Below are positions 1-64,000 of a DNA stretch of 64,000 nt, one piece after another. The DNA is from Vulcanimicrobiota bacterium (lineage in GTDB: Bacteria > Vulcanimicrobiota > Vulcanimicrobiia > Vulcanimicrobiales > Vulcanimicrobiaceae), in NCBI GenBank assembly GCA_003168375.1, contig PMSI01000001.1, positions 558,001-622,000 of the forward strand, read 5' to 3'. Made by a program: the position numbers and the translations under genes. The notes under the pieces are model-generated. The model had not been told where the DNA came from, made no database searches, and saw nothing but the letters and a program-made list of their open reading frames with translations. Every line of letters begins with the position of its first letter. Positions within the stretch are counted from its first letter, which is position 1.

Positions 1-193
1 GTTCGAGCGTGTCGCGCTGGATCGGCCGGGTCTCTTCGCCCGCGCCGCCGGACTTTGCCCAACGGTACACGGTCCGCTCAGAGCGCCCGAGCAGCAGCGC
101 CCGTTGTGGCATGTCCAGCACCCAACGGTCCGCGATGCGATTGAAGGCGGTGATCGCCACCCGCGCCGACGGAGGTGCAAGAAGGGTTGACAT
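1..193 (-). CDS. Xre/MbcA/ParS-type antitoxin, 5' part only
   Basis: Read on the minus strand from an ATG at 193, the frame stays open to the window edge (about 64 codons). The predicted peptide has AFNRIADRW, then a helix-turn-helix-like [15 protein letters not shown] and IQRDTLE. This order resembles the N-terminal HTH domain of MbcA/ParS/Xre antitoxins, which usually precede a RES-domain NAD-degrading toxin. The C-terminal toxin-binding domain and any toxin lie outside the window. A good promoter lies 6 nt upstream, so the mRNA is probably leaderless. The family call rests on motif resemblance in a partial protein. Confidence 0.6.
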
Positions 194-199
194 ATGACG

Positions 200-229
200 A
201 TAATAAGCCAATTTAATGACACTAGTCAA
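200..229 (-). promoter_or_regulatory. Sigma70-type promoter of the antitoxin gene
   Basis: On the minus strand TTGACT (229-224) is followed after 18 nt by TATTAT (205-200), and the ATG at 193 comes 6 nt later. This spacing puts the transcription start at or next to the start codon. The surrounding stretch is visibly richer in A/T than its neighbours. Antitoxins of this class commonly repress their own promoter. Confidence 0.6.
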
Positions 230-290
230 CCCCGGCTCGGACGACGGAAGCAGGTGCGTCCTGGCCCGTGGCGTGGTATGATTGGTCCTT

Positions 291-2129
291 ATGGCCCAGA
301 TTCGGACGCGGTCCGATATCCGCAATGTCGCGATCATCGCCCACGTCGACCACGGGAAGACGACGCTGGTCGATGCCATGTTCCGCCAGAGCGGGATCTA
401 TCGCGAAGGGCAGCACACTGAAGCGCGGGCGATGGATTCGAACCCGCTCGAGCGCGAGCGCGGGATCACGATCCTCGCCAAGAACACCGCGATCGACCAC
501 GCGGGGGTCAAGTTCAACATCGTCGACACGCCGGGTCACGCCGATTTCGGCGGCGAGGTCGAGCGCGTGCTCCAGATGGTGCAGGGCGTCGTGCTGCTGG
601 TCGACGCGGCGGAAGGCGTCATGCCGCAGACCCGCTTCGTGCTGCGCAAGGCGCTCGAGCTCGACCTGCGCGCGATCGTCGTCATCAACAAGATCGACCG
701 CAGGGACGCGCGGCCCGTGGAAGTGGTCGACGAAGTCTTCGACCTGTTCATCGAGCTGGGTGCGTCGGACCAGCAGGCCGACTTCCCGGTGGTGTACGCG
801 AACGGCAAAGCGGGTCTCGCGAAATACGAGCTCACCGACGAGTCGACTACGCTCGAGCCGCTGTTCGAGACGATCATCAAGGCCGTCCCCGAGGCCCCGG
901 CCGAGGAGGGCGGGTTCCAGATGCTCGTCTCGGCGATCGACCACAACCGGTACGTGGGCCGCATCGGTATCGGCCGCATCTTCCGCGGCAGCTCGAAGGT
1001 CAATGCGCCGATCGTGAAGGTCGCCCGCGACGGTGCCGTCACCACCGGTTTGCGCCTGACGAAGATGCTCGCGTTCCACGGGCTGGAGCGCATCGACGTC
1101 GAGGAAGCCTCGGCCGGCGACATCATCTGCGTCTCCGGGATCGAAGGCTTGAATATCGGCGACACGATCGCGGATGCGGCGTTCCCCGAGGGGATCGCGG
1201 CGACGGCGGTCGACGAGCCGACGGTCTCGATGTACTTCATGGTCAACGCGTCGCCGTTTGCGGGCCGCGAAGGAAAGTATCTCACCTCGCGTCAGATCCG
1301 CGACCGTCTGATGCGCGAGCTCGAATCGAACGTCGCGCTGCGCGTCGAGGACACGGAATCGGCCGACACGTTCGAAGTGCGCGGCCGCGGCGAGCTCCAT
1401 CTTTCGATCCTGATCGAGACGATGCGCCGCGAAGGGTTCGAGATGGCGGTCAGCAAGCCGCGCGTCATCATCACCGAGCGCGACGGCGTGAAGATGGAAC
1501 CGGTCGAGTACGTCGTGATCGACGTGCGCGAAGAGCACGCCGGCGCGGTGATCGAGTCGGTCGGTCGCCGCCGCGCGATCATGTCGAACATGCTCACCGT
1601 CGGCGAGACGCGCCGGCTAGAGTACACGATGCCGACGCGGGCGATCTTCGGACTGCGCGGCGAGCTGATGACGCTCTCGCGCGGCACCGCCGTGATGTCG
1701 CACGTCTACTACACGCATCAGCCGCTGGCCGGCGATATCCCGGGCCGCAGCAACGGCGCGCTCGTCACGAGCGACTCCGGCACGGTCACCGCCTACGCGC
1801 TGATGGGACTCGAGCAGCGCGGCCGCTTCTTCGTCGACCCGGGCACCGAAGTGTACGAAGGGATGATCGTCGGCCGGGCCAACGACGATCGCGACGTTGC
1901 GCTCAACGCCGTGCGAGCGAAGAAACTGACCAACATGCGCGCCGCCGGCACCGACGAGAATTTCAAGATGCCGCCCGCCGAAGCGATGTCGCTCGAACGC
2001 GCGATCGAGTTCATCGAGGACGACGAACTGGTCGAGGTCACGCCGCAGTCGATTCGGCTGCGCAAGCGCATGCTCGACGAAAGCGATCGCATCAAGTCCC
2101 GCAAGCGCGAAAAGGCCTTCGCCGGATAG
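291..2129 (+). CDS. typA: Ribosome-associated GTPase TypA/BipA
   Basis: 612 aa, the normal TypA length. Translational GTPase that acts on ribosomes under stress and in large-subunit assembly. The G1 loop AHVDHGKTT is at about residues 18-26, followed by the switch II motif DTPGHADFG and the G4 motif NKIDR; the TypA C-terminal domain follows. The ATG at 291 is preferred over an in-frame TTG at 282 because family proteins begin close to the [16 protein letters not shown] block. There is no clear Shine-Dalgarno; a TATGAT at 277-282 could be a -10 box giving a nearly leaderless mRNA. It is transcribed away from the antitoxin gene. Confidence 0.95.
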
Positions 2130-2146
2130 CGGACTAAAGCCGCCGG

Positions 2147-3814
2147 GTGAAACGTCTGGGCTACCTCGCGGTCGCACTGGCGATCGCCCTCTCCGCGTGC
2201 ACGCGCGTCGCGACGACGCAGTCGGGGCCCGACACCGGCGCCGGCGGCTCGGCCGCGCCGGGGCAGCGCCACAGCTGGACGCATCCGGGGATACTGCGGA
2301 TCGCCAGCCTGAGCGATCCGGACACGCTGAACCCGCTGCTCGGGACGTTTCAAGTCGACACGGACCTCTCGATGTTCTGGGGCGGCTACCTGTTCAACTA
2401 CAGCGACCGCGACGAGCTCTATCCGGAGCTGGCCACCACGGTGCCGACGCTGGCGAACGGCGGCATCGCGAAGGACGGCCTGACGGTCACGTACCATCTG
2501 CGCCGCGGCGTCCAATGGCAAGACGGGGTGCCGTTCGACGCGGCTGACGTCGCCTTCACGTGGCGCGCGATCATGAACCCCAACAACAACGTGCAGACGC
2601 GGACCGGCTACGATGTGATCCGCTCGATCGACACACCCGACAAGTACACGGCGGTCGTACATCTCAAGCAGCGGTTCGCGCCCTTCGTCAACACGTTCTT
2701 GACGATGTCGTCCACGACGTATCCGGTGCTTCCGAAGCACCTCCTCGCGAAATACCCCGATATCAACCGCGTCCCGTTCAACAGCGCGCCGATCGGCACC
2801 GGACCGTTCATCGTGAAGGAATGGCATCGCGGGCAGATCCTGCGCATGGTCGCGAACCCCCACTACTGGCGCGGCGCTCCAAAGCTCAAGGAAGTCACGT
2901 ACCAATCGATCCCCGACGAGAACACGCTCACAACCAGCATCAAGTCGCACGACATCGACCTTTGGTACAACGCGTCGTCGGCGACGTACCCGGCCGCATC
3001 GCACGTCCCCGACACGCGCGCGATCTTGACGCCGTTCACGCAGTACACGTTCGTCGGCTTCAACCTGTCGCGCCCGCCGCTCAGCGAGCTCCCAGTTCGC
3101 AAAGCGATCGCCTACGCCACCGACCGCACGCGGCTGCTCGAGACGGCAACCTACGGTGTCAACGTCGCGGGCGAAGGTGATCAGCCGCGCTTCTCATGGG
3201 CCTACAACGCCGCGCTCGCGCCGATTCCGTACGATCCGGCCAAGGCGAAGGCGACCTTGGACGCCGCCGGATGGCACGCCGGTCCCGATGGGATTCGCAC
3301 GAAGAACGGCACCCGTTTGCACGTCGTGTTCACGACCTCGGCCGGTAGCGCGCTGGGGAACCGGGTCGCTGTCCTCCTGCAGTCGGCGTTCCGCGAGGTC
3401 GGAATCGAGGCCGAGATCAAGGCGTACGCGACCGCGCAGATGTTCGCGAGCTCCGCCGCCGGGGGCATCCTGCAGGCCGGGAAATACGACGTCGAATTCT
3501 CGGCATGGGTGAACGGGACCGATCCGGACGACTCCACCACCGTGATGTGCGACCAGATCCCGCCAGGCGGTCAGAACATCTACCGGTTCTGTAACCACGA
3601 GCTCGACGCGGTCGAGCGTGTCGCGCTCACCCACTACGACCGGGCAACGCGCAAGAAATCATACGATCGCATCCAGGAGATCCTCGTCGACCAGCTGCCG
3701 TGGCTCACGCTGTGGTTCAGCCGCCGGTTCGACATCGCCAGCGTCGATCTCAAGAACTACAAACCCGCCCACTCGGTGACGACGTTCTGGAACCCCTGGG
3801 AGTACGATATCTAG
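2147..3814 (+). CDS. Peptide/nickel-type ABC transporter substrate-binding lipoprotein
   Basis: 555 aa with a GTG start. The N-terminus is a lipoprotein signal: a hydrophobic stretch ending in the lipobox LSAC, so Cys about 18 is probably lipidated. The mature protein has SBP_bac_5 features (SLSDPDTLNPLLG, RRGVQWQDGVPFDAADVAFTW, GTGPFIVKEW), as in DppA/OppA. It should bind oligopeptides or another solute outside the cytoplasmic membrane. No permease or ATPase genes are adjacent, so its transporter must be encoded elsewhere. It starts 17 nt after typA. The ligand cannot be told from sequence. Confidence 0.88.
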   Translation: MKRLGYLAVALAIALSACTRVATTQSGPDTGAGGSAAPGQRHSWTHPGILRIASLSDPDTLNPLLGTFQVDTDLSMFWGGYLFNYSDRDELYPELATTVPTLANGGIAKDGLTVTYHLRRGVQWQDGVPFDAADVAFTWRAIMNPNNNVQTRTGYDVIRSIDTPDKYTAVVHLKQRFAPFVNTFLTMSSTTYPVLPKHLLAKYPDINRVPFNSAPIGTGPFIVKEWHRGQILRMVANPHYWRGAPKLKEVTYQSIPDENTLTTSIKSHDIDLWYNASSATYPAASHVPDTRAILTPFTQYTFVGFNLSRPPLSELPVRKAIAYATDRTRLLETATYGVNVAGEGDQPRFSWAYNAALAPIPYDPAKAKATLDAAGWHAGPDGIRTKNGTRLHVVFTTSAGSALGNRVAVLLQSAFREVGIEAEIKAYATAQMFASSAAGGILQAGKYDVEFSAWVNGTDPDDSTTVMCDQIPPGGQNIYRFCNHELDAVERVALTHYDRATRKKSYDRIQEILVDQLPWLTLWFSRRFDIASVDLKNYKPAHSVTTFWNPWEYDI

Positions 3815-3824
3815 GGCCGGTACT

Positions 3825-4532
3825 TTACGTTCGGCGCGCGTGCGGTTCGCCCAGCGCGCGGACGCCGCCGCTCTCGGCGACGAGGACCGCGCTCGTCAGC
3901 GCCGACGGAAACAACCCGGTCGCGACGACGCCGTGGATCGCGCGCAGCGAGACGTCGAGTGCGAGCGGGTCGTCGATCGGGCCGAAGCTGCAGTCGAGGA
4001 TCGCGTTCCCGTTGTCGGTGACGAACGGCGCGCTTTCGCCGCCGCGCCGGCGGACGCGAGCTTCGGGATGCGCGGCCTCGATCGCGCGCGCGACGATGCG
4101 CAGCGTGAACGGGACGACCTCGACCGGCGTCGCGAAGGCGCCGAGCCGCGCGACCAGCTTCTCGGGCGTGACGACGACGACGAACGTGCCGGCCGCGAGT
4201 GCGACGGCTTTCTCGCGGAACAGCGCGCCGCCGCCGCCTTTGGTGAGCGACCAATCGGCCGCGACTTCGTCGGCGCCGTCGATCGCCACGTCGATCTCCC
4301 GCTCGCCGAGCGCGGCGAGCGGGATGCCGAGTTCGCGGCACTCCCGCTCCGTCGCGGCCGACGTGGGTACTACGACGATCGCGTCGCCGAGCGCTACGCG
4401 CTCGCCGACGCGAACGATCGCCCAGCGCGCGGTGCTGCCCGTCCCGAGGCCGATGCACGTGCCGGCTCGCACGTAACGGTCGACCGCGGCGAACGACACC
4501 GCGCGCTTGAGCTCGTCCGCCTGAGCGGTCAC
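3825..4532 (-). CDS. rpiA: Ribose-5-phosphate isomerase A
   Basis: About 235 aa from the GTG at 4532. Interconverts ribose-5-phosphate and ribulose-5-phosphate in the non-oxidative pentose phosphate pathway. Family motifs are clear: GLGTGSTARWAI near the N-terminus, IDGADEV in the middle and KGGGGAL after it. The open frame extends upstream to 4619, but that extension overlaps the secreted-peptide gene at 4540-4728; starting at GTG 4532 gives the usual family length and leaves a 7-nt gap. It is convergent with the peptide-binding protein gene. Confidence 0.9.
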   Translation of the reverse strand: MTAQADELKRAVSFAAVDRYVRAGTCIGLGTGSTARWAIVRVGERVALGDAIVVVPTSAATERECRELGIPLAALGEREIDVAIDGADEVAADWSLTKGGGGALFREKAVALAAGTFVVVVTPEKLVARLGAFATPVEVVPFTLRIVARAIEAAHPEARVRRRGGESAPFVTDNGNAILDCSFGPIDDPLALDVSLRAIHGVVATGLFPSALTSAVLVAESGGVRALGEPHARRT

Positions 4533-4539
4533 GCCGGGA

Positions 4540-4728
4540 TCAGCGTCGCGAGCAGTGTCCAGGCACCCAGCGACCCTGCTTGTTGCGATGCGGCGCCACC
4601 CAGTGCGAGCCTCGCCCACAGCGCTGATGGCCCATGTGGTCGTCGCGGTCCGCGGACGCGGGGACCGGGATGATTGCGAACGTCGAGGCGATCGCCGCCA
4701 GGGCGATTACGGTGATGAGTCTACGCAT
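4540..4728 (-). CDS. Small secreted basic protein
   Basis: 62 aa. The N-terminal 26 residues form a clear Sec signal peptide (MRRLITVIALAAIASTFAII...ASA) with cleavage expected after ASA. The mature part is only about 36 residues, rich in His, Arg, Gly and Trp, and contains RWVPGHC, which recalls short WxxGxW-type periplasmic proteins. It ends 7 nt before the rpiA start and is probably co-transcribed with it. Function unknown. Confidence 0.55.
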   Translation of the reverse strand: MRRLITVIALAAIASTFAIIPVPASADRDDHMGHQRCGRGSHWVAPHRNKQGRWVPGHCSRR

Positions 4729-4788
4729 AAGAACCCTCCGTTACGATTGCGAGATGACGGAGGGTTGCGTCGGGGCGGGCGCCGGGAC

Positions 4789-7418
<2,630 letters not shown>

Positions 7419-7422
<4 letters not shown>

Positions 7423-7721
7423 TCGCACTCTATAACCCAGAGTGCTAAGCCGGGGTTCCGGGAGCCGCCGGGCTCGGCAGCCCCACGCCAACGCGCTAGG
7501 CTGCCTCCGGTCCGAGTTCCAGTTCCTCCGCCGGTTGTCGGCGTCGGGATGGGAAGGCCGTCAGCGGCCATCGCTTCGAGGTGCCAGGCGACCGCTTTGC
7601 GGAGCAGGTCGCGGGTCTGCTCGCGGCTGTCGCCTGCAACGGCGACCCCGGGCAGATCGGGAACGTACGCACTGAAACCGGTGGACGTCGCTTCGTAGAT
7701 CACCGCATACCGCATCGTCAT
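7419..7721 (-). CDS. HicB-family antitoxin-like protein (solitary)
   Basis: About 100 aa from ATG 7721 (a GTG at 7736 and an ATG at 7715 are alternatives). The first 65 residues match the HicB fold: [45 protein letters not shown]. HicB proteins neutralise the HicA mRNA interferase, but no hicA is seen beside it. The last 35 residues are low-complexity and are encoded across the clpB control region; the stop overlaps the clpB ATG. The tail may be an accident of read-through. Confidence 0.7.
7422..7448 (-). promoter_or_regulatory. CIRCE operator (HrcA site) of clpB
   Basis: On the minus strand TTAGCACTC, a 9-nt spacer and GAGTGCGAA. The CIRCE consensus is TTAGCACTC-N9-GAGTGCTAA, so 17 of 18 arm positions match. 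The right arm runs into the clpB ATG, and a TATAGA in the spacer/arm sits 6 nt before it. HrcA binding here would block initiation of a leaderless clpB transcript. The element also lies inside the 3' end of the hicB-like frame. Confidence 0.92.
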
Positions 7722-7829
7722 CTGACGAAATGTCACGCAACGCGACCTCAGACGTCAATACCGGCTGCACGATCGAACAACGCGCCGGCGGGCGAGGGTT
7801 ACCGCAGCCGGTTAGGCTAGAACCGTTTC

Positions 7830-8399
7830 ATGAGCATCGCTCGGACGTGGGGGACGACGGCGGCCGAGAGGGCGCAAACGTATCCGTGCGATACGATCAT
7901 CGAGCCGGCCGAGGACTTGTTTCGCGGGGTCGACGTCGCCGCGCCGGCCGCCGTGACGTACAGGCGTCTGTGCCATGTGAAGGTCGCGCCGTACAGCTAC
8001 GACTGGCTCGATAACCGCGGGCGCCGCAGCCCGCGGGGACTCATCGCGGGCATCGACGATCTGGCCCTCGGCGATCGCATGCTGATCTTCACGCTGGTCG
8101 CGTTCCAGCGCGATGAACACGTGACGCTGCGGCTCACCGCGCCGCACGCCCGGCGGGTCTTTGGCGACATCGCCGTGACCTACGCGGTCGTCGCGACCTC
8201 GCCGTCGACGTGCCGACTGGTGGCGAAGCTGCGAGTCACTCCGGCGCCCGGCCCATTGGGACGGCTCCGCACGTCGCTCCTGGCGTGGGGCGATCTCGTC
8301 ATGATGCGCAAGCAACTGCTCACGCTTGCGCGCCTCGCGGAGCGCGACGCGGCACAGTCCCGGGCCGGACGTGGAACTTCGCCTTCGGAGCCGGAGTAG
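7830..8399 (+). CDS. SRPBCC-fold (START-like) protein
   Basis: 189 aa. The pattern FRGVDVAAPAAVTYRRLCHVKVAPYSYDWLDNRGRRSPR, followed by LALGDRMLIFTLV, is typical of bacterial START/polyketide-cyclase-like (SRPBCC) proteins that bind small hydrophobic ligands. There is no signal peptide or membrane segment. It is followed after 23 nt by a secreted protein gene on the same strand. The ligand is unknown. Confidence 0.65.
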   Translation: MSIARTWGTTAAERAQTYPCDTIIEPAEDLFRGVDVAAPAAVTYRRLCHVKVAPYSYDWLDNRGRRSPRGLIAGIDDLALGDRMLIFTLVAFQRDEHVTLRLTAPHARRVFGDIAVTYAVVATSPSTCRLVAKLRVTPAPGPLGRLRTSLLAWGDLVMMRKQLLTLARLAERDAAQSRAGRGTSPSEPE

Positions 8400-8422
8400 G
8401 AGTCCCGGAAAGCGAGGAGCCG

Positions 8423-9094
8423 ATGCGCACTGCTTGCACGATCGCGTCTCTTTTCGTGCTGGTCGCAGCGACGGGCGGGGGTCCGCTCGAGCGCTGGGCG
8501 AACGCGGTCGGCGGCCGCGAGAAAGTCGCGGCGATCACGTCGATCTATCGCGAGGCGACGCTCGAATACGCGGGCTATCAGGGCACGCTCAAAGTCTGGC
8601 ACACCGCGGACGGCAAGTACCGGAAAGAGGAACGGGTCGCCACGTATTCGCTGCTCGAAACCTTCGACGGCGTGAACGGGATGGTCAAACAAGGCGACGC
8701 TCCGCCGCACACGATGAGCGCCGCCGAGCTGAACCTCGCGACCTCGCGGCGTTTTGCGAACGCGAACGCGATGTTCTTCGCCTTCTTTCCGGACCGGCGG
8801 CATGGCACGACGGCCGTCGAAGGCGACGACATCGTGGTGCTGAAACCCGACGGCGGCGTCGAATGGCGCGTCTACCTCGATCCGCAGACGGCGCTGCCGA
8901 AGACGATGACCCACCGGGAAGGCGATCAAACGATTACGGTAACGCTGGATTCGTACGAGACCGTCGACGGCGTGAAGTTCGAACGCGAGCTCCAGCGCTC
9001 GGCCGGCGACCCGAGCAAAGGCACTCTCATCCGGTTCACCAAGACGGTGCTCAACGGTCCGGTGGACGCCTCGCTGTTCTCGATTCCGTCCTAA
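8423..9094 (+). CDS. Secreted protein, possible LolA-like lipoprotein-carrier fold
   Basis: 223 aa from ATG 8423, preceded by GAGGAG at 8414-8419. A short N-terminal hydrophobic stretch suggests export. The rest alternates short beta-strand-like segments (LKVWHTADGKYRKEE, WRVYLDPQTALPKTMTHREG, ITVTLDSYETVDGVKFERE), as in outer-membrane lipoprotein-sorting or LolA-like proteins. It also starts with a GREKVAAITS helix seen in such proteins. Function not established. Confidence 0.6.
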   Translation: MRTACTIASLFVLVAATGGGPLERWANAVGGREKVAAITSIYREATLEYAGYQGTLKVWHTADGKYRKEERVATYSLLETFDGVNGMVKQGDAPPHTMSAAELNLATSRRFANANAMFFAFFPDRRHGTTAVEGDDIVVLKPDGGVEWRVYLDPQTALPKTMTHREGDQTITVTLDSYETVDGVKFERELQRSAGDPSKGTLIRFTKTVLNGPVDASLFSIPS

Positions 9095-9100
9095 ACGCGA

Positions 9101-10486
9101 TCAGCTCTTCGGACGCTCGTCCCGCACCCGACGGGATTTGAGGTCGGTGCGCGTGAGCGTGCCGGCCGGGGCGAAGGTGATCTCGGCGCGGATGCCCAGC
9201 TGGCGTTTCAACTGCGCCGTCACGCGCTCGCGCAGCGCGGTCTCGTCGCACGGCGCGGCGAGTTCGGCGCGGACGGTGAGCTCGTCGAGCGCTTTCGGGC
9301 GCGACACGACGATCTCGAACTCGGTGCCGATCTCGGCGAAGCCGTGCAGCACGTCTTCGATTGCGCTCGGGTAGATGTTCTCGCCGCGCACGACCAGCAT
9401 GTCGTCGATGCGGCCGATGATCCCGCGCGGGAAGCGCGGGTACGTGCGTCCGCACGGGCACGGGTCGTTCGTCCACTCGGCCTGATCGCCCGAGACGAGC
9501 CGGATCATCGGCTGTCCGCGGCGCATGAGCTGCGTGTAGACCGGGGTCCCCGTCGCGCCGTACGGCAGCGGGCGCATCGTCGCCGGATCGAGCAGCTCGG
9601 TGTAGACGATGTCTTGCCAGAGGTGCATCCCGGTGCGATGCTCGCACTCGGTGATGTTCATCCAGGGCGTCACTTCGCCCATGCTTCCGCTGTCGATGCA
9701 GATCGCGCCGAACGTCTCCTCGATCAGCCGCTTCGTGCCGGGGATCCCGGCGCCCGGCTCGCCCGAGAAGAACATGATGCGCAGCCCGAAGTCGCGCGGA
9801 TCGATCCCTTCGGCGCGCGCCGTCTCCGCGATCCGCAGCGCGTACGAGGGTGTCCCGTAGAACGCGGTCGGCTTCATCTGCCGCATCCACGAGACGGCTT
9901 GCAGCGTCATCCCCGGAACGCCGGCGCCGAACGGGAACGCCGCGGCGCCGAGCCGTTCGATCCCCGCCAGCGCCCCCCAGGAGCCTACGTAGAGCGAGAA
10001 GATCGAGCCGACGAACACCGTGTCGCTTGGCCGCAGGCCGAAGCTCCACATGATGCGCGCGTGCGACTCCGCGATGCGGTCGTAGTCGTCGCGGCTCCAG
10101 GCGAACGCCGTCGGCCGGCCGCTCGTCCCGGAGGTCCCGTGAATGTGAAAGATATCGCTCGGATCGATGCAGAGATACGAACCGAACGGCGGGTGCGCGG
10201 CTTGATCGGCGCGCAGATCGGCCTTGGCGATCGTCGGAACGCGCGAGAAATCGTCGAGCGACTTCACGTCGCCGGGCTCCAGCCCCGCGGCCTGCCAGCG
10301 CGTGCGGTAGAACGGTGCGCGGTCGTAGGCCCAGCGCATCACGCGCTGGATCTTGGCGAGGATGACGCTCGCGCGCTCGTCCTCCGACATCGTTTCGAGC
10401 GTCGCGTCCCAGTACGGAACATCGCTGGGCGGCCGGTACGCGGGATCGTACGCCGGCGGCCAAAGAGCCTCGGCGGCGTGGATCAT
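9101..10486 (-). CDS. hcl: Acyl-CoA ligase, PaaK family; probable 2-hydroxyisobutyryl-CoA ligase
   Basis: 461 aa. Phenylacetate-CoA-ligase-type adenylate-forming enzyme: [13 protein letters not shown] is the ATP-loop, [19 protein letters not shown] and [11 protein letters not shown] follow in the core, and the hinge region has [17 protein letters not shown] before the mobile C-terminal domain. Last gene of hcmA-meaH-hcmB-hcl, with its ATG overlapping the hcmB stop. Known 2-hydroxyisobutyryl-CoA ligases of the tert-butyl ether degraders belong to this family and sit in the same operon, so the natural role is ATP-dependent activation of 2-hydroxyisobutyrate. The family is certain; the substrate is inferred from operon context. 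Confidence 0.85.
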
Positions 10487-10932
10487 CGCGCCGGCGCACC
10501 CTGTGCTGAGCCTGTCGAAGCACGGCGCGTGCGGTCTCGGCCGGTCTCCGCGACGATGCGCTCGATCCCGTCGATCAGGTCCTGCGTCGACGCCTCGGCG
10601 TTGAAGATCTCGCGGACCCCGATCGCCTTGAGCTTGGGGATGTCGTCCTCTTGGATCACGCCGCCGCCGACGACGGCGATGTCGTCGACCTCGCGTTCGG
10701 AGAGCATCGTCATGATCTTTGGAAAGATCGTCATGTGCGCGCCCGACAGGATGCTCACGCCGACGACGTCGACGTCCTCCTGGATCGCCGCGTTCACGAT
10801 CATCTCGGGAGTCTGATGCAGGCCGGTGTAGACGACCTCCATCCCCGCGTCGCGCAGTGCGCGCGCGACGATCTTCGCACCGCGGTCGTGGCCGTCGAGG
10901 CCGGGCTTCGCGACGAGCACCTTAATGGGCAT
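10483..10932 (-). CDS. hcmB: B12-binding small subunit of 2-hydroxyisobutyryl-CoA mutase
   Basis: 149 aa. Cobalamin-binding subunit of the split acyl-CoA mutase. The base-off B12 motif DxHxxG is present as D13-G-H15-D-R-G18, and GGGVIQEDD follows as expected. Start ATG 10932 has an ideal GGAGGA seven nt upstream. The gene starts inside the 3' end of meaH and overlaps hcl by 4 nt. The last 17 or so residues ([13 protein letters not shown]) are encoded by a dispersed repeat and are not part of the B12 fold. Confidence 0.9.
10501..10525 (+). repeat. Dispersed short repeat, copy 1
   Basis: Contains GCTGAGCCTGTCGAAGC, flanked by the inverted pentamers GTGCT and AGCAC, so it can form a small hairpin. 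The core matches copies at 24423-24445 and 29850-29872. It lies inside the end of hcmB and is translated there. Confidence 0.75.
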
Positions 10933-11845
10933 GAGCGGGTCCTCCAAGCATGAGCGCTAACGCGTCGATCGCGTCGTTGCGGGTGAGTTCGTGATCGCGC
11001 AGACGGTCGAGGACCGCGGCTGCATCGTGTGTGTCGAGGGTCGCGAGCGCGCGGCGCACCGCCTCGTCGCGGGCGCGGCGCACGACCTCGAAGCGGACGG
11101 CGCGCACGGCGTTGGTATCGTCGCCGTTGCGCTTTGCGTTGAGCACTTCGAGCAGCTCCGACACGCCGGTGCCGTCCTGCGCGATCGTCTGCAGAACCGG
11201 GATATCGCGCTTGCCCTCGCGCACCATGTGCTTGAGGTCGACGGCGCTGGCGTTCGCGCCGGGCCGGTCGGCCATGTTGACGACGAAGATGTCGGCGATC
11301 TCGGTGAGGCCGGCTTTAATCGCCTGCACGCCGTCGCCGAGTGCGGGGACGGTCACCACCACGATCACGTCGGCGACCGCGACGATCTCGAGCTCGACCT
11401 GACCGACGCCGACCGTCTCCACGATGACGATGTCGAAACCGGCCTCGTCGGCGAGCCGCACGGCGTCACGCGTCGCCGGGGCGAGCCCGCCACCGGCCGA
11501 GCGCGACGCCATGCTGCGGATGAACACGCCGGGGTCACCGGCATGGCGCTGCATGCGTACGCGGTCGCCGAGAACCGCGCCGTGGGTGAACGGCGACGAC
11601 GGGTCGACGGCGATCACCGCGACCGTTGCATCGTCGGCGCGGAACCCTTCGATCAGCCGGTCGACGAGCGTCGACTTCCCAGCGCCGGGCGGCCCCGTGA
11701 TCCCGATGACGTCCGCTCGCCGGTCGCCGCGCACCGGGCCGCCGAACGCGGCGAACTGCGCGAGCGCGCCGCGATAATCGGTGATCCCGTTCTCCACCGC
11801 CGAGATGGCGCGCGCCAAATCGCGGTGGACGCGGTGCCCGATCAA
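10922..11845 (-). CDS. meaH: MeaB/ArgK-type GTPase chaperone of the acyl-CoA mutase
   Basis: 307 aa. G3E GTPase that guards B12 loading and reactivation of acyl-CoA mutases. Walker [10 protein letters not shown], then [30 protein letters not shown] and NMADRPGA are all diagnostic. It lies between the two mutase subunit genes, overlapping hcmA by 4 nt and hcmB by 11 nt, which fits a dedicated chaperone for this mutase. In the related tert-butyl ether pathway operons the equivalent gene is called meaH. Confidence 0.92.
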
Positions 11846-13518
11846 AAGACCGGCGTCTCCACGTACGTCCCGAACACCGGGCGCAGTGCTTTGATGATCT
11901 CACCGCCGGTGGCCCGCGCCTTCACGGCCGCGATCGTCGCCGGCATGATGTTCTCGTCGGTCTTGGCGACGCGCACGATCTCGTCGAGCGCCGCCTGGAC
12001 CGCGGCGGCGTCGCGCGTCTCCTTGGTCTTGCGCAGCCGCGCCAGCTGACGGCCCGAGGCCGCCTCGTCGACGTGGTGCAGTTCGACGTGCGGGTTCGCG
12101 CTCTCGTCGCGGTACTTCGTCACCGTGACGATGTGCCGCTCGCCTGCTTCCTTGCGGCGATGCAGATCGTACGCCGCGTCGGCCAATTCCATCTGGAAGA
12201 AGTTGTCCTCGATGCACTTGATCGTTCCGCCGCGTTTGTCGACCTCGGCGAAGTAGTCGAAGCAGCCCTTCTCGATGTCGGTGGTGAGCCGCTCGATCGC
12301 GTACGAGCCGCCGAGCGGGTCGATCGTCCCGATCACGCCGACCTCGTCCGCGAGAATCTGCTGCGTGCGCAGCGCGATCTTCATCGCGGGCTCGCTCGGG
12401 ATCGAGAGCGCCTCGTCGTAGCCGTTGGTGTGGAGCGACTGCGCGCCGCCGCAGACCGCGGCCAGCGCTTCGATCGCGGTGCGGGCGATGTTGTTCAGCG
12501 GCTCGCGCGCCGTGCACGAGACGCCGGCGGTCTGGCAGTGGAAGCGCAACCGCATCGATTCCGGTTTCTTCGCGCCGAAGCGATCCTTCATCACGCGCCC
12601 CCAGACGCGGCGCGCGGCGCGGAACTTCGCGACCTCTTCCAAGAAGTCGATCTGTGAGACGAAGAAGAACGAGAGACGCGGCGCGAAGTCGTCGACGTCG
12701 ATCCCGGCCTTCACGACCTCCTCGACGTACGCGATCCCGGCCGCGAGCGTGAAGGCGACTTCCTGGATAGCGGTGCTGCCGGCTTCGCGCGCATGGTAGC
12801 CGCTGACGTTGACGGGGTTGTAGCGCGGCAGATGTTCCGCCGAGTAGGTGATCGAGTCGCGCACGAGCCGCATCGCGGGGCGCGGCGGATACACCCACTC
12901 CTTCTGCGCGATGTACTCCTTGATGATGTCGTTCTGAATCGTCCCCGAGAGCTTCTTGCGGTCGAAACCGCGCTCTTCGGCGGTGACCAAGTACATCGCG
13001 AGCAGGATCCACGCCGACGGGTTGATCGTCATCGAGACGCTGATCTTCTCGAGATCGATCCCCGCGTACAGGTCGAGCATGTCGTCGACGCTGTCGATCG
13101 CGACGCCCTCGCGTCCGACCTCGCCCTCGCTGCGCTCGTCGTCCGAGTCGTAGCCCATCAGCGTCGGCATGTCGAAGTCGGTCGAGATCCCCGTCTGGCC
13201 TTGGGCGATCAGAAAGCGGAAGCGCTCGTTGGTGTCGTCGGCGGTTCCGAAGCCGGCGATCTGGCGCATCGTCCACGGCTGGGCGCGGTACATCGTCGGA
13301 TACGGTCCGCGCGTGTACGGGAACTGCCCCGGGAAGCCGATGTCGCGCGTGAAGTCCACGTCCTCGACGTGCGCGGGGGTGTAGACCCGCTCGAGCGCGG
13401 CACCGCCCTGGGTGCGGAACACCTCGCGCGATTCGGGGCGGCGCTCGGTGAACGGCAGGAGCGTCCGCTGCTCCCACTCGCGTAGCTCGTCGGCGATGGT
13501 CTTCTCGGTCGTCTGCAC
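11842..13518 (-). CDS. hcmA: Large subunit of 2-hydroxyisobutyryl-CoA mutase
   Basis: 558 aa, GTG start with GGAGG ten nt upstream. B12-dependent mutase TIM-barrel subunit. The substrate-pocket segments read TMRQIAGFGTADDTNERF and QTGISTDFDMPTLMGYDSD. Methylmalonyl-CoA mutase has Tyr and isobutyryl-CoA mutase Phe at the RQxAG position; here it is Ile87. Asp114 occupies the position that is Ala in methylmalonyl-CoA mutase. Ile90/Asp117 is the published signature of 2-hydroxyisobutyryl-CoA mutase, and both residues are offset here by exactly 3. The reaction would turn 2-hydroxyisobutyryl-CoA into 3-hydroxybutyryl-CoA. First gene of the operon; GntR-type operators lie upstream. Confidence 0.9.
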   Translation of the reverse strand: MQTTEKTIADELREWEQRTLLPFTERRPESREVFRTQGGAALERVYTPAHVEDVDFTRDIGFPGQFPYTRGPYPTMYRAQPWTMRQIAGFGTADDTNERFRFLIAQGQTGISTDFDMPTLMGYDSDDERSEGEVGREGVAIDSVDDMLDLYAGIDLEKISVSMTINPSAWILLAMYLVTAEERGFDRKKLSGTIQNDIIKEYIAQKEWVYPPRPAMRLVRDSITYSAEHLPRYNPVNVSGYHAREAGSTAIQEVAFTLAAGIAYVEEVVKAGIDVDDFAPRLSFFFVSQIDFLEEVAKFRAARRVWGRVMKDRFGAKKPESMRLRFHCQTAGVSCTAREPLNNIARTAIEALAAVCGGAQSLHTNGYDEALSIPSEPAMKIALRTQQILADEVGVIGTIDPLGGSYAIERLTTDIEKGCFDYFAEVDKRGGTIKCIEDNFFQMELADAAYDLHRRKEAGERHIVTVTKYRDESANPHVELHHVDEAASGRQLARLRKTKETRDAAAVQAALDEIVRVAKTDENIMPATIAAVKARATGGEIIKALRPVFGTYVETPVF

Positions 13519-13540
13519 GCTCGGGTTACCTCCGGTCTAG

Positions 13541-13552
13541 ATTGTATACAAT
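13541..13552. promoter_or_regulatory. Palindromic operator 1, GntR-FCD type
   Basis: Perfect palindrome ATTGTATACAAT in the 81-nt divergent region between hcmA and the gntR gene. TTGTATACAA-like sites are common for FCD-class GntR regulators. It overlaps the predicted hcmA -10 box. Confidence 0.75.
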
Positions 13553-13572
13553 TTAATGGTGACAGAGGTCAA
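13543..13572 (-). promoter_or_regulatory. Promoter of the hcmA operon
   Basis: On the minus strand TTGACC (13572-13567), an 18-nt spacer and TATACA (13548-13543). The -10 box is embedded in the palindrome at 13541-13552, so a regulator bound there would block RNA polymerase. Predicted from sequence only. Confidence 0.6.
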
Positions 13573-13585
13573 GTCCTCCTGTCCG

Positions 13586-13596
13586 GTGTATACAAT
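13586..13596. promoter_or_regulatory. Palindromic operator 2 at the gntR start
   Basis: GTGTATACAAT, a second copy of the operator with one changed end, 45 nt from the first and 3 nt before the gntR ATG at 13600. Its TATACA/TACAAT also fits a -10 box for a leaderless gntR mRNA, so binding would give autorepression. Confidence 0.7.
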
Positions 13597-13599
13597 CTC

Positions 13600-14271
13600 A
13601 TGGCAATGAACCTCGCTCGGAGCACGGAGCCCCGCTCGGAGGGCCTCGTCGACGCCTTACGCGAGGCGATCCTGACCGGGCGGTACGCTCCGGGTACCCG
13701 GTTGGTCCAGGACGATCTCGCCGAGGCGTTCGGGATGAGCCGCATCCCGCTGCGCGAGGCCCTGCGCCGGCTCGAGGGTGAGGGGCTGGTCGTGATCAGC
13801 CCCAACCGGGGAGCGATCGTGCGGCCGCTGGCTCCCAAAGACGTGGTCGACCTCTACGACCTGCGGCTCGCGCTCGAAGCGCTGGCGCTGAGGCGCGCGT
13901 CCGAGCGCTATGCCGACCTGCGCGCGTCGACCAAGACGCGTCACGCCCAGGCGCGCCAGGCGATCGCCGCGCGGAACCTCACCGCGCTGTTCCGGCTCGA
14001 CCGCGACTTCCACGCCGACATCGCCGCCGCGTCCGACAACCCGCACCTGGTCGCGGCGCTCGGCGCGCAGTGGTCGCAGATCATGCGCGTGATGCACGCC
14101 TACTTCCAAGCCGGCGACTATCCGGTCGACACCTGGGACGATCACGAAGCGATCGCCGACGCCGTCGCGCACGGCGAGGCGGATCTCGCCGTCGAGCGGA
14201 TGAGCGCGCACCTGACCGGCAGCCGCGACCGAATCCTCGCGAGCCTGCGCGGGCACGGAGACCGGCCGTGA
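13600..14271 (+). CDS. GntR-family transcriptional regulator, FCD subclass
   Basis: 223 aa. N-terminal winged HTH (LREAILTGRYAPGTRLVQDDLAEAFGMSRIPLREALRRLEGEGLV), C-terminal all-helical FCD ligand domain with the conserved metal-type residues in DLRLALE, FHADIAAAS and DDHEAIADAV. The ATG at 13600 is used; 13606 is an alternative. It is divergent from hcmA and starts its own operon, overlapping the next gene by 4 nt (GTGA). The twin TTGTATACAA-type operators make it the likely local regulator of both operons; its ligand is unknown. Confidence 0.9.
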   Translation: MAMNLARSTEPRSEGLVDALREAILTGRYAPGTRLVQDDLAEAFGMSRIPLREALRRLEGEGLVVISPNRGAIVRPLAPKDVVDLYDLRLALEALALRRASERYADLRASTKTRHAQARQAIAARNLTALFRLDRDFHADIAAASDNPHLVAALGAQWSQIMRVMHAYFQAGDYPVDTWDDHEAIADAVAHGEADLAVERMSAHLTGSRDRILASLRGHGDRP

Positions 14272-15626
14272 ACCTCGCGCGAGCGCTCGCGCGGCGCGAA
14301 GCGAACGGCACGCCGGTCCGCGTCGGCCTGATCGGTGCCGGCAAGTTCGGCACGATGATCCTCTCGCAGTTGCGGCTGATGACCGGCGTGCGGCTGTGCG
14401 TGCTCGCCGATCTCGACGGCGACCGCGCGCGCCGTGCCTTGACGGAGGCCGGCTGGCCCGCCGACGCGTTCGCGCCGGCAGCGAGCGCGGGCGCGGCGAA
14501 CGACGTCGCGCGCAGCGGGCGCGTCGCGCTGGTGGAGAGCGGCGAGCTCGCTACCGGCTGCGAGATCGACGTCCTAATCGAAGCGACGGGTCACGAAGAA
14601 GCCGGCGCGCTGCACGCCTATCGCGCGATCGAGCGCGGGCTGCACGTCGTCATGGTGACCGTCGAGGCCGACGTCGTCGTCGGGCCGTACCTGCAGCGCA
14701 TGGCGCAGCGCAACGGCGTCGTCTACTCGATGGCGTACGGCGACCAGCCGGCGATCATCTGCGAGCTGGTCGACTGGGCGCGCACCTGCGGCTTCGAGGT
14801 CGTCGCCGCCGGCAAAGGGACGAAGTTCGCTCCCCGCTATCGCCGCTCGACGCCGGACACCGCGTTCGAAAACTACGGCTTCACGCCGGAGCAGGTTGCG
14901 ACCGGCGGCTTCAACCCGAAGATGTTCAACTCGTTCCTCGACGGAACGAAGTCGGCGATCGAGATGGTCGCCGTCGCCAATGCGACGGGTCTGGACGTTC
15001 CGCGCGACGGCCTCTCGTTCGCACCGGCGTCGGTGTACGATCTGCCCTCGCTGCTGCGGCCGCGCGAGGACGGCGGTATCCTTCCGCACGCGGGCGTGGT
15101 CGACGTCGTGTCGTGCGTGCGGGACGATGAGAGTTTCGTCGACGACCACTTGCGGTGGGGCGTGTACGTGACGTTCACCTCGGAGAGCGCGTACGCGCGG
15201 CGCTGCTTCGGTGAGTACGGGATCGCGACCGATCCGTCCGGCCGCTTCGCGGCGCTGTGGCGGCCGTATCATCTGATCGGCCTCGAGATCGGCGTCTCGA
15301 TCGCGTCGGCGGCGCTCCGCGGCGAGCCGACCGGGGCGCCGTTCGCCGGACACCGCGCCGAGGTCGTGTGCGCGACGCGGGCGCCGATGCGCGCCGGCGA
15401 GCTGATCGACGGCGAGGGCGGCTATGCGGCCTACGGGACGTGCATGCCGGCCGAACTCGCACGGCAGCTCGACCTGGTTCCGATGGGGCTCGCGCATGGT
15501 CTGCGCCTCACGCGCGACGTCCCCGCCGACCACCCGATCGGCCGGCGCGACGTCGTCTTCGACGACGACTCGTTTCTCTGGCGCCTCCGTCGCGAGCAGG
15601 ACGCGCAGCTCGGCGTTCCGGTCTGA
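14268..15626 (+). CDS. NAD(P)-dependent homoserine-dehydrogenase-like oxidoreductase with SAF domain
   Basis: 452 aa, GTG start overlapping the gntR stop. N-terminal Rossmann segment VRVGLIGAGKFGTMI, then VLIEATGHEEAGA and HVVMVTVEADVVVGP; the C-terminal part (ELIDGEGGYAAYGTC... LTRDVPADHPIGRRDVV) is a SAF-like domain. This architecture matches the predicted homoserine dehydrogenase group COG4091, whose true substrate is unsettled. It is followed by a DJ-1/PfpI protein and an amidase in the same operon. The product name reflects fold only. Confidence 0.75.
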   Translation: MNLARALARREANGTPVRVGLIGAGKFGTMILSQLRLMTGVRLCVLADLDGDRARRALTEAGWPADAFAPAASAGAANDVARSGRVALVESGELATGCEIDVLIEATGHEEAGALHAYRAIERGLHVVMVTVEADVVVGPYLQRMAQRNGVVYSMAYGDQPAIICELVDWARTCGFEVVAAGKGTKFAPRYRRSTPDTAFENYGFTPEQVATGGFNPKMFNSFLDGTKSAIEMVAVANATGLDVPRDGLSFAPASVYDLPSLLRPREDGGILPHAGVVDVVSCVRDDESFVDDHLRWGVYVTFTSESAYARRCFGEYGIATDPSGRFAALWRPYHLIGLEIGVSIASAALRGEPTGAPFAGHRAEVVCATRAPMRAGELIDGEGGYAAYGTCMPAELARQLDLVPMGLAHGLRLTRDVPADHPIGRRDVVFDDDSFLWRLRREQDAQLGVPV

Positions 15627-16330
15627 TGCCCGCTCCACTGGTGCAAGGACTCGATGCGCCCCGCTCGGTCTTCATCCTGGCCTACGACGACTGCGATCAG
15701 CTCGACATCACCGGCCCGTTCGAGATCCTCGGCACGCTCGTGCAGTGGCTCGGGGTCGTACTCGACCTGCGCGTCGTCTCGATCCCGGGCACGACCGAGG
15801 ACGCGAGCGGTCTCGTGCGCTCGGCGAACGGCTTCCGTTTCATGAGCCAACCGTGGGACGGCACGGAACTTCCCGATATCCTGGTCGTCGCCGGCGGCAT
15901 CTTCGTCAAACCCGGCTCGAACGAGCCGGCCGGGATCGGACTGCAGAGCACCAATCCGGCCTTCACGGGCGCGATCGCGAAGCAGTACGCGTCGAAACGG
16001 TTGGTGACGTCGGTGTGTACCGGCGCGTTCGGCCTCGTCGGCGCGCGCATTGCGCGCGGTCATACGATCACCACCCATCCCGGCGTTCTCCAGAAGCTCG
16101 CCGATTTTGCCGCCGGTCTGGGCGAAGAGCTCTCGATCCTCGATCCGGACGCGGGCGCGCGCGTCGTCGACAACGGGGACTTGATCACCTGCGGCGGTGT
16201 GTCGTCCGGGATCGACGAGGCACTGTACCTCGTGCAGAAGTTCTGGCCCGCTCAGCTCGAAGGCGTCCGCGGATGGGTCGACTACCCCTATCAGTTCTCA
16301 TCGAAGATTATCCTCAGCTCAGCGAGGTGA
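15626..16330 (+). CDS. DJ-1/PfpI family protein
   Basis: 234 aa, ATG overlapping the previous stop (TGATG). ThiJ/DJ-1/PfpI flavodoxin-like fold: FILAYDDCDQLDITGPFEIL at the N-terminus and the nucleophile elbow VTSVCTGAFGLVGARI with Cys at about residue 131, then GHTITTHPGVLQ. Members include isocyanide hydratases, glyoxalase-like enzymes and amidase regulators. The acetamidase next door may mean a role in amide or isonitrile-type metabolism, but this is only context. Confidence 0.8.
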   Translation: MPAPLVQGLDAPRSVFILAYDDCDQLDITGPFEILGTLVQWLGVVLDLRVVSIPGTTEDASGLVRSANGFRFMSQPWDGTELPDILVVAGGIFVKPGSNEPAGIGLQSTNPAFTGAIAKQYASKRLVTSVCTGAFGLVGARIARGHTITTHPGVLQKLADFAAGLGEELSILDPDAGARVVDNGDLITCGGVSSGIDEALYLVQKFWPAQLEGVRGWVDYPYQFSSKIILSSAR

Positions 16331-16337
16331 ACGCACG

Positions 16338-17600
16338 ATGTTCGGATGCAGCGACCACTGGCTCGGAAAACGGTTCTCCCACGCGCTCACGGGGTTCCTC
16401 AGTGAAGAGAAGCGGCGGCGCGAACTGCGCGCGCACGACGCGGTCGACGCGGACGCGGTCGAGGAGCGGTACGAAGGCTGGCGCGTCTCGCGCGCCTCCG
16501 CGCTGAAGATCGGCGGCGCCGCCGCAGCGTTCGCGCTCGCCGACACCGTGCTGCCGGATCCCGCCGCGGCGGCACCGACGACCGCGAACGCGACGAGCGA
16601 CTGGACCTCGACGACGAAGCCGGTCCCACTCGGCCGTACGTACACGGTACTCTCGAACAACGACACGGTCACGCAGGGACTGTTCGATCCGGCGAAAGCA
16701 CCGCTCGTCACCGTCGATTCGGGCGACGTCGTGGTCTACGAGAACACCTGGACGCACTTCCTGAACAAGCTCCAGCCGGGCGTCCCGGCCGACGAGCTGG
16801 CCAACATGCGCCGGGCCTCGCCCGGCCGCGGCGTGCACAGCATCATCGGGCCGATCGCGGTGAAGGGCGCAATGCCGGGCGACGTCGTGCAGCTACGGTT
16901 CCTGCGGCTCGAGACGGTCGGCTTCGGCGCGAACTTCCATAACCCGGGCGCAACGATCAAGACCGGGACGCTGCCTGACGAGTTTCCCGACGGTCACGTG
17001 CACTATTTCAAACTCGACCCGGCGCAACGGTACGTAACCTTCAACGATCGCATCCGGCTGGAGCTGAAGCCGTTCCAAGGCACGATCGGGCTCGCGCCCG
17101 AGGGCGACAAAGCGGTGAGCTCGGTGGCGCCCGGCAAGCACGCGGGGAACATCGACCTCAAGGACTTGACGGCGGGCTCCTCGCTGTTCGTCCCGGTCAT
17201 CCATCCGGGCGCACTGATCTTCACCGGCGACTCGCATGCGCTGCAGGGCGACGGCGAAGTGAACCTCACGGCGATCGAGACCGCGATGAAAGAAGTGCGG
17301 ATGCAGGTGATCCTGCACAAGAACGTGGCGTGGAAATGGCCGTTCGCAGAGACCGCGACGCACTGGATCGCCCTCGGGCTCGACCCGTCGGTGAACGACG
17401 CGTTGCGCATCGCGCTGCGCAACACGATCGACTTCCTGAGCACGAAGGCGGGTCTGAGCCGCGACGACGCCTACGGGCTCGCCTCGATCGGCGTCGACTT
17501 CCGTATCACGCAGATGGTCGACGTGCAGAACGGCGTCCACGCGCTGATCCCGAAGTCGATCTTCGCCGCTGATTTCCGGAAGTCGATCGCGCTCGTCTAA
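16338..17600 (+). CDS. Tat-exported acetamidase/formamidase family protein
   Basis: 420 aa from ATG 16338. FmdA/AmdA family: GDVVVYENTWTHFLN, SIIGPIAVKGAMPGDVVQLRF, FHPGALIFTGDSHALQGDGEV-like block and PFAETATHWIALGLD. Such enzymes hydrolyse short amides to acid and ammonia. Unlike classical cytosolic FmdA, about 50 residues precede a segment VSRASALKIGGAAAAFALA...AAA that looks like a twin-arginine-type or Sec signal placed after a long n-region, so the enzyme may be periplasmic. Last gene of the gntR operon. Confidence 0.83.
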   Translation: MFGCSDHWLGKRFSHALTGFLSEEKRRRELRAHDAVDADAVEERYEGWRVSRASALKIGGAAAAFALADTVLPDPAAAAPTTANATSDWTSTTKPVPLGRTYTVLSNNDTVTQGLFDPAKAPLVTVDSGDVVVYENTWTHFLNKLQPGVPADELANMRRASPGRGVHSIIGPIAVKGAMPGDVVQLRFLRLETVGFGANFHNPGATIKTGTLPDEFPDGHVHYFKLDPAQRYVTFNDRIRLELKPFQGTIGLAPEGDKAVSSVAPGKHAGNIDLKDLTAGSSLFVPVIHPGALIFTGDSHALQGDGEVNLTAIETAMKEVRMQVILHKNVAWKWPFAETATHWIALGLDPSVNDALRIALRNTIDFLSTKAGLSRDDAYGLASIGVDFRITQMVDVQNGVHALIPKSIFAADFRKSIALV

Positions 17601-20206
17601 ACGAGCTGGCCTTTCAGGACCGCGCGCGCGTGCGCACCGCCGCCCGGGCAGCGCGTCACCGCGAACTCTTCGGCGATCGTCGCGACGATGAAGAGCCCGC
17701 GCCCGTTCTCGGCGAGCGCGTCCGCGGGCAATCGCCCGTTGTGCTGGAAACCGGGTCCGGTATCGACGACGTGCAGGACCGCGTACTCCCCGCTGAGATC
17801 GAGCGCGACGTCGACTTCGCCGGGCGCGTAGCGATTCACGTTTCCGACCAGTTCCGCGTAGACGAGCTCGGCGATCGTCCGGTCGAGCTCGGCGATGCCG
17901 CGCCGCTGGAGCACGGCGACCATCTCGCCGCGGGCGCGCGTCGCCGCCGATCCGTCGTCGACGTCGAACGTCCAGCGCAGCGCGCCACGGTCGCCGCCGA
18001 TCGCGAGCAGCGAGCGGCGAAACGCGACGACGAGCAGTGCAACGTCGTCGCTCGCGCCCGCGCCGCGCAGCACCGCTTGGTGGATCGCCTGCGCCGGCGC
18101 CGCTTCGACGTCGGCATCGCGCAGCGCGTCCGCGACCGCGCGTTCGCCGGCGATCACGTCGCGGTCGGCTTCGATCAGGCCGTCGGTGTAGAGCAGCAGC
18201 GTCTCGTCTTCGTGCAGGTCGAGGTGACGCGTGACGTCGGCGCCGCGCTCGCGCAGGCCGAGCGGGAGTCCGCCGGCGGGAAGCTGCACGACGCCGTCGC
18301 CGGCGGTGCGCGAGAGCGGCGGCGGATGCCCCGCGCCGGCGCACGCCAGCGTCGACCACACCGGGTCGAAGATGCCGACCCACGCGGTGACGAAGCGATC
18401 CGGCGCCTGCGAGCGCAACACGCGGTCGGCGGCGTCGAGCATCACCGACGGTTCGGGATTGATCGCGGCCGCGCCGCGCAGGCTTTGCCGGATCGCCGCC
18501 ATCGTGGCGGCGGCGTCGAGCCCGCTCCCGGCGACGTCGCCGATCGAAAGGACGACGCGACCGTCGACGACGCGGAATGCGTCGTACCAGTCGCCGCCGA
18601 TCAGCGCTTCGCTGCTGCCCGCTTCGTAGAGCGCATCGAACGAGGTCCCCGGCAGCCGCGGCAGCTCGGTGGTGAGCGCCGCCGCTTGAAACGTGCGTGC
18701 GACGCGGCGTTCGCGCTCGTACGCCTCCGCGTTGCCGATCGCGGGCGCCAAGCGCCGTGCGACCTCTTCGAGCAGCGGCAGATCGCCGGCCTCGTAGCCG
18801 CGTGCCGACGTCTTGTCGTAGATGGCGACCAGCGTTCCGCGCACCGTGCCGCCGAGCGCGATCGGAACGATCGCCACCGACAAGACGCCGAGACTTCCGA
18901 CGATCTCGCGATACGAACCGGTCACGGCCCCGAGACCGCCTTCGGGGACCCGCTCGTAGATCAGCGGCTTCTTGGTGCGGACGACCGCCGGCGAGCCGCG
19001 GAACGCGTCGCTGGCGAGATAGCGGATCTGCAGCAGCTGACGCGTGCGCGCTTCGAGTTCCGGATCGCGATGGTGTGACGCGGCGAGAAACAGCAGACCG
19101 TCTTCATCGATCAGGTTGACGATGGCCCAGTCGGCGAACTGCGGGACGAGCAGCCCGGTCGCCGCATCGAGCGTCTCGCCCAGATCGAGCGTCTCGGAGA
19201 GCGACTCGCCGAAGCGCGCGTAGAACGCCTCGCGTTCGGCGATGCGGCGCTGCACGTCCGCCGCCGCCCGTGCCTCCTGGTAGAGGCGCGCGTTCTCGAG
19301 CGCCGCCCCGATCCGCCGCGCGAGATCTTCCGCCGTCGCGAGATCCCTGTCGCCGTAGTTCGGCGACGCTCCCGTGCGGCAGAACGTCAGCACGCCGTAC
19401 CGCCGCCCACGCGCCGCGATGACGACGGTGATCAGCGAGACGAGCCCCGCGTCGCGCATCCGCGTGTAGTGCGCGTCGTCCGCCGCCGCGCGCACCCACC
19501 AGCTCGCATCAATCCGCGGCACGAGGACGCTCTCCCCGCTGCGCCACGCCGCCGCGATCGGATGGATCGGGTGATCGAGCGGCGGCACCTCGCCGACGGA
19601 CCGCTGGAACGGTCCCCGCCGGCGCGGGTCGCGGTGCTCGACCGCGGCCCGGCGCAGCGTGCCGTCGTCGCCGACGAGATCGAACAGCACGTAGTCGGCA
19701 AACGAGGCGACCGCCGCGCGCGCGACCGCGCGCAGGATCGCACCCGGCTCGAGCTCGACCGCGAACAGCTCGTCGGCGCGTGCCAGAAACGCGTCGCGCG
19801 CGGCGGCGCCACGCAGCTCGTCGATATCGGTGCACGTGCCGAACCAGCGTGTCAGACCGCCGTCGGGATCGCGCACCGCGCTCGCCCGAATCAGAAACCA
19901 GCGGTATGCCCCGTCCGCGCGCAGCATGCGCGCCTCTCCTTCGTACGCGTCGCCGGTCTCGACCGATCGCCGCCACACGTCGTGCAGCGCCGCAACGTCG
20001 TCCGGATGGACGACGGGCTCCCACGTCCAGTGGTCCGAACCGCGCGGCACGCCCGTGTAGTCGTAGATCTGCGCGTTGACGTAGTCGACCGAGCCGTTGG
20101 GGAGCGCGGTCCATACCATCTGCGGCATCGCTTCGGCGATCGCCCGGAACTGCGCCTCGAGCGCGGCATCGAGAATCGTCGCGGAGCCGTCCTTGTGGTC
20201 CGGCAT
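17597..20206 (-). CDS. PAS-GAF-GAF-PP2C phosphatase with C-terminal anti-sigma-type kinase domain
   Basis: 869 aa from ATG 20206, overlapping the upstream stop (TAATG). Order: PAS with PAC (about 15-135; MPQMVWTALPNGSVDYVN), GAF 1 (about 145-300), GAF 2 (about 315-480), SpoIIE/PP2C phosphatase (about 505-700; IGGDWYDAF, GDVAGSGLDAA, DDVALLV metal residues) and a HATPase_c domain (about 730-865; ELVGNVNRYAPGE, VDTGPGF, GRGLFI). Phosphatase and RsbW-like kinase in one chain suggest a self-contained partner-switch controlling an STAS antagonist and a sigma factor elsewhere. No sigma factor or STAS gene lies nearby. Confidence 0.88.
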   Translation of the reverse strand: MPDHKDGSATILDAALEAQFRAIAEAMPQMVWTALPNGSVDYVNAQIYDYTGVPRGSDHWTWEPVVHPDDVAALHDVWRRSVETGDAYEGEARMLRADGAYRWFLIRASAVRDPDGGLTRWFGTCTDIDELRGAAARDAFLARADELFAVELEPGAILRAVARAAVASFADYVLFDLVGDDGTLRRAAVEHRDPRRRGPFQRSVGEVPPLDHPIHPIAAAWRSGESVLVPRIDASWWVRAAADDAHYTRMRDAGLVSLITVVIAARGRRYGVLTFCRTGASPNYGDRDLATAEDLARRIGAALENARLYQEARAAADVQRRIAEREAFYARFGESLSETLDLGETLDAATGLLVPQFADWAIVNLIDEDGLLFLAASHHRDPELEARTRQLLQIRYLASDAFRGSPAVVRTKKPLIYERVPEGGLGAVTGSYREIVGSLGVLSVAIVPIALGGTVRGTLVAIYDKTSARGYEAGDLPLLEEVARRLAPAIGNAEAYERERRVARTFQAAALTTELPRLPGTSFDALYEAGSSEALIGGDWYDAFRVVDGRVVLSIGDVAGSGLDAAATMAAIRQSLRGAAAINPEPSVMLDAADRVLRSQAPDRFVTAWVGIFDPVWSTLACAGAGHPPPLSRTAGDGVVQLPAGGLPLGLRERGADVTRHLDLHEDETLLLYTDGLIEADRDVIAGERAVADALRDADVEAAPAQAIHQAVLRGAGASDDVALLVVAFRRSLLAIGGDRGALRWTFDVDDGSAATRARGEMVAVLQRRGIAELDRTIAELVYAELVGNVNRYAPGEVDVALDLSGEYAVLHVVDTGPGFQHNGRLPADALAENGRGLFIVATIAEEFAVTRCPGGGAHARAVLKGQLV

Positions 20207-20763
20207 TATCGCCAGACGGCGCTGAGCGGGACGACCGTCACGGTGCCCGTGACCGCACCGCTCCTGCTGACAAGGTACACGACCTTGCGCGCGTGCCATA
20301 CGGTACCGGGCGTGATCCCGCCGTCGAGCAGCCCCGTCGCGGCGCCCGAATCCGACAGACTTCGCGGCTGGCTGCACTCGTAGCCGATCGATTCGCTGCC
20401 GAACGCTTCGTGCGTCCCCGTCTGTGGGATGCACACGTCGCCGTCCTCCAGCTCGACGAGCCACGGCGCGATGCCGCCGCCGGTGAACGTCGCCTCGACC
20501 GGCAGCGGCTTGGTGAGCCGCAGCGCAAAGCCGCGGACTCCCATCGCGGGATTCACGTCGCAGACCACGTCGCCGCGCCGCTTGGGCGCGAAGCACGGGT
20601 CGTAAATCACGTTCCCAACCATGCAGCGGTACGCGTCGGTGCGGCTCGGCGCAGCGATCGAACGCGTCCAGCACGATCCCGACACGGCCGGGCCGGGCGG
20701 GACGATCGGCACGTAGGTCGTCACGCGGGTCGCGACGACGGCGAGAAGCAGAGCGTGGATCAC
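20206..20763 (-). CDS. Secreted protein of unknown function
   Basis: 185 aa. Short N-terminal signal-like stretch [14 protein letters not shown], then a Cys-containing mature region (GSCWTRS, YRCMVGN, YDPCFAP, VVCDVNP, GDVCIPQ, YECSQP), which suggests up to three disulfides outside the cytoplasm. It overlaps the selB stop by 4 nt and the PAS-phosphatase gene start, so it is in the middle of an operon. Not a recognised family. Confidence 0.55.
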   Translation of the reverse strand: MIHALLLAVVATRVTTYVPIVPPGPAVSGSCWTRSIAAPSRTDAYRCMVGNVIYDPCFAPKRRGDVVCDVNPAMGVRGFALRLTKPLPVEATFTGGGIAPWLVELEDGDVCIPQTGTHEAFGSESIGYECSQPRSLSDSGAATGLLDGGITPGTVWHARKVVYLVSRSGAVTGTVTVVPLSAVWR

Positions 20764-22640
20764 GACGCGACCGCGCGGCGGCGCAGCGCGCGCACGTCGC
20801 CGTCACGCACCGTCACGCCGGTCGCGTCGAACCACTCCATCAGCGGGACGGCGTACTTGCGCGTCGTCCCGACGGCGTCGCGGAAGCGCGCCATCGTGAT
20901 CGGCCCGTCGCGCCCGATCGCAAGCTCGAGCCGGCCGCGGATCTCGTCGACCTGCGTCCCGCGATAGACGTCGGCTCCGACCTTCACCAGCGCGCCGGTC
21001 GCGAGCAGCGTGTCGAACGCCTGTCCCAACCCCGCGATCTTCGTGCGGCGCAGCTCCGCCACGACGTCGTCGAGCGGTGCCGGGACGAGCGGCTGTGCCG
21101 GATCGAGCGGGACGACGCGCTCGAAGAACGCGCGCTGCTCGTCGCTGAGCCGCGCACGATGCGCCGGCGTCGCGTAGTAGCCGGCGCGCGCCGCGACGCG
21201 TCCCTCTTCCGCGTCGCTCGCCAGCAACCGCACCAGCAGTTGCTCGTCGAGCGCGAGCTCGCGCGCGAGCGCGAGCGAGGTCGTGCCGAGCGTCCACGGC
21301 GACTCGGCCTCGCGCCGTGCGAGCGTTTCCCCGATGCGCGCGGAGAGCGCGTCCGCTGCGGGGCCGTCGACGAAGGCGGCCGGCTTCTGCAGCCGCCGTG
21401 CCGCGCCGTGCGCGGCGAGCTCCGCGAGGATCTCGCTCGCGCGCTCCTCGCGCACGTTCGCGCGCGCGCCGAGCTCGGCGGCGGTCCGCGGCGCGAGCGC
21501 GGTCTCCGCCAGCGCCCGCACGATCGCATCGACGTCCGGCGCGACGTTCTCTTCCACGTCGCCGGAGTCGTGCGCCGCGACCGCTCCGGCATCGACGTTG
21601 CCGCCGCCGAGCAGCGTCTTGGGCGAGAGCGCGCGTACGACATAGGCTTCGCCCGGATACGCCGCCGTCGCGCGCCGCAAGTGGAGCGTCGCATCGACTG
21701 CGGCGCCGTCCTGCGGCGGCGCCGCATCGAACACCAGCGTGCCGAGGATCTCCGCCGCGCCGAGATAGGCCCGCACCGGCGTGCGCCGCCGCAGCGATGC
21801 CAGCGCCTGCGGCTGCGCGCGGAACCGCACTCGCAGCGACGCGCGCGCGGCGAACGCGTCGTCGGCGAGCACCGCGCCGCGCCGCAGCTCGGAGACGTCG
21901 ACGCCCGGCACGTTCACGGCGACGCGAGCGCCGCCGCCGACGGTGTCGCGCGACGCGCCGAAGACCTGCAGCGAACGAACGCGCACTTCGCGGCCGGGTG
22001 GATCGAGCCGCAGCGAGTCGCCGGCCCGCAGCGTCCCTTGCATCAGCGTTCCGGTCAGGATCGTTCCCCGGCCCGGCAGCGCGAAGACACGGTCGACCGG
22101 CAGGAACGCCGGCGCGTCCGCGGGTCGCGGCGGCAGCGCGACCAGCGCGTCGTGGATCGCCGCGCGCAGCGCCGGCATGCCGTCGCCGCTCACGGTGGAG
22201 ACGGCGATCGCCGGGGCGTCGCGCGCGATCGTGTCGCGGGTCGCCGCGCGCACCGCGGACTCCACCGCGGCGAGCTCGGCGTCGTCGACCAGATCGCGCT
22301 TCGTCAGCACGACGATCGCGCGCCGCACGTTGAGGAAATCGAGGATCGCGAGGTGCTCGACCGTCTGCGGCCGCACGCCTTCGTTCGCCGCGACGACGAG
22401 CAGCAGGAGCTCCATCCCGGCCGCGCCGGCGAGCATGTTGTGCACGAAGCGCTCGTGTCCCGGGACGTCCACGATCCCGGCCTCGACGCCGTCGTCGTAA
22501 CGCAGGTGCGCGAAGCCGAGATCGAGCGTCATGCCGCGCAGCCGCTCCTCGATCCAGCGGTCGGGATCGGTCCCGGTCAGCGCGCGGACGAGCGACGACT
22601 TCCCGTGGTCGACGTGCCCCGCAGTTCCAACGACGTGCAT
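20760..22640 (-). CDS. selB: Selenocysteine-specific elongation factor SelB
   Basis: 626 aa. EF-Tu-like GTPase that carries Sec-tRNA to UGA codons followed by a SECIS hairpin. G1 [14 protein letters not shown]3 [12 protein letters not shown] and G4 TKRD are present, followed by the SelB beta-barrel domains and C-terminal winged-helix repeats (DKR-type segments [42 protein letters not shown]). One nt separates it from selA. SelD and tRNA-Sec are not in the window. Confidence 0.95.
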
Positions 22641-22641
22641 G

Positions 22642-24069
22642 CTAGCGAGCCGCTTCGAGCGCCGCCGTCAAGTCTCCGTCGCGCTCCGGCGGGATCGTGC
22701 GCAGGTCGATAAGCACGCGCTCGCCGTCGACCCGCGCGACCAGGGGCGGCGTTCCGCAGCGGAGCCGCGCCGAGGCGGCGTCGACCCGGCCGTCGCCCGG
22801 GCGCCAGGCGAGCGCGATCGATGCGACCGGCGCGAGCGGGAGCGTGCCGCCGCCGGCGTAGCCCTCGACCGGTTCGATCCGCAGATCGATCGTCGCGAGA
22901 CGCTGCCGGATCGTCTCGGCCCGCGCGCGCAGCGCGTCGACCGGCGCCGCAAGCATGCGGTAGAACGGAATCTGCTCCCGGGACGCCGGCTCGAGATGCA
23001 GCCGCAGCGTCGCACCCAGCGCGGCGAGCGTCGGCGTCCCGACGCGCAGCGCGCGCAGCAGCGGGTTCGCGCGCATGCGCCGGATCGGCGCGGTTCGTCC
23101 GACGACGATCCCCGCTTGCGGTCCGCCGAGCAGCTTGTCGCCGGAGAACGCGACCAGGTCGATCCCGTCCGCGACCGCTTCGCGCGCGGTGCGTTCGTGC
23201 GGAAGGCCGTACTCGCGCAGATCGGTGAGCGCGCCGCTGCCGAGATCTTCGGCGACCGGGATCCCGGCGCGGCGGCCCAGCGCGACCAGCTCGGCGGCCG
23301 AGACGTCTTCGGTGAAGCCTTCGATGCGGTAGTTCGACGGGTGCGCGCGAAAGAGCAGCGCGGTGCGTGGCGAGAGCGCGCGCGCGTAGTCGTCGATGCG
23401 CACCTTGTTCGTCGCGCCGACCTCGATCAGCGTCGCGCCGCTGCGCGCGAGAACGTCCGGCAGCCGGAAGCCACCGCCGATTTCGATCAGCTGGCTGCGC
23501 GCGACGATCACCTCGCGGGGCGAGCCGTCGACACCACGCGCTAGCGTGTCGAGCACGAGCAGCACCGCGGCCGCGCAGTTGTTGACGACGAGCGCATCCT
23601 CGGCGCCGGTGGCAGCGCGCAACAGTGCGCCAAGACGGTCATAGCGCGAGCCGCGCGTCCCGGTCTCGAGATCGTACTCGACGTTCGACGCGCCGCCGGC
23701 GGTCTCGACGATCGCGTCGAGCGCTGCGCGCGCGAGCGGCGCGCGGCCGAGGTTGGTGTGCAGCAGGATCCCGGTACCGTTCAGCACGCCGGTGAGGCCG
23801 CGGCGCGACTCGGCGGCCAGCCGCGTCACGACGTCGTCGAGCAGCGCGTCGGCAGCCGGCGTCTCGTGAGCCGCGCGCGCCGCGTCGAGCGCGGCGACGG
23901 CGTGCTGTTTCACCGCGGGCTGGCCGAGAAGCGCAACGAACCGCGCAACGCGCGGTTCGTCGAGGATTCGGTGAACGGCCGGGAGGCCGCGGCGCTCAGG
24001 CAGCGATCTAGGCTGCGGCCAGATGCTTGTCGAGCATCTGACGGATCGTCTGCTCCGGGACGAAGCCAA
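22642..24069 (-). CDS. selA: L-seryl-tRNA(Sec) selenium transferase SelA
   Basis: PLP enzyme converting Ser-tRNA(Sec) to Sec-tRNA(Sec). [19 protein letters not shown], the [11 protein letters not shown] segment and the PLP-lysine motif [13 protein letters not shown] are present. The C-terminal [11 protein letters not shown] tail is typical. The start is uncertain: the first ATG is at 24069, inside trxA, but family proteins begin shortly before [11 protein letters not shown], which fits a CTG at 24003 directly after the trxA stop (454 aa). I give the outer limit. Operon with selB and trxA. Confidence 0.9.
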
Positions 24070-24340
24070 CGATGCGATCGACGGCCTGTCCGCCCTTGAA
24101 GAGGATGAGGCAGGGGATCCCGGAGATGCCGTACTGCCCGGCGACCGACGGGTTCTCGTCGGTGTTCATCTTCACGAAGCTGACGCGGTCGCCGAGCAGT
24201 CCGGCCACCTTCTCGACGACGGGCGAGAGCATGCGGCACGGACCGCACCAGGGGGCCCAGAAATCGACCAGGACAGGCTTGTCGGAGCCGAGCACTGCGG
24301 TCGGGAAGGTGCTCTGCGTGACGTCGGGGAGTGCGCTCAT
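24008..24340 (-). CDS. trxA: Thioredoxin
   Basis: 110 aa from ATG 24340. Disulfide reductase with the standard active site [10 protein letters not shown] (WCGPC), the cis-Pro loop SGIPCLILF and the GFVPEQTI C-terminal helix. An extra Cys sits directly after the cis-proline. It ends within the N-terminal frame of selA, so it is probably the first gene of a trxA-selA-selB-secreted protein run; thioredoxin commonly reduces selenium compounds and selenoenzymes. Confidence 0.93.
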
Positions 24341-24413
24341 ACGGGTACAACGACCCGCCCCCCACAGCGACGGTTTCGGCGCCGACCCCGTCGAAGGCCC
24401 CTCCACTTTGCGC

Positions 24414-25166
24414 TTGGTTCCTGTCATCCTGAGCCTGTCGAAGGGCGCCGCCGCGCTCCTGCTGGCCGCCGCCGCGCCGGCAGCCGCCGCCCCGCTCGGC
24501 CCGGCACCGACCGCGGTGCTGGTCGTGGCGGACGTCGGCGAGAACGCGCGCCGCTCGATGCCGGCCGCGCTGTGGCGCAAGCTCGCCGCCGACTACGTCG
24601 GCCGCTCCGCGAGCGCCGAAGACGGGACGGCGCTGCCGGACGACGCGCGCTGCCGCAGCGCCAACGCGCAATACGCGGTGCTCGCAACCTTCGACCGTGC
24701 AACCCGTCTGCCCGGGCTGGCGCAGGACACCGATCGCGCGTACGGCATCGCGCGGTTCACCGTACGCAACTGTGTGACCGGCACGGTCTCACCGACCAAG
24801 ACGGTGCGGGTCGAGAGCGAGCCGCTCTCGACGTCGGACCGCCGCGAAGACGAACTCCCCGCGGCGGCCTGGGAACGTGCGGTGCGCGCGACGCTGGCCC
24901 GCGAGCCGCTGCTGCTGACCCCCGTCGTACACGAACCGCCGGCCGCGACCGCCCGCGTGATCAGAGTCGACAGCGACCTGGTCGTCCTCCAGATCAGCGG
25001 CAGCGTCTCGATGAACCAGGTCCTGCGCGACATCGCCGACGGGAGCGGGAAGCTGCATGCCCCGTTCGAGATGGTCGTCGTCGAACTGGCCGGCAAGTAC
25101 GTCGTGGCGCACATCACCGGCAATCACGCCGCCCGCGTCGGCGACTACGTCGAGGCGGCGCAATAG
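24414..25166 (+). CDS. Secreted protein of unknown function with Ala-rich signal peptide
   Basis: About 250 aa if the TTG at 24414 is the start (TTG 24408 also possible). The first residues [10 protein letters not shown] are encoded by a dispersed repeat and lead into an Ala/Leu-rich signal peptide ending in AAAAPLG. The mature part has [29 protein letters not shown] and repeated beta-strand-like segments. The C-terminal half ends in [14 protein letters not shown]...AARVGDYVE. It is convergent with gyrA, the stops 2 nt apart. No family recognised. Confidence 0.6.
24423..24445 (+). repeat. Dispersed short repeat, copy 2
   Basis: Core CCTGAGCCTGTCGAAGG preceded by GTCAT, the fullest copy in the window. 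It encodes part of the signal-peptide region of the gene starting at 24414. Similar GTCATCCTGAG-type repeats are scattered in many high-GC bacterial genomes. Confidence 0.8.
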
Positions 25167-25167
25167 T

Positions 25168-27768
<2,601 letters not shown>

Positions 27769-27784
27769 GGGTTCTTTCTACTGT

Positions 27785-27979
27785 CTAAGGTCGTGATGGC
27801 TCGGGTTCGGCGCGCTCGGCGAGCTCGTCCGCGTCGTTCCCGAGCGCGGCCTGGGCGAGCACCGCGTGCTCTCGCAGCGCGGCAAGGTGGGCGTCGTACT
27901 GCGCGTCGAGTTCCGCCAGATGCCTCGCTGCCCTCGCTGACGGATCGGACACCAGGGTCGCCGGTGGGTTCGCGGTCAC
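27785..27979 (-). CDS. Small hydrophilic protein
   Basis: 64 aa, GTG start overlapping the upstream stop (GTGA). Composed of Ala, Glu, Leu and His and likely one amphipathic helix (ARHLAELDAQYDAHLAALREHAVLA). Lies between a small membrane protein and gyrA with a 16-nt gap. No recognised family. Confidence 0.45.
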   Translation of the reverse strand: MTANPPATLVSDPSARAARHLAELDAQYDAHLAALREHAVLAQAALGNDADELAERAEPEPSRP

Positions 27980-28200
27980 CTGGCTGCGGGGTCGCGTTGC
28001 TTGAAGAACGCGCCGACGAGGAACCCGACGATCCCGCCGACGATCGCCCCGACGAGCGCGATGAGCAGGAGCTTGCTGCCGAATCCACCGCCGACGTGAT
28101 CGAGCGAGAAGAAGCGGAAGAACAGGATCGATCCCTCGAAGGCCGCAGCGACCACCGAACAGACGGCCCCGGCGATAATCCCGACGAGGACGTCATTCAT
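27976..28200 (-). CDS. Small membrane protein with two transmembrane segments
   Basis: 74 aa from ATG 28200. Two hydrophobic segments: IIAGAVCSVVAAAF near the N-terminus and LLLIALVGAIVGGIVGFLVGAFF near the C-terminus, glycine-rich as in small-residue packed helices. It is divergent from tsaE with about 23 nt between the proposed starts. Function unknown. Confidence 0.55.
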   Translation of the reverse strand: MNDVLVGIIAGAVCSVVAAAFEGSILFFRFFSLDHVGGGFGSKLLLIALVGAIVGGIVGFLVGAFFKQRDPAAR

Positions 28201-28223
28201 GCGCAAGAGCACCAAACGCTATT

Positions 28224-28664
28224 CTGAACCCGACGGATGACGTCCTCGACGATCGCAGCGCGTTCGACGCCTGCGCTCGCGCTTTCGCTCGCTCGCTGCG
28301 GCCGGGCGACGTCGTCGCGCTGCGGGGAGCGCTTGGTGCGGGCAAGACCACCTTCGTGCGCGGCGTCGTCGCGGAACTGCATGGGTCGGACGAGGCCGTG
28401 AGCAGCCCGACCTTCGTGTTCCGCCAGCGCTACGACGCCCCGGAAGCGGGCACGCCGGCGATCGAGCACGTCGACCTCTACCGGATCGACGACCCCGCCG
28501 AGCTCCCCGATCTCGCGCTCGACGAGGCGTTCGGCCCGGACTCGATCGCGCTGGTGGAATGGCCCGATCGCGCCGAGGACTGGCTCCCCGCCGGCCGGAT
28601 CGAGGTGACGATCGAAGGGCTCGGCGAGGGCCCGCGCACGGTCCGGATCGCGCGCCCCGCGTGA
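28224..28664 (+). CDS. tsaE: tRNA threonylcarbamoyladenosine biosynthesis ATPase TsaE
   Basis: 146 aa if started at CTG 28224. ATPase partner of TsaB/TsaD in t6A37 formation. Walker A GALGAGKTTFVRG, then SSPTFVFRQRY, HVDLYRIDDPAELPDL, IALVEWPDRAEDWLP and the C-terminal IEGLGEGPRTVRI, all typical. The first usual start codon (GTG 28356) would cut after the P-loop, so the real start must be upstream; the frame has no ATG/GTG/TTG there back to the divergent gene. CTG 28224 gives the right length. Stop overlaps tsaB. Confidence 0.88.
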   Translation: MNPTDDVLDDRSAFDACARAFARSLRPGDVVALRGALGAGKTTFVRGVVAELHGSDEAVSSPTFVFRQRYDAPEAGTPAIEHVDLYRIDDPAELPDLALDEAFGPDSIALVEWPDRAEDWLPAGRIEVTIEGLGEGPRTVRIARPA

Positions 28665-29314
28665 AGATCCTCGCCCTCGATGCCGCTTTGGGCGGCTTTT
28701 CGGCCGCGGTCGACGACGGCGGCGCCTATCCGACGGCGGTCCGGACCGGGCGGCAGGACGCGCTGGAGCGCGGCCTCGCCTGCATCGAGATGCTGCTCGA
28801 TACCGCCGGCCTGCGGCTGCGCGAGCTGGACCGGCTGGCGGTCGGAATCGGGCCCGGCTCGTTCACCGGCGTGCGGATCGCGATCGCCTATGCGAAGTCG
28901 CTCGCCTATGGCGCGGGCATCCCGCTGGTCGGGGTCTCCTCGTACGACGCGCTCGAGCCGGAGGCCGCGCCGCTCCCGGTGCTGACCGTCGTCCGCGGCC
29001 GGCGCGGCGTGATCTGCGCGCGGCTCCGCGACGGCTCCGCGCCGACCACGGCGTGCGGCCCGGTCGCCGCCACGCTCGAGCGGCTGTTGCCGGGGGAGCC
29101 GGGCTTGCTGCACATCGCCGGGAATACGGAGGACGTGCTCTCGGAGATCGCCGAACGCGGCTGGACCGTGCGCGTGCTCCCGCCCCGGGCGGACGTCCCT
29201 GCCGTCGCGATCGCCCAGCTCGCCCGCACCCGGGTCCCGAGCCCGTCGCCGCACGCCCTCGCCCCCGACTACGGCGAGTCGCCCGCGGTCACGGTGCCCA
29301 AGATGCGCACGTGA
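28661..29314 (+). CDS. tsaB: tRNA threonylcarbamoyladenosine biosynthesis protein TsaB
   Basis: 217 aa, GTG start overlapping tsaE. ASKHA-fold scaffold for TsaD. It has ILALDAALGGFSAAV at the N-terminus and the highly conserved GIGPGSFTGVRIAIAYAKSLAYG. The C-terminal half is shorter and less conserved, as usual. tsaE-tsaB-rimI is a classic arrangement; tsaD is not in the window. Confidence 0.93.
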   Translation: MKILALDAALGGFSAAVDDGGAYPTAVRTGRQDALERGLACIEMLLDTAGLRLRELDRLAVGIGPGSFTGVRIAIAYAKSLAYGAGIPLVGVSSYDALEPEAAPLPVLTVVRGRRGVICARLRDGSAPTTACGPVAATLERLLPGEPGLLHIAGNTEDVLSEIAERGWTVRVLPPRADVPAVAIAQLARTRVPSPSPHALAPDYGESPAVTVPKMRT

Positions 29315-29871
29315 AGGCGGAACTGTTTCCCGCGGGATCGGGTTCGCCGCGGGACCTGCAGATCGACGTGATGGCGCAAGGCGATCTGCCCGCGGTGCTT
29401 CGCATCGAAGGGGTATCGTTCAGCACGTCGTGGCCGGCGAACGCGTTCTCGAACGAGATCCGCGACAACAAGCTCGCCCACTACTTCGTCGGCCGGCTCG
29501 ACGGCGAGATCGTCGCGTACGGCGGGATCTGGGTGATCCTCGAGGACTCGCACATCACCACCATCGCCGTGCATCCTGATTTCCGCGGGCGGCGGCTCGG
29601 CGAAGTGATGCTCCTCAAATTGCTCGGCGAGGCGATCGCGCAAGGCGCGTCGTGGATCACGCTCGAGGTGCGCGAGTCGAACGACGTCGCGCAGAAGCTG
29701 TACCGCAAGTACGGGTTCACCACGGTCTCGACGCGGCGCGGCTATTACAGCGACAACGGCGAGAACGCGCTCGTGATGTGGGCCGGCAACTTGAAAGGCG
29801 AGCTCTACGGCGCGCGCTTGCGCGTACTGCGCGCGACGCTCGACACCGACCCTTCGCCACGCTCAGGATGA
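29311..29871 (+). CDS. rimI: Ribosomal-protein-S18-alanine N-acetyltransferase-type GNAT
   Basis: 186 aa, GTG start overlapping tsaB by 4 nt. GNAT fold: FSTSWPANAFSNEI, AYGGIWVILEDSHITTIAVHPDFRGRRLGEVML (acetyl-CoA loop), LEVRESNDVAQKLYRKYGF and RRGYYSDNGENALVMW, which is the RimI pattern. The last residues (DTDPSPRSG) are encoded by a copy of the dispersed repeat in reverse orientation. RimI next to tsaB/tsaE is conserved in many bacteria. Confidence 0.9.
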   Translation: MKAELFPAGSGSPRDLQIDVMAQGDLPAVLRIEGVSFSTSWPANAFSNEIRDNKLAHYFVGRLDGEIVAYGGIWVILEDSHITTIAVHPDFRGRRLGEVMLLKLLGEAIAQGASWITLEVRESNDVAQKLYRKYGFTTVSTRRGYYSDNGENALVMWAGNLKGELYGARLRVLRATLDTDPSPRSG

Positions 29872-29872
29872 C
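29850..29872 (-). repeat. Dispersed short repeat, copy 3
   Basis: On the minus strand reads GTCATCCTGAGC followed by GTGGCGAAGGG, differing from copy 2 at two central positions. It forms the 3' end of rimI and supplies its stop codon region. Confidence 0.75.
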
Positions 29873-29896
29873 GTTGCCTTCGATGGGTCCAGCGTC

Positions 29897-30598
29897 TTGA
29901 TCTCGCCGCCGGCCGTCGACGTGCTCCACCGTCCGATCGCCGCGCTGGTTCGCGCCTATGGTGCGCCCGCGTCGGTTGCGACGCGCGACGACGGGCAGCA
30001 CGTCGTCTTCGGCGACGCGACCGCAAGCGTCTCGGCGATCGTCGACGACGATGCGACGATCCACGCGGTCGACCTCGTTTTCCCGGCCGGAACGCGCTTT
30101 TCGATCGAACTGGAAGGCAAGACGCATACCTTCACGTTCGGCACGACGACCTCGCTGGGAGCCCGCGACGAGCTGGCAACGGACGCGGAGACCGAAGGCG
30201 CGAACTTCCGCGTGTTCCGCCGCACCGCTGGGTCTGGGCTGGTGCTCGTCTTCGAACCGAAGACCGCGCTGCTCACGCACGTCGTCATCGGCGACCGCGC
30301 GACGCTGCTGCGGCTCGGGTATCTGACCGATCCGACGCCGATTCAAAACCGGTTTCCGTTCGCGGCGCCGGTGCTCAAACACACCGCCGTACCGGACGGC
30401 AGCGGCGACCACGCCACGGTGCTGCGGATCGATCTGGATCGCGGCGGCCGCGTGAAGAGCGTCGCGGTGATCGTCGCGAGCGACGACGCCGCCTTCGATC
30501 AGCAGCTCGTCACGCGGCTGGCGAGCGATGCGTACGCGCCGGCGAAACTCGGTGGCCGCTCGATCGGCGCGAGCGTGTTCCGCGAGGTGCGGCACTGA
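29897..30598 (+). CDS. Protein with TonB-like C-terminal region
   Basis: 233 aa with TTG start at 29897. No signal peptide or membrane helix is seen at the N-terminus. The first part is rich in beta-strand-like segments; the last 70 residues (VLRIDLDRGGRVKSVAVIVASDDAAFDQQLVTRLASDAYAPAKLGG) resemble the TonB C-terminal domain fold (energy-transducer type). It sits inside the tsa-rsfS gene run. Role unknown. Confidence 0.55.
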   Translation: MISPPAVDVLHRPIAALVRAYGAPASVATRDDGQHVVFGDATASVSAIVDDDATIHAVDLVFPAGTRFSIELEGKTHTFTFGTTTSLGARDELATDAETEGANFRVFRRTAGSGLVLVFEPKTALLTHVVIGDRATLLRLGYLTDPTPIQNRFPFAAPVLKHTAVPDGSGDHATVLRIDLDRGGRVKSVAVIVASDDAAFDQQLVTRLASDAYAPAKLGGRSIGASVFREVRH

Positions 30599-30612
30599 AC
30601 GCCGCGCGCGAC

Positions 30613-31221
30613 GTGTTTCCGCACGACGGGGTCGGCTTCGTCCGGGTCGCACACCGCGTGCGCGCCGAGCTCGACCAAGCGCACCGCTACGCGCACGTCG
30701 TGCGGGTGGCTCGGTTCGCGGAACGCCTGGGTCGCGCCCATCGGGTCGACACGCGGCGCGCGCGCATCGCCGGGATGCTGCACGATCTCGCCCGCCTGTA
30801 TTCGGCGGAGTGCTTGCTCGAGGAATGCGCCGCGCGCGGGCTGCCGGTCGACGCGTTCGAGCGCGCCCACCCGATCGTGCTTCACGCGCGCGTCGGCGCC
30901 GAGCTGGCGCGCGAACGCTTCGGGGTCGACGACGAGAGCGTGCTTTCAGCGATCCGCAAACACACGCTGGCCGACGCGGTCATGAGTCCGCTGGACGCGG
31001 TCGTCTATCTCGCCGACGGCATCGAGCCGGGGCGCGCCTTCGACGGCCGCGCGGCGCTGGAGGCGCTGGCGTTCCGCGATCTCGACGCCGCGATGCGTGC
31101 GGCGCTCGCCTCGTCGATCGCCTACTTGCGTGCCCGCGGCCTGGCGATCTCGCCCCACACGCTCGCCGCAGCCGAACACTACGGTATCACCGATCCATCG
31201 GAGGAACGACACCCTGCCTGA
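30613..31221 (+). CDS. yqeK: HD-domain hydrolase of the YqeK family
   Basis: 202 aa, GTG start. Metal-dependent HD phosphohydrolase; YqeK proteins split diadenosine tetraphosphate symmetrically. Motifs: RYAHVVRVARFAERL (H...), AGMLHDLARLY (HD), HARVGAELARERFGV and IRKHTLADAVMSPLDAVVYLADGIEPGR (late H and D). The pairing with rsfS directly downstream is the standard yqeK-rsfS order. Stop overlaps the rsfS start region. Confidence 0.9.
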   Translation: MFPHDGVGFVRVAHRVRAELDQAHRYAHVVRVARFAERLGRAHRVDTRRARIAGMLHDLARLYSAECLLEECAARGLPVDAFERAHPIVLHARVGAELARERFGVDDESVLSAIRKHTLADAVMSPLDAVVYLADGIEPGRAFDGRAALEALAFRDLDAAMRAALASSIAYLRARGLAISPHTLAAAEHYGITDPSEERHPA

Positions 31222-31558
31222 ACTCGATCTCGTCGCGCTCGTACTCGAAGCCGCGGAGGACAAGAAAGCCGAGGACATCGCCGTCCTCGACCTCGCCGGA
31301 CGCACCATCGTCGCCGATTCGTTCGTCATCGTGACCGGGCGCTCGGTGATCCAGACGCGCTCGATCGCCGACGCGATCGTCGAGAAAGCCGCGGAGGCGG
31401 GGCTGCGCAGCCGTACCGAGGGCCACGCCGACGGGGGGTGGATCCTGATCGACCTCGGCCACGTCGTCGCCCACGTCTTCACACCCGATCAGCGCCAGTT
31501 CTACAACCTCGAACGGCTTTGGGGGCGGGTCGCCGAAGCCCGCGCCGAAGCTCAATGA
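31214..31558 (+). CDS. rsfS: Ribosomal silencing factor RsfS
   Basis: 114 aa from a proposed CTG at 31214. Binds ribosomal protein uL14 and keeps the subunits apart in starvation. DKKAEDIAVLDLAGRTIVADSFVIVTG, QTRSIADAIVEKA, GHADGGWILIDLGHVVAHVFTPDQRQFYNLERLWG are diagnostic. GGAGGAA at 31200-31206 is 7 nt before the CTG, while the only upstream starts in frame lie deep in yqeK and would add a meaningless tail. Overlaps yqeK by 8 nt and the next gene by 4. Confidence 0.92.
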   Translation: MPELDLVALVLEAAEDKKAEDIAVLDLAGRTIVADSFVIVTGRSVIQTRSIADAIVEKAAEAGLRSRTEGHADGGWILIDLGHVVAHVFTPDQRQFYNLERLWGRVAEARAEAQ

Positions 31559-31680
31559 GAAACTCGCGCCGGCGGCGGCCCATCGGGAAGCTCCTGTTGA
31601 AGGGGTTCGTCTGGGTTCTGCTGGCGGTTTTCGTGTTGACCTCGGTCGGCGTTGCGCTGGTCGTAACCGCCGCCCGCTGA
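31555..31680 (+). CDS. Very small single-span membrane protein
   Basis: 41 aa. The ATG overlaps the rsfS stop (ATGA). Arg-rich N-terminus MRNSRRRRPIGK, then one hydrophobic helix (GFVWVLLAVFVLTSVGVALVV), so it should be an N-in membrane peptide. Tight coupling to rsfS supports it being real. No function can be assigned. Confidence 0.5.
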   Translation: MRNSRRRRPIGKLLLKGFVWVLLAVFVLTSVGVALVVTAAR

Positions 31681-31740
31681 CAGAGGGGCCGCAACTTCCC
31701 GGCTGGGCCGGGGTACTCAGGCACCGGAGGACTCCACCGC

Positions 31741-32763
31741 ATGAAACCGCAGGCAGCGCTCGCTGCCATCGCAGCCCTGACCTTGACCGTTGCCGCCGGC
31801 CTCACGCCCGCGTCCGCGGCGCGCAGCAGCTACGTGATCGACGACGCGCACCTGCTCTCGCAGACCGCGATCGCGCAGATCAACCAGCAAGTCGGCGACT
31901 TCAACGCGCAGACCGGTAAGGAAGTCGTCGTCGTCACGACCGACTCGCTGAACGGCAGCGACCCGAACGCCACGGTCGAGCAGAGCTTCGCGCAGCAGCA
32001 GGTCAACGGCGTCGAGATCTTCATCGCGAAGAACGAGAAGCAGATCAAGATCGCCGGCGACAAGGCGTCGCATCAGTTCTTCCCGAGCGGATCGTTCGGC
32101 GCGATCTATCAGGCGATGCGGCCGTCCTTCGCGCAAGGCAATTTCGATCAGGGTGTCGAGACCGGCGTCAGCCTCATCATCAACACCTACCGCGGGCACG
32201 TCTCGTCATTGAACCGGGCGCGGCAACCTGTCGGCGCAGCCGCGCCGGTCCGCGTCCGCACCAGCAATTCGGGAGGATCCGGTTTGGGCTTCATTTGGTG
32301 GATCATCATCCTCGCGGTGATCTTTTTCGTCATCCGCGGCATCTTCAGAGCGATGTCCGGACCGCGCATGTACGGCGGCGGCGGCCCGGGGTACGGTCCC
32401 GGCGGTCCCGGGTACGGCGGCGGCTACGGCGGCGGGGGCGGCGGCAGCTTCTGGAGCGGTATGCTCGGCGGGCTCGGCGGCGCGTTCCTTGGCAACGAGC
32501 TGTTCGGCAACCGCGGCGGCGGCAACATCGGCGGCGCCGAAGGCGGCTCGTACGCCTCGACCGGCGGCGACCCCGGCACGACCCCCGACGCCAGCGGCTG
32601 GCAGAGCGACGCCGGCCAGATCGACACCTCGAACACCGGCGGCGGCGGCTTTGGCGACTCGGGCGGCGGGGGTGACTCCGGCGGCGGCTGGGGCGGCGGC
32701 GACAGCGGCGGTGGTGGCGACAGCGGCGGTGGCGGCGGCGGCGACTCCGGCGGCGGCTGGTAG
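31741..32763 (+). CDS. TPM-domain protein with glycine-rich tail
   Basis: 340 aa. Signal peptide (first 26 residues, ending ASA), TPM domain about 28-150 (YVIDDAHLLSQTAIAQINQQV, GKEVVVVTTDSL, FIAKNEKQIKI), a transmembrane helix about 182-203 (FIWWIIILAVIFFVIRG) and a long Gly/Ser-rich tail of GGGGDSGGG units. YgcG-type proteins share this plan; some TPM domains are phosphatases or help photosystem repair in plants. It starts 60 nt after the small membrane protein gene. Confidence 0.82.
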   Translation: MKPQAALAAIAALTLTVAAGLTPASAARSSYVIDDAHLLSQTAIAQINQQVGDFNAQTGKEVVVVTTDSLNGSDPNATVEQSFAQQQVNGVEIFIAKNEKQIKIAGDKASHQFFPSGSFGAIYQAMRPSFAQGNFDQGVETGVSLIINTYRGHVSSLNRARQPVGAAAPVRVRTSNSGGSGLGFIWWIIILAVIFFVIRGIFRAMSGPRMYGGGGPGYGPGGPGYGGGYGGGGGGSFWSGMLGGLGGAFLGNELFGNRGGGNIGGAEGGSYASTGGDPGTTPDASGWQSDAGQIDTSNTGGGGFGDSGGGGDSGGGWGGGDSGGGGDSGGGGGGDSGGGW

Positions 32764-32764
32764 T

Positions 32765-33349
32765 CTAAGACTTCGGTAAGGCCGACGGGCTCGGGGCGGC
32801 GGTTGCGGGCGACGCCGCGGGTGAGGGCGCGTTGCTCGGTGACCCCGGCGCGGCGGATGGGCTCGGCGCTGCCGCTGGGGCGGCAGACGCGTACGGGTTT
32901 GGCGTCGGCGAGACGGGCGACTCGGCGTGCAACACCGCGAAGCCCTGCTGCAAGCGCAGGCGCGCGAGGTGCGCCTCCTTCGACGACGGGTAATTCTTGA
33001 CGACGAACTCGTACATCGCACGGGCGCGGCCGCGCGCGTCGCCGGTCTGCAGCTCCTGGTAGAGCTGCGCGAGGTGGTAGGCGGTCGGCGCGAGCCACCG
33101 GTCTTTCGGATACTTCTGGGCCCACACGCGGAACGAGCTTTCGACGAGCCCCGCGTCGTGCGCGATCGACGCGTCGTCCGCCCAGCGCTCGCGGTACGAA
33201 CGCCCGAGCGCCGTGATCTTCGTCCGCACCGAGATCGGACTGTATTTGAACGGACCGAACGACTCGTCGGCGGGCGCGTCGGCGCTGCTCGCGACCGCAC
33301 TCATCGTCACTGCGCTCAGCGCGAGTCCTACCAACAGCGTCCGTAGCAT
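32765..33349 (-). CDS. Secreted TPR-like protein with Pro/Ala/Ser-rich tail
   Basis: 194 aa. Signal peptide (first 21 residues), then helical pairs resembling TPRs (VESSFRVWAQKYPKDRWLAPTAYHLAQLYQEL, RAMYEFVVKNYPSSKEAHLARLRL), as in BamD/CpoB-type periplasmic proteins. The last 60 residues are low-complexity Pro/Ala/Ser. It is convergent with the TPM gene, the stops one base apart. Function not known. Confidence 0.65.
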   Translation of the reverse strand: MLRTLLVGLALSAVTMSAVASSADAPADESFGPFKYSPISVRTKITALGRSYRERWADDASIAHDAGLVESSFRVWAQKYPKDRWLAPTAYHLAQLYQELQTGDARGRARAMYEFVVKNYPSSKEAHLARLRLQQGFAVLHAESPVSPTPNPYASAAPAAAPSPSAAPGSPSNAPSPAASPATAAPSPSALPKS

Positions 33350-33405
33350 ACCGGCTTTCTATCCCCGAGAAGCTGCCGGACCTATCGTGACGAACCCGGC
33401 GAACG

Positions 33406-34296
33406 ATGAACCGTCCTGCGTTCTTGTGGACGCTCGCGGCGAGCCTGTCGTCCGCGACGGCGGCGCACGCCCAAGACCGCGGCGGCATTCCGATGGCCAC
33501 ACCGCGGCCGGGTCCGGCACCGTTCGCGACCGAGGAGCGCAGCGCTCTCGGCCGGCTCGGCGTGTGCGCGATCGACCTCCACAACGATCGGCGAATCGGC
33601 CGGCGCGAGCACGAGCGCTTTCCGCTCGCCAGTACGTTCAAGCTGCCGCTGGTGATGGACGTGCTCTCGCGCGTCGACGGCGGGATCGAACGGCTCGACC
33701 GAACGATCTCGTTCGGAGCGAGCGACATCATTGCGTTCAGTCCGGTGGTCGCGAAGCAGCCGCACGGCGGATCGCTGACCGTCGCCGACCTGTGCGCCGC
33801 CGCGATCGAGCAGAGCGATAACGCGGCCGCGAACCTGTTGCTCGGCACGCTCGGCGGCCCCGGCGGCGTCACGACGTACCTGCGCGGCGTCGGCGATCCG
33901 ATCACGCGGCTCGATCGTACGGAGCCGGCGCTCAACGCTTCGACGCCGGGCGACGCGCGCGACACGACGACGCCGGAGGCGATGGCGAACCTGCTGGCGC
34001 GCATCGTGCGCGAACCGATCCTCTCGACCGCGTCGAAGGCGACGCTGTTCGGGTGGATGCGCGGCGCGACGACCGGGCTGCGGCGGATCCGCGCCGGCGT
34101 CCCGGCCGGCTGGACCGTCGGCGACAAGACCGGCACGACGAACACCGGCGGCAACGACGTCGCGATCCTCTGGCCGCGCACCGGCGCACCGATCGTGATC
34201 GCGGTCTACACCGCGGACGTGCACGCCTCCGACGCGGAGCGCGACGCCGCGATCGCCTCGGTCGCGCGCAGCGTCGTGCGCCGCTTCCGCCCCTAG
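33406..34296 (+). CDS. Class A beta-lactamase
   Basis: 296 aa with an N-terminal signal peptide (cleavage near AHA). Serine beta-lactamase acting in the periplasm. All catalytic elements are intact: S76-T-F-K79 (Ambler S70/K73), S137-D-N139 (SDN loop), E173 and N177 in RTEPALN (E166/N170) and K241-T-G (KTG). Class A enzymes hydrolyse penicillins and cephalosporins; the spectrum cannot be read from sequence. No mobile element or regulator lies beside it, so it looks like an intrinsic chromosomal gene. Its stop overlaps that of comEA. Confidence 0.93.
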   Translation: MNRPAFLWTLAASLSSATAAHAQDRGGIPMATPRPGPAPFATEERSALGRLGVCAIDLHNDRRIGRREHERFPLASTFKLPLVMDVLSRVDGGIERLDRTISFGASDIIAFSPVVAKQPHGGSLTVADLCAAAIEQSDNAAANLLLGTLGGPGGVTTYLRGVGDPITRLDRTEPALNASTPGDARDTTTPEAMANLLARIVREPILSTASKATLFGWMRGATTGLRRIRAGVPAGWTVGDKTGTTNTGGNDVAILWPRTGAPIVIAVYTADVHASDAERDAAIASVARSVVRRFRP

Positions 34297-34943
34297 CGTG
34301 CGACGACGTACGGGATGATCGCGTCGAGGCGGTGCTCGGTGATGCCGGCGACGTCGAGCAGCTCGTCGACCGAAGCGAACGGCCCGTTCTGCTGCCGGAA
34401 CGTGACGATGCGCTGGGCGAGGCCGTCGCCGATCCCGGGGATCGTCGCGAGCGCGTCGGCGTCGGCGGTGTTGATGTCGAGCTCGGCGGCGGGCGGCGCC
34501 TGACCGCGCCGCGAGCGGCGGTGGCGGCCGCTGCCGCCGCTCGCGCGGTGCCCGCCTGCATGCCGGCCGCCGGAGCGCCCGCGCCCCCTCGGCCCCGCCG
34601 GCGGCGCGGCGCCGCGGGCGGGGACGGCGATCTCGTCGCCGTCGCGGACGTGCGCGGCCAGGTTCACCGCGAGCAGGTCGGCGCCGGGCCGCGTGCCGCC
34701 CGCCAGCGCCAGCGCATCGCGCACCCGGGCCTCCGCGCCGACCGGGTACACGCCCGGGCGCACGACCTCGCCGGCCACGTAGACCATCGCCCGCGGCGCC
34801 GGCGCGTGGCGAGCGCGCCCGGCGCGCGGCTCGCCGCTCGCGGCGGACCAGGCGTTCGCGCCGGCGCTGGGCGGCGGGACCGGGCGCAGCAGGACGAGCG
34901 CGGCGGCGGCGCCCGCCAGGAGCAGTACGATCAGACGTTTCAC
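34293..34943 (-). CDS. comEA: Competence DNA-binding protein ComEA
   Basis: 216 aa, GTG start. N-terminal membrane anchor (VKRLIVLLLAGAAAALVLL), a SLBB domain (MVYVAGEVVRPGVYPVGAEARVRDALALAGG), a Gly/Arg/His-rich linker and a C-terminal helix-hairpin-helix pair (LDINTADADALATIPGIGDGLAQRIVTFR... LLDVAGITEHRLDAI). It binds incoming DNA outside the membrane and hands it to ComEC, encoded 9 kb away in this window. Confidence 0.92.
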   Translation of the reverse strand: MKRLIVLLLAGAAAALVLLRPVPPPSAGANAWSAASGEPRAGRARHAPAPRAMVYVAGEVVRPGVYPVGAEARVRDALALAGGTRPGADLLAVNLAAHVRDGDEIAVPARGAAPPAGPRGRGRSGGRHAGGHRASGGSGRHRRSRRGQAPPAAELDINTADADALATIPGIGDGLAQRIVTFRQQNGPFASVDELLDVAGITEHRLDAIIPYVVAR

Positions 34944-35014
34944 GCCTGCCGGATCACGCGCTGGGAGGGCGGCGCCTAGGGCTCCGGCCGGGCATGGTGT
35001 AGACTGAAGGTTCC

Positions 35015-37501
35015 ATGTCCGAGGAGAGAACCTACGATTTCCGCGCCGTCGAGCGCGACCGGCAGGCGCGCTGGGAGCGCGACGGCATCTACGTCGCGCG
35101 CGACGACGATCCGCGGCCGAAGTACTACGTCCTCGAGATGCTCCCGTATCCGTCGGGCGATCTTCACGTCGGGCACGCAAAGAACTACACGCTGGGCGAC
35201 GCGGTCGCGCGCATCCATCGCATGCGCGGGTTCAACGTCGTGCATCCGATGGGTTGGGACGCGTTTGGTCTGCCGGCGGAAAACGCGGCGATCCAGCGCG
35301 GGATCGATCCCGAGACGTGGACGCTCGAGAACATCCGCAACATGCAGCGCCAACTGCGGCTGATCGGCGCAAGCTACGACTGGACGCGCGAGCTCGCGAC
35401 CTGTCTGCCCGACTACTACCGCTGGAACCAGTGGTTCTTCGTCCGGCTGTTCGAGAAGGGGCTGGCGTACAAGCGCGAGGCGCCGGTGAACTGGTGTCCC
35501 GTCGACAAGACGGTGCTGGCGAACGAGCAGGTCGAGCAGGGGTGCTGCTGGCGCTGCGGCGCCGCCGTCGAGCGCCGCAACTTGGCGCAGTGGTTCTTCA
35601 AGATCACCGACTACGTCGAGCGTCTGCTGGCCGGACTCGACCGGCTGGACGGATGGCCCGACCGCATCCGCACGATGCAGCGCAACTGGATCGGCAAGAG
35701 CGAAGGCGTCACGTTCTCCTTCGACGTCGAGAACGTCGAGGCGCAGATCGAGGTCTTTACCACCCGCATCGACACGGTCTTCGGCGCGACGTTCGTCGCG
35801 GTCGCCCCCGAGCACCCGGCGGTCGCGAAGATCCTCGAGCGGATGCCGAAGTCTCGTCATCGCGTCGAAGAGTTCGCCGCGTCGCTGAAGAGCAAGAGCG
35901 AGCTCGAGCGCACGCAGCTCATGGAGAAGACCGGCGTTCCGACCGGCGCCTACGCCGTCAACCCGCTCTCGCGCGAGAAGATCCCGATCTGGGTGACCAA
36001 CTACGTGCTTGCCGAGTACGGCACCGGCGCGGTGATGGGCGTCCCGGCCCACGACGAGCGCGACTTCGAGTTCGCGCACAAGCACCGGCTGCCGATCGCG
36101 CAGGTGATCACCACGCCCGACGGCTCGCTGCGCGCGCCGCTGACCGAGGCGTTCGTCGAGGACGGCAAACTGATCGCGTCGGGCGAGTACATCGGGATGA
36201 AATCCGCCGCCGCGCGCCGCGCGATCGCCGCGCGGCTCGAGGCGATGGGGCGCGGCAAGACCAGCGTGCACTACCGCATCCGCGACTGGCTGGTCTCGCG
36301 GCAGCGGTACTGGGGAACGCCGATTCCGATCGTGTACTGCCCGACCCACGGCACCGTGGCGGTCCCGGACGGCCAGCTCCCCGTGCTGCTGCCGAAAGGC
36401 GTGCAGTTCACCGGGCAAGGTTCGCCGCTCGCCAACGACGCCGCGTTCATCAACACGACGTGCCCGACGTGCGGCGGCCCGGCGACGCGCGACCCCGACA
36501 CGATGGACACGTTCGTCGACTCGTCGTGGTACTACGTGCGGTACCTCGATTCTCAGAACGACGCGAAGCCCTTCGACAAGGAGAAAGCGTCGAAGTGGAT
36601 GCCGGTCGACCAGTACATCGGCGGCTCGGAGCACGCGGTGCTGCATTTGCTGTACGCGCGCTTCTTCTACATGTTCATGATCGACCAGGGCTACGTCGCC
36701 GGCGACGACGAGCCGTTCACGCGGCTGTTCAACCAGGGGATGCTGCTGTATCGCGGCGAGAAGATGTCGAAGTCACGCGGGAACGTCGTCGGGATCGACG
36801 AGGCGGTCGAGAAGTACGGCGTCGATGCGACGCGGCTGTTCCTGCTCAAGGCCGCACCGCCGGAAGACACGCTGGACTGGACCGACGAGGGGATCGTCGG
36901 TCGCGTCCGCTTCGTGCAGCGCGTCTGGCGCGCCGCCGAACCGCTGGCGAGCAGCGCGCGCACGGTTCCGCTCGACCGCCTGCCGGAGATGCGCGGGGAC
37001 GCGCAGCGCGAGCTGGTGCGCGCGCTGCACGTCGCGCTCGACTCCGGCAAGAGCGAGACCGAGACCCACCGCTTCCACTACAACGTCACGACGGCGAAGC
37101 TCGACGAGCTCGTCAACGCCCTGACGACGGCGCTGCGCGCCCCGGGCGCGGCCGACGATCCCGCAGTGCGCTACGTGGTGCACGCGCTGCCGATCGTGTT
37201 GGCGCCGTTCGCGCCGCACATCGCCGACGAGCTTTGGTCGCTGATGGGCTACGAACGCAGCGTCCACCTCGAACCCTGGATCGAGCCCGATCCGGCCGCG
37301 CTCGCGGTCGAGGAGATCACGCTGGTCGTGCAGGTGAACGGCAAAGTGCGCGCGCGGATCCAAGCCGCGCCGGGGATCGCCGAGGACGACGCGTTCGCGC
37401 TGGCGATGCGCGAGCCGACCGTCACCGCACAGATCGACGGCAAGCAGGTCCGCAAGCGCATCTTCGTCCCCGACAAGCTGCTGAACATCGTGGCGGCGTA
37501 A
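35015..37501 (+). CDS. leuS: Leucyl-tRNA synthetase
   Basis: 828 aa, normal for bacterial LeuRS. Class I signature as YPSGDLHVGHAKNY (HIGH motif), the editing domain, zinc-type cysteines (CPVDKTVLANEQVEQGCCWRCG) and KMSKSRGNV (KMSKS loop) are present. Start ATG 35015; TAGACT at 35000-35005 may be the -10 box of a short-leader or leaderless mRNA. Confidence 0.97.
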   Translation: MSEERTYDFRAVERDRQARWERDGIYVARDDDPRPKYYVLEMLPYPSGDLHVGHAKNYTLGDAVARIHRMRGFNVVHPMGWDAFGLPAENAAIQRGIDPETWTLENIRNMQRQLRLIGASYDWTRELATCLPDYYRWNQWFFVRLFEKGLAYKREAPVNWCPVDKTVLANEQVEQGCCWRCGAAVERRNLAQWFFKITDYVERLLAGLDRLDGWPDRIRTMQRNWIGKSEGVTFSFDVENVEAQIEVFTTRIDTVFGATFVAVAPEHPAVAKILERMPKSRHRVEEFAASLKSKSELERTQLMEKTGVPTGAYAVNPLSREKIPIWVTNYVLAEYGTGAVMGVPAHDERDFEFAHKHRLPIAQVITTPDGSLRAPLTEAFVEDGKLIASGEYIGMKSAAARRAIAARLEAMGRGKTSVHYRIRDWLVSRQRYWGTPIPIVYCPTHGTVAVPDGQLPVLLPKGVQFTGQGSPLANDAAFINTTCPTCGGPATRDPDTMDTFVDSSWYYVRYLDSQNDAKPFDKEKASKWMPVDQYIGGSEHAVLHLLYARFFYMFMIDQGYVAGDDEPFTRLFNQGMLLYRGEKMSKSRGNVVGIDEAVEKYGVDATRLFLLKAAPPEDTLDWTDEGIVGRVRFVQRVWRAAEPLASSARTVPLDRLPEMRGDAQRELVRALHVALDSGKSETETHRFHYNVTTAKLDELVNALTTALRAPGAADDPAVRYVVHALPIVLAPFAPHIADELWSLMGYERSVHLEPWIEPDPAALAVEEITLVVQVNGKVRARIQAAPGIAEDDAFALAMREPTVTAQIDGKQVRKRIFVPDKLLNIVAA

Positions 37502-37506
37502 CGGCG

Positions 37507-37944
37507 ATGCGGATCGCGCTGGGCGTCGCGCTGGCGATCGAGCTGATCGGACTCGCGTACGGCGTCGGCTCGCTCGCCGTCGTCGTGGGCGTCGCCGATC
37601 CGTTTGCCCTAGGCGCCCTGGCCGTGCACGCCGTCCTCGGCACGCTCACCGTCTCCGCCGTCTTGCTGGTTCGCAAAGCACCGTGGGTAGCGTTCGTCAT
37701 CGCCCTCGGTCCGATCGCGGCGGCGTGTTTTCTCGCCACCGTGACCAGCTTCGGTTTCTCGTACCGCACCGGCGGGATGCGCCTCACATCGGAAGCCGTG
37801 CTGCAGATTCTCGCGGGCGCAACCGTCCATGCGCTCCTCGCCGGGCTGGCCTGCACGGTCGCGCTCGGCGTGCTCCTTTTTGGCCTGATTCGCCGCGGCG
37901 GTGCGGAAGGCGGCGGACCCATGGCGAAAGGAGAGCCATCATGA
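37507..37944 (+). CDS. Integral membrane protein, four predicted helices
   Basis: 145 aa from ATG 37507, 5 nt after leuS. Hydrophobic segments at about 3-30, 36-58, 62-82 and 100-128 with short loops and an Arg-rich C-terminus. The 3' end carries the AAAGGAGAG Shine-Dalgarno of pncA and overlaps it by 4 nt. No recognised family. Confidence 0.6.
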   Translation: MRIALGVALAIELIGLAYGVGSLAVVVGVADPFALGALAVHAVLGTLTVSAVLLVRKAPWVAFVIALGPIAAACFLATVTSFGFSYRTGGMRLTSEAVLQILAGATVHALLAGLACTVALGVLLFGLIRRGGAEGGGPMAKGEPS

Positions 37945-38573
37945 GCGACCGTGCAACGTACGAGATCCGGCCCGACGACGCACTGGTGATCATCGACGTG
38001 CAGCACGACTTTCTGCCGGGCGGAGCGCTCGGCGTCGCCGAGGGCGAGCGGATCTTCGATCCGATCGACGCGCTCGCTCCGCGGTTCCCGCGCGTCTACG
38101 CGACGCGCGACTGGCACCCCGAGAACCACTCGTCGTACCAGCAGTACGGCGGACCCTGGCCGGTCCATTGCGTCGCCGGCTCGCACGGCGCCGCCTTCGA
38201 CCCGCGGCTCTCGCTCGACAACGTCGACGTGGTGATCGACAAGGGGACCGATCGCGATACCGACGGCTACAGCGGGTTCGCCGCGACCACGCTCGACCGC
38301 GACCTGCGCGAGCACGAGGTGCGGCGCGTGTTCGTCTGCGGGCTGGCGACCGACTACTGCGTGAAGGCGACCTCGCTCGACGCGAAAGCCGCCGGCTTCG
38401 ACGTCGTCGTGCTGGAGGATGCGTCGGCTGCGGTGAACGTCGAGCCGGGCGACGAAGAGCGTGCCCTGGGTGAATTGCGCGCAGCGGGGATCGCGATCGC
38501 GAACAGCGCCGACATCACGGGGCCTGTCCTGACCTCGGCGAAGGACGGAGCGGCTGCAGCCGTACGGCGCTAG
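37941..38573 (+). CDS. pncA: Nicotinamidase
   Basis: 210 aa. Hydrolyses nicotinamide to nicotinate in NAD salvage. The catalytic triad Asp19 (IIDVQHDF), Lys101 (IDKGTD) and Cys140 (GLATDYCV) is complete; metal ligands Asp57, His59 and His76 are in TRDWHPENH and PWPVHC. Cysteine-hydrolase fold of usual length. The 3' end overlaps the proposed start of the NCS1 permease gene. Confidence 0.94.
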   Translation: MSDRATYEIRPDDALVIIDVQHDFLPGGALGVAEGERIFDPIDALAPRFPRVYATRDWHPENHSSYQQYGGPWPVHCVAGSHGAAFDPRLSLDNVDVVIDKGTDRDTDGYSGFAATTLDRDLREHEVRRVFVCGLATDYCVKATSLDAKAAGFDVVVLEDASAAVNVEPGDEERALGELRAAGIAIANSADITGPVLTSAKDGAAAAVRR

Positions 38574-40065
38574 CGTCGTCGCCGTCGAGCCGCACGGGCT
38601 CGACGCGATCGACGCGCGGGAGCGGCACGGCAAACCCAGCGATCTCTTCCGGCTGTGGTTCGCGGCGAACGCCGAGACCGCGACGTTCGCCGTCGGCATC
38701 CTCACCACGGCACTGTTCGGCACGTCGTTCGCCGGCGCGGCGCTGGGGATCGTCGCCGGCAACGCGCTCGCGTACACGATCGTCGGGCTGCTCTCGCGCG
38801 GCGGTCCGCGCTACGGGCTCCCGCAGATGGTCCTCTCGCGGCGCGCGTTCGGCCGCGACGGCAACGTCGGGCCGGCCGTGCTGGCGTTCTTGGCCGGGGT
38901 CGGCTGGTTCGCGATCGACAGCGTGTTCGGTGCGCAGGCGCTCGCCGCGCTGGCGCACGTCGGCTACCCGCTCGCGCTCGCGGTACTGCTCGTCGCCCAG
39001 ATCGCGCTGGCGGTCTACGGCTACAACGCGATCCACGCATTCGAGCGCTACGCCGGCGCCGTGCTCGCGCTCGGCTTCATCGCGATCGCGATCGGAACGC
39101 TGGCGCGCGCGCACCTCGGCGCGCCGTTCGACCCGCACGCGCCGGTCGCCGGCGGCGGTGAGCTCGCCGGGATCGTCTTCTCGGCGGCACTCGCGTTCTC
39201 GTACGCCGTCGGCTGGGGCCCCGCGTCGTCGGACTACTCGCGCTATCTCGCGCAGGAGAGCTCGCCGCGCGCGGTGAGCTGGTGGGCGGCGCTGGGCGGG
39301 TTCATCCCCTCGACGCTGTTGGAGCTGCTCGGCGCCGCCGCGGTGACCGCGGTGCGCGGGCCCGGGATCGCCGTCGCGACGCCCGCCGACACGATCGTGC
39401 TGCTGTTCGGCGGCGGACCGCTCGCGACGATCGGCCTGCTGACCGTGCTGATCGGAACGCTGAGCGCGAACTGCTTGAACCTGTACTCCGGCGCGCTTTC
39501 GGCGCTGGTCGCGTGGGACGCGCGCCGCCGGCCCGCGTTCGCGCTCGCGGCGGGAGCGGCGTTCGCGCTGCTGACCGTCGTGCTGCTGCTCGCCGCGCGC
39601 GCGAACGACCCGACCGCGCGCTACGCACCCTGGATCGTCGCGGTCGCCGCGCTCGCCGTCGGCGCGCTGACCACCGCGGTCGTGCGCTGGACGCTGGTCC
39701 GCTGGCAATCCGCGCTCGCGGTCGGCATCCTGGGCGGCGCGCTGGCGCTGGCCGGCAGCGATCCGGCGAGCACCGCGCACCTGTACACGAACTTCCTCTC
39801 GCTGCTCTCGACGTGGGCGGCGCCCTGGGCCGGCGTGCTGCTCGCGACGCGCGGCGAAACCGGGCGGCGCACCGAGACGCGGGCCCTGCTCGCGTGGCTC
39901 GCCGGGATCGCCGCGTCGCTGCCGTTCTGGCAGCAGTCGTGGTTCACCGGCCCACTCGCCGCCGCGCACCCGCAGCTCGGCGACGTCAGCTATTTCGTCA
40001 GCTTCGGCGTCGCGTACGTGCTCGCTACCGCACTGCGCCGCGGGCCGGAGCCGGCGGCGGCATGA
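38554..40065 (+). CDS. NCS1-family cytosine/purine-type permease
   Basis: About 503 aa if started at CTG 38554. Twelve-helix nucleobase-cation symporter: the N-terminal ERHGKPSDLFRLWFAANAETATF, SRRAFGRDGNVGPAVLAFLAGVGWFAIDS and WGPASSDYSRYL are family hallmarks. The first ATG (38827) would remove the first two helices, and no ATG/GTG/TTG occurs in frame between that point and pncA; CTG 38554 has AAGGA 8 nt upstream. Located after nicotinamidase, so the cargo may be a nicotinamide-like or nucleobase compound; this is inference. Confidence 0.85.
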   Translation: MQPYGASVVAVEPHGLDAIDARERHGKPSDLFRLWFAANAETATFAVGILTTALFGTSFAGAALGIVAGNALAYTIVGLLSRGGPRYGLPQMVLSRRAFGRDGNVGPAVLAFLAGVGWFAIDSVFGAQALAALAHVGYPLALAVLLVAQIALAVYGYNAIHAFERYAGAVLALGFIAIAIGTLARAHLGAPFDPHAPVAGGGELAGIVFSAALAFSYAVGWGPASSDYSRYLAQESSPRAVSWWAALGGFIPSTLLELLGAAAVTAVRGPGIAVATPADTIVLLFGGGPLATIGLLTVLIGTLSANCLNLYSGALSALVAWDARRRPAFALAAGAAFALLTVVLLLAARANDPTARYAPWIVAVAALAVGALTTAVVRWTLVRWQSALAVGILGGALALAGSDPASTAHLYTNFLSLLSTWAAPWAGVLLATRGETGRRTETRALLAWLAGIAASLPFWQQSWFTGPLAAAHPQLGDVSYFVSFGVAYVLATALRRGPEPAAA

Positions 40066-41848
40066 CGATCGCGTCGGGTTCCGGCGGCTCCGCGAACATG
40101 CGCTCGATCTCGGGAGCCCTGCGCTCGAGAACGCGCCGCTGGTTCACCGAACCCTTGTCGGTGATCTCGCCGTCCGCGGCCGAGAGCTGATCGAAGGCGA
40201 GCAGCGCGCGCGCCGCATGGTGCGACGATCCTCCGGCAGCGGTGTTGTACCGTTCGAGCAGCGCCGCGATCGCTGCGCGCAACGCGTCATCGCCGCCGAA
40301 CTCGGCGCGCGCGCGCGAGCCGACGAACAGCAGCAGACCGATCTCGTCGCGGCTCTCGCCTGCGACGACGACGTCATCGACGAGTGAGCCCGCCTCGGCG
40401 AGCACCGCCAGCCGTACGGCGCCCGCGTCGACCCAGGTACCGCTGCTCAGTTTGAAATTCTCGGCGATCCGTCCGTCGAACCGCAGCCCTTGGCTCGGAT
40501 CGGAGGGATCGGCGAACCGGACCGCGTCACCCGTTCGATAGAAGCCGTCGTCGTCGAACGCGGCGGCGGTCAAGTCTTCGCGCCGCCAGTACCCCGGCGT
40601 CACGAGCGGGCCGCGCACGCGAATCTCGAGCTTGTGTTCGAACGGCACGAAGAGCAGCTCGGTCCCGGGACCCGGGAGACCGATGTCGGCCGGATCGCGC
40701 AGCGGGTAGTGTACCGCCGTCGCCATCGGCGACGTCTCGGTGAGGCCCCACTCTCCGGTGACGGCGACGTCGCCCGAACCGTACCGCTGCGCGAGTTCGC
40801 GCAGCGCGTTCCAGATCGGGTGCGGCAACGCGGCCGCCGCGTTCCCGATCAACTGCAGCCGCGAGAAGAACTGCGTTGCGAACGGCGGGTGTGCCGTGAG
40901 TGCCTCGACGAGCAGCCGGTGACCGCGCGGGACGTTGAAGTACACCGTTGGCGGATGTTCGTCGAGCGCGGCGACGGAGCGCTCGAAGCGCCCGGGCAGC
41001 GGTTTGCCGTCGTCGATGTACAGCGTCCCGCCGTGGGCGAGCACCATGTTGAAGTTGTGGTTGCCGCCGAAGGTGTGGTGCCACGGCAGCCAGTCGACCA
41101 GCACGAGGTCGTGCGCGGCGAGGAACGGCCAGAGCTGCGCCAGGCTCTGCTGGTTCGAACACAGCATGCGGTGCGTGTTGATGACGCCCTTCGGCTCGCC
41201 GGTCGAACCGGAGGTGAACAGGATCTTCGCGACGGTGTCGGGCCCGACGGTTTCGTGCAGCGCGCCGAGCTCCGGTGAGATGCCGGTCGCGAGCAGGTCG
41301 GAGAGTGTTCGGGCACCGGGCCGCGACACGACGCCGCGCTCGGAGACGATCGTCGCCGCGGGGTCGACCGCGTCGAGTGCATCGCGATAGCGGTCGGCGT
41401 CCTCCGCGAACACGAGCCGCGGCTGCAGCGCTTCCAGCACGAACCGCAGCCGGCGCAGGTCGCCGTACTGCGTCGAGTACGCCGGTGAGATCGGCGCCAC
41501 CGGTATCCCGGCGTACAGCGCGGCGAGCGAGAGGGACGCGTGCGCCAGTGAGTTCTCCGAGAGGATCGCGATCGGGGTGGCGCGCGTGAGACCCATCTCG
41601 AGCAGGCCCGACGCGATCCGCCGGACCGCCTCGAACATCTCCGCATAGGTGGCCGTCCGCCAGCCGTCGCCGTCGCGCTCGGCCAGAAACGTGCGGTCGG
41701 GGCGTTCGGCAGCCCACCTCGCCAACGTGGCGCCGATGCTGGCCGGGAACGCGCCCAGCCTGGTGGTCGAGCGGAGCAGCTGCGAGCCGTCGGCACGACG
41801 CTCGTGCTCTACCGACGGGGCGGCAAAGAACTCCGGCGGGCTAGCCAT
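40025..41848 (-). CDS. AMP-dependent acyl-CoA synthetase, feruloyl-CoA-synthetase-like
   Basis: 607 aa from ATG 41848. Adenylate-forming enzyme with KILFTSGSTGEPKGVINTH (P-loop), WLPWHHTFGGNHNFN, GEWGLTETSP and YRTGDAVRFADP. The N-terminal SPPEFFAAPSVEHERRADGSQLLRS and the overall length resemble feruloyl-CoA synthetases, which activate hydroxycinnamates. No enoyl-CoA hydratase/aldolase partner is adjacent, so the substrate is unsure. Its 3' end overlaps the permease gene by about 40 nt, and a cupin gene is divergent 49 nt upstream. Confidence 0.82.
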   Translation of the reverse strand: MASPPEFFAAPSVEHERRADGSQLLRSTTRLGAFPASIGATLARWAAERPDRTFLAERDGDGWRTATYAEMFEAVRRIASGLLEMGLTRATPIAILSENSLAHASLSLAALYAGIPVAPISPAYSTQYGDLRRLRFVLEALQPRLVFAEDADRYRDALDAVDPAATIVSERGVVSRPGARTLSDLLATGISPELGALHETVGPDTVAKILFTSGSTGEPKGVINTHRMLCSNQQSLAQLWPFLAAHDLVLVDWLPWHHTFGGNHNFNMVLAHGGTLYIDDGKPLPGRFERSVAALDEHPPTVYFNVPRGHRLLVEALTAHPPFATQFFSRLQLIGNAAAALPHPIWNALRELAQRYGSGDVAVTGEWGLTETSPMATAVHYPLRDPADIGLPGPGTELLFVPFEHKLEIRVRGPLVTPGYWRREDLTAAAFDDDGFYRTGDAVRFADPSDPSQGLRFDGRIAENFKLSSGTWVDAGAVRLAVLAEAGSLVDDVVVAGESRDEIGLLLFVGSRARAEFGGDDALRAAIAALLERYNTAAGGSSHHAARALLAFDQLSAADGEITDKGSVNQRRVLERRAPEIERMFAEPPEPDAIVMPPPAPARGAVR

Positions 41849-41897
41849 CGGCACCCTCTTCGCGGGAAGCGAGCATCCGTCCGTCGCAGTCGGCGCC

Positions 41898-42356
41898 ATG
41901 ACGCATACCGCACTCCGCACCGCTGCGGTCGCGGCCCTCGCCTTCGGCGCAGGTCTCGCGGTCTCGCATCTCGCCGCGCCGGCGCGCGCCGCCGCGCCGC
42001 CGCTCCAGGCCACCGTGATCGACGTCAGCGCGATCACGCCCGCCGATCTGCCCACCCCGGCACCGGCGACGCCGAACAACCGCTCGAAGCTCGTCGCGCT
42101 GGCCGACGGCGCGACGGTCCAAGTGCAGATGGGAACCGTTCCGAAGCACTACCACGCCGACGCCAACGAGATCCAGGTCGTCGTCTCCGGCTCCGGCACG
42201 GAATGGCTCGGCGACAAGCAAGTTCCGCTGAAAGCCGGCACGGTGCTGATCATCCCCGCCGGCACGCCGCACGGCGGCACCACGGACGCCAACCTGAAGA
42301 TCGTCGCCGTCAAGACGCCGCCGCAAGCGTCGACGGACTTCCACCCGACGCCCTGA
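41898..42356 (+). CDS. Secreted cupin-domain protein
   Basis: 152 aa from ATG 41898. Signal peptide (first 31 residues, ending ARAAA). Cupin motif 1 KHYHADANEIQVVVSGSGTEWLG and motif 2 GTVLIIPAGTPHGG carry the His/Glu metal ligands (KHYH, E, H). Exported single-cupin proteins bind a metal and may act on small organic compounds. The adjacent divergent acyl-CoA synthetase may share regulation. Substrate unknown. Confidence 0.82.
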   Translation: MTHTALRTAAVAALAFGAGLAVSHLAAPARAAAPPLQATVIDVSAITPADLPTPAPATPNNRSKLVALADGATVQVQMGTVPKHYHADANEIQVVVSGSGTEWLGDKQVPLKAGTVLIIPAGTPHGGTTDANLKIVAVKTPPQASTDFHPTP

Positions 42357-42372
42357 GGACGCGAGGCGACCG

Positions 42373-43320
42373 CTACGAGGCGGCCGCCGTCCGTTCTTTC
42401 TCGCGAAAATATTCGTAGGTTTTTCGCATGCCCTCGATCAGGGGCACGTCGGCTTCCCAGCCGAGCTCGCGCTTCACCTTCGTCGGGTTGAAGTAGACCT
42501 CGCGCGCGTCGCCGGGACGGCGCGGCGCGTGGGTGATCGGCGCTTCGAAGCCGGTCACCTCGACGATCGCGCGATAGACCTCGTTGACCGACGTCTTCCG
42601 GCCGGTCCCGATCACGTAGATCTCGCCGGAGCCCTTGGTCAGCGCCGCGACGTTCGCGCGCACGACATCGCCGACGTAGACGTAGTCGCGTGTCTGCTCG
42701 CCGTCCCAGTCGATGCGCACGCCTTGCCGATGGAGAAACTTTCCGAGGAAGATTGCGATGACGCCGGCTTCCCCGTTGGGGTCTTGGCGCGGTCCGAAGA
42801 CGTTGCCGTAGCGCAGCGCGGTGTAGTCGAGCCCGTGCTCCGATTTGAAGAAGCGCAGATAGTGCTCGGTGACCATCTTCGTGATCCCGTACGGCGAGAC
42901 CGGACGCTGCGGTGCGTTCTCGTCGACCGGCATCTGCTCGACGTCGCCGTACGTCGCCGCGCTCGACGCGAACAGTACCTTGCGCGAGCCCGCCTTGACC
43001 GCCGCTTCGAGCACGTTCAGCATCCCGATGACGTTGACGCTCGCGTCCAGGATCGGATCGCGCGCGCCGATCGCGACCGAGTGCTGCGCGGCATGATGGC
43101 AGACGACCTCGGGCTTGAAATCCATGAAGATGCGCCCAATCCCGGCATCGTCGCGGATATCCATGTGGACGAACGAGACACCCTCGGGGATGTTCTCGCG
43201 GCGTCCGCCGCCGTGCTGCCAGAGGCTGTCGACGACGACGACCTCGTGGCGCTCCGCGACGAACGCGTCGACGATGTGCGACCCGATGAACCCGGCTCCC
43301 CCGGTGACGACGATACGCAT
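42373..43320 (-). CDS. NAD-dependent nucleotide-sugar epimerase/dehydratase
   Basis: 315 aa. Extended SDR: VVTGGAGFIGSHIVDAF (NAD-binding), HHAAQHSVAIGARDP, SSAATYGD and the catalytic YGITK, then LRYGNVFGPRQDPNGEAGVIAIF. This pattern fits UDP-glucose 4-epimerase-like enzymes for envelope glycans. The exact sugar is not determined. It is divergent from comEC with 72 nt between starts. Confidence 0.85.
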   Translation of the reverse strand: MRIVVTGGAGFIGSHIVDAFVAERHEVVVVDSLWQHGGGRRENIPEGVSFVHMDIRDDAGIGRIFMDFKPEVVCHHAAQHSVAIGARDPILDASVNVIGMLNVLEAAVKAGSRKVLFASSAATYGDVEQMPVDENAPQRPVSPYGITKMVTEHYLRFFKSEHGLDYTALRYGNVFGPRQDPNGEAGVIAIFLGKFLHRQGVRIDWDGEQTRDYVYVGDVVRANVAALTKGSGEIYVIGTGRKTSVNEVYRAIVEVTGFEAPITHAPRRPGDAREVYFNPTKVKRELGWEADVPLIEGMRKTYEYFREKERTAAAS

Positions 43321-43392
43321 GCGAGCACCCAGCGTTCGGCCTCGTCGGACGCTCTCCCCTAGCCCGTTCGACCACGCGCGTGATGGACGGGC

Positions 43393-45666
43393 GTGGCCCG
43401 CGCACGGCTGTTGCTCCCCGCACTCGCGTTCGTGACGGCCGTCGCTGCGGACGCGCGGGGCCTGACCGCGCTCGGGTGCATCGCGGTGATCGGTTCCGTT
43501 GCCCACCGGAGCACGCGTCTCCCGGGGGTATTCGCACTCGCCGGGCTTCTGCTCGCTGCACGCTTTGGGCATCCGCCGATGCTGACCGAGGAGACGCATA
43601 CCGCGCGTTTCGCCGGGACCGTGGTCGGCGACGTGCGCACGGGCGACGGCGGTGCATCGTTTCCGTTCGCGCTCGCGACCGGAATCGTCGTTCGCGCGCA
43701 CGTTCGCGACGCCGACGTCGTTTCGGGAGAACGGCTCATCGTACGCGGACGGCTCGTTCCGTTCGATGAGGCGCGCAATCCCGGCGAGCCGTCACGGCGC
43801 GCGCTCGCCCTCGGCGATGGACTCGCCGGCGAGCTGGCGGGCGATCGCGTCGTGCTGCGCGCGCCGCCGGACTCGCGCGACGTTCGAACGTGGAGCGCAC
43901 GCGCACGCGCTGCGCTTTCGCGCCGGCTGCGCGAGGTGCTGCGGGAACCCGAGGCGACCGTGGTCGCGGGCGCGCTGTGGGGCGAGCGTGGAACCCTGCC
44001 TCAGGAGATCCGTGACGACTTTCAAGCCACCGGCACGGTGCACGTGCTCGTCACGGCGGGGCTGCATCTCGGGGTGATCGCGTGGCTTGCGGTGACCGCA
44101 CTGCGACTCGCGCGCGTGCCGCGCGTCGCGGCGTCGCTGGCGGCGATACCGTGCGTCGTCGCCTACGCCTGGCTCAGCGGCGCGCATCTGCCCTCGCAAC
44201 GCGCCGCCGCCATGGTGTCGGTCGCGCTGCTGGCTCGCGCCTACGGCGCACGAGCGGTCTCGTGGAACGCTCTCGCGCTCGCTGCGCTCGTCGTCGCCGT
44301 GATCTGGCCGGCCGCCGTGACGACGGTGTCGTTCGCGCTCTCGTTCTCGTGCGTCAGTGCGATTCTGCTGTTCGCGCGGCCGCTGCAGCACGCGCTCGAG
44401 CGGTGGGAGCTTCCTGAGCGCGTGCATGAGGCGCTCGCGCTGACGATCGCGACGCAGATCGGCGTCTGGCCGCTCAGCGCGGCGACCTTTGGGGTCGTCG
44501 CGCCGTACGCGATCCTGGCGAACGCGGCCGTCGTCCCCGCGACCGGGGTCGCGATGCTGGCCGGGATCGCCGCGCTGCTGCTCGGCGCGATCCCGGTCGC
44601 AGGCCGTGCCGCGGCGACGATCGCGGTTTGGGATGTCGACATCATTCTGCGGGTCGTCTCGGCGGTCGCGGCACTTCCGGGCGCACGCGTCTGGGTCGCA
44701 CCGCCGCCCGCGCTCGCGATCGTGGCCTACGACGCGGCGGCGATCGCCGCGGCGATCTTGCTGCGCCGCAGCGTGCGCGCCGCCGTCGCGATCGTCGCGT
44801 GCGCGAGCATCGCCGTACTCGTCACGACGCTGCGGCTCCCGGACGGGAAGCTGACGATCACGATGCTCGACGTCGGCCAGGGTGACGGGATCGTCGTGCG
44901 AACCCCGCGCGGCCACGTGATCCTGATCGACAGCGGCGGCCGCCTCGAGCGCGGCCCGGCCAGGGACGGCCGATCCCCAGCCGAGCTCGTCGGCGAACGA
45001 GTCGTCCTGGCCTATCTCAAGCGCGAAGGCGTCCGGCACGTCGACCTGCTGGTGAACACGCACCCGCACGGCGATCACGTAGGCGGATTCGCCCCGATCG
45101 TGCGCGCGTTACGGGTCGATGCGATCGCGGATAGCGGGCAAACGTACGGCGGACGCGCGTTCAACGACGGGCTGCGCGAAGCGGCCCTGCGTCACGTTCC
45201 GATCCACGTCGCACGCTGTGGCGACCGTTGGGCGACCGACGACGGCGTGACGCTCTCGGTGCTTTCACCCTGCGGCGCGCTCTTCGCCGACGGCAAGAAC
45301 GACGTCAACGAAAACTCGGTGGTCATCATGCTCGCCTATCGGGACTTCCGGATGCTGTTTATGGGAGACGCCGGATTTGCGGCCGAGCAGCGTCTGCTCG
45401 AGAACGGCGCCGACCTCCGTGCCGACGTACTCAAGGTTGGCCATCACGGATCGGCCTATTCGTCCGCACCGAGCTTCATCGTCGCGGTCCATCCGCGATA
45501 CGCCCTCATCAGCGCCGGCCGGCACAACCTGTTCGGCCATCCGGCAGCGGCTACGCTTGCGACGTTGCGCAACGCCGGAACGACGGCGTACCGGACCGAC
45601 CGCTGCGGCGCAGTCATCGTCGAACCGAGCATGAACACGCGCACGCTGACAGTCCTGCACTGTTAG
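43393..45666 (+). CDS. comEC: DNA uptake channel ComEC/Rec2
   Basis: 757 aa, GTG start. Inner-membrane channel for single-stranded DNA in natural transformation. N-terminal hydrophobic part and OB-like region, competence domain with many helices (about 180-470), and a C-terminal metallo-beta-lactamase-like domain from about residue 485: LDVGQGDGIVVRTPRGHVILIDSGG, NTHPHGDHVGGF and KVGHHGS are intact, as in functional nuclease domains. The 3' third is the parent-like version of three decayed fragments at 47.8, 58.5 and 60.8 kb. Confidence 0.94.
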   Translation: MARARLLLPALAFVTAVAADARGLTALGCIAVIGSVAHRSTRLPGVFALAGLLLAARFGHPPMLTEETHTARFAGTVVGDVRTGDGGASFPFALATGIVVRAHVRDADVVSGERLIVRGRLVPFDEARNPGEPSRRALALGDGLAGELAGDRVVLRAPPDSRDVRTWSARARAALSRRLREVLREPEATVVAGALWGERGTLPQEIRDDFQATGTVHVLVTAGLHLGVIAWLAVTALRLARVPRVAASLAAIPCVVAYAWLSGAHLPSQRAAAMVSVALLARAYGARAVSWNALALAALVVAVIWPAAVTTVSFALSFSCVSAILLFARPLQHALERWELPERVHEALALTIATQIGVWPLSAATFGVVAPYAILANAAVVPATGVAMLAGIAALLLGAIPVAGRAAATIAVWDVDIILRVVSAVAALPGARVWVAPPPALAIVAYDAAAIAAAILLRRSVRAAVAIVACASIAVLVTTLRLPDGKLTITMLDVGQGDGIVVRTPRGHVILIDSGGRLERGPARDGRSPAELVGERVVLAYLKREGVRHVDLLVNTHPHGDHVGGFAPIVRALRVDAIADSGQTYGGRAFNDGLREAALRHVPIHVARCGDRWATDDGVTLSVLSPCGALFADGKNDVNENSVVIMLAYRDFRMLFMGDAGFAAEQRLLENGADLRADVLKVGHHGSAYSSAPSFIVAVHPRYALISAGRHNLFGHPAAATLATLRNAGTTAYRTDRCGAVIVEPSMNTRTLTVLHC

Positions 45667-45737
45667 TCGGGCGGAGTACCGTCCTTGGGCCTCAATCTCG
45701 TCCGCGCGCAGCGCTCAAGCGTTAAGGTTGAAGGAAT

Positions 45738-47594
45738 TCATAGCGGGGCTCGATCTTCGCGCAGTTTTTCTGCGATCGTTTCCGGTAGCGCCTTGAGCGC
45801 CTCGATGATTGCGTGATTTGAAGCGACGATACCTTGATTCGTGTCGAGAACGGATTGTAGAACGCCGTTCGACTTGGCGTCCCGCGCACCAAGCAAGTCG
45901 AGCGCGACGCCGACGCCGTGAGCGACTTGCGCGATGGCGCTCGACTCGTCCGGCGCATACGACTCTCCGTTTCGCTTCGGTCCGAGCACGAGCGCTCCGA
46001 CGAGCCGGCCGCGCGCCAACATCGGATAGGCAAACTCGCCGTTTACCGCGGTATCGACGGTATTAAGGTCCACGACTTCGTGAGAGGCTCGCAACGTCAC
46101 GAGAGCCGGGTCGTTCTCCGCGATGCCGCCGTAGCGATCGACGCCGTCGTAGAGCGCGAAGTTTACGCGGGACGCATCGGCATGTTCTTCGATCATTTTT
46201 GACGCTCGTTCCAGGACCGTTTCCGCGTCGGTGATAAACGTCGCCTCCCGGGCGAATTGCATGAGCGCGCGCTGGTCCTCGTGACGCTTGCGAAAGAACA
46301 CGTTGTCCACGACCCGGTCGACGCGCGAATGAATCTGATGCAGCGACAGTCCTAAGGAAAGCGCGAGGGCAGCGCTGACCGCGACATTCGTGATTCGATT
46401 GGCGCTGTGCAGCCATCCGCCCAGCGCCCACTCGGCCAGGGTGAACAAGCCGACCACGACGAGCGACACCGCCGTGAACACGGCCGCGCGATTCAATACG
46501 AAGCCGACATCGAGCAGACGCCGACTCAACAATGAATAGAGTAAGCCGAGCGGCGCGACGAACCAGCCGACGTTAAGAATATCGTAGTAAAGGAGCGGAT
46601 CGCTGATTACGAACTTGTGGACGGAAGCGACCCCGAAAAGATACAGCACGGCGAGCGATCCGGTCGCCCAGGCGATTCTTTGGCGCTCCGCGCCGCGCGA
46701 ATCACGGATCGCAAGCACCGCGCACAGGAGAGCGAGGAGGGAAGGGCCGGCGCTGACCGCACAGAGTGCGGCCGGCCTGGCGAGGAACCAGAAATATCCG
46801 TCAAACGTGCCGAACCACAATCCGAGAATTCCCGCGGCGCCGGCGGGGCCCGAGGTTAACTGAGGCGCCCCCGTCCAGATGAGCGCCGACAACGCTGCAA
46901 CCCCGTACGTCAGGAACGTGATGACGCGGCGAGCGGTCGGCACGGGACGTCCGAACAGCAGTGCGTAGGTGGCCAGCAACGCCACCCCGGCGCTACTGAG
47001 GAACTGACCGATCACGTTGAGCGCCGCATCCAGGACCGGCCAGGGCGATATCCAGCCGTTGCTCGGAAGCAGGTCGTTGCCGATGACCACCAGGATCAGC
47101 GCGAGCGAGAGCGTGCGCACTTCGGGACTATCCGGACGACGCCACGCCAGGAGCGCCGCGACGATGAGGCTGCACGCGGAACCGATCAAGAACGCCCAAA
47201 ACAGCCATGCGACCGTAGGCCACGTCGCGGATTCCGTTTGCGGCGTCGGCGTCAGCGCGATCGACGTCGCTACGTCGTTGCGGCGAATCGGCAGAGAGAT
47301 TGGCCGGCCCTGGAGCAAATTGCTGCGCCATCGATAGCGATCCGCCGCGGAGAGAGCTCGCAGGTCGACACTGTCGCCGGCGCGTATTCCGGCCCGCTCC
47401 GCCGGTGTGCCTGGCCTTACGTTACCAAAACGATCCGTCAGAGAGCCGGTCGTGACGATCGCGTCGAACGCGCCGAAACCGCCGACTAAATCGCCGTCGA
47501 GATTGTACGTGCCCCAAGGGATCAGCGCCAGTTGCAGTAACCCGGCCGCACACAGCGCGAGGAGCCAACGGCGCCAGACCTTAGCCTCCTGCAT
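45738..47594 (-). CDS. Membrane sensor: PDZ-like domain, 7-8 TM segments and GAF domain, no output domain
   Basis: 618 aa from ATG 47594. N-terminal membrane segment (about 9-27), an extracytoplasmic PDZ-like region (about 55-110; NVRPGTPAERAGIRAGDSV), a block of 7-8 hydrophobic helices (about 125-430), then a helix and a GAF domain (about 455-600). The plan matches the input half of 7TM-GAF histidine kinases, but there is no HisKA/HATPase or GGDEF: the protein ends 15 codons after a helical tail. It is convergent with comEC and sits between comEC and its first fragment. Confidence 0.7.
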   Translation of the reverse strand: MQEAKVWRRWLLALCAAGLLQLALIPWGTYNLDGDLVGGFGAFDAIVTTGSLTDRFGNVRPGTPAERAGIRAGDSVDLRALSAADRYRWRSNLLQGRPISLPIRRNDVATSIALTPTPQTESATWPTVAWLFWAFLIGSACSLIVAALLAWRRPDSPEVRTLSLALILVVIGNDLLPSNGWISPWPVLDAALNVIGQFLSSAGVALLATYALLFGRPVPTARRVITFLTYGVAALSALIWTGAPQLTSGPAGAAGILGLWFGTFDGYFWFLARPAALCAVSAGPSLLALLCAVLAIRDSRGAERQRIAWATGSLAVLYLFGVASVHKFVISDPLLYYDILNVGWFVAPLGLLYSLLSRRLLDVGFVLNRAAVFTAVSLVVVGLFTLAEWALGGWLHSANRITNVAVSAALALSLGLSLHQIHSRVDRVVDNVFFRKRHEDQRALMQFAREATFITDAETVLERASKMIEEHADASRVNFALYDGVDRYGGIAENDPALVTLRASHEVVDLNTVDTAVNGEFAYPMLARGRLVGALVLGPKRNGESYAPDESSAIAQVAHGVGVALDLLGARDAKSNGVLQSVLDTNQGIVASNHAIIEALKALPETIAEKLREDRAPL

Positions 47595-47818
47595 GGGCGG
47601 CTTTTCGAGCAAACTAGGCCAATCTACCTTGCCGTTCGATCGCTGTAAAGTGAATTGCGAAGAGGATGCCCCCTGCGCTGGAACTGTCTTCCGCACCGAC
47701 CGTTCCGCGCGCTCAGGCTCGACGCCGGCCGCGCCGCCACGATGCTGCCGTGCCGCCCGTCGCCTGCCTCAATCGGCCGGACAGTTAGAGCCGGGAGGCC
47801 GCCGCCGGGTTAGCCTGT

Positions 47819-48216
47819 TATGTGCTTAGATTCCCCACGGCGATCATGTCGGCGGTTTTCCGGTCATCGTGAGAGCGCTGCGGGTCGACGCGATTGCGGA
47901 CAGCGGGCAACAGTATGGCGGCCGTGCGTTCAACCACGGGCTGCACGAAGCGATGCTGCATCATGTTCCTGTGCATGTCGCACGGTGCGGTGACCGGTTT
48001 TCGACCGACGACGGCGTGACGGTCTCGGTGCTCTCGCCCTGCGGCGCGCTCTTCGCGGACGGCAAGAACGACGTCAACGAGAACTCGGTGGTCGTGATGC
48101 TGCGGTATCGCGAGTTCCGTATGCTGTTCATGGGAGACGCCGGCTTCGCGGCCGAGCGTCGGCTGCTCGAGAGCGGGTTTGACGTGCGCGCCGAGGTGCC
48201 GCGCTTTATCGTTTAA
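47819..48216 (+). pseudogene. Truncated comEC C-terminal domain, copy 1
   Basis: From 47833 the frame reads PHGDHVGGFPVIVRALRVDAIADSGQ and continues close to comEC through FADGKNDVNENSVVVMLRYREFRMLFMGDAGFAAERRLLE. A stop codon (TAG 47827-47829) lies just before it, so there is no membrane part. Near the end about 13 codons are missing, including the KVGHHGS motif, and the frame stops after RFIV. It keeps the first metal motif but not the second, so it is unlikely to be an active nuclease. Shares its 5' junction with copy 2. Confidence 0.88.
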
Positions 48217-48340
48217 TCTTAATATCCGTGACGTACGTAGCGTTGTCACGTGATACCCGTGATCTAAACCGACGCCTGTACTGACGCGTGCAAGCGGGCG
48301 AGGTGGGCGGGGACGCGGCCAACTCGACTCTACATCGCGA

Positions 48341-48919
48341 TCACGACGAGAAGATCTGGACAAAGAAGACTTGCTTGACGCCGACCTTCACCGCGGCGGT
48401 GCCGAGGTGATTGTACTTGGGGTCGACGATGTTCTTGTAGTGGTCGTGGCTGTTGACGAACGCGTTGTGCGCGTGGATCGCGTCCTGATCGAACGAGATG
48501 TTCTCTCCGTAGTACTCGAGCTTGTGGCCGGACGCGCGGATGCGATGCTCCAGCGTCACGCCGTTCGGATCCGTGTGCCCGAAATATCCGCCGCGCGCCA
48601 TCTTGTCGGCCGCCTCGCGAGCGAGCTGGTCGAGCCGGGGGTCCTCCTTGAGCGCATGGAGGCTTACGTTCTCCCGCAGCGCGTTCGTGTAGTACAACAG
48701 CGCAGTTGCCTCGTGCGGCAGCGTGACGGGGGAGTGCGGGTTCGCGAAGCGGAGCGGCATCGCGGTCATCCCGGAGACATGTCGCGCAGTGGGATCAGGT
48801 GCCGGTACGCCGGCGGCCGAGACCGCGAGCGTCGTCCCCGCAAGTAGCGCGATCCCGGCGAACCAGGCCGCGGCGGCGCGAGCCGCCGAACGTAGCGTTC
48901 GATTCAAGGTATCCGGCAT
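48341..48919 (-). CDS. Secreted CAP (SCP/PR1-like) domain protein
   Basis: 192 aa from ATG 48919. Signal peptide (about 1-35), then a CAP domain: LLYYTNALRENVSLHALKEDPRLDQLAREAADKMARGGYFGHTDPNG, YYGENISFDQ and NSHDHYKNIVDPKYNHLGTAAV, with the conserved His/Glu/His cluster. Bacterial CAP proteins are secreted, of mostly unknown role. Standalone gene in the comEC-flanked zone. Confidence 0.88.
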   Translation of the reverse strand: MPDTLNRTLRSAARAAAAWFAGIALLAGTTLAVSAAGVPAPDPTARHVSGMTAMPLRFANPHSPVTLPHEATALLYYTNALRENVSLHALKEDPRLDQLAREAADKMARGGYFGHTDPNGVTLEHRIRASGHKLEYYGENISFDQDAIHAHNAFVNSHDHYKNIVDPKYNHLGTAAVKVGVKQVFFVQIFSS

Positions 48920-49047
48920 TTCATCGATCCTGTAACCCAGCGCGCGCCGTTGTTCAGGGCGAAAGACAGAAGGGGAATCATCGCAGCGCCCCTTCGGATC
49001 CCCGGGCTCGGCATACGCAGTCGCATCTTTTTTCCCGACCTCAGCGG

Positions 49048-49566
49048 TCAAAAGTTCACCGTCGCCACGACGGTGTCGATATACGCCGTACCGACGGCCG
49101 CGTCTTGAGCCGCCGGGATCCGGCCGTAGATCGTAACCTGGGTCGGCGTAGTAGTGCCGCCGGTCACCGTCTCGGTGATTGGCGTGGTCCAGGCAGCCGT
49201 GCGAGCGGTGTCGCTGTATATCTGGTACTGCAAGAAGTCGCTGCCGCTCGCCATGCAACGGGCCGGCGTCGTGCAAGCCGCCGGAGCGTTCGCCGAGGGG
49301 CCAAAGCCGAGCGTGACGCCGCTGGAGTTCTTGGTGCACGTAACCGTTATCGTGCCGGTCTGGTCAAGATTGGCCGTACGATTTGCGACGACCGGATCAT
49401 ACGACCCGAACGCAAGCGTTGCACTGCTCAGTGTGCAATCCTTTGCCACGCTGGCGGTCACGGTCAATGTGCCGTTGGCCGTGGCGCCGACAGCAGCAAG
49501 AGGAGCGATCGTGCCTCCGGAAAGGAGGGCAAAAACGAGGACACTAGAGAGAGACCGAATGGACAT
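49048..49566 (-). CDS. Csu-type/spore-coat-U pilin-like secreted protein
   Basis: 172 aa from ATG 49566 (signal peptide about 33 residues). Spore coat protein U/Csu domain: GTLTVTASVAKDCTLSSATLAFGSYDP, TGTITVTCTKNSSGVTLGFGP, and the C-terminal TIYGRIPAAQDAAVGTAYIDTVVATVNF. These proteins are chaperone-usher pilus subunits in other bacteria, but no chaperone or usher gene is adjacent, so it is either solitary or a remnant of a larger locus. GGAG lies 10 nt upstream. Confidence 0.85.
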   Translation of the reverse strand: MSIRSLSSVLVFALLSGGTIAPLAAVGATANGTLTVTASVAKDCTLSSATLAFGSYDPVVANRTANLDQTGTITVTCTKNSSGVTLGFGPSANAPAACTTPARCMASGSDFLQYQIYSDTARTAAWTTPITETVTGGTTTPTQVTIYGRIPAAQDAAVGTAYIDTVVATVNF

Positions 49567-49821
49567 GTCGAGGTAACTCCAGAGAGACGAGCGCGACACC
49601 CGGGCCGCATACGCTGTCGACCGTCCAGAGCGTTAATCGTGGCTCGGCAAATAGGTACCTACGTTACTTGCCACGTGCAATGGCGGCTCAAACGTTCGCA
49701 CGCAGGCATGGCAGTACTGACAAGAGTGCGCTCGGCGTTGTCTCGGCGAGTGCGAATTGCAGCAGGATACAATGCCAGGCAGCTCGGTCGCTGCGCGCGA
49801 CATCGCGCGTTGTGGGCGCCG
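49567..49821. other. Non-coding gap with a hairpin
   Basis: No convincing gene. A dyad at 49638-49675 (CGTGGC ... GCCACG) encloses TAGGTACCTA and lies 72 nt upstream of the Csu-type gene on its transcribed side. It has no T-run, so it is not an obvious terminator; it could be an operator or 5'-leader structure. Confidence 0.35.
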
Positions 49822-51838
49822 TTAGCGAGAAGCTAGCGCGAGCTTTGGCTCGTCGAGCGTGTGCCGGGCAAGGAGATCGCGGTGCTGTTCGAGCGACCTT
49901 AGATCGAGCGGGCCGTTCTCGGGCCTGCCGAGCAGGTAGCCTTGAATACCGCGGATGCCGTGAGCTGCGCCGACGTCGGCGACCTCCTCCAGCCCGCTGA
50001 CGAAATGAAACATCGCTAGTGTCTCAATGCCCTCGGCGATCAAGTAGCTCCCCGTCTCGCGAGCGATCGCGATGATACCCGCCAACACGCCGCGCGCGGC
50101 GCGGTTTTCCATGGCGTCGACGATGAGGCCGCGGTCGATCTTGACAAAGTCGAACGGAACTTTACTCAAGATCTCCAGCCCGGCGTGGCCGGTCCCCGTA
50201 TCGTCGAGCGCAACCCGGACGCCCAGAGCCTGCAGGGCTGCAACGCGTTTCGCAACGGCCACCGGATCATCGATGCGTCGCTCCGTCAACTCGATAACGA
50301 TCTGCGAAGGCACAAGGCCCGCTGTCCGCGCGGCGTTGACGAACGCGCGCGGGTCGAAGCGAGCGTGGGTGAGCGACGCAGGGGAGTAGTTGAGAAAGAT
50401 CACGGAGCCCGCCGGTAGATTCGCAGCAGCCGCAAGCGTCTTCCGGGCGCACAACGCGTCAAGCTCAGGGAGCACCCGAATCCGCTGCGCTACGTCGAAC
50501 GCCTCTTGTGGTCCGGAGAGCCCAAGCGTTGTGCTCGGACGTGCCAATGCTTCGAAGCCGAGCGGCCGCGTGGTTTCGATATCCCAGATCGGCTGGAACG
50601 CGGTAGTGACGAGCCCGCCGGGCGATCATCGCTCGCACCACATCTGCCTTGCGCGGCGAGAACACCGTCACGGCGCCCTTGATGTTCTCGTAGCAAACCG
50701 TCTGATTGCGGCCTAGACGCTTCGCTTCGTAGAGTGCCGTATCGGCGAGTTCGTACGACTCCGTCGCGAGCTCGGTTCCTGCGAGGTCGACGTAGCCGAC
50801 GCTGACGGTCGCACCCAGCGCCGCCGCGCGTATGTCGGCCTGCAGGCGTGCAAGGACGAGGCTCGCTGCAAGGGGTGCCGTCTCGACGAGGATGACGGCA
50901 AACTCATCGCCGCCGATTCGGTACGCTCGGTCTCCCTGACGCATCGCGCGTAATCGCGCGCCGACGCTCGCGAGTACGGCGTCTCCGTGAGGGTGCCCGC
51001 TCGTGTCGTTGACAGCTTTGAAGTCGTCAACATCGATCAGGGCAAGCGTGACGGGATGATCGTAGCGCTTCGCGCGTGCCGTCTCTCGTTCATAGTCCTC
51101 AAAGAACGCCCGGTTATTACCGAGTCCGGTGAGGTGGTCGGTAAGCGCAGCCTTTTGCAGGGCGATGACGACGGCTGTCGCGGCCGCCTCCGCTGACCGT
51201 TTGTAGCGCTGGATCACCAGCGCGATCGCGATCATCAGCAGCACGCCGATCACCGTCACCTGGACGATCAATTGTCGCTGCTGATACGAGAAACGGTCTG
51301 CTTTCTCGTCTTCGTCGCTGCTGGCTCGGAACGATTCCGCCGAGATCGTATCGAGCTCGGCGCGCAGCTTGCTGACAGCGGGCCGCACCGTGTCGGCGTT
51401 GATGCGCAGAGCCTCAGCACGATCGCCGCGCGTCGTAGCTCGTACGATCGCGCGGCTGGCCGACACGAATGCCGAATGGCTTGGTGCGAGATCCGTGAGG
51501 AGCGGCGCGAGCGCCGGGCCGGCGTCCCGCCGGGCGGTGGCGTGCGCTCGATTGAACGCATTCGAGCCGCGTACGAACCGGTCGGAGAGCGCTCCCTTCG
51601 GTCGCCTTATCTCTCCAAGCAGCTCGGCGTACTCTTGATCGAGCGCCGTTCCCATAGCCGTAGCGTCCTTAGCGAGCAGGAAGCTCTGCCCGATCAGGTC
51701 GCCGCTCTTTTGACCGCGCTCTAGCGCGAAGAACCCGAGCGCGCCGATCATGATGACCACAACGAACATCGCGACGATGTAGGCCTGGTTCAAGATCTCT
51801 GCATAGGCGAGGCTCGGCAATACCTGCCGTAGGGTCAT
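49822..51838 (-). pseudogene. Membrane GGDEF-EAL cyclic-di-GMP protein broken by a frameshift
   Basis: Starts at ATG 51838 (51859 possible). Two membrane helices (about 15-35 and 210-230) enclose a four-helix-bundle-like sensor. GGDEF domain follows with TDHLTGLGNNRAFFEDYE, an I-site RxxD (RQGD) and an intact RIGGDEFAV. Around 50613-50624 one extra base shifts the frame; with it removed the text reads on as GGLVTTAFQPIWDIETTRPLGFEALARP into a full EAL domain with IELTERR, ALDDTGTGHAGL, FVKIDRGL, AEGIET and QGYLLGRP. As sequenced, the cyclase half is complete and the EAL half lacks its own proper start. Confidence 0.85.
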
Positions 51839-51859
51839 ACGATTTGCTTTATGCGCCAT

Positions 51860-52325
51860 GGGCCACGACTTAAACACGGAGGGGTAACGCGCGAGGGTCG
51901 TCCCGCGGCGCGAGCGAGCGCCGGCCGCAGGCGATCATTGCGTAGACTCAATGCATCGAGGCGCTTGACAGCTCGATCGGCACCTGATCGTCGATTAATA
52001 TCCGCGACCGTTGCCGCCCCAGCCGTGCCGCCGGATGAACTCCTTGAGTTGCTGGCTCGGAGTCCGGTCGCAGGGCAGCATGCGGTGGGATACCAAACGA
52101 ACGGCGGAACGGTCGAGGACACGCTTCCGATTGGCTTCACGTGAGTCATTGGCCGAGTCCGGTCGTGGGAACCTCGAGCGCGGCGTGTCGCCGCGAAGAC
52201 TCCGCTGAGGTTTCAAAAGTGACTGTACATCGCAGCGGAATGACGTCGCAACTCGACCGATCGAAACCGCCGGGATGGTCGGCACGGCGACAAGCCTCAA
52301 TAGCGGAGCATGTCGCAAAGCACCT
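51860..52325. other. 466 nt without a recognisable gene
   Basis: Several short frames exist but none has family motifs or a good ribosome-binding site. A minus-strand frame ending near 51995 with QQLKEFIRRHGWGGNGRGY could be the tail of a lost gene, possibly another toxin tip beside the RHS locus. Base composition is lower in G+C than the chromosomal genes to the left. Confidence 0.3.
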
Positions 52326-52781
52326 TCAGGTTGCAGAATCAGGGAACACCTCGAGCCCGAGTTCCATATCTAGATCGGCGATTATGCGCAGCACGTCTGG
52401 GTGAATGACGCAGCCCAGATGGAATTGGCCGGGAAAATTCAATTCGATCCATGCGGTGCCTTCTAATGCCAGTTGCCTTACAAATGAGGGCTCACGCATC
52501 AGCGGATCCAAAAACGTTCGCAAACGCGAGCTGACGTCCGGCGACTCTTCGTCAGGTGAGAAATCGTAGTACTGCTTGGATAGCGTCCACCGCGTATCTG
52601 GCTCAACATTCCTTCGCTTGAGGCCGTCGATCCCGATAACCTGATCCCCGGCCCTTACTTGCCTCGTCGGCCTTAAGCGAAGCCGAGTCGTAATGAGTTC
52701 CGGATCCATTGTCGGATGATGAAAGCCGAGACGAATCGTGAGCGATGCTGGCCCGGCAGACGTGGATGCATCACCCGTCAC
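52326..52781 (-). CDS. DUF4279-like probable immunity protein of the RHS toxin
   Basis: 151 aa, GTG start with GGAGGG 5 nt upstream. The motif order (LTIRLGFHHPTMDPELITTRLRLRPTRQVRAGD, TRWTLSKQY, SSRLRTFLDPLM, HPDVLRIIADLDMELGLEVF) resembles DUF4279 proteins, which are frequent immunity proteins downstream of RHS or CDI toxins. Lies 49 nt after the RHS gene on the same strand. It would bind and neutralise the C-terminal toxin tail; no experimental basis here. Confidence 0.7.
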   Translation of the reverse strand: MTGDASTSAGPASLTIRLGFHHPTMDPELITTRLRLRPTRQVRAGDQVIGIDGLKRRNVEPDTRWTLSKQYYDFSPDEESPDVSSRLRTFLDPLMREPSFVRQLALEGTAWIELNFPGQFHLGCVIHPDVLRIIADLDMELGLEVFPDSAT

Positions 52782-52830
52782 GGGTTCCCTCCAGGTCGCA
52801 ATCGCGCCTCGCCATTACAACGGACCATCT

Positions 52831-55800
52831 TCATTTCTTGCGTTTCTTATCCGGCGTGAACATATTATTAGCATTCCCTTTATTTGTCCATGATCCACCT
52901 GAGTTCTCGACCCAAACGTCGTCATTTGGCGCGATGAAGGTTTTCTGGTTGGGTGTATTCTGGACAAAGGCCTTGATTTGAGCATGCCATTGGCTGAATT
53001 TCGACCGATTGATCGGGACCGATCCCGGCGGCGTTTTCGCAGCGGTCTCTTCCGCGTGTATCATTTCGCGGATCTTGTCCCAGAGACTAGGGTGAGGTCG
53101 CGGCGGGAGCGGTTTACCAACGTGGTCATCATGAGGTTTGCCGCCCTTGGCTATGACGACCGGGCTGGCGTCCGCGCCGTCAGACGAATCGTCCCCGGCG
53201 GAGTCGGACGTGTTACCACCGCCGCCATTTTGGTTTGCCCACCAGGCCGCAGTGCCCCAGCCCGGATTGGGGTCGTGGCCCGAAGCGTCGGCAACAAAGC
53301 CGGAGGGGTCAGAGAACTCGTACGGATTGTTATTATCCCACATGAACGCCTTCTGGCTCATCGGGTCGTGGACACTGCCGGCATACGCGTCTGGCGTCGT
53401 CCATTTGCCAGTGCTCTCGTCGACCGCGCGTGCTCCCTGGAACGTCAGCCCGTTGTACTCAAAGCCTTCGAAGCGATCGTACTCGAGGTTGCCAGCAGTC
53501 CCGCATCCATGAAGCCCTTGACTATCGGTGTAGCAAGTTCGGTCGTTCGTGGATCCCGGAAAGATGTACGGAATCGAGTGCGTGCCTTGGTCCTTGTTCT
53601 TGTAGACCGTCGTGCCGAAGGACGCTCCGGCGTACGAGACGTTGTTGTGCATGCTCACGAACTGGTTGGCCACACCACGATCCAGGACCATGAGTTGGCC
53701 GGTGCCGCCGATGTCTGCCGTTGCTTCGACCTTCGCCTCTGTCAGAGCACCGGCGCTGTTCGTCACAAACAGGATGCCGTCGCCGTCATAGTGCACGTTG
53801 GACGATTCAATCTTGTACGCATGTCCCGAGGGCGACCATGCAACGCTGCTAATGGAAGTGTCGCCGGTTGCCAAAATGTGGTGATTTTCTGCGTCGTAGG
53901 TAAAGGTCGTGGTTGCGGTTGGTCCCGGATCGAATCCCGCGTTTACGCAATCGGTGATCGATGTGTTTACCGACATCTGGGCGATTTTGGCGACCAGGCG
54001 CGAGGCGCTGTCGTAGGTGTCGGTCTTGGTCAGTAGGCCGCAGTCTTCCCAGGGAAAAAACTCGGGGTCGCTATTCGGGACATATTGTTCTCTACTGGTC
54101 GATATAACGACCGCATTTACGGGGTCGACCGACGTCGGTCCTATTCCAGATGGCGGATTTCCCTTGGAAAGCAGCTGGCTCACCGGATTGGGCACCGCAG
54201 CCCCGTTCGCAATTTTCACGCGGTAAACGGCGGAGCTGGCGTCTCCGAGAGATTGATAGGCGTTCTCGCCGCGAATCGTGTTCCCGAGGGTCATTCGGAC
54301 GAGCCCGTACGTCGACGTGTTGCCGGTCCAACCAAGTAGCGCACCTTCGTCGTCGTGCGCGAGGAGCTGGTACGCGAAGGTTTGTGGGAGCGTCAGCGTG
54401 GAGAGCTGGCCAGTCGTGTCGTACGCCCACGTCGTCGGGCCGTATGCAGTGCCGGCACTCACGGGCGCTTGCGGGCTTGGCATTACGCTGCCGGTGAACG
54501 GATCGGTGCGAGACATTGCGCGTCCGGCATCCGTGTATGACGTCGCAAATGTGCCTTGCTGCGCGCCGTAGCCCACCTTCACACTACTACGGAGGCCGTC
54601 AGCCCGATAGTTATAGGAGAGGTACGGTGCGGCATTGAGTGCGCTCGATGCGACGTTGATGGCTTTTTTCCGGCCATTTGCGTAATAGTCGTACGTGAGC
54701 CGCGCCGGCGACGTGATGGACCCAGTGGTCGGCTCGTCCTTCTCGAGAAGCTTGCCGTCTGCGTCGTACCGCATCGTCTCCGTCCCATAGATGGCACCGG
54801 TCGAAGTCGCGACCCGACCGGCTGGATCGTACGTAACGGACTTATTCGGCGTGACGCCGCCATCGCTGAACTGAACGCTCGTCGTGCGACCCGCGTTGTC
54901 GTACGCGTACGTCGTAATCGTGCCGAGCGGATCCGTTACCGATGCCAGGAACCCCACGGTGGCATTTGTCGTGTCGTATGCGTTCATTGTCGCACGAACG
55001 ATCGCGATGGACCTGGGCGAGAATGAGTATTTCGTGACATCGCGGTCGAGCGCGTCGTGTGCCGAACCGCGGAGGTCCGTCCATGCCGCATTTGCTCCCG
55101 GGGAAGCCGGCACCCATTCTTGTGTCTTGTAGAGTCCCCCGTAGGCGAGGAAGCTGTTGCCGCCGATCGAGACGCTGCCGAGGCTGCCGCTCTGCGTGAG
55201 GTCGTAGAGGTAACGCGTAATCCAATTCGAGGCGTAGTTGTCCCAGGCGGCGTCATGCGGCAACTGAACCTCGACGAGCCGATCCGCGCCGTCGTACCAC
55301 TTTGAGGTGACGCCGGCGGTGCACGAGGATCCGGGCGCGCACCCGTAGTGATGTGTCTCGCTCGTTTCATTCCCGTCGAGATCGTATAGGAACGTGGTCG
55401 AAACGCTGCCCGCGCGCTGCGCTGGAGTTTGCGAAGCCTGGACGCTGCCGTCCGGATAGTAGGAGGTCGTCGCTTGCGTATTCCATCCGGCAATGCCGGT
55501 TGTCTTCCCACAGAGCGACGCCCCGTTCGCCGAGCTGTCGTCCGGATCGGCGACGCTCGTCACTCGGCCGAGCGCGTCCGTCGTCAGGACCGTCGTTCCT
55601 TGGCCCTTGCTGTAACAGCGCAAACCGCCATTCGTATCGTACCAGAACGTCTGGGTCGGAGTGTTCGTCGACCCGTCCGCCTGCGTGAAAGACTGCCCCG
55701 TGACTGACGTCGGCAGCCCGTAGTCGGCTCCAGTCTGCTGAGCGGTGCCGTACGAAAACGAAGTCGTATAGCTCATCGCTGAGGTCGCGCTCAAAAGCTG

Positions 55801-57111
55801 GCCGTACGGCTGGTATGAGGGATACGTGTAGTCGAAATGCTGGTGCGGAACCGCCGCCGCGAGCGTTGCACAGCGCGAGTCAGATACGGGAGGCGTGCCG
55901 GTCCAATTCCCACCCGCGAGATTCGTCGCGACGGGATCGCAGTACGCGACAACGTTATTGAACGTATCGTAATCGAATAACTGCGTCGCACGAATTGTGC
56001 CGACCGACGTCGGAGCGGACGGCGCGGCGACCGCAATTGTGTTGCCGTTCGCGTCGTACGCGTAGTCCGTCTCGTACGTCGATGGCGTTACCCCAGCGAC
56101 GTTGCCGCGCGGTTCCACCGTGGCGATCAAATTGTTGTTCGCGTCCCACGCCTCGGTGCTGACGAGCCAGGAACCCGTGCACGACGTTCCCTGTCCGGAG
56201 CTCGCTGTGCATTCTTGGGTCTGGGTCGGCCGGCCCGAACCGTCGACGACCCAATTGGTCATGTGGCCGTCGGTGTCGCGAAAGGTCGGCGTCGTCACGC
56301 CGGTCGTGTAGAACTCTTCTAGGTACATCGAGTAGTTCAAGCCGTCGGGAACGTAGCCGGGGTGCAACGACGTGTTTGTTCCGTCGGCAATCGTGGGGTT
56401 CACGGTTGCCGCATGCGCGATGGCGTAGAGGGTCGAGTTCGCGGCGCTCGTGCCGGTAAAGCCGAAGCCGAGATAACCACCGTCGTAGCCGCACCCGCTC
56501 GAGCTACCCCCGCACCACCGTGGGCCCGCCGCGTACCAGAGAACCGAGTCAGAGCCGATCGGATAATACCCAAAGAGTTGCACAGGCCGCGTACCGGCGG
56601 CGTTGTTGGGCGGTCGTGAGACTGACGCGAGATTACCGCTCGCATCATAGCCGTATTGAACGGTCGTCGCGTTGTCGGGATAGGTCAGTTGCTGCAGTAG
56701 CCGCTTGCCGTTCACGTCCGCGAATGAGAGGGTCGAAGTCATCCCGGACTCAGTGGTCGCGGTGATTTGATTGATTTTTCCGGTCGCCGAGGCGTCGCCG
56801 TTGTCCCAAGTGTAGTTAAAGGTGATGTGGGTGTTGCGATTGCGTCCAATGATCTGGTAGAGATGGCCGGCATAGCCGCCCACTGAGCTGAGCCAGGGAC
56901 ATGCGAGCGTTGGATTGCCGCCGTAAAAGTAGTACGTCGTTCCGGACTTCTTGGTCCACAGCCACGCGTTCGCGCCGCCCGGCGGCCCGCTGCCGTACCC
57001 CGGAGCGGACGCGGTCATGCCTCCGGAAGTCGTCAAGCAGATGCGGCCGGCAGGCTTCGACGCATCGCTCACGCCGCGCGACGCATCGCACAACGCGTTC
57101 GCGTGCCTCAA
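52831..57111 (-). CDS. RHS-repeat protein with C-terminal toxin-like tail, 5'-truncated
   Basis: 1426 aa as an open frame. Many YD/RHS repeats (FDYDTFNNVVAYCDP, YDYYANGRKKAI, YDADGKLLEKDE, TYDAENHHILATGD) lead to an RHS core ending: YEFSDPSGFV after the GARAVDESTGKWTTPD block. The last 110 or so residues differ in composition and contain HAQIKAFVQNTPNQKTFIAPNDDVWVENSGGSWTNKG, likely the toxin domain, but the toxin class is not recognised. There is no signal peptide or export domain at the N-terminus; the first 30-40 residues are antisense to a phosphoesterase gene, so the 5' part has been lost. Confidence 0.85.
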   Translation of the reverse strand: MRHANALCDASRGVSDASKPAGRICLTTSGGMTASAPGYGSGPPGGANAWLWTKKSGTTYYFYGGNPTLACPWLSSVGGYAGHLYQIIGRNRNTHITFNYTWDNGDASATGKINQITATTESGMTSTLSFADVNGKRLLQQLTYPDNATTVQYGYDASGNLASVSRPPNNAAGTRPVQLFGYYPIGSDSVLWYAAGPRWCGGSSSGCGYDGGYLGFGFTGTSAANSTLYAIAHAATVNPTIADGTNTSLHPGYVPDGLNYSMYLEEFYTTGVTTPTFRDTDGHMTNWVVDGSGRPTQTQECTASSGQGTSCTGSWLVSTEAWDANNNLIATVEPRGNVAGVTPSTYETDYAYDANGNTIAVAAPSAPTSVGTIRATQLFDYDTFNNVVAYCDPVATNLAGGNWTGTPPVSDSRCATLAAAVPHQHFDYTYPSYQPYGQLLSATSAMSYTTSFSYGTAQQTGADYGLPTSVTGQSFTQADGSTNTPTQTFWYDTNGGLRCYSKGQGTTVLTTDALGRVTSVADPDDSSANGASLCGKTTGIAGWNTQATTSYYPDGSVQASQTPAQRAGSVSTTFLYDLDGNETSETHHYGCAPGSSCTAGVTSKWYDGADRLVEVQLPHDAAWDNYASNWITRYLYDLTQSGSLGSVSIGGNSFLAYGGLYKTQEWVPASPGANAAWTDLRGSAHDALDRDVTKYSFSPRSIAIVRATMNAYDTTNATVGFLASVTDPLGTITTYAYDNAGRTTSVQFSDGGVTPNKSVTYDPAGRVATSTGAIYGTETMRYDADGKLLEKDEPTTGSITSPARLTYDYYANGRKKAINVASSALNAAPYLSYNYRADGLRSSVKVGYGAQQGTFATSYTDAGRAMSRTDPFTGSVMPSPQAPVSAGTAYGPTTWAYDTTGQLSTLTLPQTFAYQLLAHDDEGALLGWTGNTSTYGLVRMTLGNTIRGENAYQSLGDASSAVYRVKIANGAAVPNPVSQLLSKGNPPSGIGPTSVDPVNAVVISTSREQYVPNSDPEFFPWEDCGLLTKTDTYDSASRLVAKIAQMSVNTSITDCVNAGFDPGPTATTTFTYDAENHHILATGDTSISSVAWSPSGHAYKIESSNVHYDGDGILFVTNSAGALTEAKVEATADIGGTGQLMVLDRGVANQFVSMHNNVSYAGASFGTTVYKNKDQGTHSIPYIFPGSTNDRTCYTDSQGLHGCGTAGNLEYDRFEGFEYNGLTFQGARAVDESTGKWTTPDAYAGSVHDPMSQKAFMWDNNNPYEFSDPSGFVADASGHDPNPGWGTAAWWANQNGGGGNTSDSAGDDSSDGADASPVVIAKGGKPHDDHVGKPLPPRPHPSLWDKIREMIHAEETAAKTPPGSVPINRSKFSQWHAQIKAFVQNTPNQKTFIAPNDDVWVENSGGSWTNKGNANNMFTPDKKRKK

Positions 57112-58213
57112 CGAGTCACCGCCCTCCGGACCGCGGTTCAGCTCGCGGCGTTGGATCGCGGTGAACTCGACCTTCTCGCCCTATTGCCCGAACGCAGGAT
57201 CGTTCTTCCTGTACGTTCCGCAATTGCAACGCGCCGTCTACTGGGAAATCGCGAGAACATACGGCCTCGGCGATCGCTTTTTCGCGGCGACGTCGAGCGC
57301 GTCGTATCCGCCGCATCAGTTCATCGTCGCCGGCGACCTCTCGATCACGTGGCCGCGCAGCGGCGGCCGGGTGTGGCACCTCTCCGAAGACCCGGGCTAC
57401 AGCTGTTTCAACGCGACGCCGGGCACGCACGACCTCAGCGTCGTCGGCCCGAACGTGTTCTCGATCCCGCTGACCATCGAGGGACCGGACGGCGGATGCT
57501 ACCAGCGGGCCACCTACGGTGATCGCCTCACCGAAGCGAACGCGACGTGGCGCCACTACTCGACGGCGCTTCCGGCATCCAAAGGGATCTTTCCGTTCGA
57601 CGGCTTCAGCAACATCACGGCATGGTACCGCCAGACGATCAATCTTCCGACGGCGCAGTTCCGCGGGTCGACGAACGTTCTCGACGACGCGTCCTCAGGG
57701 CAGTTGCCCAATTTCGTCTGGGTCAAGCCGCCGTGCGTCAAACAGAGCGATCATCCGGGGACCGGCCAAGGGAAGCACGGTCCGAACTGGGTCGGCAGCG
57801 TCATCAACGCGATCGGGAAGGGACCGAATTGGGACAGCACGGTGATCTTCGTCATCTGGGATGACTGGGGCGGCTACTACGATCACGTCGTCCCGCCCGC
57901 GCCCGATGCGCAACGCGAGGAGCTCGAGCGCGGCGTGCGGATTCCGTTCCTGGTGATCTCGCCGTTTCTCGCGCACCCCGGCGGCGTCGTGCACACCCAG
58001 GGACATCCGGGTTCCATCATGCGCTTCGTCGACGACTTGTACGGTACGAAGCCGCTGACCGCGTTCGACGAGGGGGCGCCCGATCTGGCCCGCTGGTTCG
58101 ACTTCACGCGGGCGCCCCGCAGATTCGTCCCGATCGCCGGCGCGACGGGCAAGGGCAACGCGTGGGACGACCACTGGTGCGACGGAGCGTCGAAGATCAA
58201 AGTCGACTCTTGA
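56951..58213 (+). pseudogene. 5'-truncated phosphoesterase (phospholipase C/acid phosphatase-like)
   Basis: The open frame is 420 aa, but family similarity begins only near 57170 (SPYCPNAGSFFLYVPQLQRAVYWEIARTYGLGDRFFAATSSASYPPHQFIVAGD), followed by NFVWVKPP, STVIFVIWDDWGGYYDHVVPP and RIPFLVISPF, the alkaline-phosphatase-superfamily C-terminal metal region. The N-terminal part with the catalytic nucleophile and the usual QENRSFDN-type motif is absent. The frame upstream of about 57050 is antisense to the RHS gene. Confidence 0.8.
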
Positions 58214-58520
58214 ACCGATCCGATCAAGCAACCTCGGCGTCGGGATGATCGAACGGCCGCCACACGTCGACGAGCGGCGGACGCTTCAAGCCGTTCGTGA
58301 AGATGCTCTTCTTCGGACGCGCCTCGAGCTGCTCGGCACGCGCGAAGAGGTAGTCGAGGGCGATAGAACTTCAAAGAACGATTCGCCCAGCAGGCGCTCC
58401 TCGAGCAGCAGCCCGGTGGGCGTTCCAATTGATCATCACCATCTCGCGGTGGAGGCTGCGGTCGATCGGGCCGTCGATGAGCGCGTGGGCCGCGGCGTCG
58501 GCCCACGGGGTTCAATTCCA
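58210..58520 (-). pseudogene. Decayed gene remnant, minus strand
   Basis: Fragments in different frames look protein-coding: TPWADAAAHALIDGPIDRS with REMVMINWNAH, then TGLLLEERLLGES, then IALDYLFARAEQLEARPKKSIF ending in FDHPDAEVA and a TGA. Joining them needs frame changes, so this is debris of one gene that ran toward the phosphoesterase. Family not recognised. Confidence 0.45.
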
Positions 58521-58529
58521 TGCTGGCAG

Positions 58530-58764
58530 TATGTGCTTAGGTTCCCCACGGCGATCATGTCGGGGGATTTCGCGCCAATCGTGCGCGCGCTTCGCGTCGG
58601 CGCGATGGCGGATAGCGGTCAGACGTATGGCGGACGTGCGTTCAACGACGGCCTGCGCGAAGCGGCCCTACATCGCGTTCCGATTTACGTCGCACGGTGC
58701 GGTGACCGGTGGGCTACCGACGACGGTGTCACGCTGTCGGCGCTCTCACCGTGCGGCGCGCTGG
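58530..58764 (+). pseudogene. Truncated comEC C-terminal domain, copy 2
   Basis: Starts with the same junction as copy 1 (TATGTGCTTAG, then TTCCCCACGGCGATCATG). A one-base insertion in the stretch after GGCGATCATGTCGG breaks the frame; after it ALRVGAMADSGQTYGGRAFNDGLREAALHRVPIYVARCGDRWATDDGVTLSALSPCGAL follows comEC closely. Similarity ends abruptly at 58764, before the FADGKND segment. Confidence 0.85.
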
Positions 58765-59172
58765 TCCCTGCTCGCCATCCGCGTGCCGAGCGTGCTTCCG
58801 CGGGCCGACTACGGCATCGCGGCACTCGCGCGGGCCGTGTCGCCCGGGTGCATGCGGTCGAACTTCAACCCGGACGCGTCCATGGAACGGCGCGCGATCC
58901 CCATCATCCTGTTCCTCGCGATCTGGCCGAGGAACGCGCTACCGTGGCTCGCCTCGTGGATCTCGGCGGTGTTTTCACGCGCGTCGACATCCTCCCGAAC
59001 AACTCCCATGACGGCAGCCCCCGTACGCGCTCATCACCCAGGCTTGGGCTGTTCGCGGTCGCGATGAGGACGTCGGCCGGCGGCGCAAATCGTAAGCCGC
59101 AATGGAGCCGGCCCGGTGAGAGACAGTGCAGCTTCACGAAGCGGCGTGCGGCGCTAGCCAACACCTACGCGG
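58765..59172 (+). other. Gene debris without intact frame
   Basis: After the comEC fragment the sequence looks coding in shifting frames, for example ATVARLVDLGGVFTRVDILPNN followed, after a frame change, by YALITQAWAVRDEDVGRR and a stop near 59098. No family is recognised and no intact gene can be built. The remaining bases to 59172 show no feature. Confidence 0.35.
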
Positions 59173-59682
59173 CTAGCCGTCGGAAGCGGTGCCGCCGTGG
59201 TCCGAGGACCAGGTGAAGGTGAGGGTGATCTTCCCTGATGCGCTCGTCTTGAGTTTGCGGGTCTCTGCATCCAGGGCGCACGATGCGTGCAGCGTGAGCG
59301 TCCCGGACGACGTTACCGAAGCGATCGTTCCGAGCGCGAACGGAAAGGCGTGCTCGTACGATACTGCATCGATCGGTGACGTCGCCGGAACGCCTTGGGC
59401 GAAAGCAGCGAGATGTGTCGAAACGTGCACGTCGCCGACGTCGAGACCCTTGGTGTCGAGGTCCGTCACGATGTCGCCCAGGAGGCTCGTTCCCAGCCCT
59501 TCGATCAGTCCGCGTGTGATCGCGTCGGAACTGGACGATGCGTTGGCTTGGATGAACGCTACGGTGGCGGTGCCCAGCGCGACGCCCGCGCCCGAGACGA
59601 ATCCGCCGATCGCGCGTGTCGCGGCGTCGGTCGTCACGGCGCGAATCTCCGCGGCGACAACGTCGTCGGCCGGCCCGTTCAT
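59173..59682 (-). CDS. Hypothetical protein, partner of the membrane/PKD-like protein
   Basis: 169 aa. ATG overlaps the upstream stop (ATGA). The first 75 residues are helical and small-residue rich (AIGGFVSGAGVALGTATVAFIQ), the rest beta-rich (GTLTLHASCALDAETRKLKTSASGKITLTFTW). No signal peptide. Strictly coupled to the gene before it. Family unknown. Confidence 0.55.
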   Translation of the reverse strand: MNGPADDVVAAEIRAVTTDAATRAIGGFVSGAGVALGTATVAFIQANASSSSDAITRGLIEGLGTSLLGDIVTDLDTKGLDVGDVHVSTHLAAFAQGVPATSPIDAVSYEHAFPFALGTIASVTSSGTLTLHASCALDAETRKLKTSASGKITLTFTWSSDHGGTASDG

Positions 59683-60710
59683 ACCTTGTCCCCCGACACG
59701 AGCTTGGAGGCGGATCTGGCCCAGTGCTCGAGCGCCGCGACGCTCCGCGGTGTCGGCGGGGGTTCGCTACGCAGCAGATCCGCCAGCGTCGAGCCGCCCG
59801 CGGGCGTCTTGAACACGTAGACCACGACGCCGCACGTCAGCCCATCGTCGTCGAGATGCGCCAGAACCTGCTCGACCCCCGTCGCGCCGAACACGTAGCT
59901 GAAGTTCCGACCGTTGCCGAGCGTCTGCGATGTACCGGATTGCGTTGCGATCGACCACCGAATCTTCGCAGCGAGCTGCGGCGGTTCGACCTCGGCGGAG
60001 AAGAGCGTCGCACGGCCGGCGATCGCGATGCTCGCGTCAGCCGGTCCGGTGATGGTCAGACTGTGCACATGCGGTTCCTTCTTCGAACATTTTGGGCAAC
60101 GCGGAGGCAGGAGCAGCCGCAGCCGCCATACGACGGCCGTGATGATGATCGCGATCACCACGAAGAGATACGGTGGTGTGACGATCGCTTTGTACCACGG
60201 AGACGGAGGAGACGTGGGTACCGGGGTGGCGGGGGCGGCCGTCGGCAGCGTGGAGGGCTCGGCGCTCGGCGCCCCGCTAGTGTCCTCGGTCGACGGTGTC
60301 GTGACGACGGTCGTGGGTTGAGCGGGTACAACGGTCGGCGATGGCGTGACGACGGGAGGTGCTTGCGCCGGCGGGATCGCGGCGCTAAAGACGGCGGCCG
60401 GAATCAGGTCGATGCATGCGTAGTCGTACATCGCTCCGCCCGGTGGCCGTCCGCAGCGTTGAATGGCGTCGACCAATGCACCGGGGTTTTGGTAGCCGCG
60501 CCTTTGGAGGCACGACGTTACCTGCGCCGCATCGCCATGGCTCGAATCAGCACAGCGTCTCGCATAGACCGCTGTCGTGAGCGGTGCGGCCGTGCCTCTC
60601 GGCGGTACCTCCGGCTGCGCGACCGCAATGCGGGTCGTCACGACGATCGCCGCCGCTATCATGGCCAACCGCGCAAGCCGCGCGACGAGTGAGCCCGCTC
60701 TCGTCGACAT
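59679..60710 (-). CDS. Bitopic membrane protein with zinc-ribbon-like CxxC and PKD-like domain
   Basis: 343 aa from ATG 60710. N-terminal signal/anchor (about 6-30), a Cys-containing exported region (YARRCADSSHGDAAQVTSCLQRRGY, IQRCGRPPG, YDYACIDL), a long Pro/Thr/Ser linker, a membrane helix (about 175-198; YLFVVIAIIITAVVWRLRLLL), the dyad CPKC and a C-terminal PKD-like beta domain. A Ser/Thr/Pro linker joining two folded parts across a membrane suggests a sensing or scaffolding role. The gene start lies 50 nt from the comEC tail fragment on the other strand. Confidence 0.6.
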   Translation of the reverse strand: MSTRAGSLVARLARLAMIAAAIVVTTRIAVAQPEVPPRGTAAPLTTAVYARRCADSSHGDAAQVTSCLQRRGYQNPGALVDAIQRCGRPPGGAMYDYACIDLIPAAVFSAAIPPAQAPPVVTPSPTVVPAQPTTVVTTPSTEDTSGAPSAEPSTLPTAAPATPVPTSPPSPWYKAIVTPPYLFVVIAIIITAVVWRLRLLLPPRCPKCSKKEPHVHSLTITGPADASIAIAGRATLFSAEVEPPQLAAKIRWSIATQSGTSQTLGNGRNFSYVFGATGVEQVLAHLDDDGLTCGVVVYVFKTPAGGSTLADLLRSEPPPTPRSVAALEHWARSASKLVSGDKV

Positions 60711-60767
60711 CCTCGGTGACACGGTTCGACTGCCCGTTAGAGCAACCTTCCGGAGGCGTGCTCGCGT

Positions 60768-60886
60768 TCGACTCACCCAACGCGCTCGCGGCTCTCCGCC
60801 GCGCGAGCGCGACCGTTTACCGCACTCACGCCATCATCGTCGAGCCGGACGCGAACAGCCGCACGATCACGGCCCTCCACTGCTAG
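60768..60886 (+). pseudogene. comEC 3'-end fragment, copy 3
   Basis: Encodes SPNALAALRRASATVYRT then IIVEPDANSRTITALHC and a stop, matching the last residues of comEC (ATLATLRNAGTTAYRT, VIVEPSMNTRTLTVLHC) with loss of about four codons. Similarity continues for some 20 nt past the stop (TAGTCxGGC, GTACCG). It could be the tail of copy 2, separated from it by about 2 kb. Confidence 0.8.
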
Positions 60887-60934
60887 TCCGGCTCTGTACC
60901 GCCCGACGACCGGGTCCCGAGAGCCGTCGACCGT

Positions 60935-60988
60935 CCAAAGGGTGGAATACCTCAATCACCCTCGCCAAAGGGTCCTGAAACCTTTGGC
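60935..60988. promoter_or_regulatory. Inverted-repeat operator upstream of the XRE-GAF gene
   Basis: Perfect 8-bp arms GCCAAAGG (60964-60971) and CCTTTGGC (60981-60988) with a 9-nt spacer, plus one more half-site CCAAAGGG at 60935-60942. It ends 12 nt before the regulator start, so autoregulation is likely. Confidence 0.6.
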
Positions 60989-61000
60989 GGCCCTCGGCGG

Positions 61001-61879
61001 ATGATAGAGATGGCCGTGATGCATCGCAGCTGGCCCACCTTGGGAGCGTTCCTCAAAGAGCACCGGCGGCTCATCTCCCCCCGCGCCGCGGCGTTGGGTT
61101 TGCACCCGCGCCTACCGGTACGGCACGGCAAAGGGGTCACGCAGGAAGAGATCGCCGAAGCGATCGGCGTCAGCCGGGTGTGGTACGCGATGCTCGAGTC
61201 CGGCGCCGCGCTGCATACCTCGCCGCGGCTTCTGGCGCGGCTCGCCGACGCGCTCGGGTTGCCGGATGAGAGCCGCGAGGCACTCTTTCGGCTCGGTCTG
61301 CCCGAACTCGCGAGCCGCAATCTGGACGCCGCTCTGCAAGAACTGTCGAGCTCGATCTCCGCGCTGCGCTCCGTCGCGCGCCGCGTGTGGAGCGCGACGA
61401 GCGAGCCCGAGATCCTAACCGTCGTGGCGGAAGCCGCGGCACAGACCTTTCCTGATTCCGACTTTGCGGGCGCGTTCAAGAGAGTGCAGCCCGGAGAGTG
61501 GGAGTACCCCGTGCTCTTTGGCGGACAGCGCGTTCGAACGACGCTCGTCGATCTGCACGCCGAGCTGTTTGCCGGTCTGAGCGCGGCACAGATCGACGAA
61601 GCGATGCTCTATGGAGCCCTCACCGAACCCGGTCAGGTAGGAACCCGCGACGAGCTCCATCGCAACCTCACGACAAAGCCCCGCATCGACAAGGCGTTCA
61701 AGAGCGCCGGCTTCGAGGGAGCCAATTTTCTGGACGCCCACGTGAAATCGCGAGAAGGCGTCGAGGCGACGATCTTCGTCAACTACGTTGACGGATACAG
61801 ATCGTTCTCCGCGCTCGAACGTTCGTTGCTGGGCAGCCTGGCGGATCTCGCGTCGCTCGCCATCTCGGAAAAGAGGTAG
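61001..61879 (+). CDS. XRE-family regulator with GAF domain
   Basis: 292 aa from ATG 61001 (ATG 61010 and 61019 also possible). N-terminal HTH of the MmyB-like type (LGAFLKEHRRLISPRAAALGL, then GVTQEEIAEAIGVSRVWYAMLESG), followed by a GAF-like ligand domain (about 125-285) with FAGAFKRVQPGEWEYPVLFGG. A sensor domain fused to a DNA-binding domain indicates a one-component regulator. The neighbouring CCAAAGG inverted repeat is the probable site. Confidence 0.82.
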   Translation: MIEMAVMHRSWPTLGAFLKEHRRLISPRAAALGLHPRLPVRHGKGVTQEEIAEAIGVSRVWYAMLESGAALHTSPRLLARLADALGLPDESREALFRLGLPELASRNLDAALQELSSSISALRSVARRVWSATSEPEILTVVAEAAAQTFPDSDFAGAFKRVQPGEWEYPVLFGGQRVRTTLVDLHAELFAGLSAAQIDEAMLYGALTEPGQVGTRDELHRNLTTKPRIDKAFKSAGFEGANFLDAHVKSREGVEATIFVNYVDGYRSFSALERSLLGSLADLASLAISEKR

Positions 61880-61892
61880 AGCTCGGAGCGCA

Positions 61893-62540
61893 TCAGGCAC
61901 GAAACGGCCGCCTCGTGCGAACGCGCCGCTCGCGCCGGTGCTGGTGCTCGGCGCAGAAGAACACGTCCCAATAGACGTCGGCGATGGCGGCGAGCTCGGC
62001 CTCCGAGGTGGGCAACGCACCGTCGATCGTCACGATCCCGACTCGAATGCCGGCCGGCTCGATCTCGTCGGCGAGCGTATCGACGAACTCGCGCAGTGTT
62101 TTCGTTCCGCTCTCGGGGACGTCGTACATCGCGAACACCAGCGCCCCTCCCTGCTTGGCCAGCATCGCGGCAACCCTTCGTCTGATGAGCGCCGAGACGT
62201 CCGCGTGCTCGGCGTGCCGCTCGTCCGGGATCGCTCGCGGATCGAAAGGGCTCGGAATCCGCATGTCGTCGACGAACGCATTGTACACGAGCACGTCGCA
62301 CGATCCTCCGCGTCTCTCGATCGCGCGGATCGCCGTTTCGACGGAATCGATGTTGCTGGGTTCGCAGTCGATCACCGCGATGTCGAGCCCGCGCGACCGC
62401 AACCGCGAGGCTGTGCTCGACAGTCGCGCCGCGATGCGTGAGAGCGCGTACACGGCGAAGCCCTCGAGGGCGTACCGCTCGGCGACGGCCAGACCCAAGC
62501 CGGGTCCGGCGCCGGCAATGACGCAGGTAGGTATAGACAT
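61893..62540 (-). CDS. SDR-family oxidoreductase with atypical active site
   Basis: 215 aa. Rossmann motif VIAGAGPGLGLAVAERYALEGF, VLVYNAF (NAG-like) and the IRVGIVTIDG end block. The usual Tyr-x3-Lys is not present: the aligned stretch is YDVPESGTKTLREFVDTL, with Lys kept but Glu or Ser in place of Tyr. It may have lost dehydrogenase activity or use a different base. It is convergent with the XRE-GAF gene and divergent from the binding-protein gene. Confidence 0.7.
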   Translation of the reverse strand: MSIPTCVIAGAGPGLGLAVAERYALEGFAVYALSRIAARLSSTASRLRSRGLDIAVIDCEPSNIDSVETAIRAIERRGGSCDVLVYNAFVDDMRIPSPFDPRAIPDERHAEHADVSALIRRRVAAMLAKQGGALVFAMYDVPESGTKTLREFVDTLADEIEPAGIRVGIVTIDGALPTSEAELAAIADVYWDVFFCAEHQHRRERRVRTRRPFRA

Positions 62541-62654
62541 CAGCGCTAGGCCGTGATGATATCGTCGCGAGAGCGGCGGCGCCGATAAATTCGCAGTTTA
62601 CAATCAGCCGATTTTGTCAATTTCGAGTTTATAGATACACGCGAAGACGCACAC

Positions 62655-62660
62655 TATAAT
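62655..62660 (+). promoter_or_regulatory. -10 box of a leaderless promoter
   Basis: Consensus TATAAT followed by 6 nt and then the GTG start at 62667, so transcription should begin at the start codon. The -35 region is weak. The 60 nt upstream are A/T-rich (62580-62640), in contrast to the surroundings. Confidence 0.65.
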
Positions 62661-62666
62661 GCGCCG

Positions 62667-63857
62667 GTGAAGATCGGTTATTGCTTGTCGTTGTCCGGCG
62701 GCCTCGCCGCGAACGGCCGCGCCGCACGGCTGGCGCATCAGATCTGGCAGGAAGACGTGAATGCGCGCGGCGGGATCCTCGGGCGGCCGGTGGAGCTGCT
62801 CTGTCTCGACGACGAGACGAAACCCGATGCGGTCGCCGGGCTCTACCAACGGCTTCTCGACACGGAGAAGGTCGATCTCGTCATCGGCGGTTACGGCGAC
62901 AACTCCGTCGCGCCGGCGATGCCGCTCATCACCGAGCGCGGGAGGTTCTTCGTCAGCCTCATGGCGCTCGCCGTCCAAGCCCGCTTTCACGACGACCGCT
63001 ATTTCGTGATGATTCCGACCGGCCCGCATCCGGGCACCGCGCTCACCGAAGGATTCTTCGACGTTCTTGCCAGGCAGAATCCGAAGCCGGAGACCGTCGC
63101 GATCCTCGCCGCCGACGCACCGTTCTCGCTCATGCCCGTGCAAGGCGCGAAGGAGAACCTCGCCCACAACGGCATGCGCGTTGTGTCGGAGACGCGTTAT
63201 CCGCTTGTGACCGCCGACTTTCGGCCTTTGATCGACGAGCTTCGTACGACGGCTCCAGACGTGCTTTTCTTGTGCTCGTACATCAACGACTCGGCCGGAC
63301 TTCTCAAGGCCATCGGCGAGGCCGCATTCGAGCCGAAGGCGATCGGCGGAGCGATGATCGGACCGCAGAACGGCGTGGTCAAGGCCCAGCTGGGACCGCT
63401 GCTCAATGGGCTCGTCAACTACGAGTATTGGCTGCCCGTCGAAGGGCTCGTCAACCCCGCGACGGACACCCTGCTCGAGCGCTATCAGGCGCGCGCGCAA
63501 GCCGAGGGCGCGGACCCGCTCGGCTACTACGTCGCCCCGCTGGCGTACGCGCAGATGCAGGTCGTAGCGCAAGCGATCTCCGCGGTGGGTAGCCTTGACG
63601 ACGCCGCGCTCTCCGCGTACGCCCACTCCGCGACGTTCGACACCTTGGTCGGCGATGTCACCTTCGGTGACGACGGCGCGTGGACGCGATCACGTGTCCT
63701 GACGGTGCAGTTTCACGGAATCGAGGGCAACGAGATCGCGCAATTCAGGTCGGGCACAACGGAGGCCGTGGTCCATCCAGGCGGGCCCTCAACATCGCAA
63801 CTCATCTATCCGTACGCGGCTGCCAAACGCGCGCCGCAGCCTTCGACAACGAGCTAG
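62667..63857 (+). CDS. Amino-acid/amide-binding protein (Peripla_BP_6 type) without signal peptide
   Basis: 396 aa, GTG start. Leu/Ile/Val- or amide-binding fold: IGYCLSLSGGLAANGRAARLAHQIWQEDVNARGGILGRPVELLCLDDETKPD, VDLVIGGYGDNSVAPAMPL and AILAADAPFSLMPVQGAKE. Transport-linked members carry a signal peptide; this one begins directly with the first strand and the TATAAT box excludes a longer start. It could act as a cytosolic ligand sensor (as AmiC does) or have been moved from a transporter operon. The next gene follows after 29 nt. Confidence 0.8.
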   Translation: MKIGYCLSLSGGLAANGRAARLAHQIWQEDVNARGGILGRPVELLCLDDETKPDAVAGLYQRLLDTEKVDLVIGGYGDNSVAPAMPLITERGRFFVSLMALAVQARFHDDRYFVMIPTGPHPGTALTEGFFDVLARQNPKPETVAILAADAPFSLMPVQGAKENLAHNGMRVVSETRYPLVTADFRPLIDELRTTAPDVLFLCSYINDSAGLLKAIGEAAFEPKAIGGAMIGPQNGVVKAQLGPLLNGLVNYEYWLPVEGLVNPATDTLLERYQARAQAEGADPLGYYVAPLAYAQMQVVAQAISAVGSLDDAALSAYAHSATFDTLVGDVTFGDDGAWTRSRVLTVQFHGIEGNEIAQFRSGTTEAVVHPGGPSTSQLIYPYAAAKRAPQPSTTS

Positions 63858-63886
63858 AACCTCGTCGACCAGCCGCAGGAGGACAC

Positions 63887-64000
63887 GTGGATACACTCAG
63901 CTTCAATTTCGCCGGCGGACATCCGGCGCAGACGGAACAAGAGCGCGCGAACGAGCAGCTCATTCGTGAGTTGTATGCGAACGCGGAAGGCGCGAGCAAG
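63887..64000 (+). CDS. Start of a further gene, cut by the window edge
   Basis: GTG 63887 with AGGAGG at 63877-63882. The first 38 residues read MDTLSFNFAGGHPAQTEQE and continue RANEQLIRELYANAEG. The helix TEQERANEQLIRELY recalls the start of SnoaL/NTF2-like proteins, but this is too short to assign. Follows the binding-protein gene and is probably co-transcribed. Confidence 0.5.
   Translation, partial: MDTLSFNFAGGHPAQTEQERANEQLIRELYANAEGASK

Follow-up and report, generated by a model that had tools for sequence, protein, structure and literature searches.

A 2-hydroxyisobutyryl-CoA mutase locus with a divergent GntR gene and exchangeable candidate feeder enzymes in a Vulcanimicrobiota bacterium

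The window, a 64,000-nucleotide stretch of a Vulcanimicrobiota contig (PMSI01000001.1), contains two divergent gene sets. The plus-strand set is composed of an FCD-type GntR regulator gene (gntR, 13600..14271; PF00392 66.5 bits, PF07729 82.3 bits), a gene for a DXR-II-like NAD(P) oxidoreductase (DLO, 14268..15626; PF21135 195 bits), a gene for an InhA-like DJ-1/PfpI protein (pfpI, 15626..16330; PF01965 43.1 bits), and a gene for an FmdA/AmdA amidase, probably cytoplasmic (16338..17600; PF03069 109.3 bits, cut-off 27). All four products have Pfam calls above cut-off, which are GntR and FCD, DRL_cat and NAD_binding_3, DJ-1_PfpI, and FmdA_AmdA, respectively, and agree with the families named in the original prediction. 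The overlap that it described for all four genes applies to gntR and DLO (4 nt) and to DLO and pfpI (1 nt), but the amidase gene is merely close, with a 7-nt gap. Of its SAF label for the dehydrogenase, the name is in use for homologues in plasmid records, but the SAF domain itself received no Pfam call. According to the accessible text of PMC3847144, this domain is present in most DXR-II proteins.

The minus-strand set is a complete mutase/ligase operon holding hcl (9101..10486), hcmB (10483..10947), a meaH/meaB-type gene (10922..11845), and hcmA (11842..13518). The hcl product is a 2-hydroxyisobutyric acid-CoA ligase, whose best PDB match is the 2-hydroxyisobutyryl-CoA synthetase 6hdw with 565 bits, followed by phenylacetate-CoA ligase with 232 bits. 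HcmB is the small, B12-binding mutase subunit (PF02310 86.7 bits; TIGR00640 above cut-off), and MeaH is the G-protein chaperone of the mutase (PF03308 235.9 bits; TIGR00750 above cut-off). HcmA, the large subunit of 2-hydroxyisobutyryl-CoA mutase (HCM), scores 739 bits against 4r3u versus 468 bits against methylmalonyl-CoA mutase. It carries an Ile/Asp pair in RQIAGFG...STDFDM, which we take to be the substrate positions I90 and D117 of HCM. The same two positions are F/A or Y/A in the nine more distant mutases matched; the motif search returned nothing for four loci (L020, L030, L031, and L192). By sequence, the operon is a 2-hydroxyisobutyryl-CoA mutase/ligase operon with predicted mutase activity, and the plus-strand genes do adjoin a true 2-hydroxyisobutyrate operon, as had been proposed. 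The accessible text of PMC7176365 states that this pathway was first studied in fuel-oxygenate degraders, that its genes also occur at pristine sites, that the natural source of 2-hydroxyisobutyrate is not yet identified, and that a GntR gene is usually present near the mutase/ligase cluster. That GntR goes with the mutase core is thus already published. In the library searched, we found no literature linking Eremiobacterota with 2-hydroxyisobutyrate.

Between the two gene sets lie two similar sites. Operator 1, TTGTATACAA, is located upstream of hcmA at 13542..13551, and operator 2, matching it at 9/10 positions, at 13586..13595, 4 bp ahead of the gntR ATG. An exact search of the 4.43-Mb genome (4,430,012 bases) found operator 1 once, with a chance expectation of 0.24 copies from the window base composition and three copies of a control pattern, TTGTATACAA read backwards. 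Operator 1 is perfect ahead of hcmA in all ten genus members holding this gene. Operator 2 is exactly 44 bp away from it in all eight members with a divergent gntR, and absent in both hcmA-bearing members without one. The operator suggested to be common to hcmA and the gntR set is therefore confirmed as a unique site with a near-copy by gntR. A search of the genome for exact matches gave no sign of a wider regulon. Among eight HCM loci in other genera of the phylum, seven have no operator-like site ahead of hcmA, and the remaining one, in G077, has a site at 8/10 match.

The genes beside hcmA differ within the genus. They are DLO-PfpI-amidase in the window's genome (G000), DLO-PfpI in G125, DLO-amidase in G119, an unassigned ORF followed by DLO and amidase in G124, DLO with a 3HCDH-type dehydrogenase in G126, DLO as far as the contig end in G127, amidase in G120 and G128, and a diverged PfpI in G123; G122 has none. 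DLO adjoins hcmA in 6/6 DLO-bearing genomes of the genus and the amidase in five of the ten members with hcmA. The six DLO adjacencies are not independent, because they are shared by descent inside the genus. In G125 the amidase survives only as a decayed copy away from the hcmA locus. The cargo genes have dN/dS values of 0.10-0.33 and are under purifying selection. The eight genes are not conserved as a block; DLO, PfpI, and amidase are exchanged behind gntR. Separation of the two operons in relatives, which was to count against the original prediction, occurs in one sister genus: G077 has hcmA on contig C1 and DLO on contig C3, beside a gene for a DUF1537-type sugar-acid kinase.

We interpret the region as a single locus under one local GntR, in which the core is fixed and the feeder enzymes can be exchanged, and assign this interpretation a probability of about one half. 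The identity of the core, the unique paired sites, the location of the cargo in the same place next to hcmA, the purifying selection on the cargo, and a separate DLO-HCM link in a Zoogloeaceae MAG (see below) argue for it. There is also a precedent in an hcl cluster, whose dehydrogenases MpdB and MpdC convert 2-methyl-1,2-propanediol to 2-hydroxyisobutyrate (PMC7176365, accessible text). In our model, HCL would activate 2-hydroxyisobutyrate to its CoA ester, and the B12-dependent HcmA/HcmB mutase with its chaperone MeaH would convert 2-hydroxyisobutyryl-CoA to 3-hydroxybutyryl-CoA. GntR would bind the two TTGTATACAA-type sites between the divergent promoters as a repressor, and its ligand, which is probably 2-hydroxyisobutyrate or the corresponding CoA ester, would allow expression of both operons. 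The enzymes encoded behind gntR would supply 2-hydroxyisobutyrate from precursors. Cytoplasmic hydrolysis of a short alpha-hydroxy amide may be the task of the amidase, and the substrate of DLO may be an alcohol or aldehyde with a tertiary alpha-hydroxy group, as handled by its DXR relatives; for the PfpI protein the model offers no firm role.

Other explanations start from DLO. Its structure model (pLDDT 94.8) has the DXR-II fold over the whole length and superimposes on Brucella DXR-II (3upy) with a Z score of 50.7 over 429 residues at 33% identity, as would an alternative DXR of isoprenoid synthesis located here by chance. By a hand count on the alignment, however, Lys193, Thr229, and His250 of the Brucella enzyme correspond to Thr185, Ser229, and Ser250. 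Because these key residues are missing despite the shared fold, its sequence places the protein among the uncharacterised DLO members of the family. In the accessible text of PMC3847144, Thr229 is absolutely conserved in DXR-II, the residues given for DLO2 fit the Ser at 229, and four DLO1/DLO2 proteins tested earlier failed to complement. As the same genome has a canonical Dxr above the family cut-off and the key residues are replaced, an isoprenoid role is rejected, and we regard a DXR-II here as extremely improbable. The dehydrogenase was described as having no assigned substrate, which is still true, but its family is known. DLO-type proteins had no function assigned to them in a survey of 2013 (PMC3847144, accessible text), the only paper treating the DLO groups in the literature that we surveyed by titles and abstract openings. 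A second explanation is that the cargo is an independent hydroxy-acid/sugar-acid module sharing just the regulator and the place with the mutase operon. Neighbors of DLO outside the phylum are in line with it: among the first 25 families listed, downstream genes include GntR/FCD (14/70, many from related actinobacteria), DHDPS-type aldolase (5/70), and LtnD/HIBADH-type dehydrogenase (3/70), and upstream genes include PhyH (7/69), where neighbors were chosen by a codon-usage script and those below 95 residues dropped. So are four of the five DLO plasmid regions read, in which DLO is accompanied by genes for sugar transport, a class II aldolase, or a sugar kinase, the fifth showing none, and the DUF1537-type kinase, which adjoins DLO in G077 and, by resemblance, also in G076, away from hcmA. 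Further observations speak against a feeder function: G090 has DLO and amidase with no mutase at HCM level, HCM genes are present in the retrieved flanks of only 1/76 DLO loci outside the listed relatives, and DLO, PfpI, and amidase are all absent from seven HCM clusters of other bacteria. The same holds for the HCM loci of the phylum without an operator-like site, the fast change of cargo even inside the genus, and the amidase decay in G125. Nevertheless, an independent module appears rather unlikely to us, as all six DLO copies of the genus are at the mutase locus, beside an operator unique in the window's genome, and the DLO-HCM link is repeated in a Zoogloeaceae MAG. In this MAG, DLO-hcmB-hcl extend to the edge of one contig, and the remaining part of hcl sits together with meaB and hcmA at the edge of another. 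Its DLO is far from the clade of the window DLO in a tree built without L107, which contains a stop.

The amidase and the PfpI protein bring in two more specific routes. The amidase matches the acetamidases 2f4l and 5ubu with about 115 bits, and the stretches GN(I/V)D and GDSHA(L/V)Q(G/A)DGE are kept in 8/8 aligned amidases. Alignments with solved relatives start only at residue 105 or beyond, which leaves an N-terminal part peculiar to this protein. Its structure model has a mean pLDDT of 48.7 and was left out of the analysis. The Tat signal once ascribed to this part did not survive inspection by eye: the motif reads SRASALK without a twin arginine, the hydrophobic stretch is found in three aligned amidases (SRASALK, SRAGALR, and SRAAALK) and is missing in the other five, two of which are from other genera. 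Export of the amidase is thus rejected. A second, distant amidase-family gene, 34% identical, is present in the genome. A cytoplasmic amide route to 2-hydroxyisobutyrate, with predicted substrates, is plausible because the genome has a nitrile hydratase. The alpha subunit of this enzyme scores 246 bits and has a VCTLCSC motif, with frames just upstream that look beta-like by eye, and the family is found in 0/14 control genomes. As a special case of the feeder interpretation, not exclusive of it, acetone cyanohydrin would be converted by nitrile hydratase to 2-hydroxyisobutyramide and by the amidase to 2-hydroxyisobutyrate for the mutase operon. PMC2847961 (accessible text) describes the hydratase plus amidase path and its connection with linamarin. 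Consistent with this route are the amidase gene beside hcmA in half of the hcmA-bearing genus members and the presence of the hydratase in 6/11 genera with the mutase versus 9/59 lacking it (p 0.009 by Fisher's test, among six tests and without tree correction), one of the six having the two genes in different genomes; outside the window's genus the p value is 0.014. Groups for these tests were set by hand from match listings and comprise 23/149 genomes for the mutase (from about 58% identity upward, counting the cut G128), 27 of 32 with a match for the hydratase (without five weak ones), 9 of 16 for the amidase (after removal of weak matches and of the G125 fragment), and 9 of 11 for DLO (excluding G087 and G108, where the matches are short and weak). 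Genome-level p values, which ignore kinship and genome size, are 8e-7 for mutase-DLO, 5e-6 for mutase-hydratase, 0.005 for mutase-amidase, and 9e-5 for amidase-hydratase. At genus level the associations are weaker, with 0.06 for mutase-DLO and 0.03 for amidase-hydratase; DLO-amidase and DLO-hydratase have 0.007 and 0.008, respectively. Against the route, mutase-amidase co-occurrence is not significant at genus level (p 0.50), the hydratase gene lies ~126 kb from hcmA with no second exact operator in the genome, 9/11 genus members have the hydratase irrespective of the amidase (p 0.45 for an association inside the genus), and DLO and PfpI are left unexplained. We therefore hold this route to be possible, on the doubtful side. 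Alternatively, PfpI could hydrate an isonitrile and the amidase cleave the resulting formamide. QLDITGP and SVCTGAF of PfpI align with the active-site Asp and Cys of the isonitrile hydratase InhA (3non), presumably Asp17 and Cys101, and formamidases belong to the family of the amidase. Yet PfpI and amidase are together at the locus solely in the window's own genome, and the amidase scores 71 against a cut-off of 500 for the NCBIfam formamidase (FmdA equivalog), making such a pathway very improbable.

Returning to the fixed core with exchangeable feeders, the regulator stays with the core while the cargo swaps, which yields a short list of candidate feeder enzymes and a candidate role for a DLO-type protein. 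The variable neighboring enzymes probably prepare food for the pathway and may hint at the natural origin of 2-hydroxyisobutyrate. Speculatively, and with a low likelihood, linamarin and similar cyanogenic glucosides of plants could account for part of this source, with acetone cyanohydrin passing through nitrile hydratase and the GntR-controlled amidase to the mutase operon. At the same time DLO, as a DXR-type enzyme not engaged in MEP synthesis, would feed the core by applying to 2-methyl-1,2-propanediol, or to some related ketol, the chemistry of DXR with 2-C-methylerythritol phosphate. Separately, mutase matches were obtained in 428 plasmid records, of which three neighborhoods were read; an Agrobacterium plasmid from a plant has a glycoside hydrolase family 3 gene near its mutase cluster, an observation that fits the cyanogenic-glucoside half of this scheme. 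Overall, the original prediction is supported for shared control and for the adjacency to the 2-hydroxyisobutyrate operon, and not for amidase export or block conservation.

Comparison with known systems places the locus as follows. Among the proteins, which in the case of DLO are DXR-II and the DLO1/DLO2 oxidoreductases (Carretero-Paulet et al., 2013; PMC3847144, accessible text), DLO has the fold of DXR-II and resembles it over the full length, but differs from it at K193, T229, and H250. The amidase is a family match to the FmdA/AmdA acetamidases/formamidases (2f4l, 5ubu, and 2wkn), but is not an FmdA formamidase by the NCBIfam cut-off and has an N-terminal part of its own. PfpI, for which isonitrile hydration is at most predicted here, shares the active-site Asp and Cys with InhA, while the overall similarity is weak (47 bits). 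Among the gene clusters, those of Aquincola tertiaricarbonis L108 and Methylibium petroleiphilum PM1 resemble the window in having hcmA, hcmB, hcl, meaH, and a nearby GntR gene (accessible text of PMC7176365), but their gene order differs, and up to 9 kb away from the mutase gene of PM1 none of DLO, PfpI, and amidase was found, all three of which the window has. The lyase-HCL cluster of Actinomycetospora chiangmaiensis, as described in the accessible text of PMC7176365, also combines the core ligase with dehydrogenase genes, and its mpdB and mpdC feed the ligase with 2-hydroxyisobutyrate. The window operon differs in having no lyase of this type and a DXR-II-like dehydrogenase instead of MpdB/MpdC. 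Two members of its genus, G119 and G126, do carry an A. chiangmaiensis-type lyase inside the mutase operon, and that of G126 matches 7pt1 with 698 bits.

The locus is best read as a single regulated unit composed of a known core and exchangeable putative feeder genes. The window spans G000:C4:558001-622000 in a genome of 4.43 Mb. Gene calls and Pfam place on its forward strand, at 13600-17600, gntR and three cargo genes encoding a DXR-II-like oxidoreductase (DLO, 14268-15626), PfpI, and an amidase. The gntR and DLO genes overlap by 4 nt, the DLO gene and pfpI overlap by 1 nt, and the amidase gene starts 7 nt after the end of pfpI. On the opposite strand, hcmA, meaB (meaH-type), hcmB, and hcl overlap by 4, 26, and 4 nt, respectively. 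The original prediction named this divergent operon a 2-hydroxyisobutyrate operon, and the best matches of HcmA and the ligase agree. HcmA scores 739 bits against 2-hydroxyisobutyryl-CoA mutase (4r3u) versus 468 bits against methylmalonyl-CoA mutase, and the ligase 565 bits against 2-hydroxyisobutyryl-CoA synthetase (6hdw) versus 232 bits against phenylacetate-CoA ligase. At the two substrate positions of HcmA, Ile and Asp are found, while nine more distant matched mutases have Phe/Ala or Tyr/Ala.

The proposal that gntR and hcmA share a control region is borne out by a genome-unique site and its conservation in the genus. A whole-genome pattern search found TTGTATACAA as an exact copy only at 13542-13551, with 0.24 copies expected from the base composition of the window; the pattern read backwards, used as control, has three. 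Ten of the 11 genomes of the genus have hcmA (counting G128, although its hcmA is cut by the contig), and in all ten a perfect site starts 29-37 bp upstream of hcmA. A second site, matching at 8-10 of 10 positions, follows the first at exactly 44 bp in all eight members with gntR divergent from hcmA, and is absent from that place in the two without divergent gntR (G122 and G123). In other genera, seven of eight mutase loci lack the site before hcmA, and the eighth (G077) has it with 8 of 10 matches; hence, this arrangement is characteristic of the genus. As the second site of the window ends 4 bp upstream of the gntR start, GntR probably controls its own gene also.

We then inspected the cargo beside hcmA in the genus, reading up to the PP2C or selB genes where contigs extend that far. 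DLO is accompanied by PfpI and amidase in the window, by PfpI in G125, by amidase in G119, by an unassigned ORF and amidase in G124, and by a 3HCDH-type dehydrogenase, whose closest solved relatives are 4om8 and lambda-crystallin, in G126; in G127, DLO runs to the end of the contig. The amidase is the sole cargo of G120 and G128; in G123, a diverged PfpI is present and gntR is missing at this place, and G122 has no cargo. DLO occurs in six of the 11 genomes, each time beside hcmA. The dN/dS values of DLO (0.19-0.25), amidase (0.10-0.28), and PfpI (0.33) indicate that all three are under selection as proteins. The amidase of G125 is only a decayed fragment on another contig, away from the mutase locus (L183:6732-7285). 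In G119, two ORFs with near-identical starts, transposase-like by eye, lie next to the ligase gene in the mutase operon (L048:16341-19397).

The predicted DLO model (pLDDT 94.8) matches Brucella DXR-II with a Z score of 50.7 over 429 residues at 33% identity, and the next structural match is canonical DXR with a Z score of 19. The product of DXR-II is methylerythritol phosphate. Counted on the alignment, Lys191 and Arg320 of DXR-II are kept, and Lys193, Thr229, and His250 are replaced by Thr, Ser, and Ser, respectively. The genome also encodes a canonical Dxr. DLO therefore has the DXR-II scaffold, yet is not DXR-II. PMC3847144, which defined this family, names the important residues and distinguishes true DXR-II from the uncharacterised DLO1 and DLO2. 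Close relatives of DLO are present in Candidatus Eremiobacterota records (L065 and L066). Many relatives adjoin GntR regulators, sugar/TRAP transporters, aldolases, and hydroxy-acid dehydrogenases, and their neighbourhoods are those of hydroxy-acid or sugar-acid catabolism; one of five plasmid regions around relatives has no such gene.

The amidase belongs to the FmdA/AmdA family (109.3 bits, Pfam) and keeps the conserved stretches. Its predicted Tat export did not hold up: the supposed signal lacks the twin arginine, and three of eight aligned sequences carry the stretch and five lack it, so the protein does not look Tat-exported. A nitrile hydratase alpha subunit with a VCTLCSC motif is encoded ca. 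126 kb from hcmA, with beta-like frames (by eye) upstream, which makes a nitrile-amide-acid route possible in this genome; such a route is described for acetone cyanohydrin in PMC2847961. Among genera of the phylum, the hydratase occurs in 6 of 11 that have the mutase and in 9 of the 59 that lack it (p 0.009, uncorrected for kinship and one among six tests); within the genus, it does not track with the amidase. At L196:13721-14845, an HMG-CoA reductase-like gene (by eye) lies ca. 3.6 kb from the nitrile hydratase genes; canonical Dxr is also encoded in that genome. PfpI weakly resembles InhA with Asp and Cys kept, and is given no firm role.

Beyond the genus, the association of DLO with the mutase is loose. 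In G077, a phylum member, hcmA and DLO are on separate contigs; DLO is faced by a DUF1537-type kinase gene (SBD_N/NBD_C by Pfam, L049:9923-11230) with an LtnD-type dehydrogenase nearby, and a gene resembling this kinase faces DLO in G076. G090 has DLO and, on another contig, an amidase, but no mutase at the level of the 2-hydroxyisobutyryl-CoA enzyme. A PhyH-type dioxygenase gene lies directly upstream of its DLO (L054:922-1710), and PhyH accounts for 7 of 69 upstream DLO neighbours outside the phylum. From the best 80 of 399 DLO loci in named genomes, 76 remained after removing four from genomes already listed, and one of these, many having short flanks, is flanked by mutase-operon genes. It belongs to a Zoogloeaceae MAG, where DLO-hcmB-hcl runs to the edge of one contig and the remaining hcl, meaB, and hcmA are at the edge of another; we infer one cluster split by assembly. 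In a tree of 88 DLO proteins, this DLO is distant from the clade of the window (branch 99/97), which suggests a second, separate association, the alternative being old loss elsewhere. In the class of this MAG, the mutase occurs in 5 of 369 genomes, the MAG included. Genes of the gntR type, hcmB, hcl, meaB, and hcmA are present in the remaining four and also in three plasmids (for the Agrobacterium plasmid, the GntR gene is known from annotation), and the stretches read around the mutase contain neither DLO nor PfpI nor amidase. On that Agrobacterium deltaense plasmid, the region past the GntR gene of the mutase cluster contains a gene for a family 3 glycoside hydrolase and one for an MFS transporter (L178:1227-4801).

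An Actinomycetospora-type 2-hydroxyacyl-CoA lyase gene is in or beside the mutase-ligase cluster of G126, G119, genome G029, and Methylibium PM1 (L047:12652-14364, L048:13048-14739, L064:11672-13354, and L176:11604-13304); hence, these loci each bring together genes for the lyase and the mutase. DXR interconverts an aldehyde and an alcohol beside a carbon carrying a hydroxyl and a methyl group. The same group is present in 2-methyl-1,2-propanediol and 2-hydroxyisobutyraldehyde, known precursors of 2-hydroxyisobutyrate according to PMC7176365. The Actinomycetospora ligase cluster includes dehydrogenases for both the diol and the aldehyde steps, and by analogy DLO may take their place in the locus of the window.

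Follow-up and report, generated by a model that had tools for sequence, protein, structure and literature searches.

An RHS-repeat gene with a variable C-terminal tail precedes a DUF4279 gene

The window analyzed here is a stretch of 64,000 nt from a Vulcanimicrobiota bacterium (assembly GCA_003168375.1, contig PMSI01000001.1, positions 558,001 to 622,000 of the forward strand), and coordinates below are relative to it unless another locus is named. An RHS-repeat open reading frame (ORF) of 1,426 aa, listed with a TTG start, occupies positions 52831 to 57111 on the minus strand. Its repeats were recognized by PF05593 in Pfam (E = 4.6e-15) and by TIGR01643 (E = 7e-12); the match to Rhs_assc_core (TIGR03696) remained below its cutoff (19.7 versus 32.5 bits). 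ORFs on the plus strand within this gene were left aside as shadows of the high-GC frame.

The next gene on the minus strand (positions 52326 to 52781), 49 bp downstream of the RHS ORF, encodes a protein of 151 aa and is the predicted cognate immunity gene. A first-pass annotation of this DNA, made from the letters alone, had credited it with its own strong Shine-Dalgarno sequence and had called it DUF4279-like. Both assignments hold: a GGAGGG read directly at positions 52787 to 52792 of the minus strand lies 5 nt upstream of the GTG start, and the protein matches DUF4279 (PF14106) with 29.8 bits (E = 8e-7), above the curated Pfam gathering cutoff of 25.

Alignments of the window RHS protein to paralogs from its own genome and to relatives of the same family end at about residue 1273, and RHS relatives no more than 56% identical to it lose the match at the same point. 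The motif YEFSDPSG (residues 1264 to 1271; positions 53299 to 53322, minus strand) marks the end of the conserved core, as proposed earlier. What follows is a variable tail of 155 residues, composed of a low-complexity linker of 84 residues rich in Gly, Ser, and Asp (positions 53047 to 53298, minus strand), to which no homologs aligned, and a C-terminal putative toxin domain of 71 residues, referred to below as the tip (positions 52834 to 53046, minus strand). The first-pass estimate of about 110 residues for the tail is therefore too short for the tail as a whole and too long for the domain. The closest relative of the window RHS protein bears a different tail. With a GC content of 0.486, the toxin domain lies below the immunity gene (0.554), the RHS core (0.607), and the window as a whole (0.677), and no core stretch as long as the toxin domain falls below 0.533, a profile that fits a swapped tip.

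Elsewhere in the same genome, at C6:767051-776536 (L002, L004), a full-length RHS paralog ends in another unassigned tail (HSFAHAAERHFVENG...) and is directly followed on its 3' side by a 156-aa gene with no Pfam match; a third RHS copy, apparently frame-shifted, lies there in tandem.

The tip belongs to a family encoded beside DUF4279-like genes

When the tail was compared with Pfam, NCBIfam, PHROGs, PADLOC, and PDB sequences, no significant match was obtained, in line with the earlier remark that it resembled no known toxin family. A single match of one family member to Ntox28 (E = 0.089) was judged to be due to chance because Ntox28 is listed as all-alpha. Single-sequence tblastn searches of plasmids and phages with the tail found nothing, nor did a single-sequence scan of viral contigs. 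The family was opened only by a degenerate DNA pattern for VWxxNxxGxWTN, which matched one IMG/VR contig; the encoded protein aligns across the whole toxin domain, and the next gene is DUF4279-like. The growing tip alignment added further IMG/VR contigs and four genome contigs, one from a Bradyrhizobium metagenome-assembled genome (MAG) and three from Rhodospirillales MAGs, and yielded the consensus GSxPINxTxWSGDHxxIKxAV...IxPxGxVWxQNPDGSWTNHG...GKPSGRRGKDRD. Among the other 148 genomes of the phylum searched (149 in all), no relative of the tip was found.

Outside the window, 11 intact and distinct copies of the tip were collected. Three of these lie in tandem on a single IMG/VR contig and four on further IMG/VR contigs; the Bradyrhizobium MAG holds one, and of the Rhodospirillales MAG copies, one has an RHS core and two are near-identical. 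A DUF4279-like gene comes next in all 11; its start lies no more than 56 bases upstream, or 3 bases downstream, of the toxin gene's stop. In the Rhodospirillales contig L062, the tip stands behind a typical RHS core, recognized by reading the sequence; in the remaining members, including those on IMG/VR contigs, it follows other N-terminal regions. The three tandem units of tip and DUF4279-like gene (L045:8865-12717), the later ones with shortened N-terminal regions, resemble an array of spare cassettes.

We then scored the window proteins against profiles built from the relatives only. The tail scored 56.3 bits (E = 1.6e-16), compared with 10.7 bits for the best of 1,000 shuffled sequences, and the immunity protein scored 54.1 bits (E = 9e-16), compared with 4.2 bits for its best shuffle. 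In a six-frame scan of the window with both profiles, the only significant matches were the ORF with the RHS tail and the DUF4279 ORF. All DUF4279-like partners align over their full length and share the motifs HPxIDPxxIT, LPGxxNIG, and GIEVFP, although two of those tested score below the Pfam cutoff (E of about 0.001 to 0.002). When the immunity protein was used as the query in a separate search, seven IMG/VR contigs were recovered, each of them already present in the toxin set; one of them, L098, carries a frame-broken, decayed pair. Charge complementarity between tip and immunity protein was not a constant feature across the pairs.

Altogether, the results support a toxin-immunity pair, since the tail and the DUF4279 protein each match families that were built without the window and that occur as adjacent pairs. 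The pair also occurs outside this genome. The possibility of a new pair raised by the first-pass annotation is supported as regards the pairing, which is seen again in unrelated genomes, where the N-terminal modules ahead of it differ; the word "new" applies only relative to curated libraries.

Another genome belonging to the same family (L033:214-1833) encodes an RHS-type protein whose tail differs (DVHQMKADT...SYVWDGNG), with a strong DUF4279 gene (E = 7e-16) directly behind it; DUF4279 therefore seems not to be tied to a single tip in this lineage.

The RHS gene lacks its 5' end

The two RHS paralogs of the genome, of 1,664 and 1,672 aa, both begin with a hydrophobic leader, identified by eye, and continue with a DUF6531 domain. 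The window protein aligns to them only from its own residue ~46, corresponding to paralog residue 296, and so lacks about 295 N-terminal residues that both paralogs have; in the whole genome, this part is present only in those two proteins. The first-pass annotation made no mention of this truncation. The RHS-homologous portion of the ORF is confined to positions 52834 to 56976 (minus strand), and its initial ~45 codons are antisense to a PF04185 phosphoesterase ORF on the plus strand (positions 56951 to 58213). The phosphoesterase is itself 5'-truncated, with homology to relatives from about position 56981, and is missing the N-terminal 75 to 80 or so residues of a 488-aa relative. Because the two genes face each other head to head and each loses its 5' end at the same point, we interpret positions 56976 to 56983, where RHS homology stops and phosphoesterase homology starts, as a rearrangement breakpoint, although the join could instead be an assembly error.

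Fragments of the 3' end of comEC are repeated in the window at 81 to 84% identity (positions 47833 to 48197, 58544 to 58762, and about 60584 to 60886, the last spotted by eye in translation), in addition to the complete comEC at 43393 to 45666 (plus strand). The first two flank a segment of ~10 kb containing the RHS locus, and the fragments may have been left by recurrent insertion or recombination beside comEC.

With the N-terminal ~295 residues gone, the usual RHS export route is probably missing, and judged from its sequence the window protein probably does not leave the cell by that route. The repeats and sharp core end, the recurring variable tip, and the adjacent immunity gene are those of an RHS polymorphic toxin; the N-terminal export or delivery part is absent, and we therefore term the window copy a truncated derivative rather than a working system.

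The window tip is the most divergent member of its family: it does not have the D of GDH, the H of TNHG, or the GKPSGRRGKDRD end that other members conserve, the basic GKPSGRRGKDRD end being replaced by TPDKKRKK, and for this loss of conserved residues the tip may be weak, inactive, or dead. The DUF4279 relatives closest to the window protein (46 to 47% identical) are found in two sister genomes, G092 and G095, with neither an RHS gene nor a tip upstream, and hence the immunity gene alone appears to have been kept there; in one of the two, the gene downstream of the DUF4279 relative resembles SMI1/KNR4 by eye. These features, together with the 5' truncation, lend some weight to a reading in which the tip has decayed along with its gene and the DUF4279 gene alone is retained as an orphan immunity gene. 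Against it, the frame through the RHS part and the tip is unbroken for more than 1,370 codons, which argues against an old pseudogene, and the tip has not lost the H, IK, VW, and GSWTN residues, which are the most strongly conserved. We regard complete decay as a serious possibility but the less probable one.

Predicted structure of the tip and its relation to known toxins

An AlphaFold model of the tip (12 sequences) reached a pLDDT of 77 and a pTM of 0.66. It comprises a helix (residues 30 to 39) followed by a three-stranded meander (strands 48 to 50, 55 to 59, and 65 to 70), with the conserved His33 and Lys37 on the helix (numbering of an 83-aa segment) and low confidence at the end of the window tip. 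Searches with this model against PDB and BFVD using Foldseek and VIA-align gave no significant structural match. The immunity model (pLDDT of 84) likewise had no significant match with Foldseek and VIA-align, its weak ferredoxin-like matches being at chance level.

In the BECR fold of RNases, a helical segment leads into a meander of four strands (PMC3482391). The predicted tip resembles this description in its N-terminal helix ahead of a beta meander and its conserved His and Lys; unlike that fold, the model, at a pLDDT of 77, has only three strands and no significant match to solved structures. From this model, an RNase-like toxin with a small helix-plus-sheet fold may be tentatively suggested, and the likeliest activity would be that of a compact nuclease that cleaves RNA without a metal ion by means of the conserved His and Lys, a proposal in which we place limited confidence.

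It is well established that RHS carriers have swapped tips, with immunity genes downstream (Zhang et al. 2012, PMC3482391). The window locus has in common with these systems the repeats, the core end, a swapped low-GC tip, a downstream immunity gene, and paralogs with other tips; unlike them, it has no N-terminal export part, and its tip falls in no curated family by sequence search. A second precedent is a Salmonella Rhs-Ntox33 protein beside which DUF4279 was proposed as the immunity protein (PMC13304343), again an Rhs protein that ends in a small toxin and is encoded beside a DUF4279 gene; the window tip differs in having no detectable Ntox33 match and another motif spacing.

That precedent raises an alternative in which the tip is a distant Ntox33 member, so that neither half of the pair would be new. 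Like the tip, Ntox33 is a small alpha+beta domain (65 positions) whose motif contains His and Lys (PMC3482391), and its reported DUF4279 neighbor in Salmonella agrees with this proposal. However, none of 11 tip family members, the window tip included, matched Ntox33 (PF15533) in Pfam even at E ≤ 10, and the genome itself contains no Ntox33 at E ≤ 0.01. Neither published motif, [DN]xHxxK or DxxxD (PMC3482391), is present in the tip family, whose DHxxIK (WHAQIK in the window) has a different spacing from the former. Membership in Ntox33 is therefore considered unlikely, and for want of a match or motif we file the tip as an unclassified tip family within the known RHS toxin kind.

It is very improbable that the tail is only a generic beta-hairpin ending (VWxxxPDGSWxNxG) and not a toxin: pattern scans did find this hairpin in unrelated phage proteins that lack the rest of the domain (L053, L054, and L056), but the window tail matches the entire family profile, including the PIN...H..IK part ahead of the hairpin (56 bits), and a DUF4279-like gene follows all full matches and none of the hairpin-only proteins.

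Discussion

The reading we prefer, and hold to be likely, is that the ~71-residue end of the RHS protein is a polymorphic-toxin tip, that the DUF4279 protein is its immunity protein, and that the window copy is a remnant or a silent cassette. In intact systems, the RHS shell would deliver the tip to a rival cell, in whose cytosol the tip would act once freed; the DUF4279 protein would neutralize the tip, presumably by binding it. The window RHS gene would have lost its export end through rearrangement, leaving a tip that could be used only once recombined onto an intact RHS gene and an immunity gene that is possibly the part still useful.

Whether the tip represents a previously undescribed family of minimal (~70-residue) toxin domains with a dedicated DUF4279 subclade, spread across phyla and phage-like elements and possibly having a new fold or target, is close to an even question, on which we lean slightly to the negative. 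Absence from curated libraries does not show that the tip is undescribed, as most of the subscription literature lies outside the search.

The pair provides a short, testable toxin domain outside curated libraries that is consistently accompanied by the same kind of neighboring gene, and it strengthens the case for an immunity role of the DUF4279 family. How polymorphic toxins are generally understood is unchanged, this pair being a further example of a familiar class of weapons; the truncated carrier is a concrete case of RHS tips and immunity genes outliving the export part.
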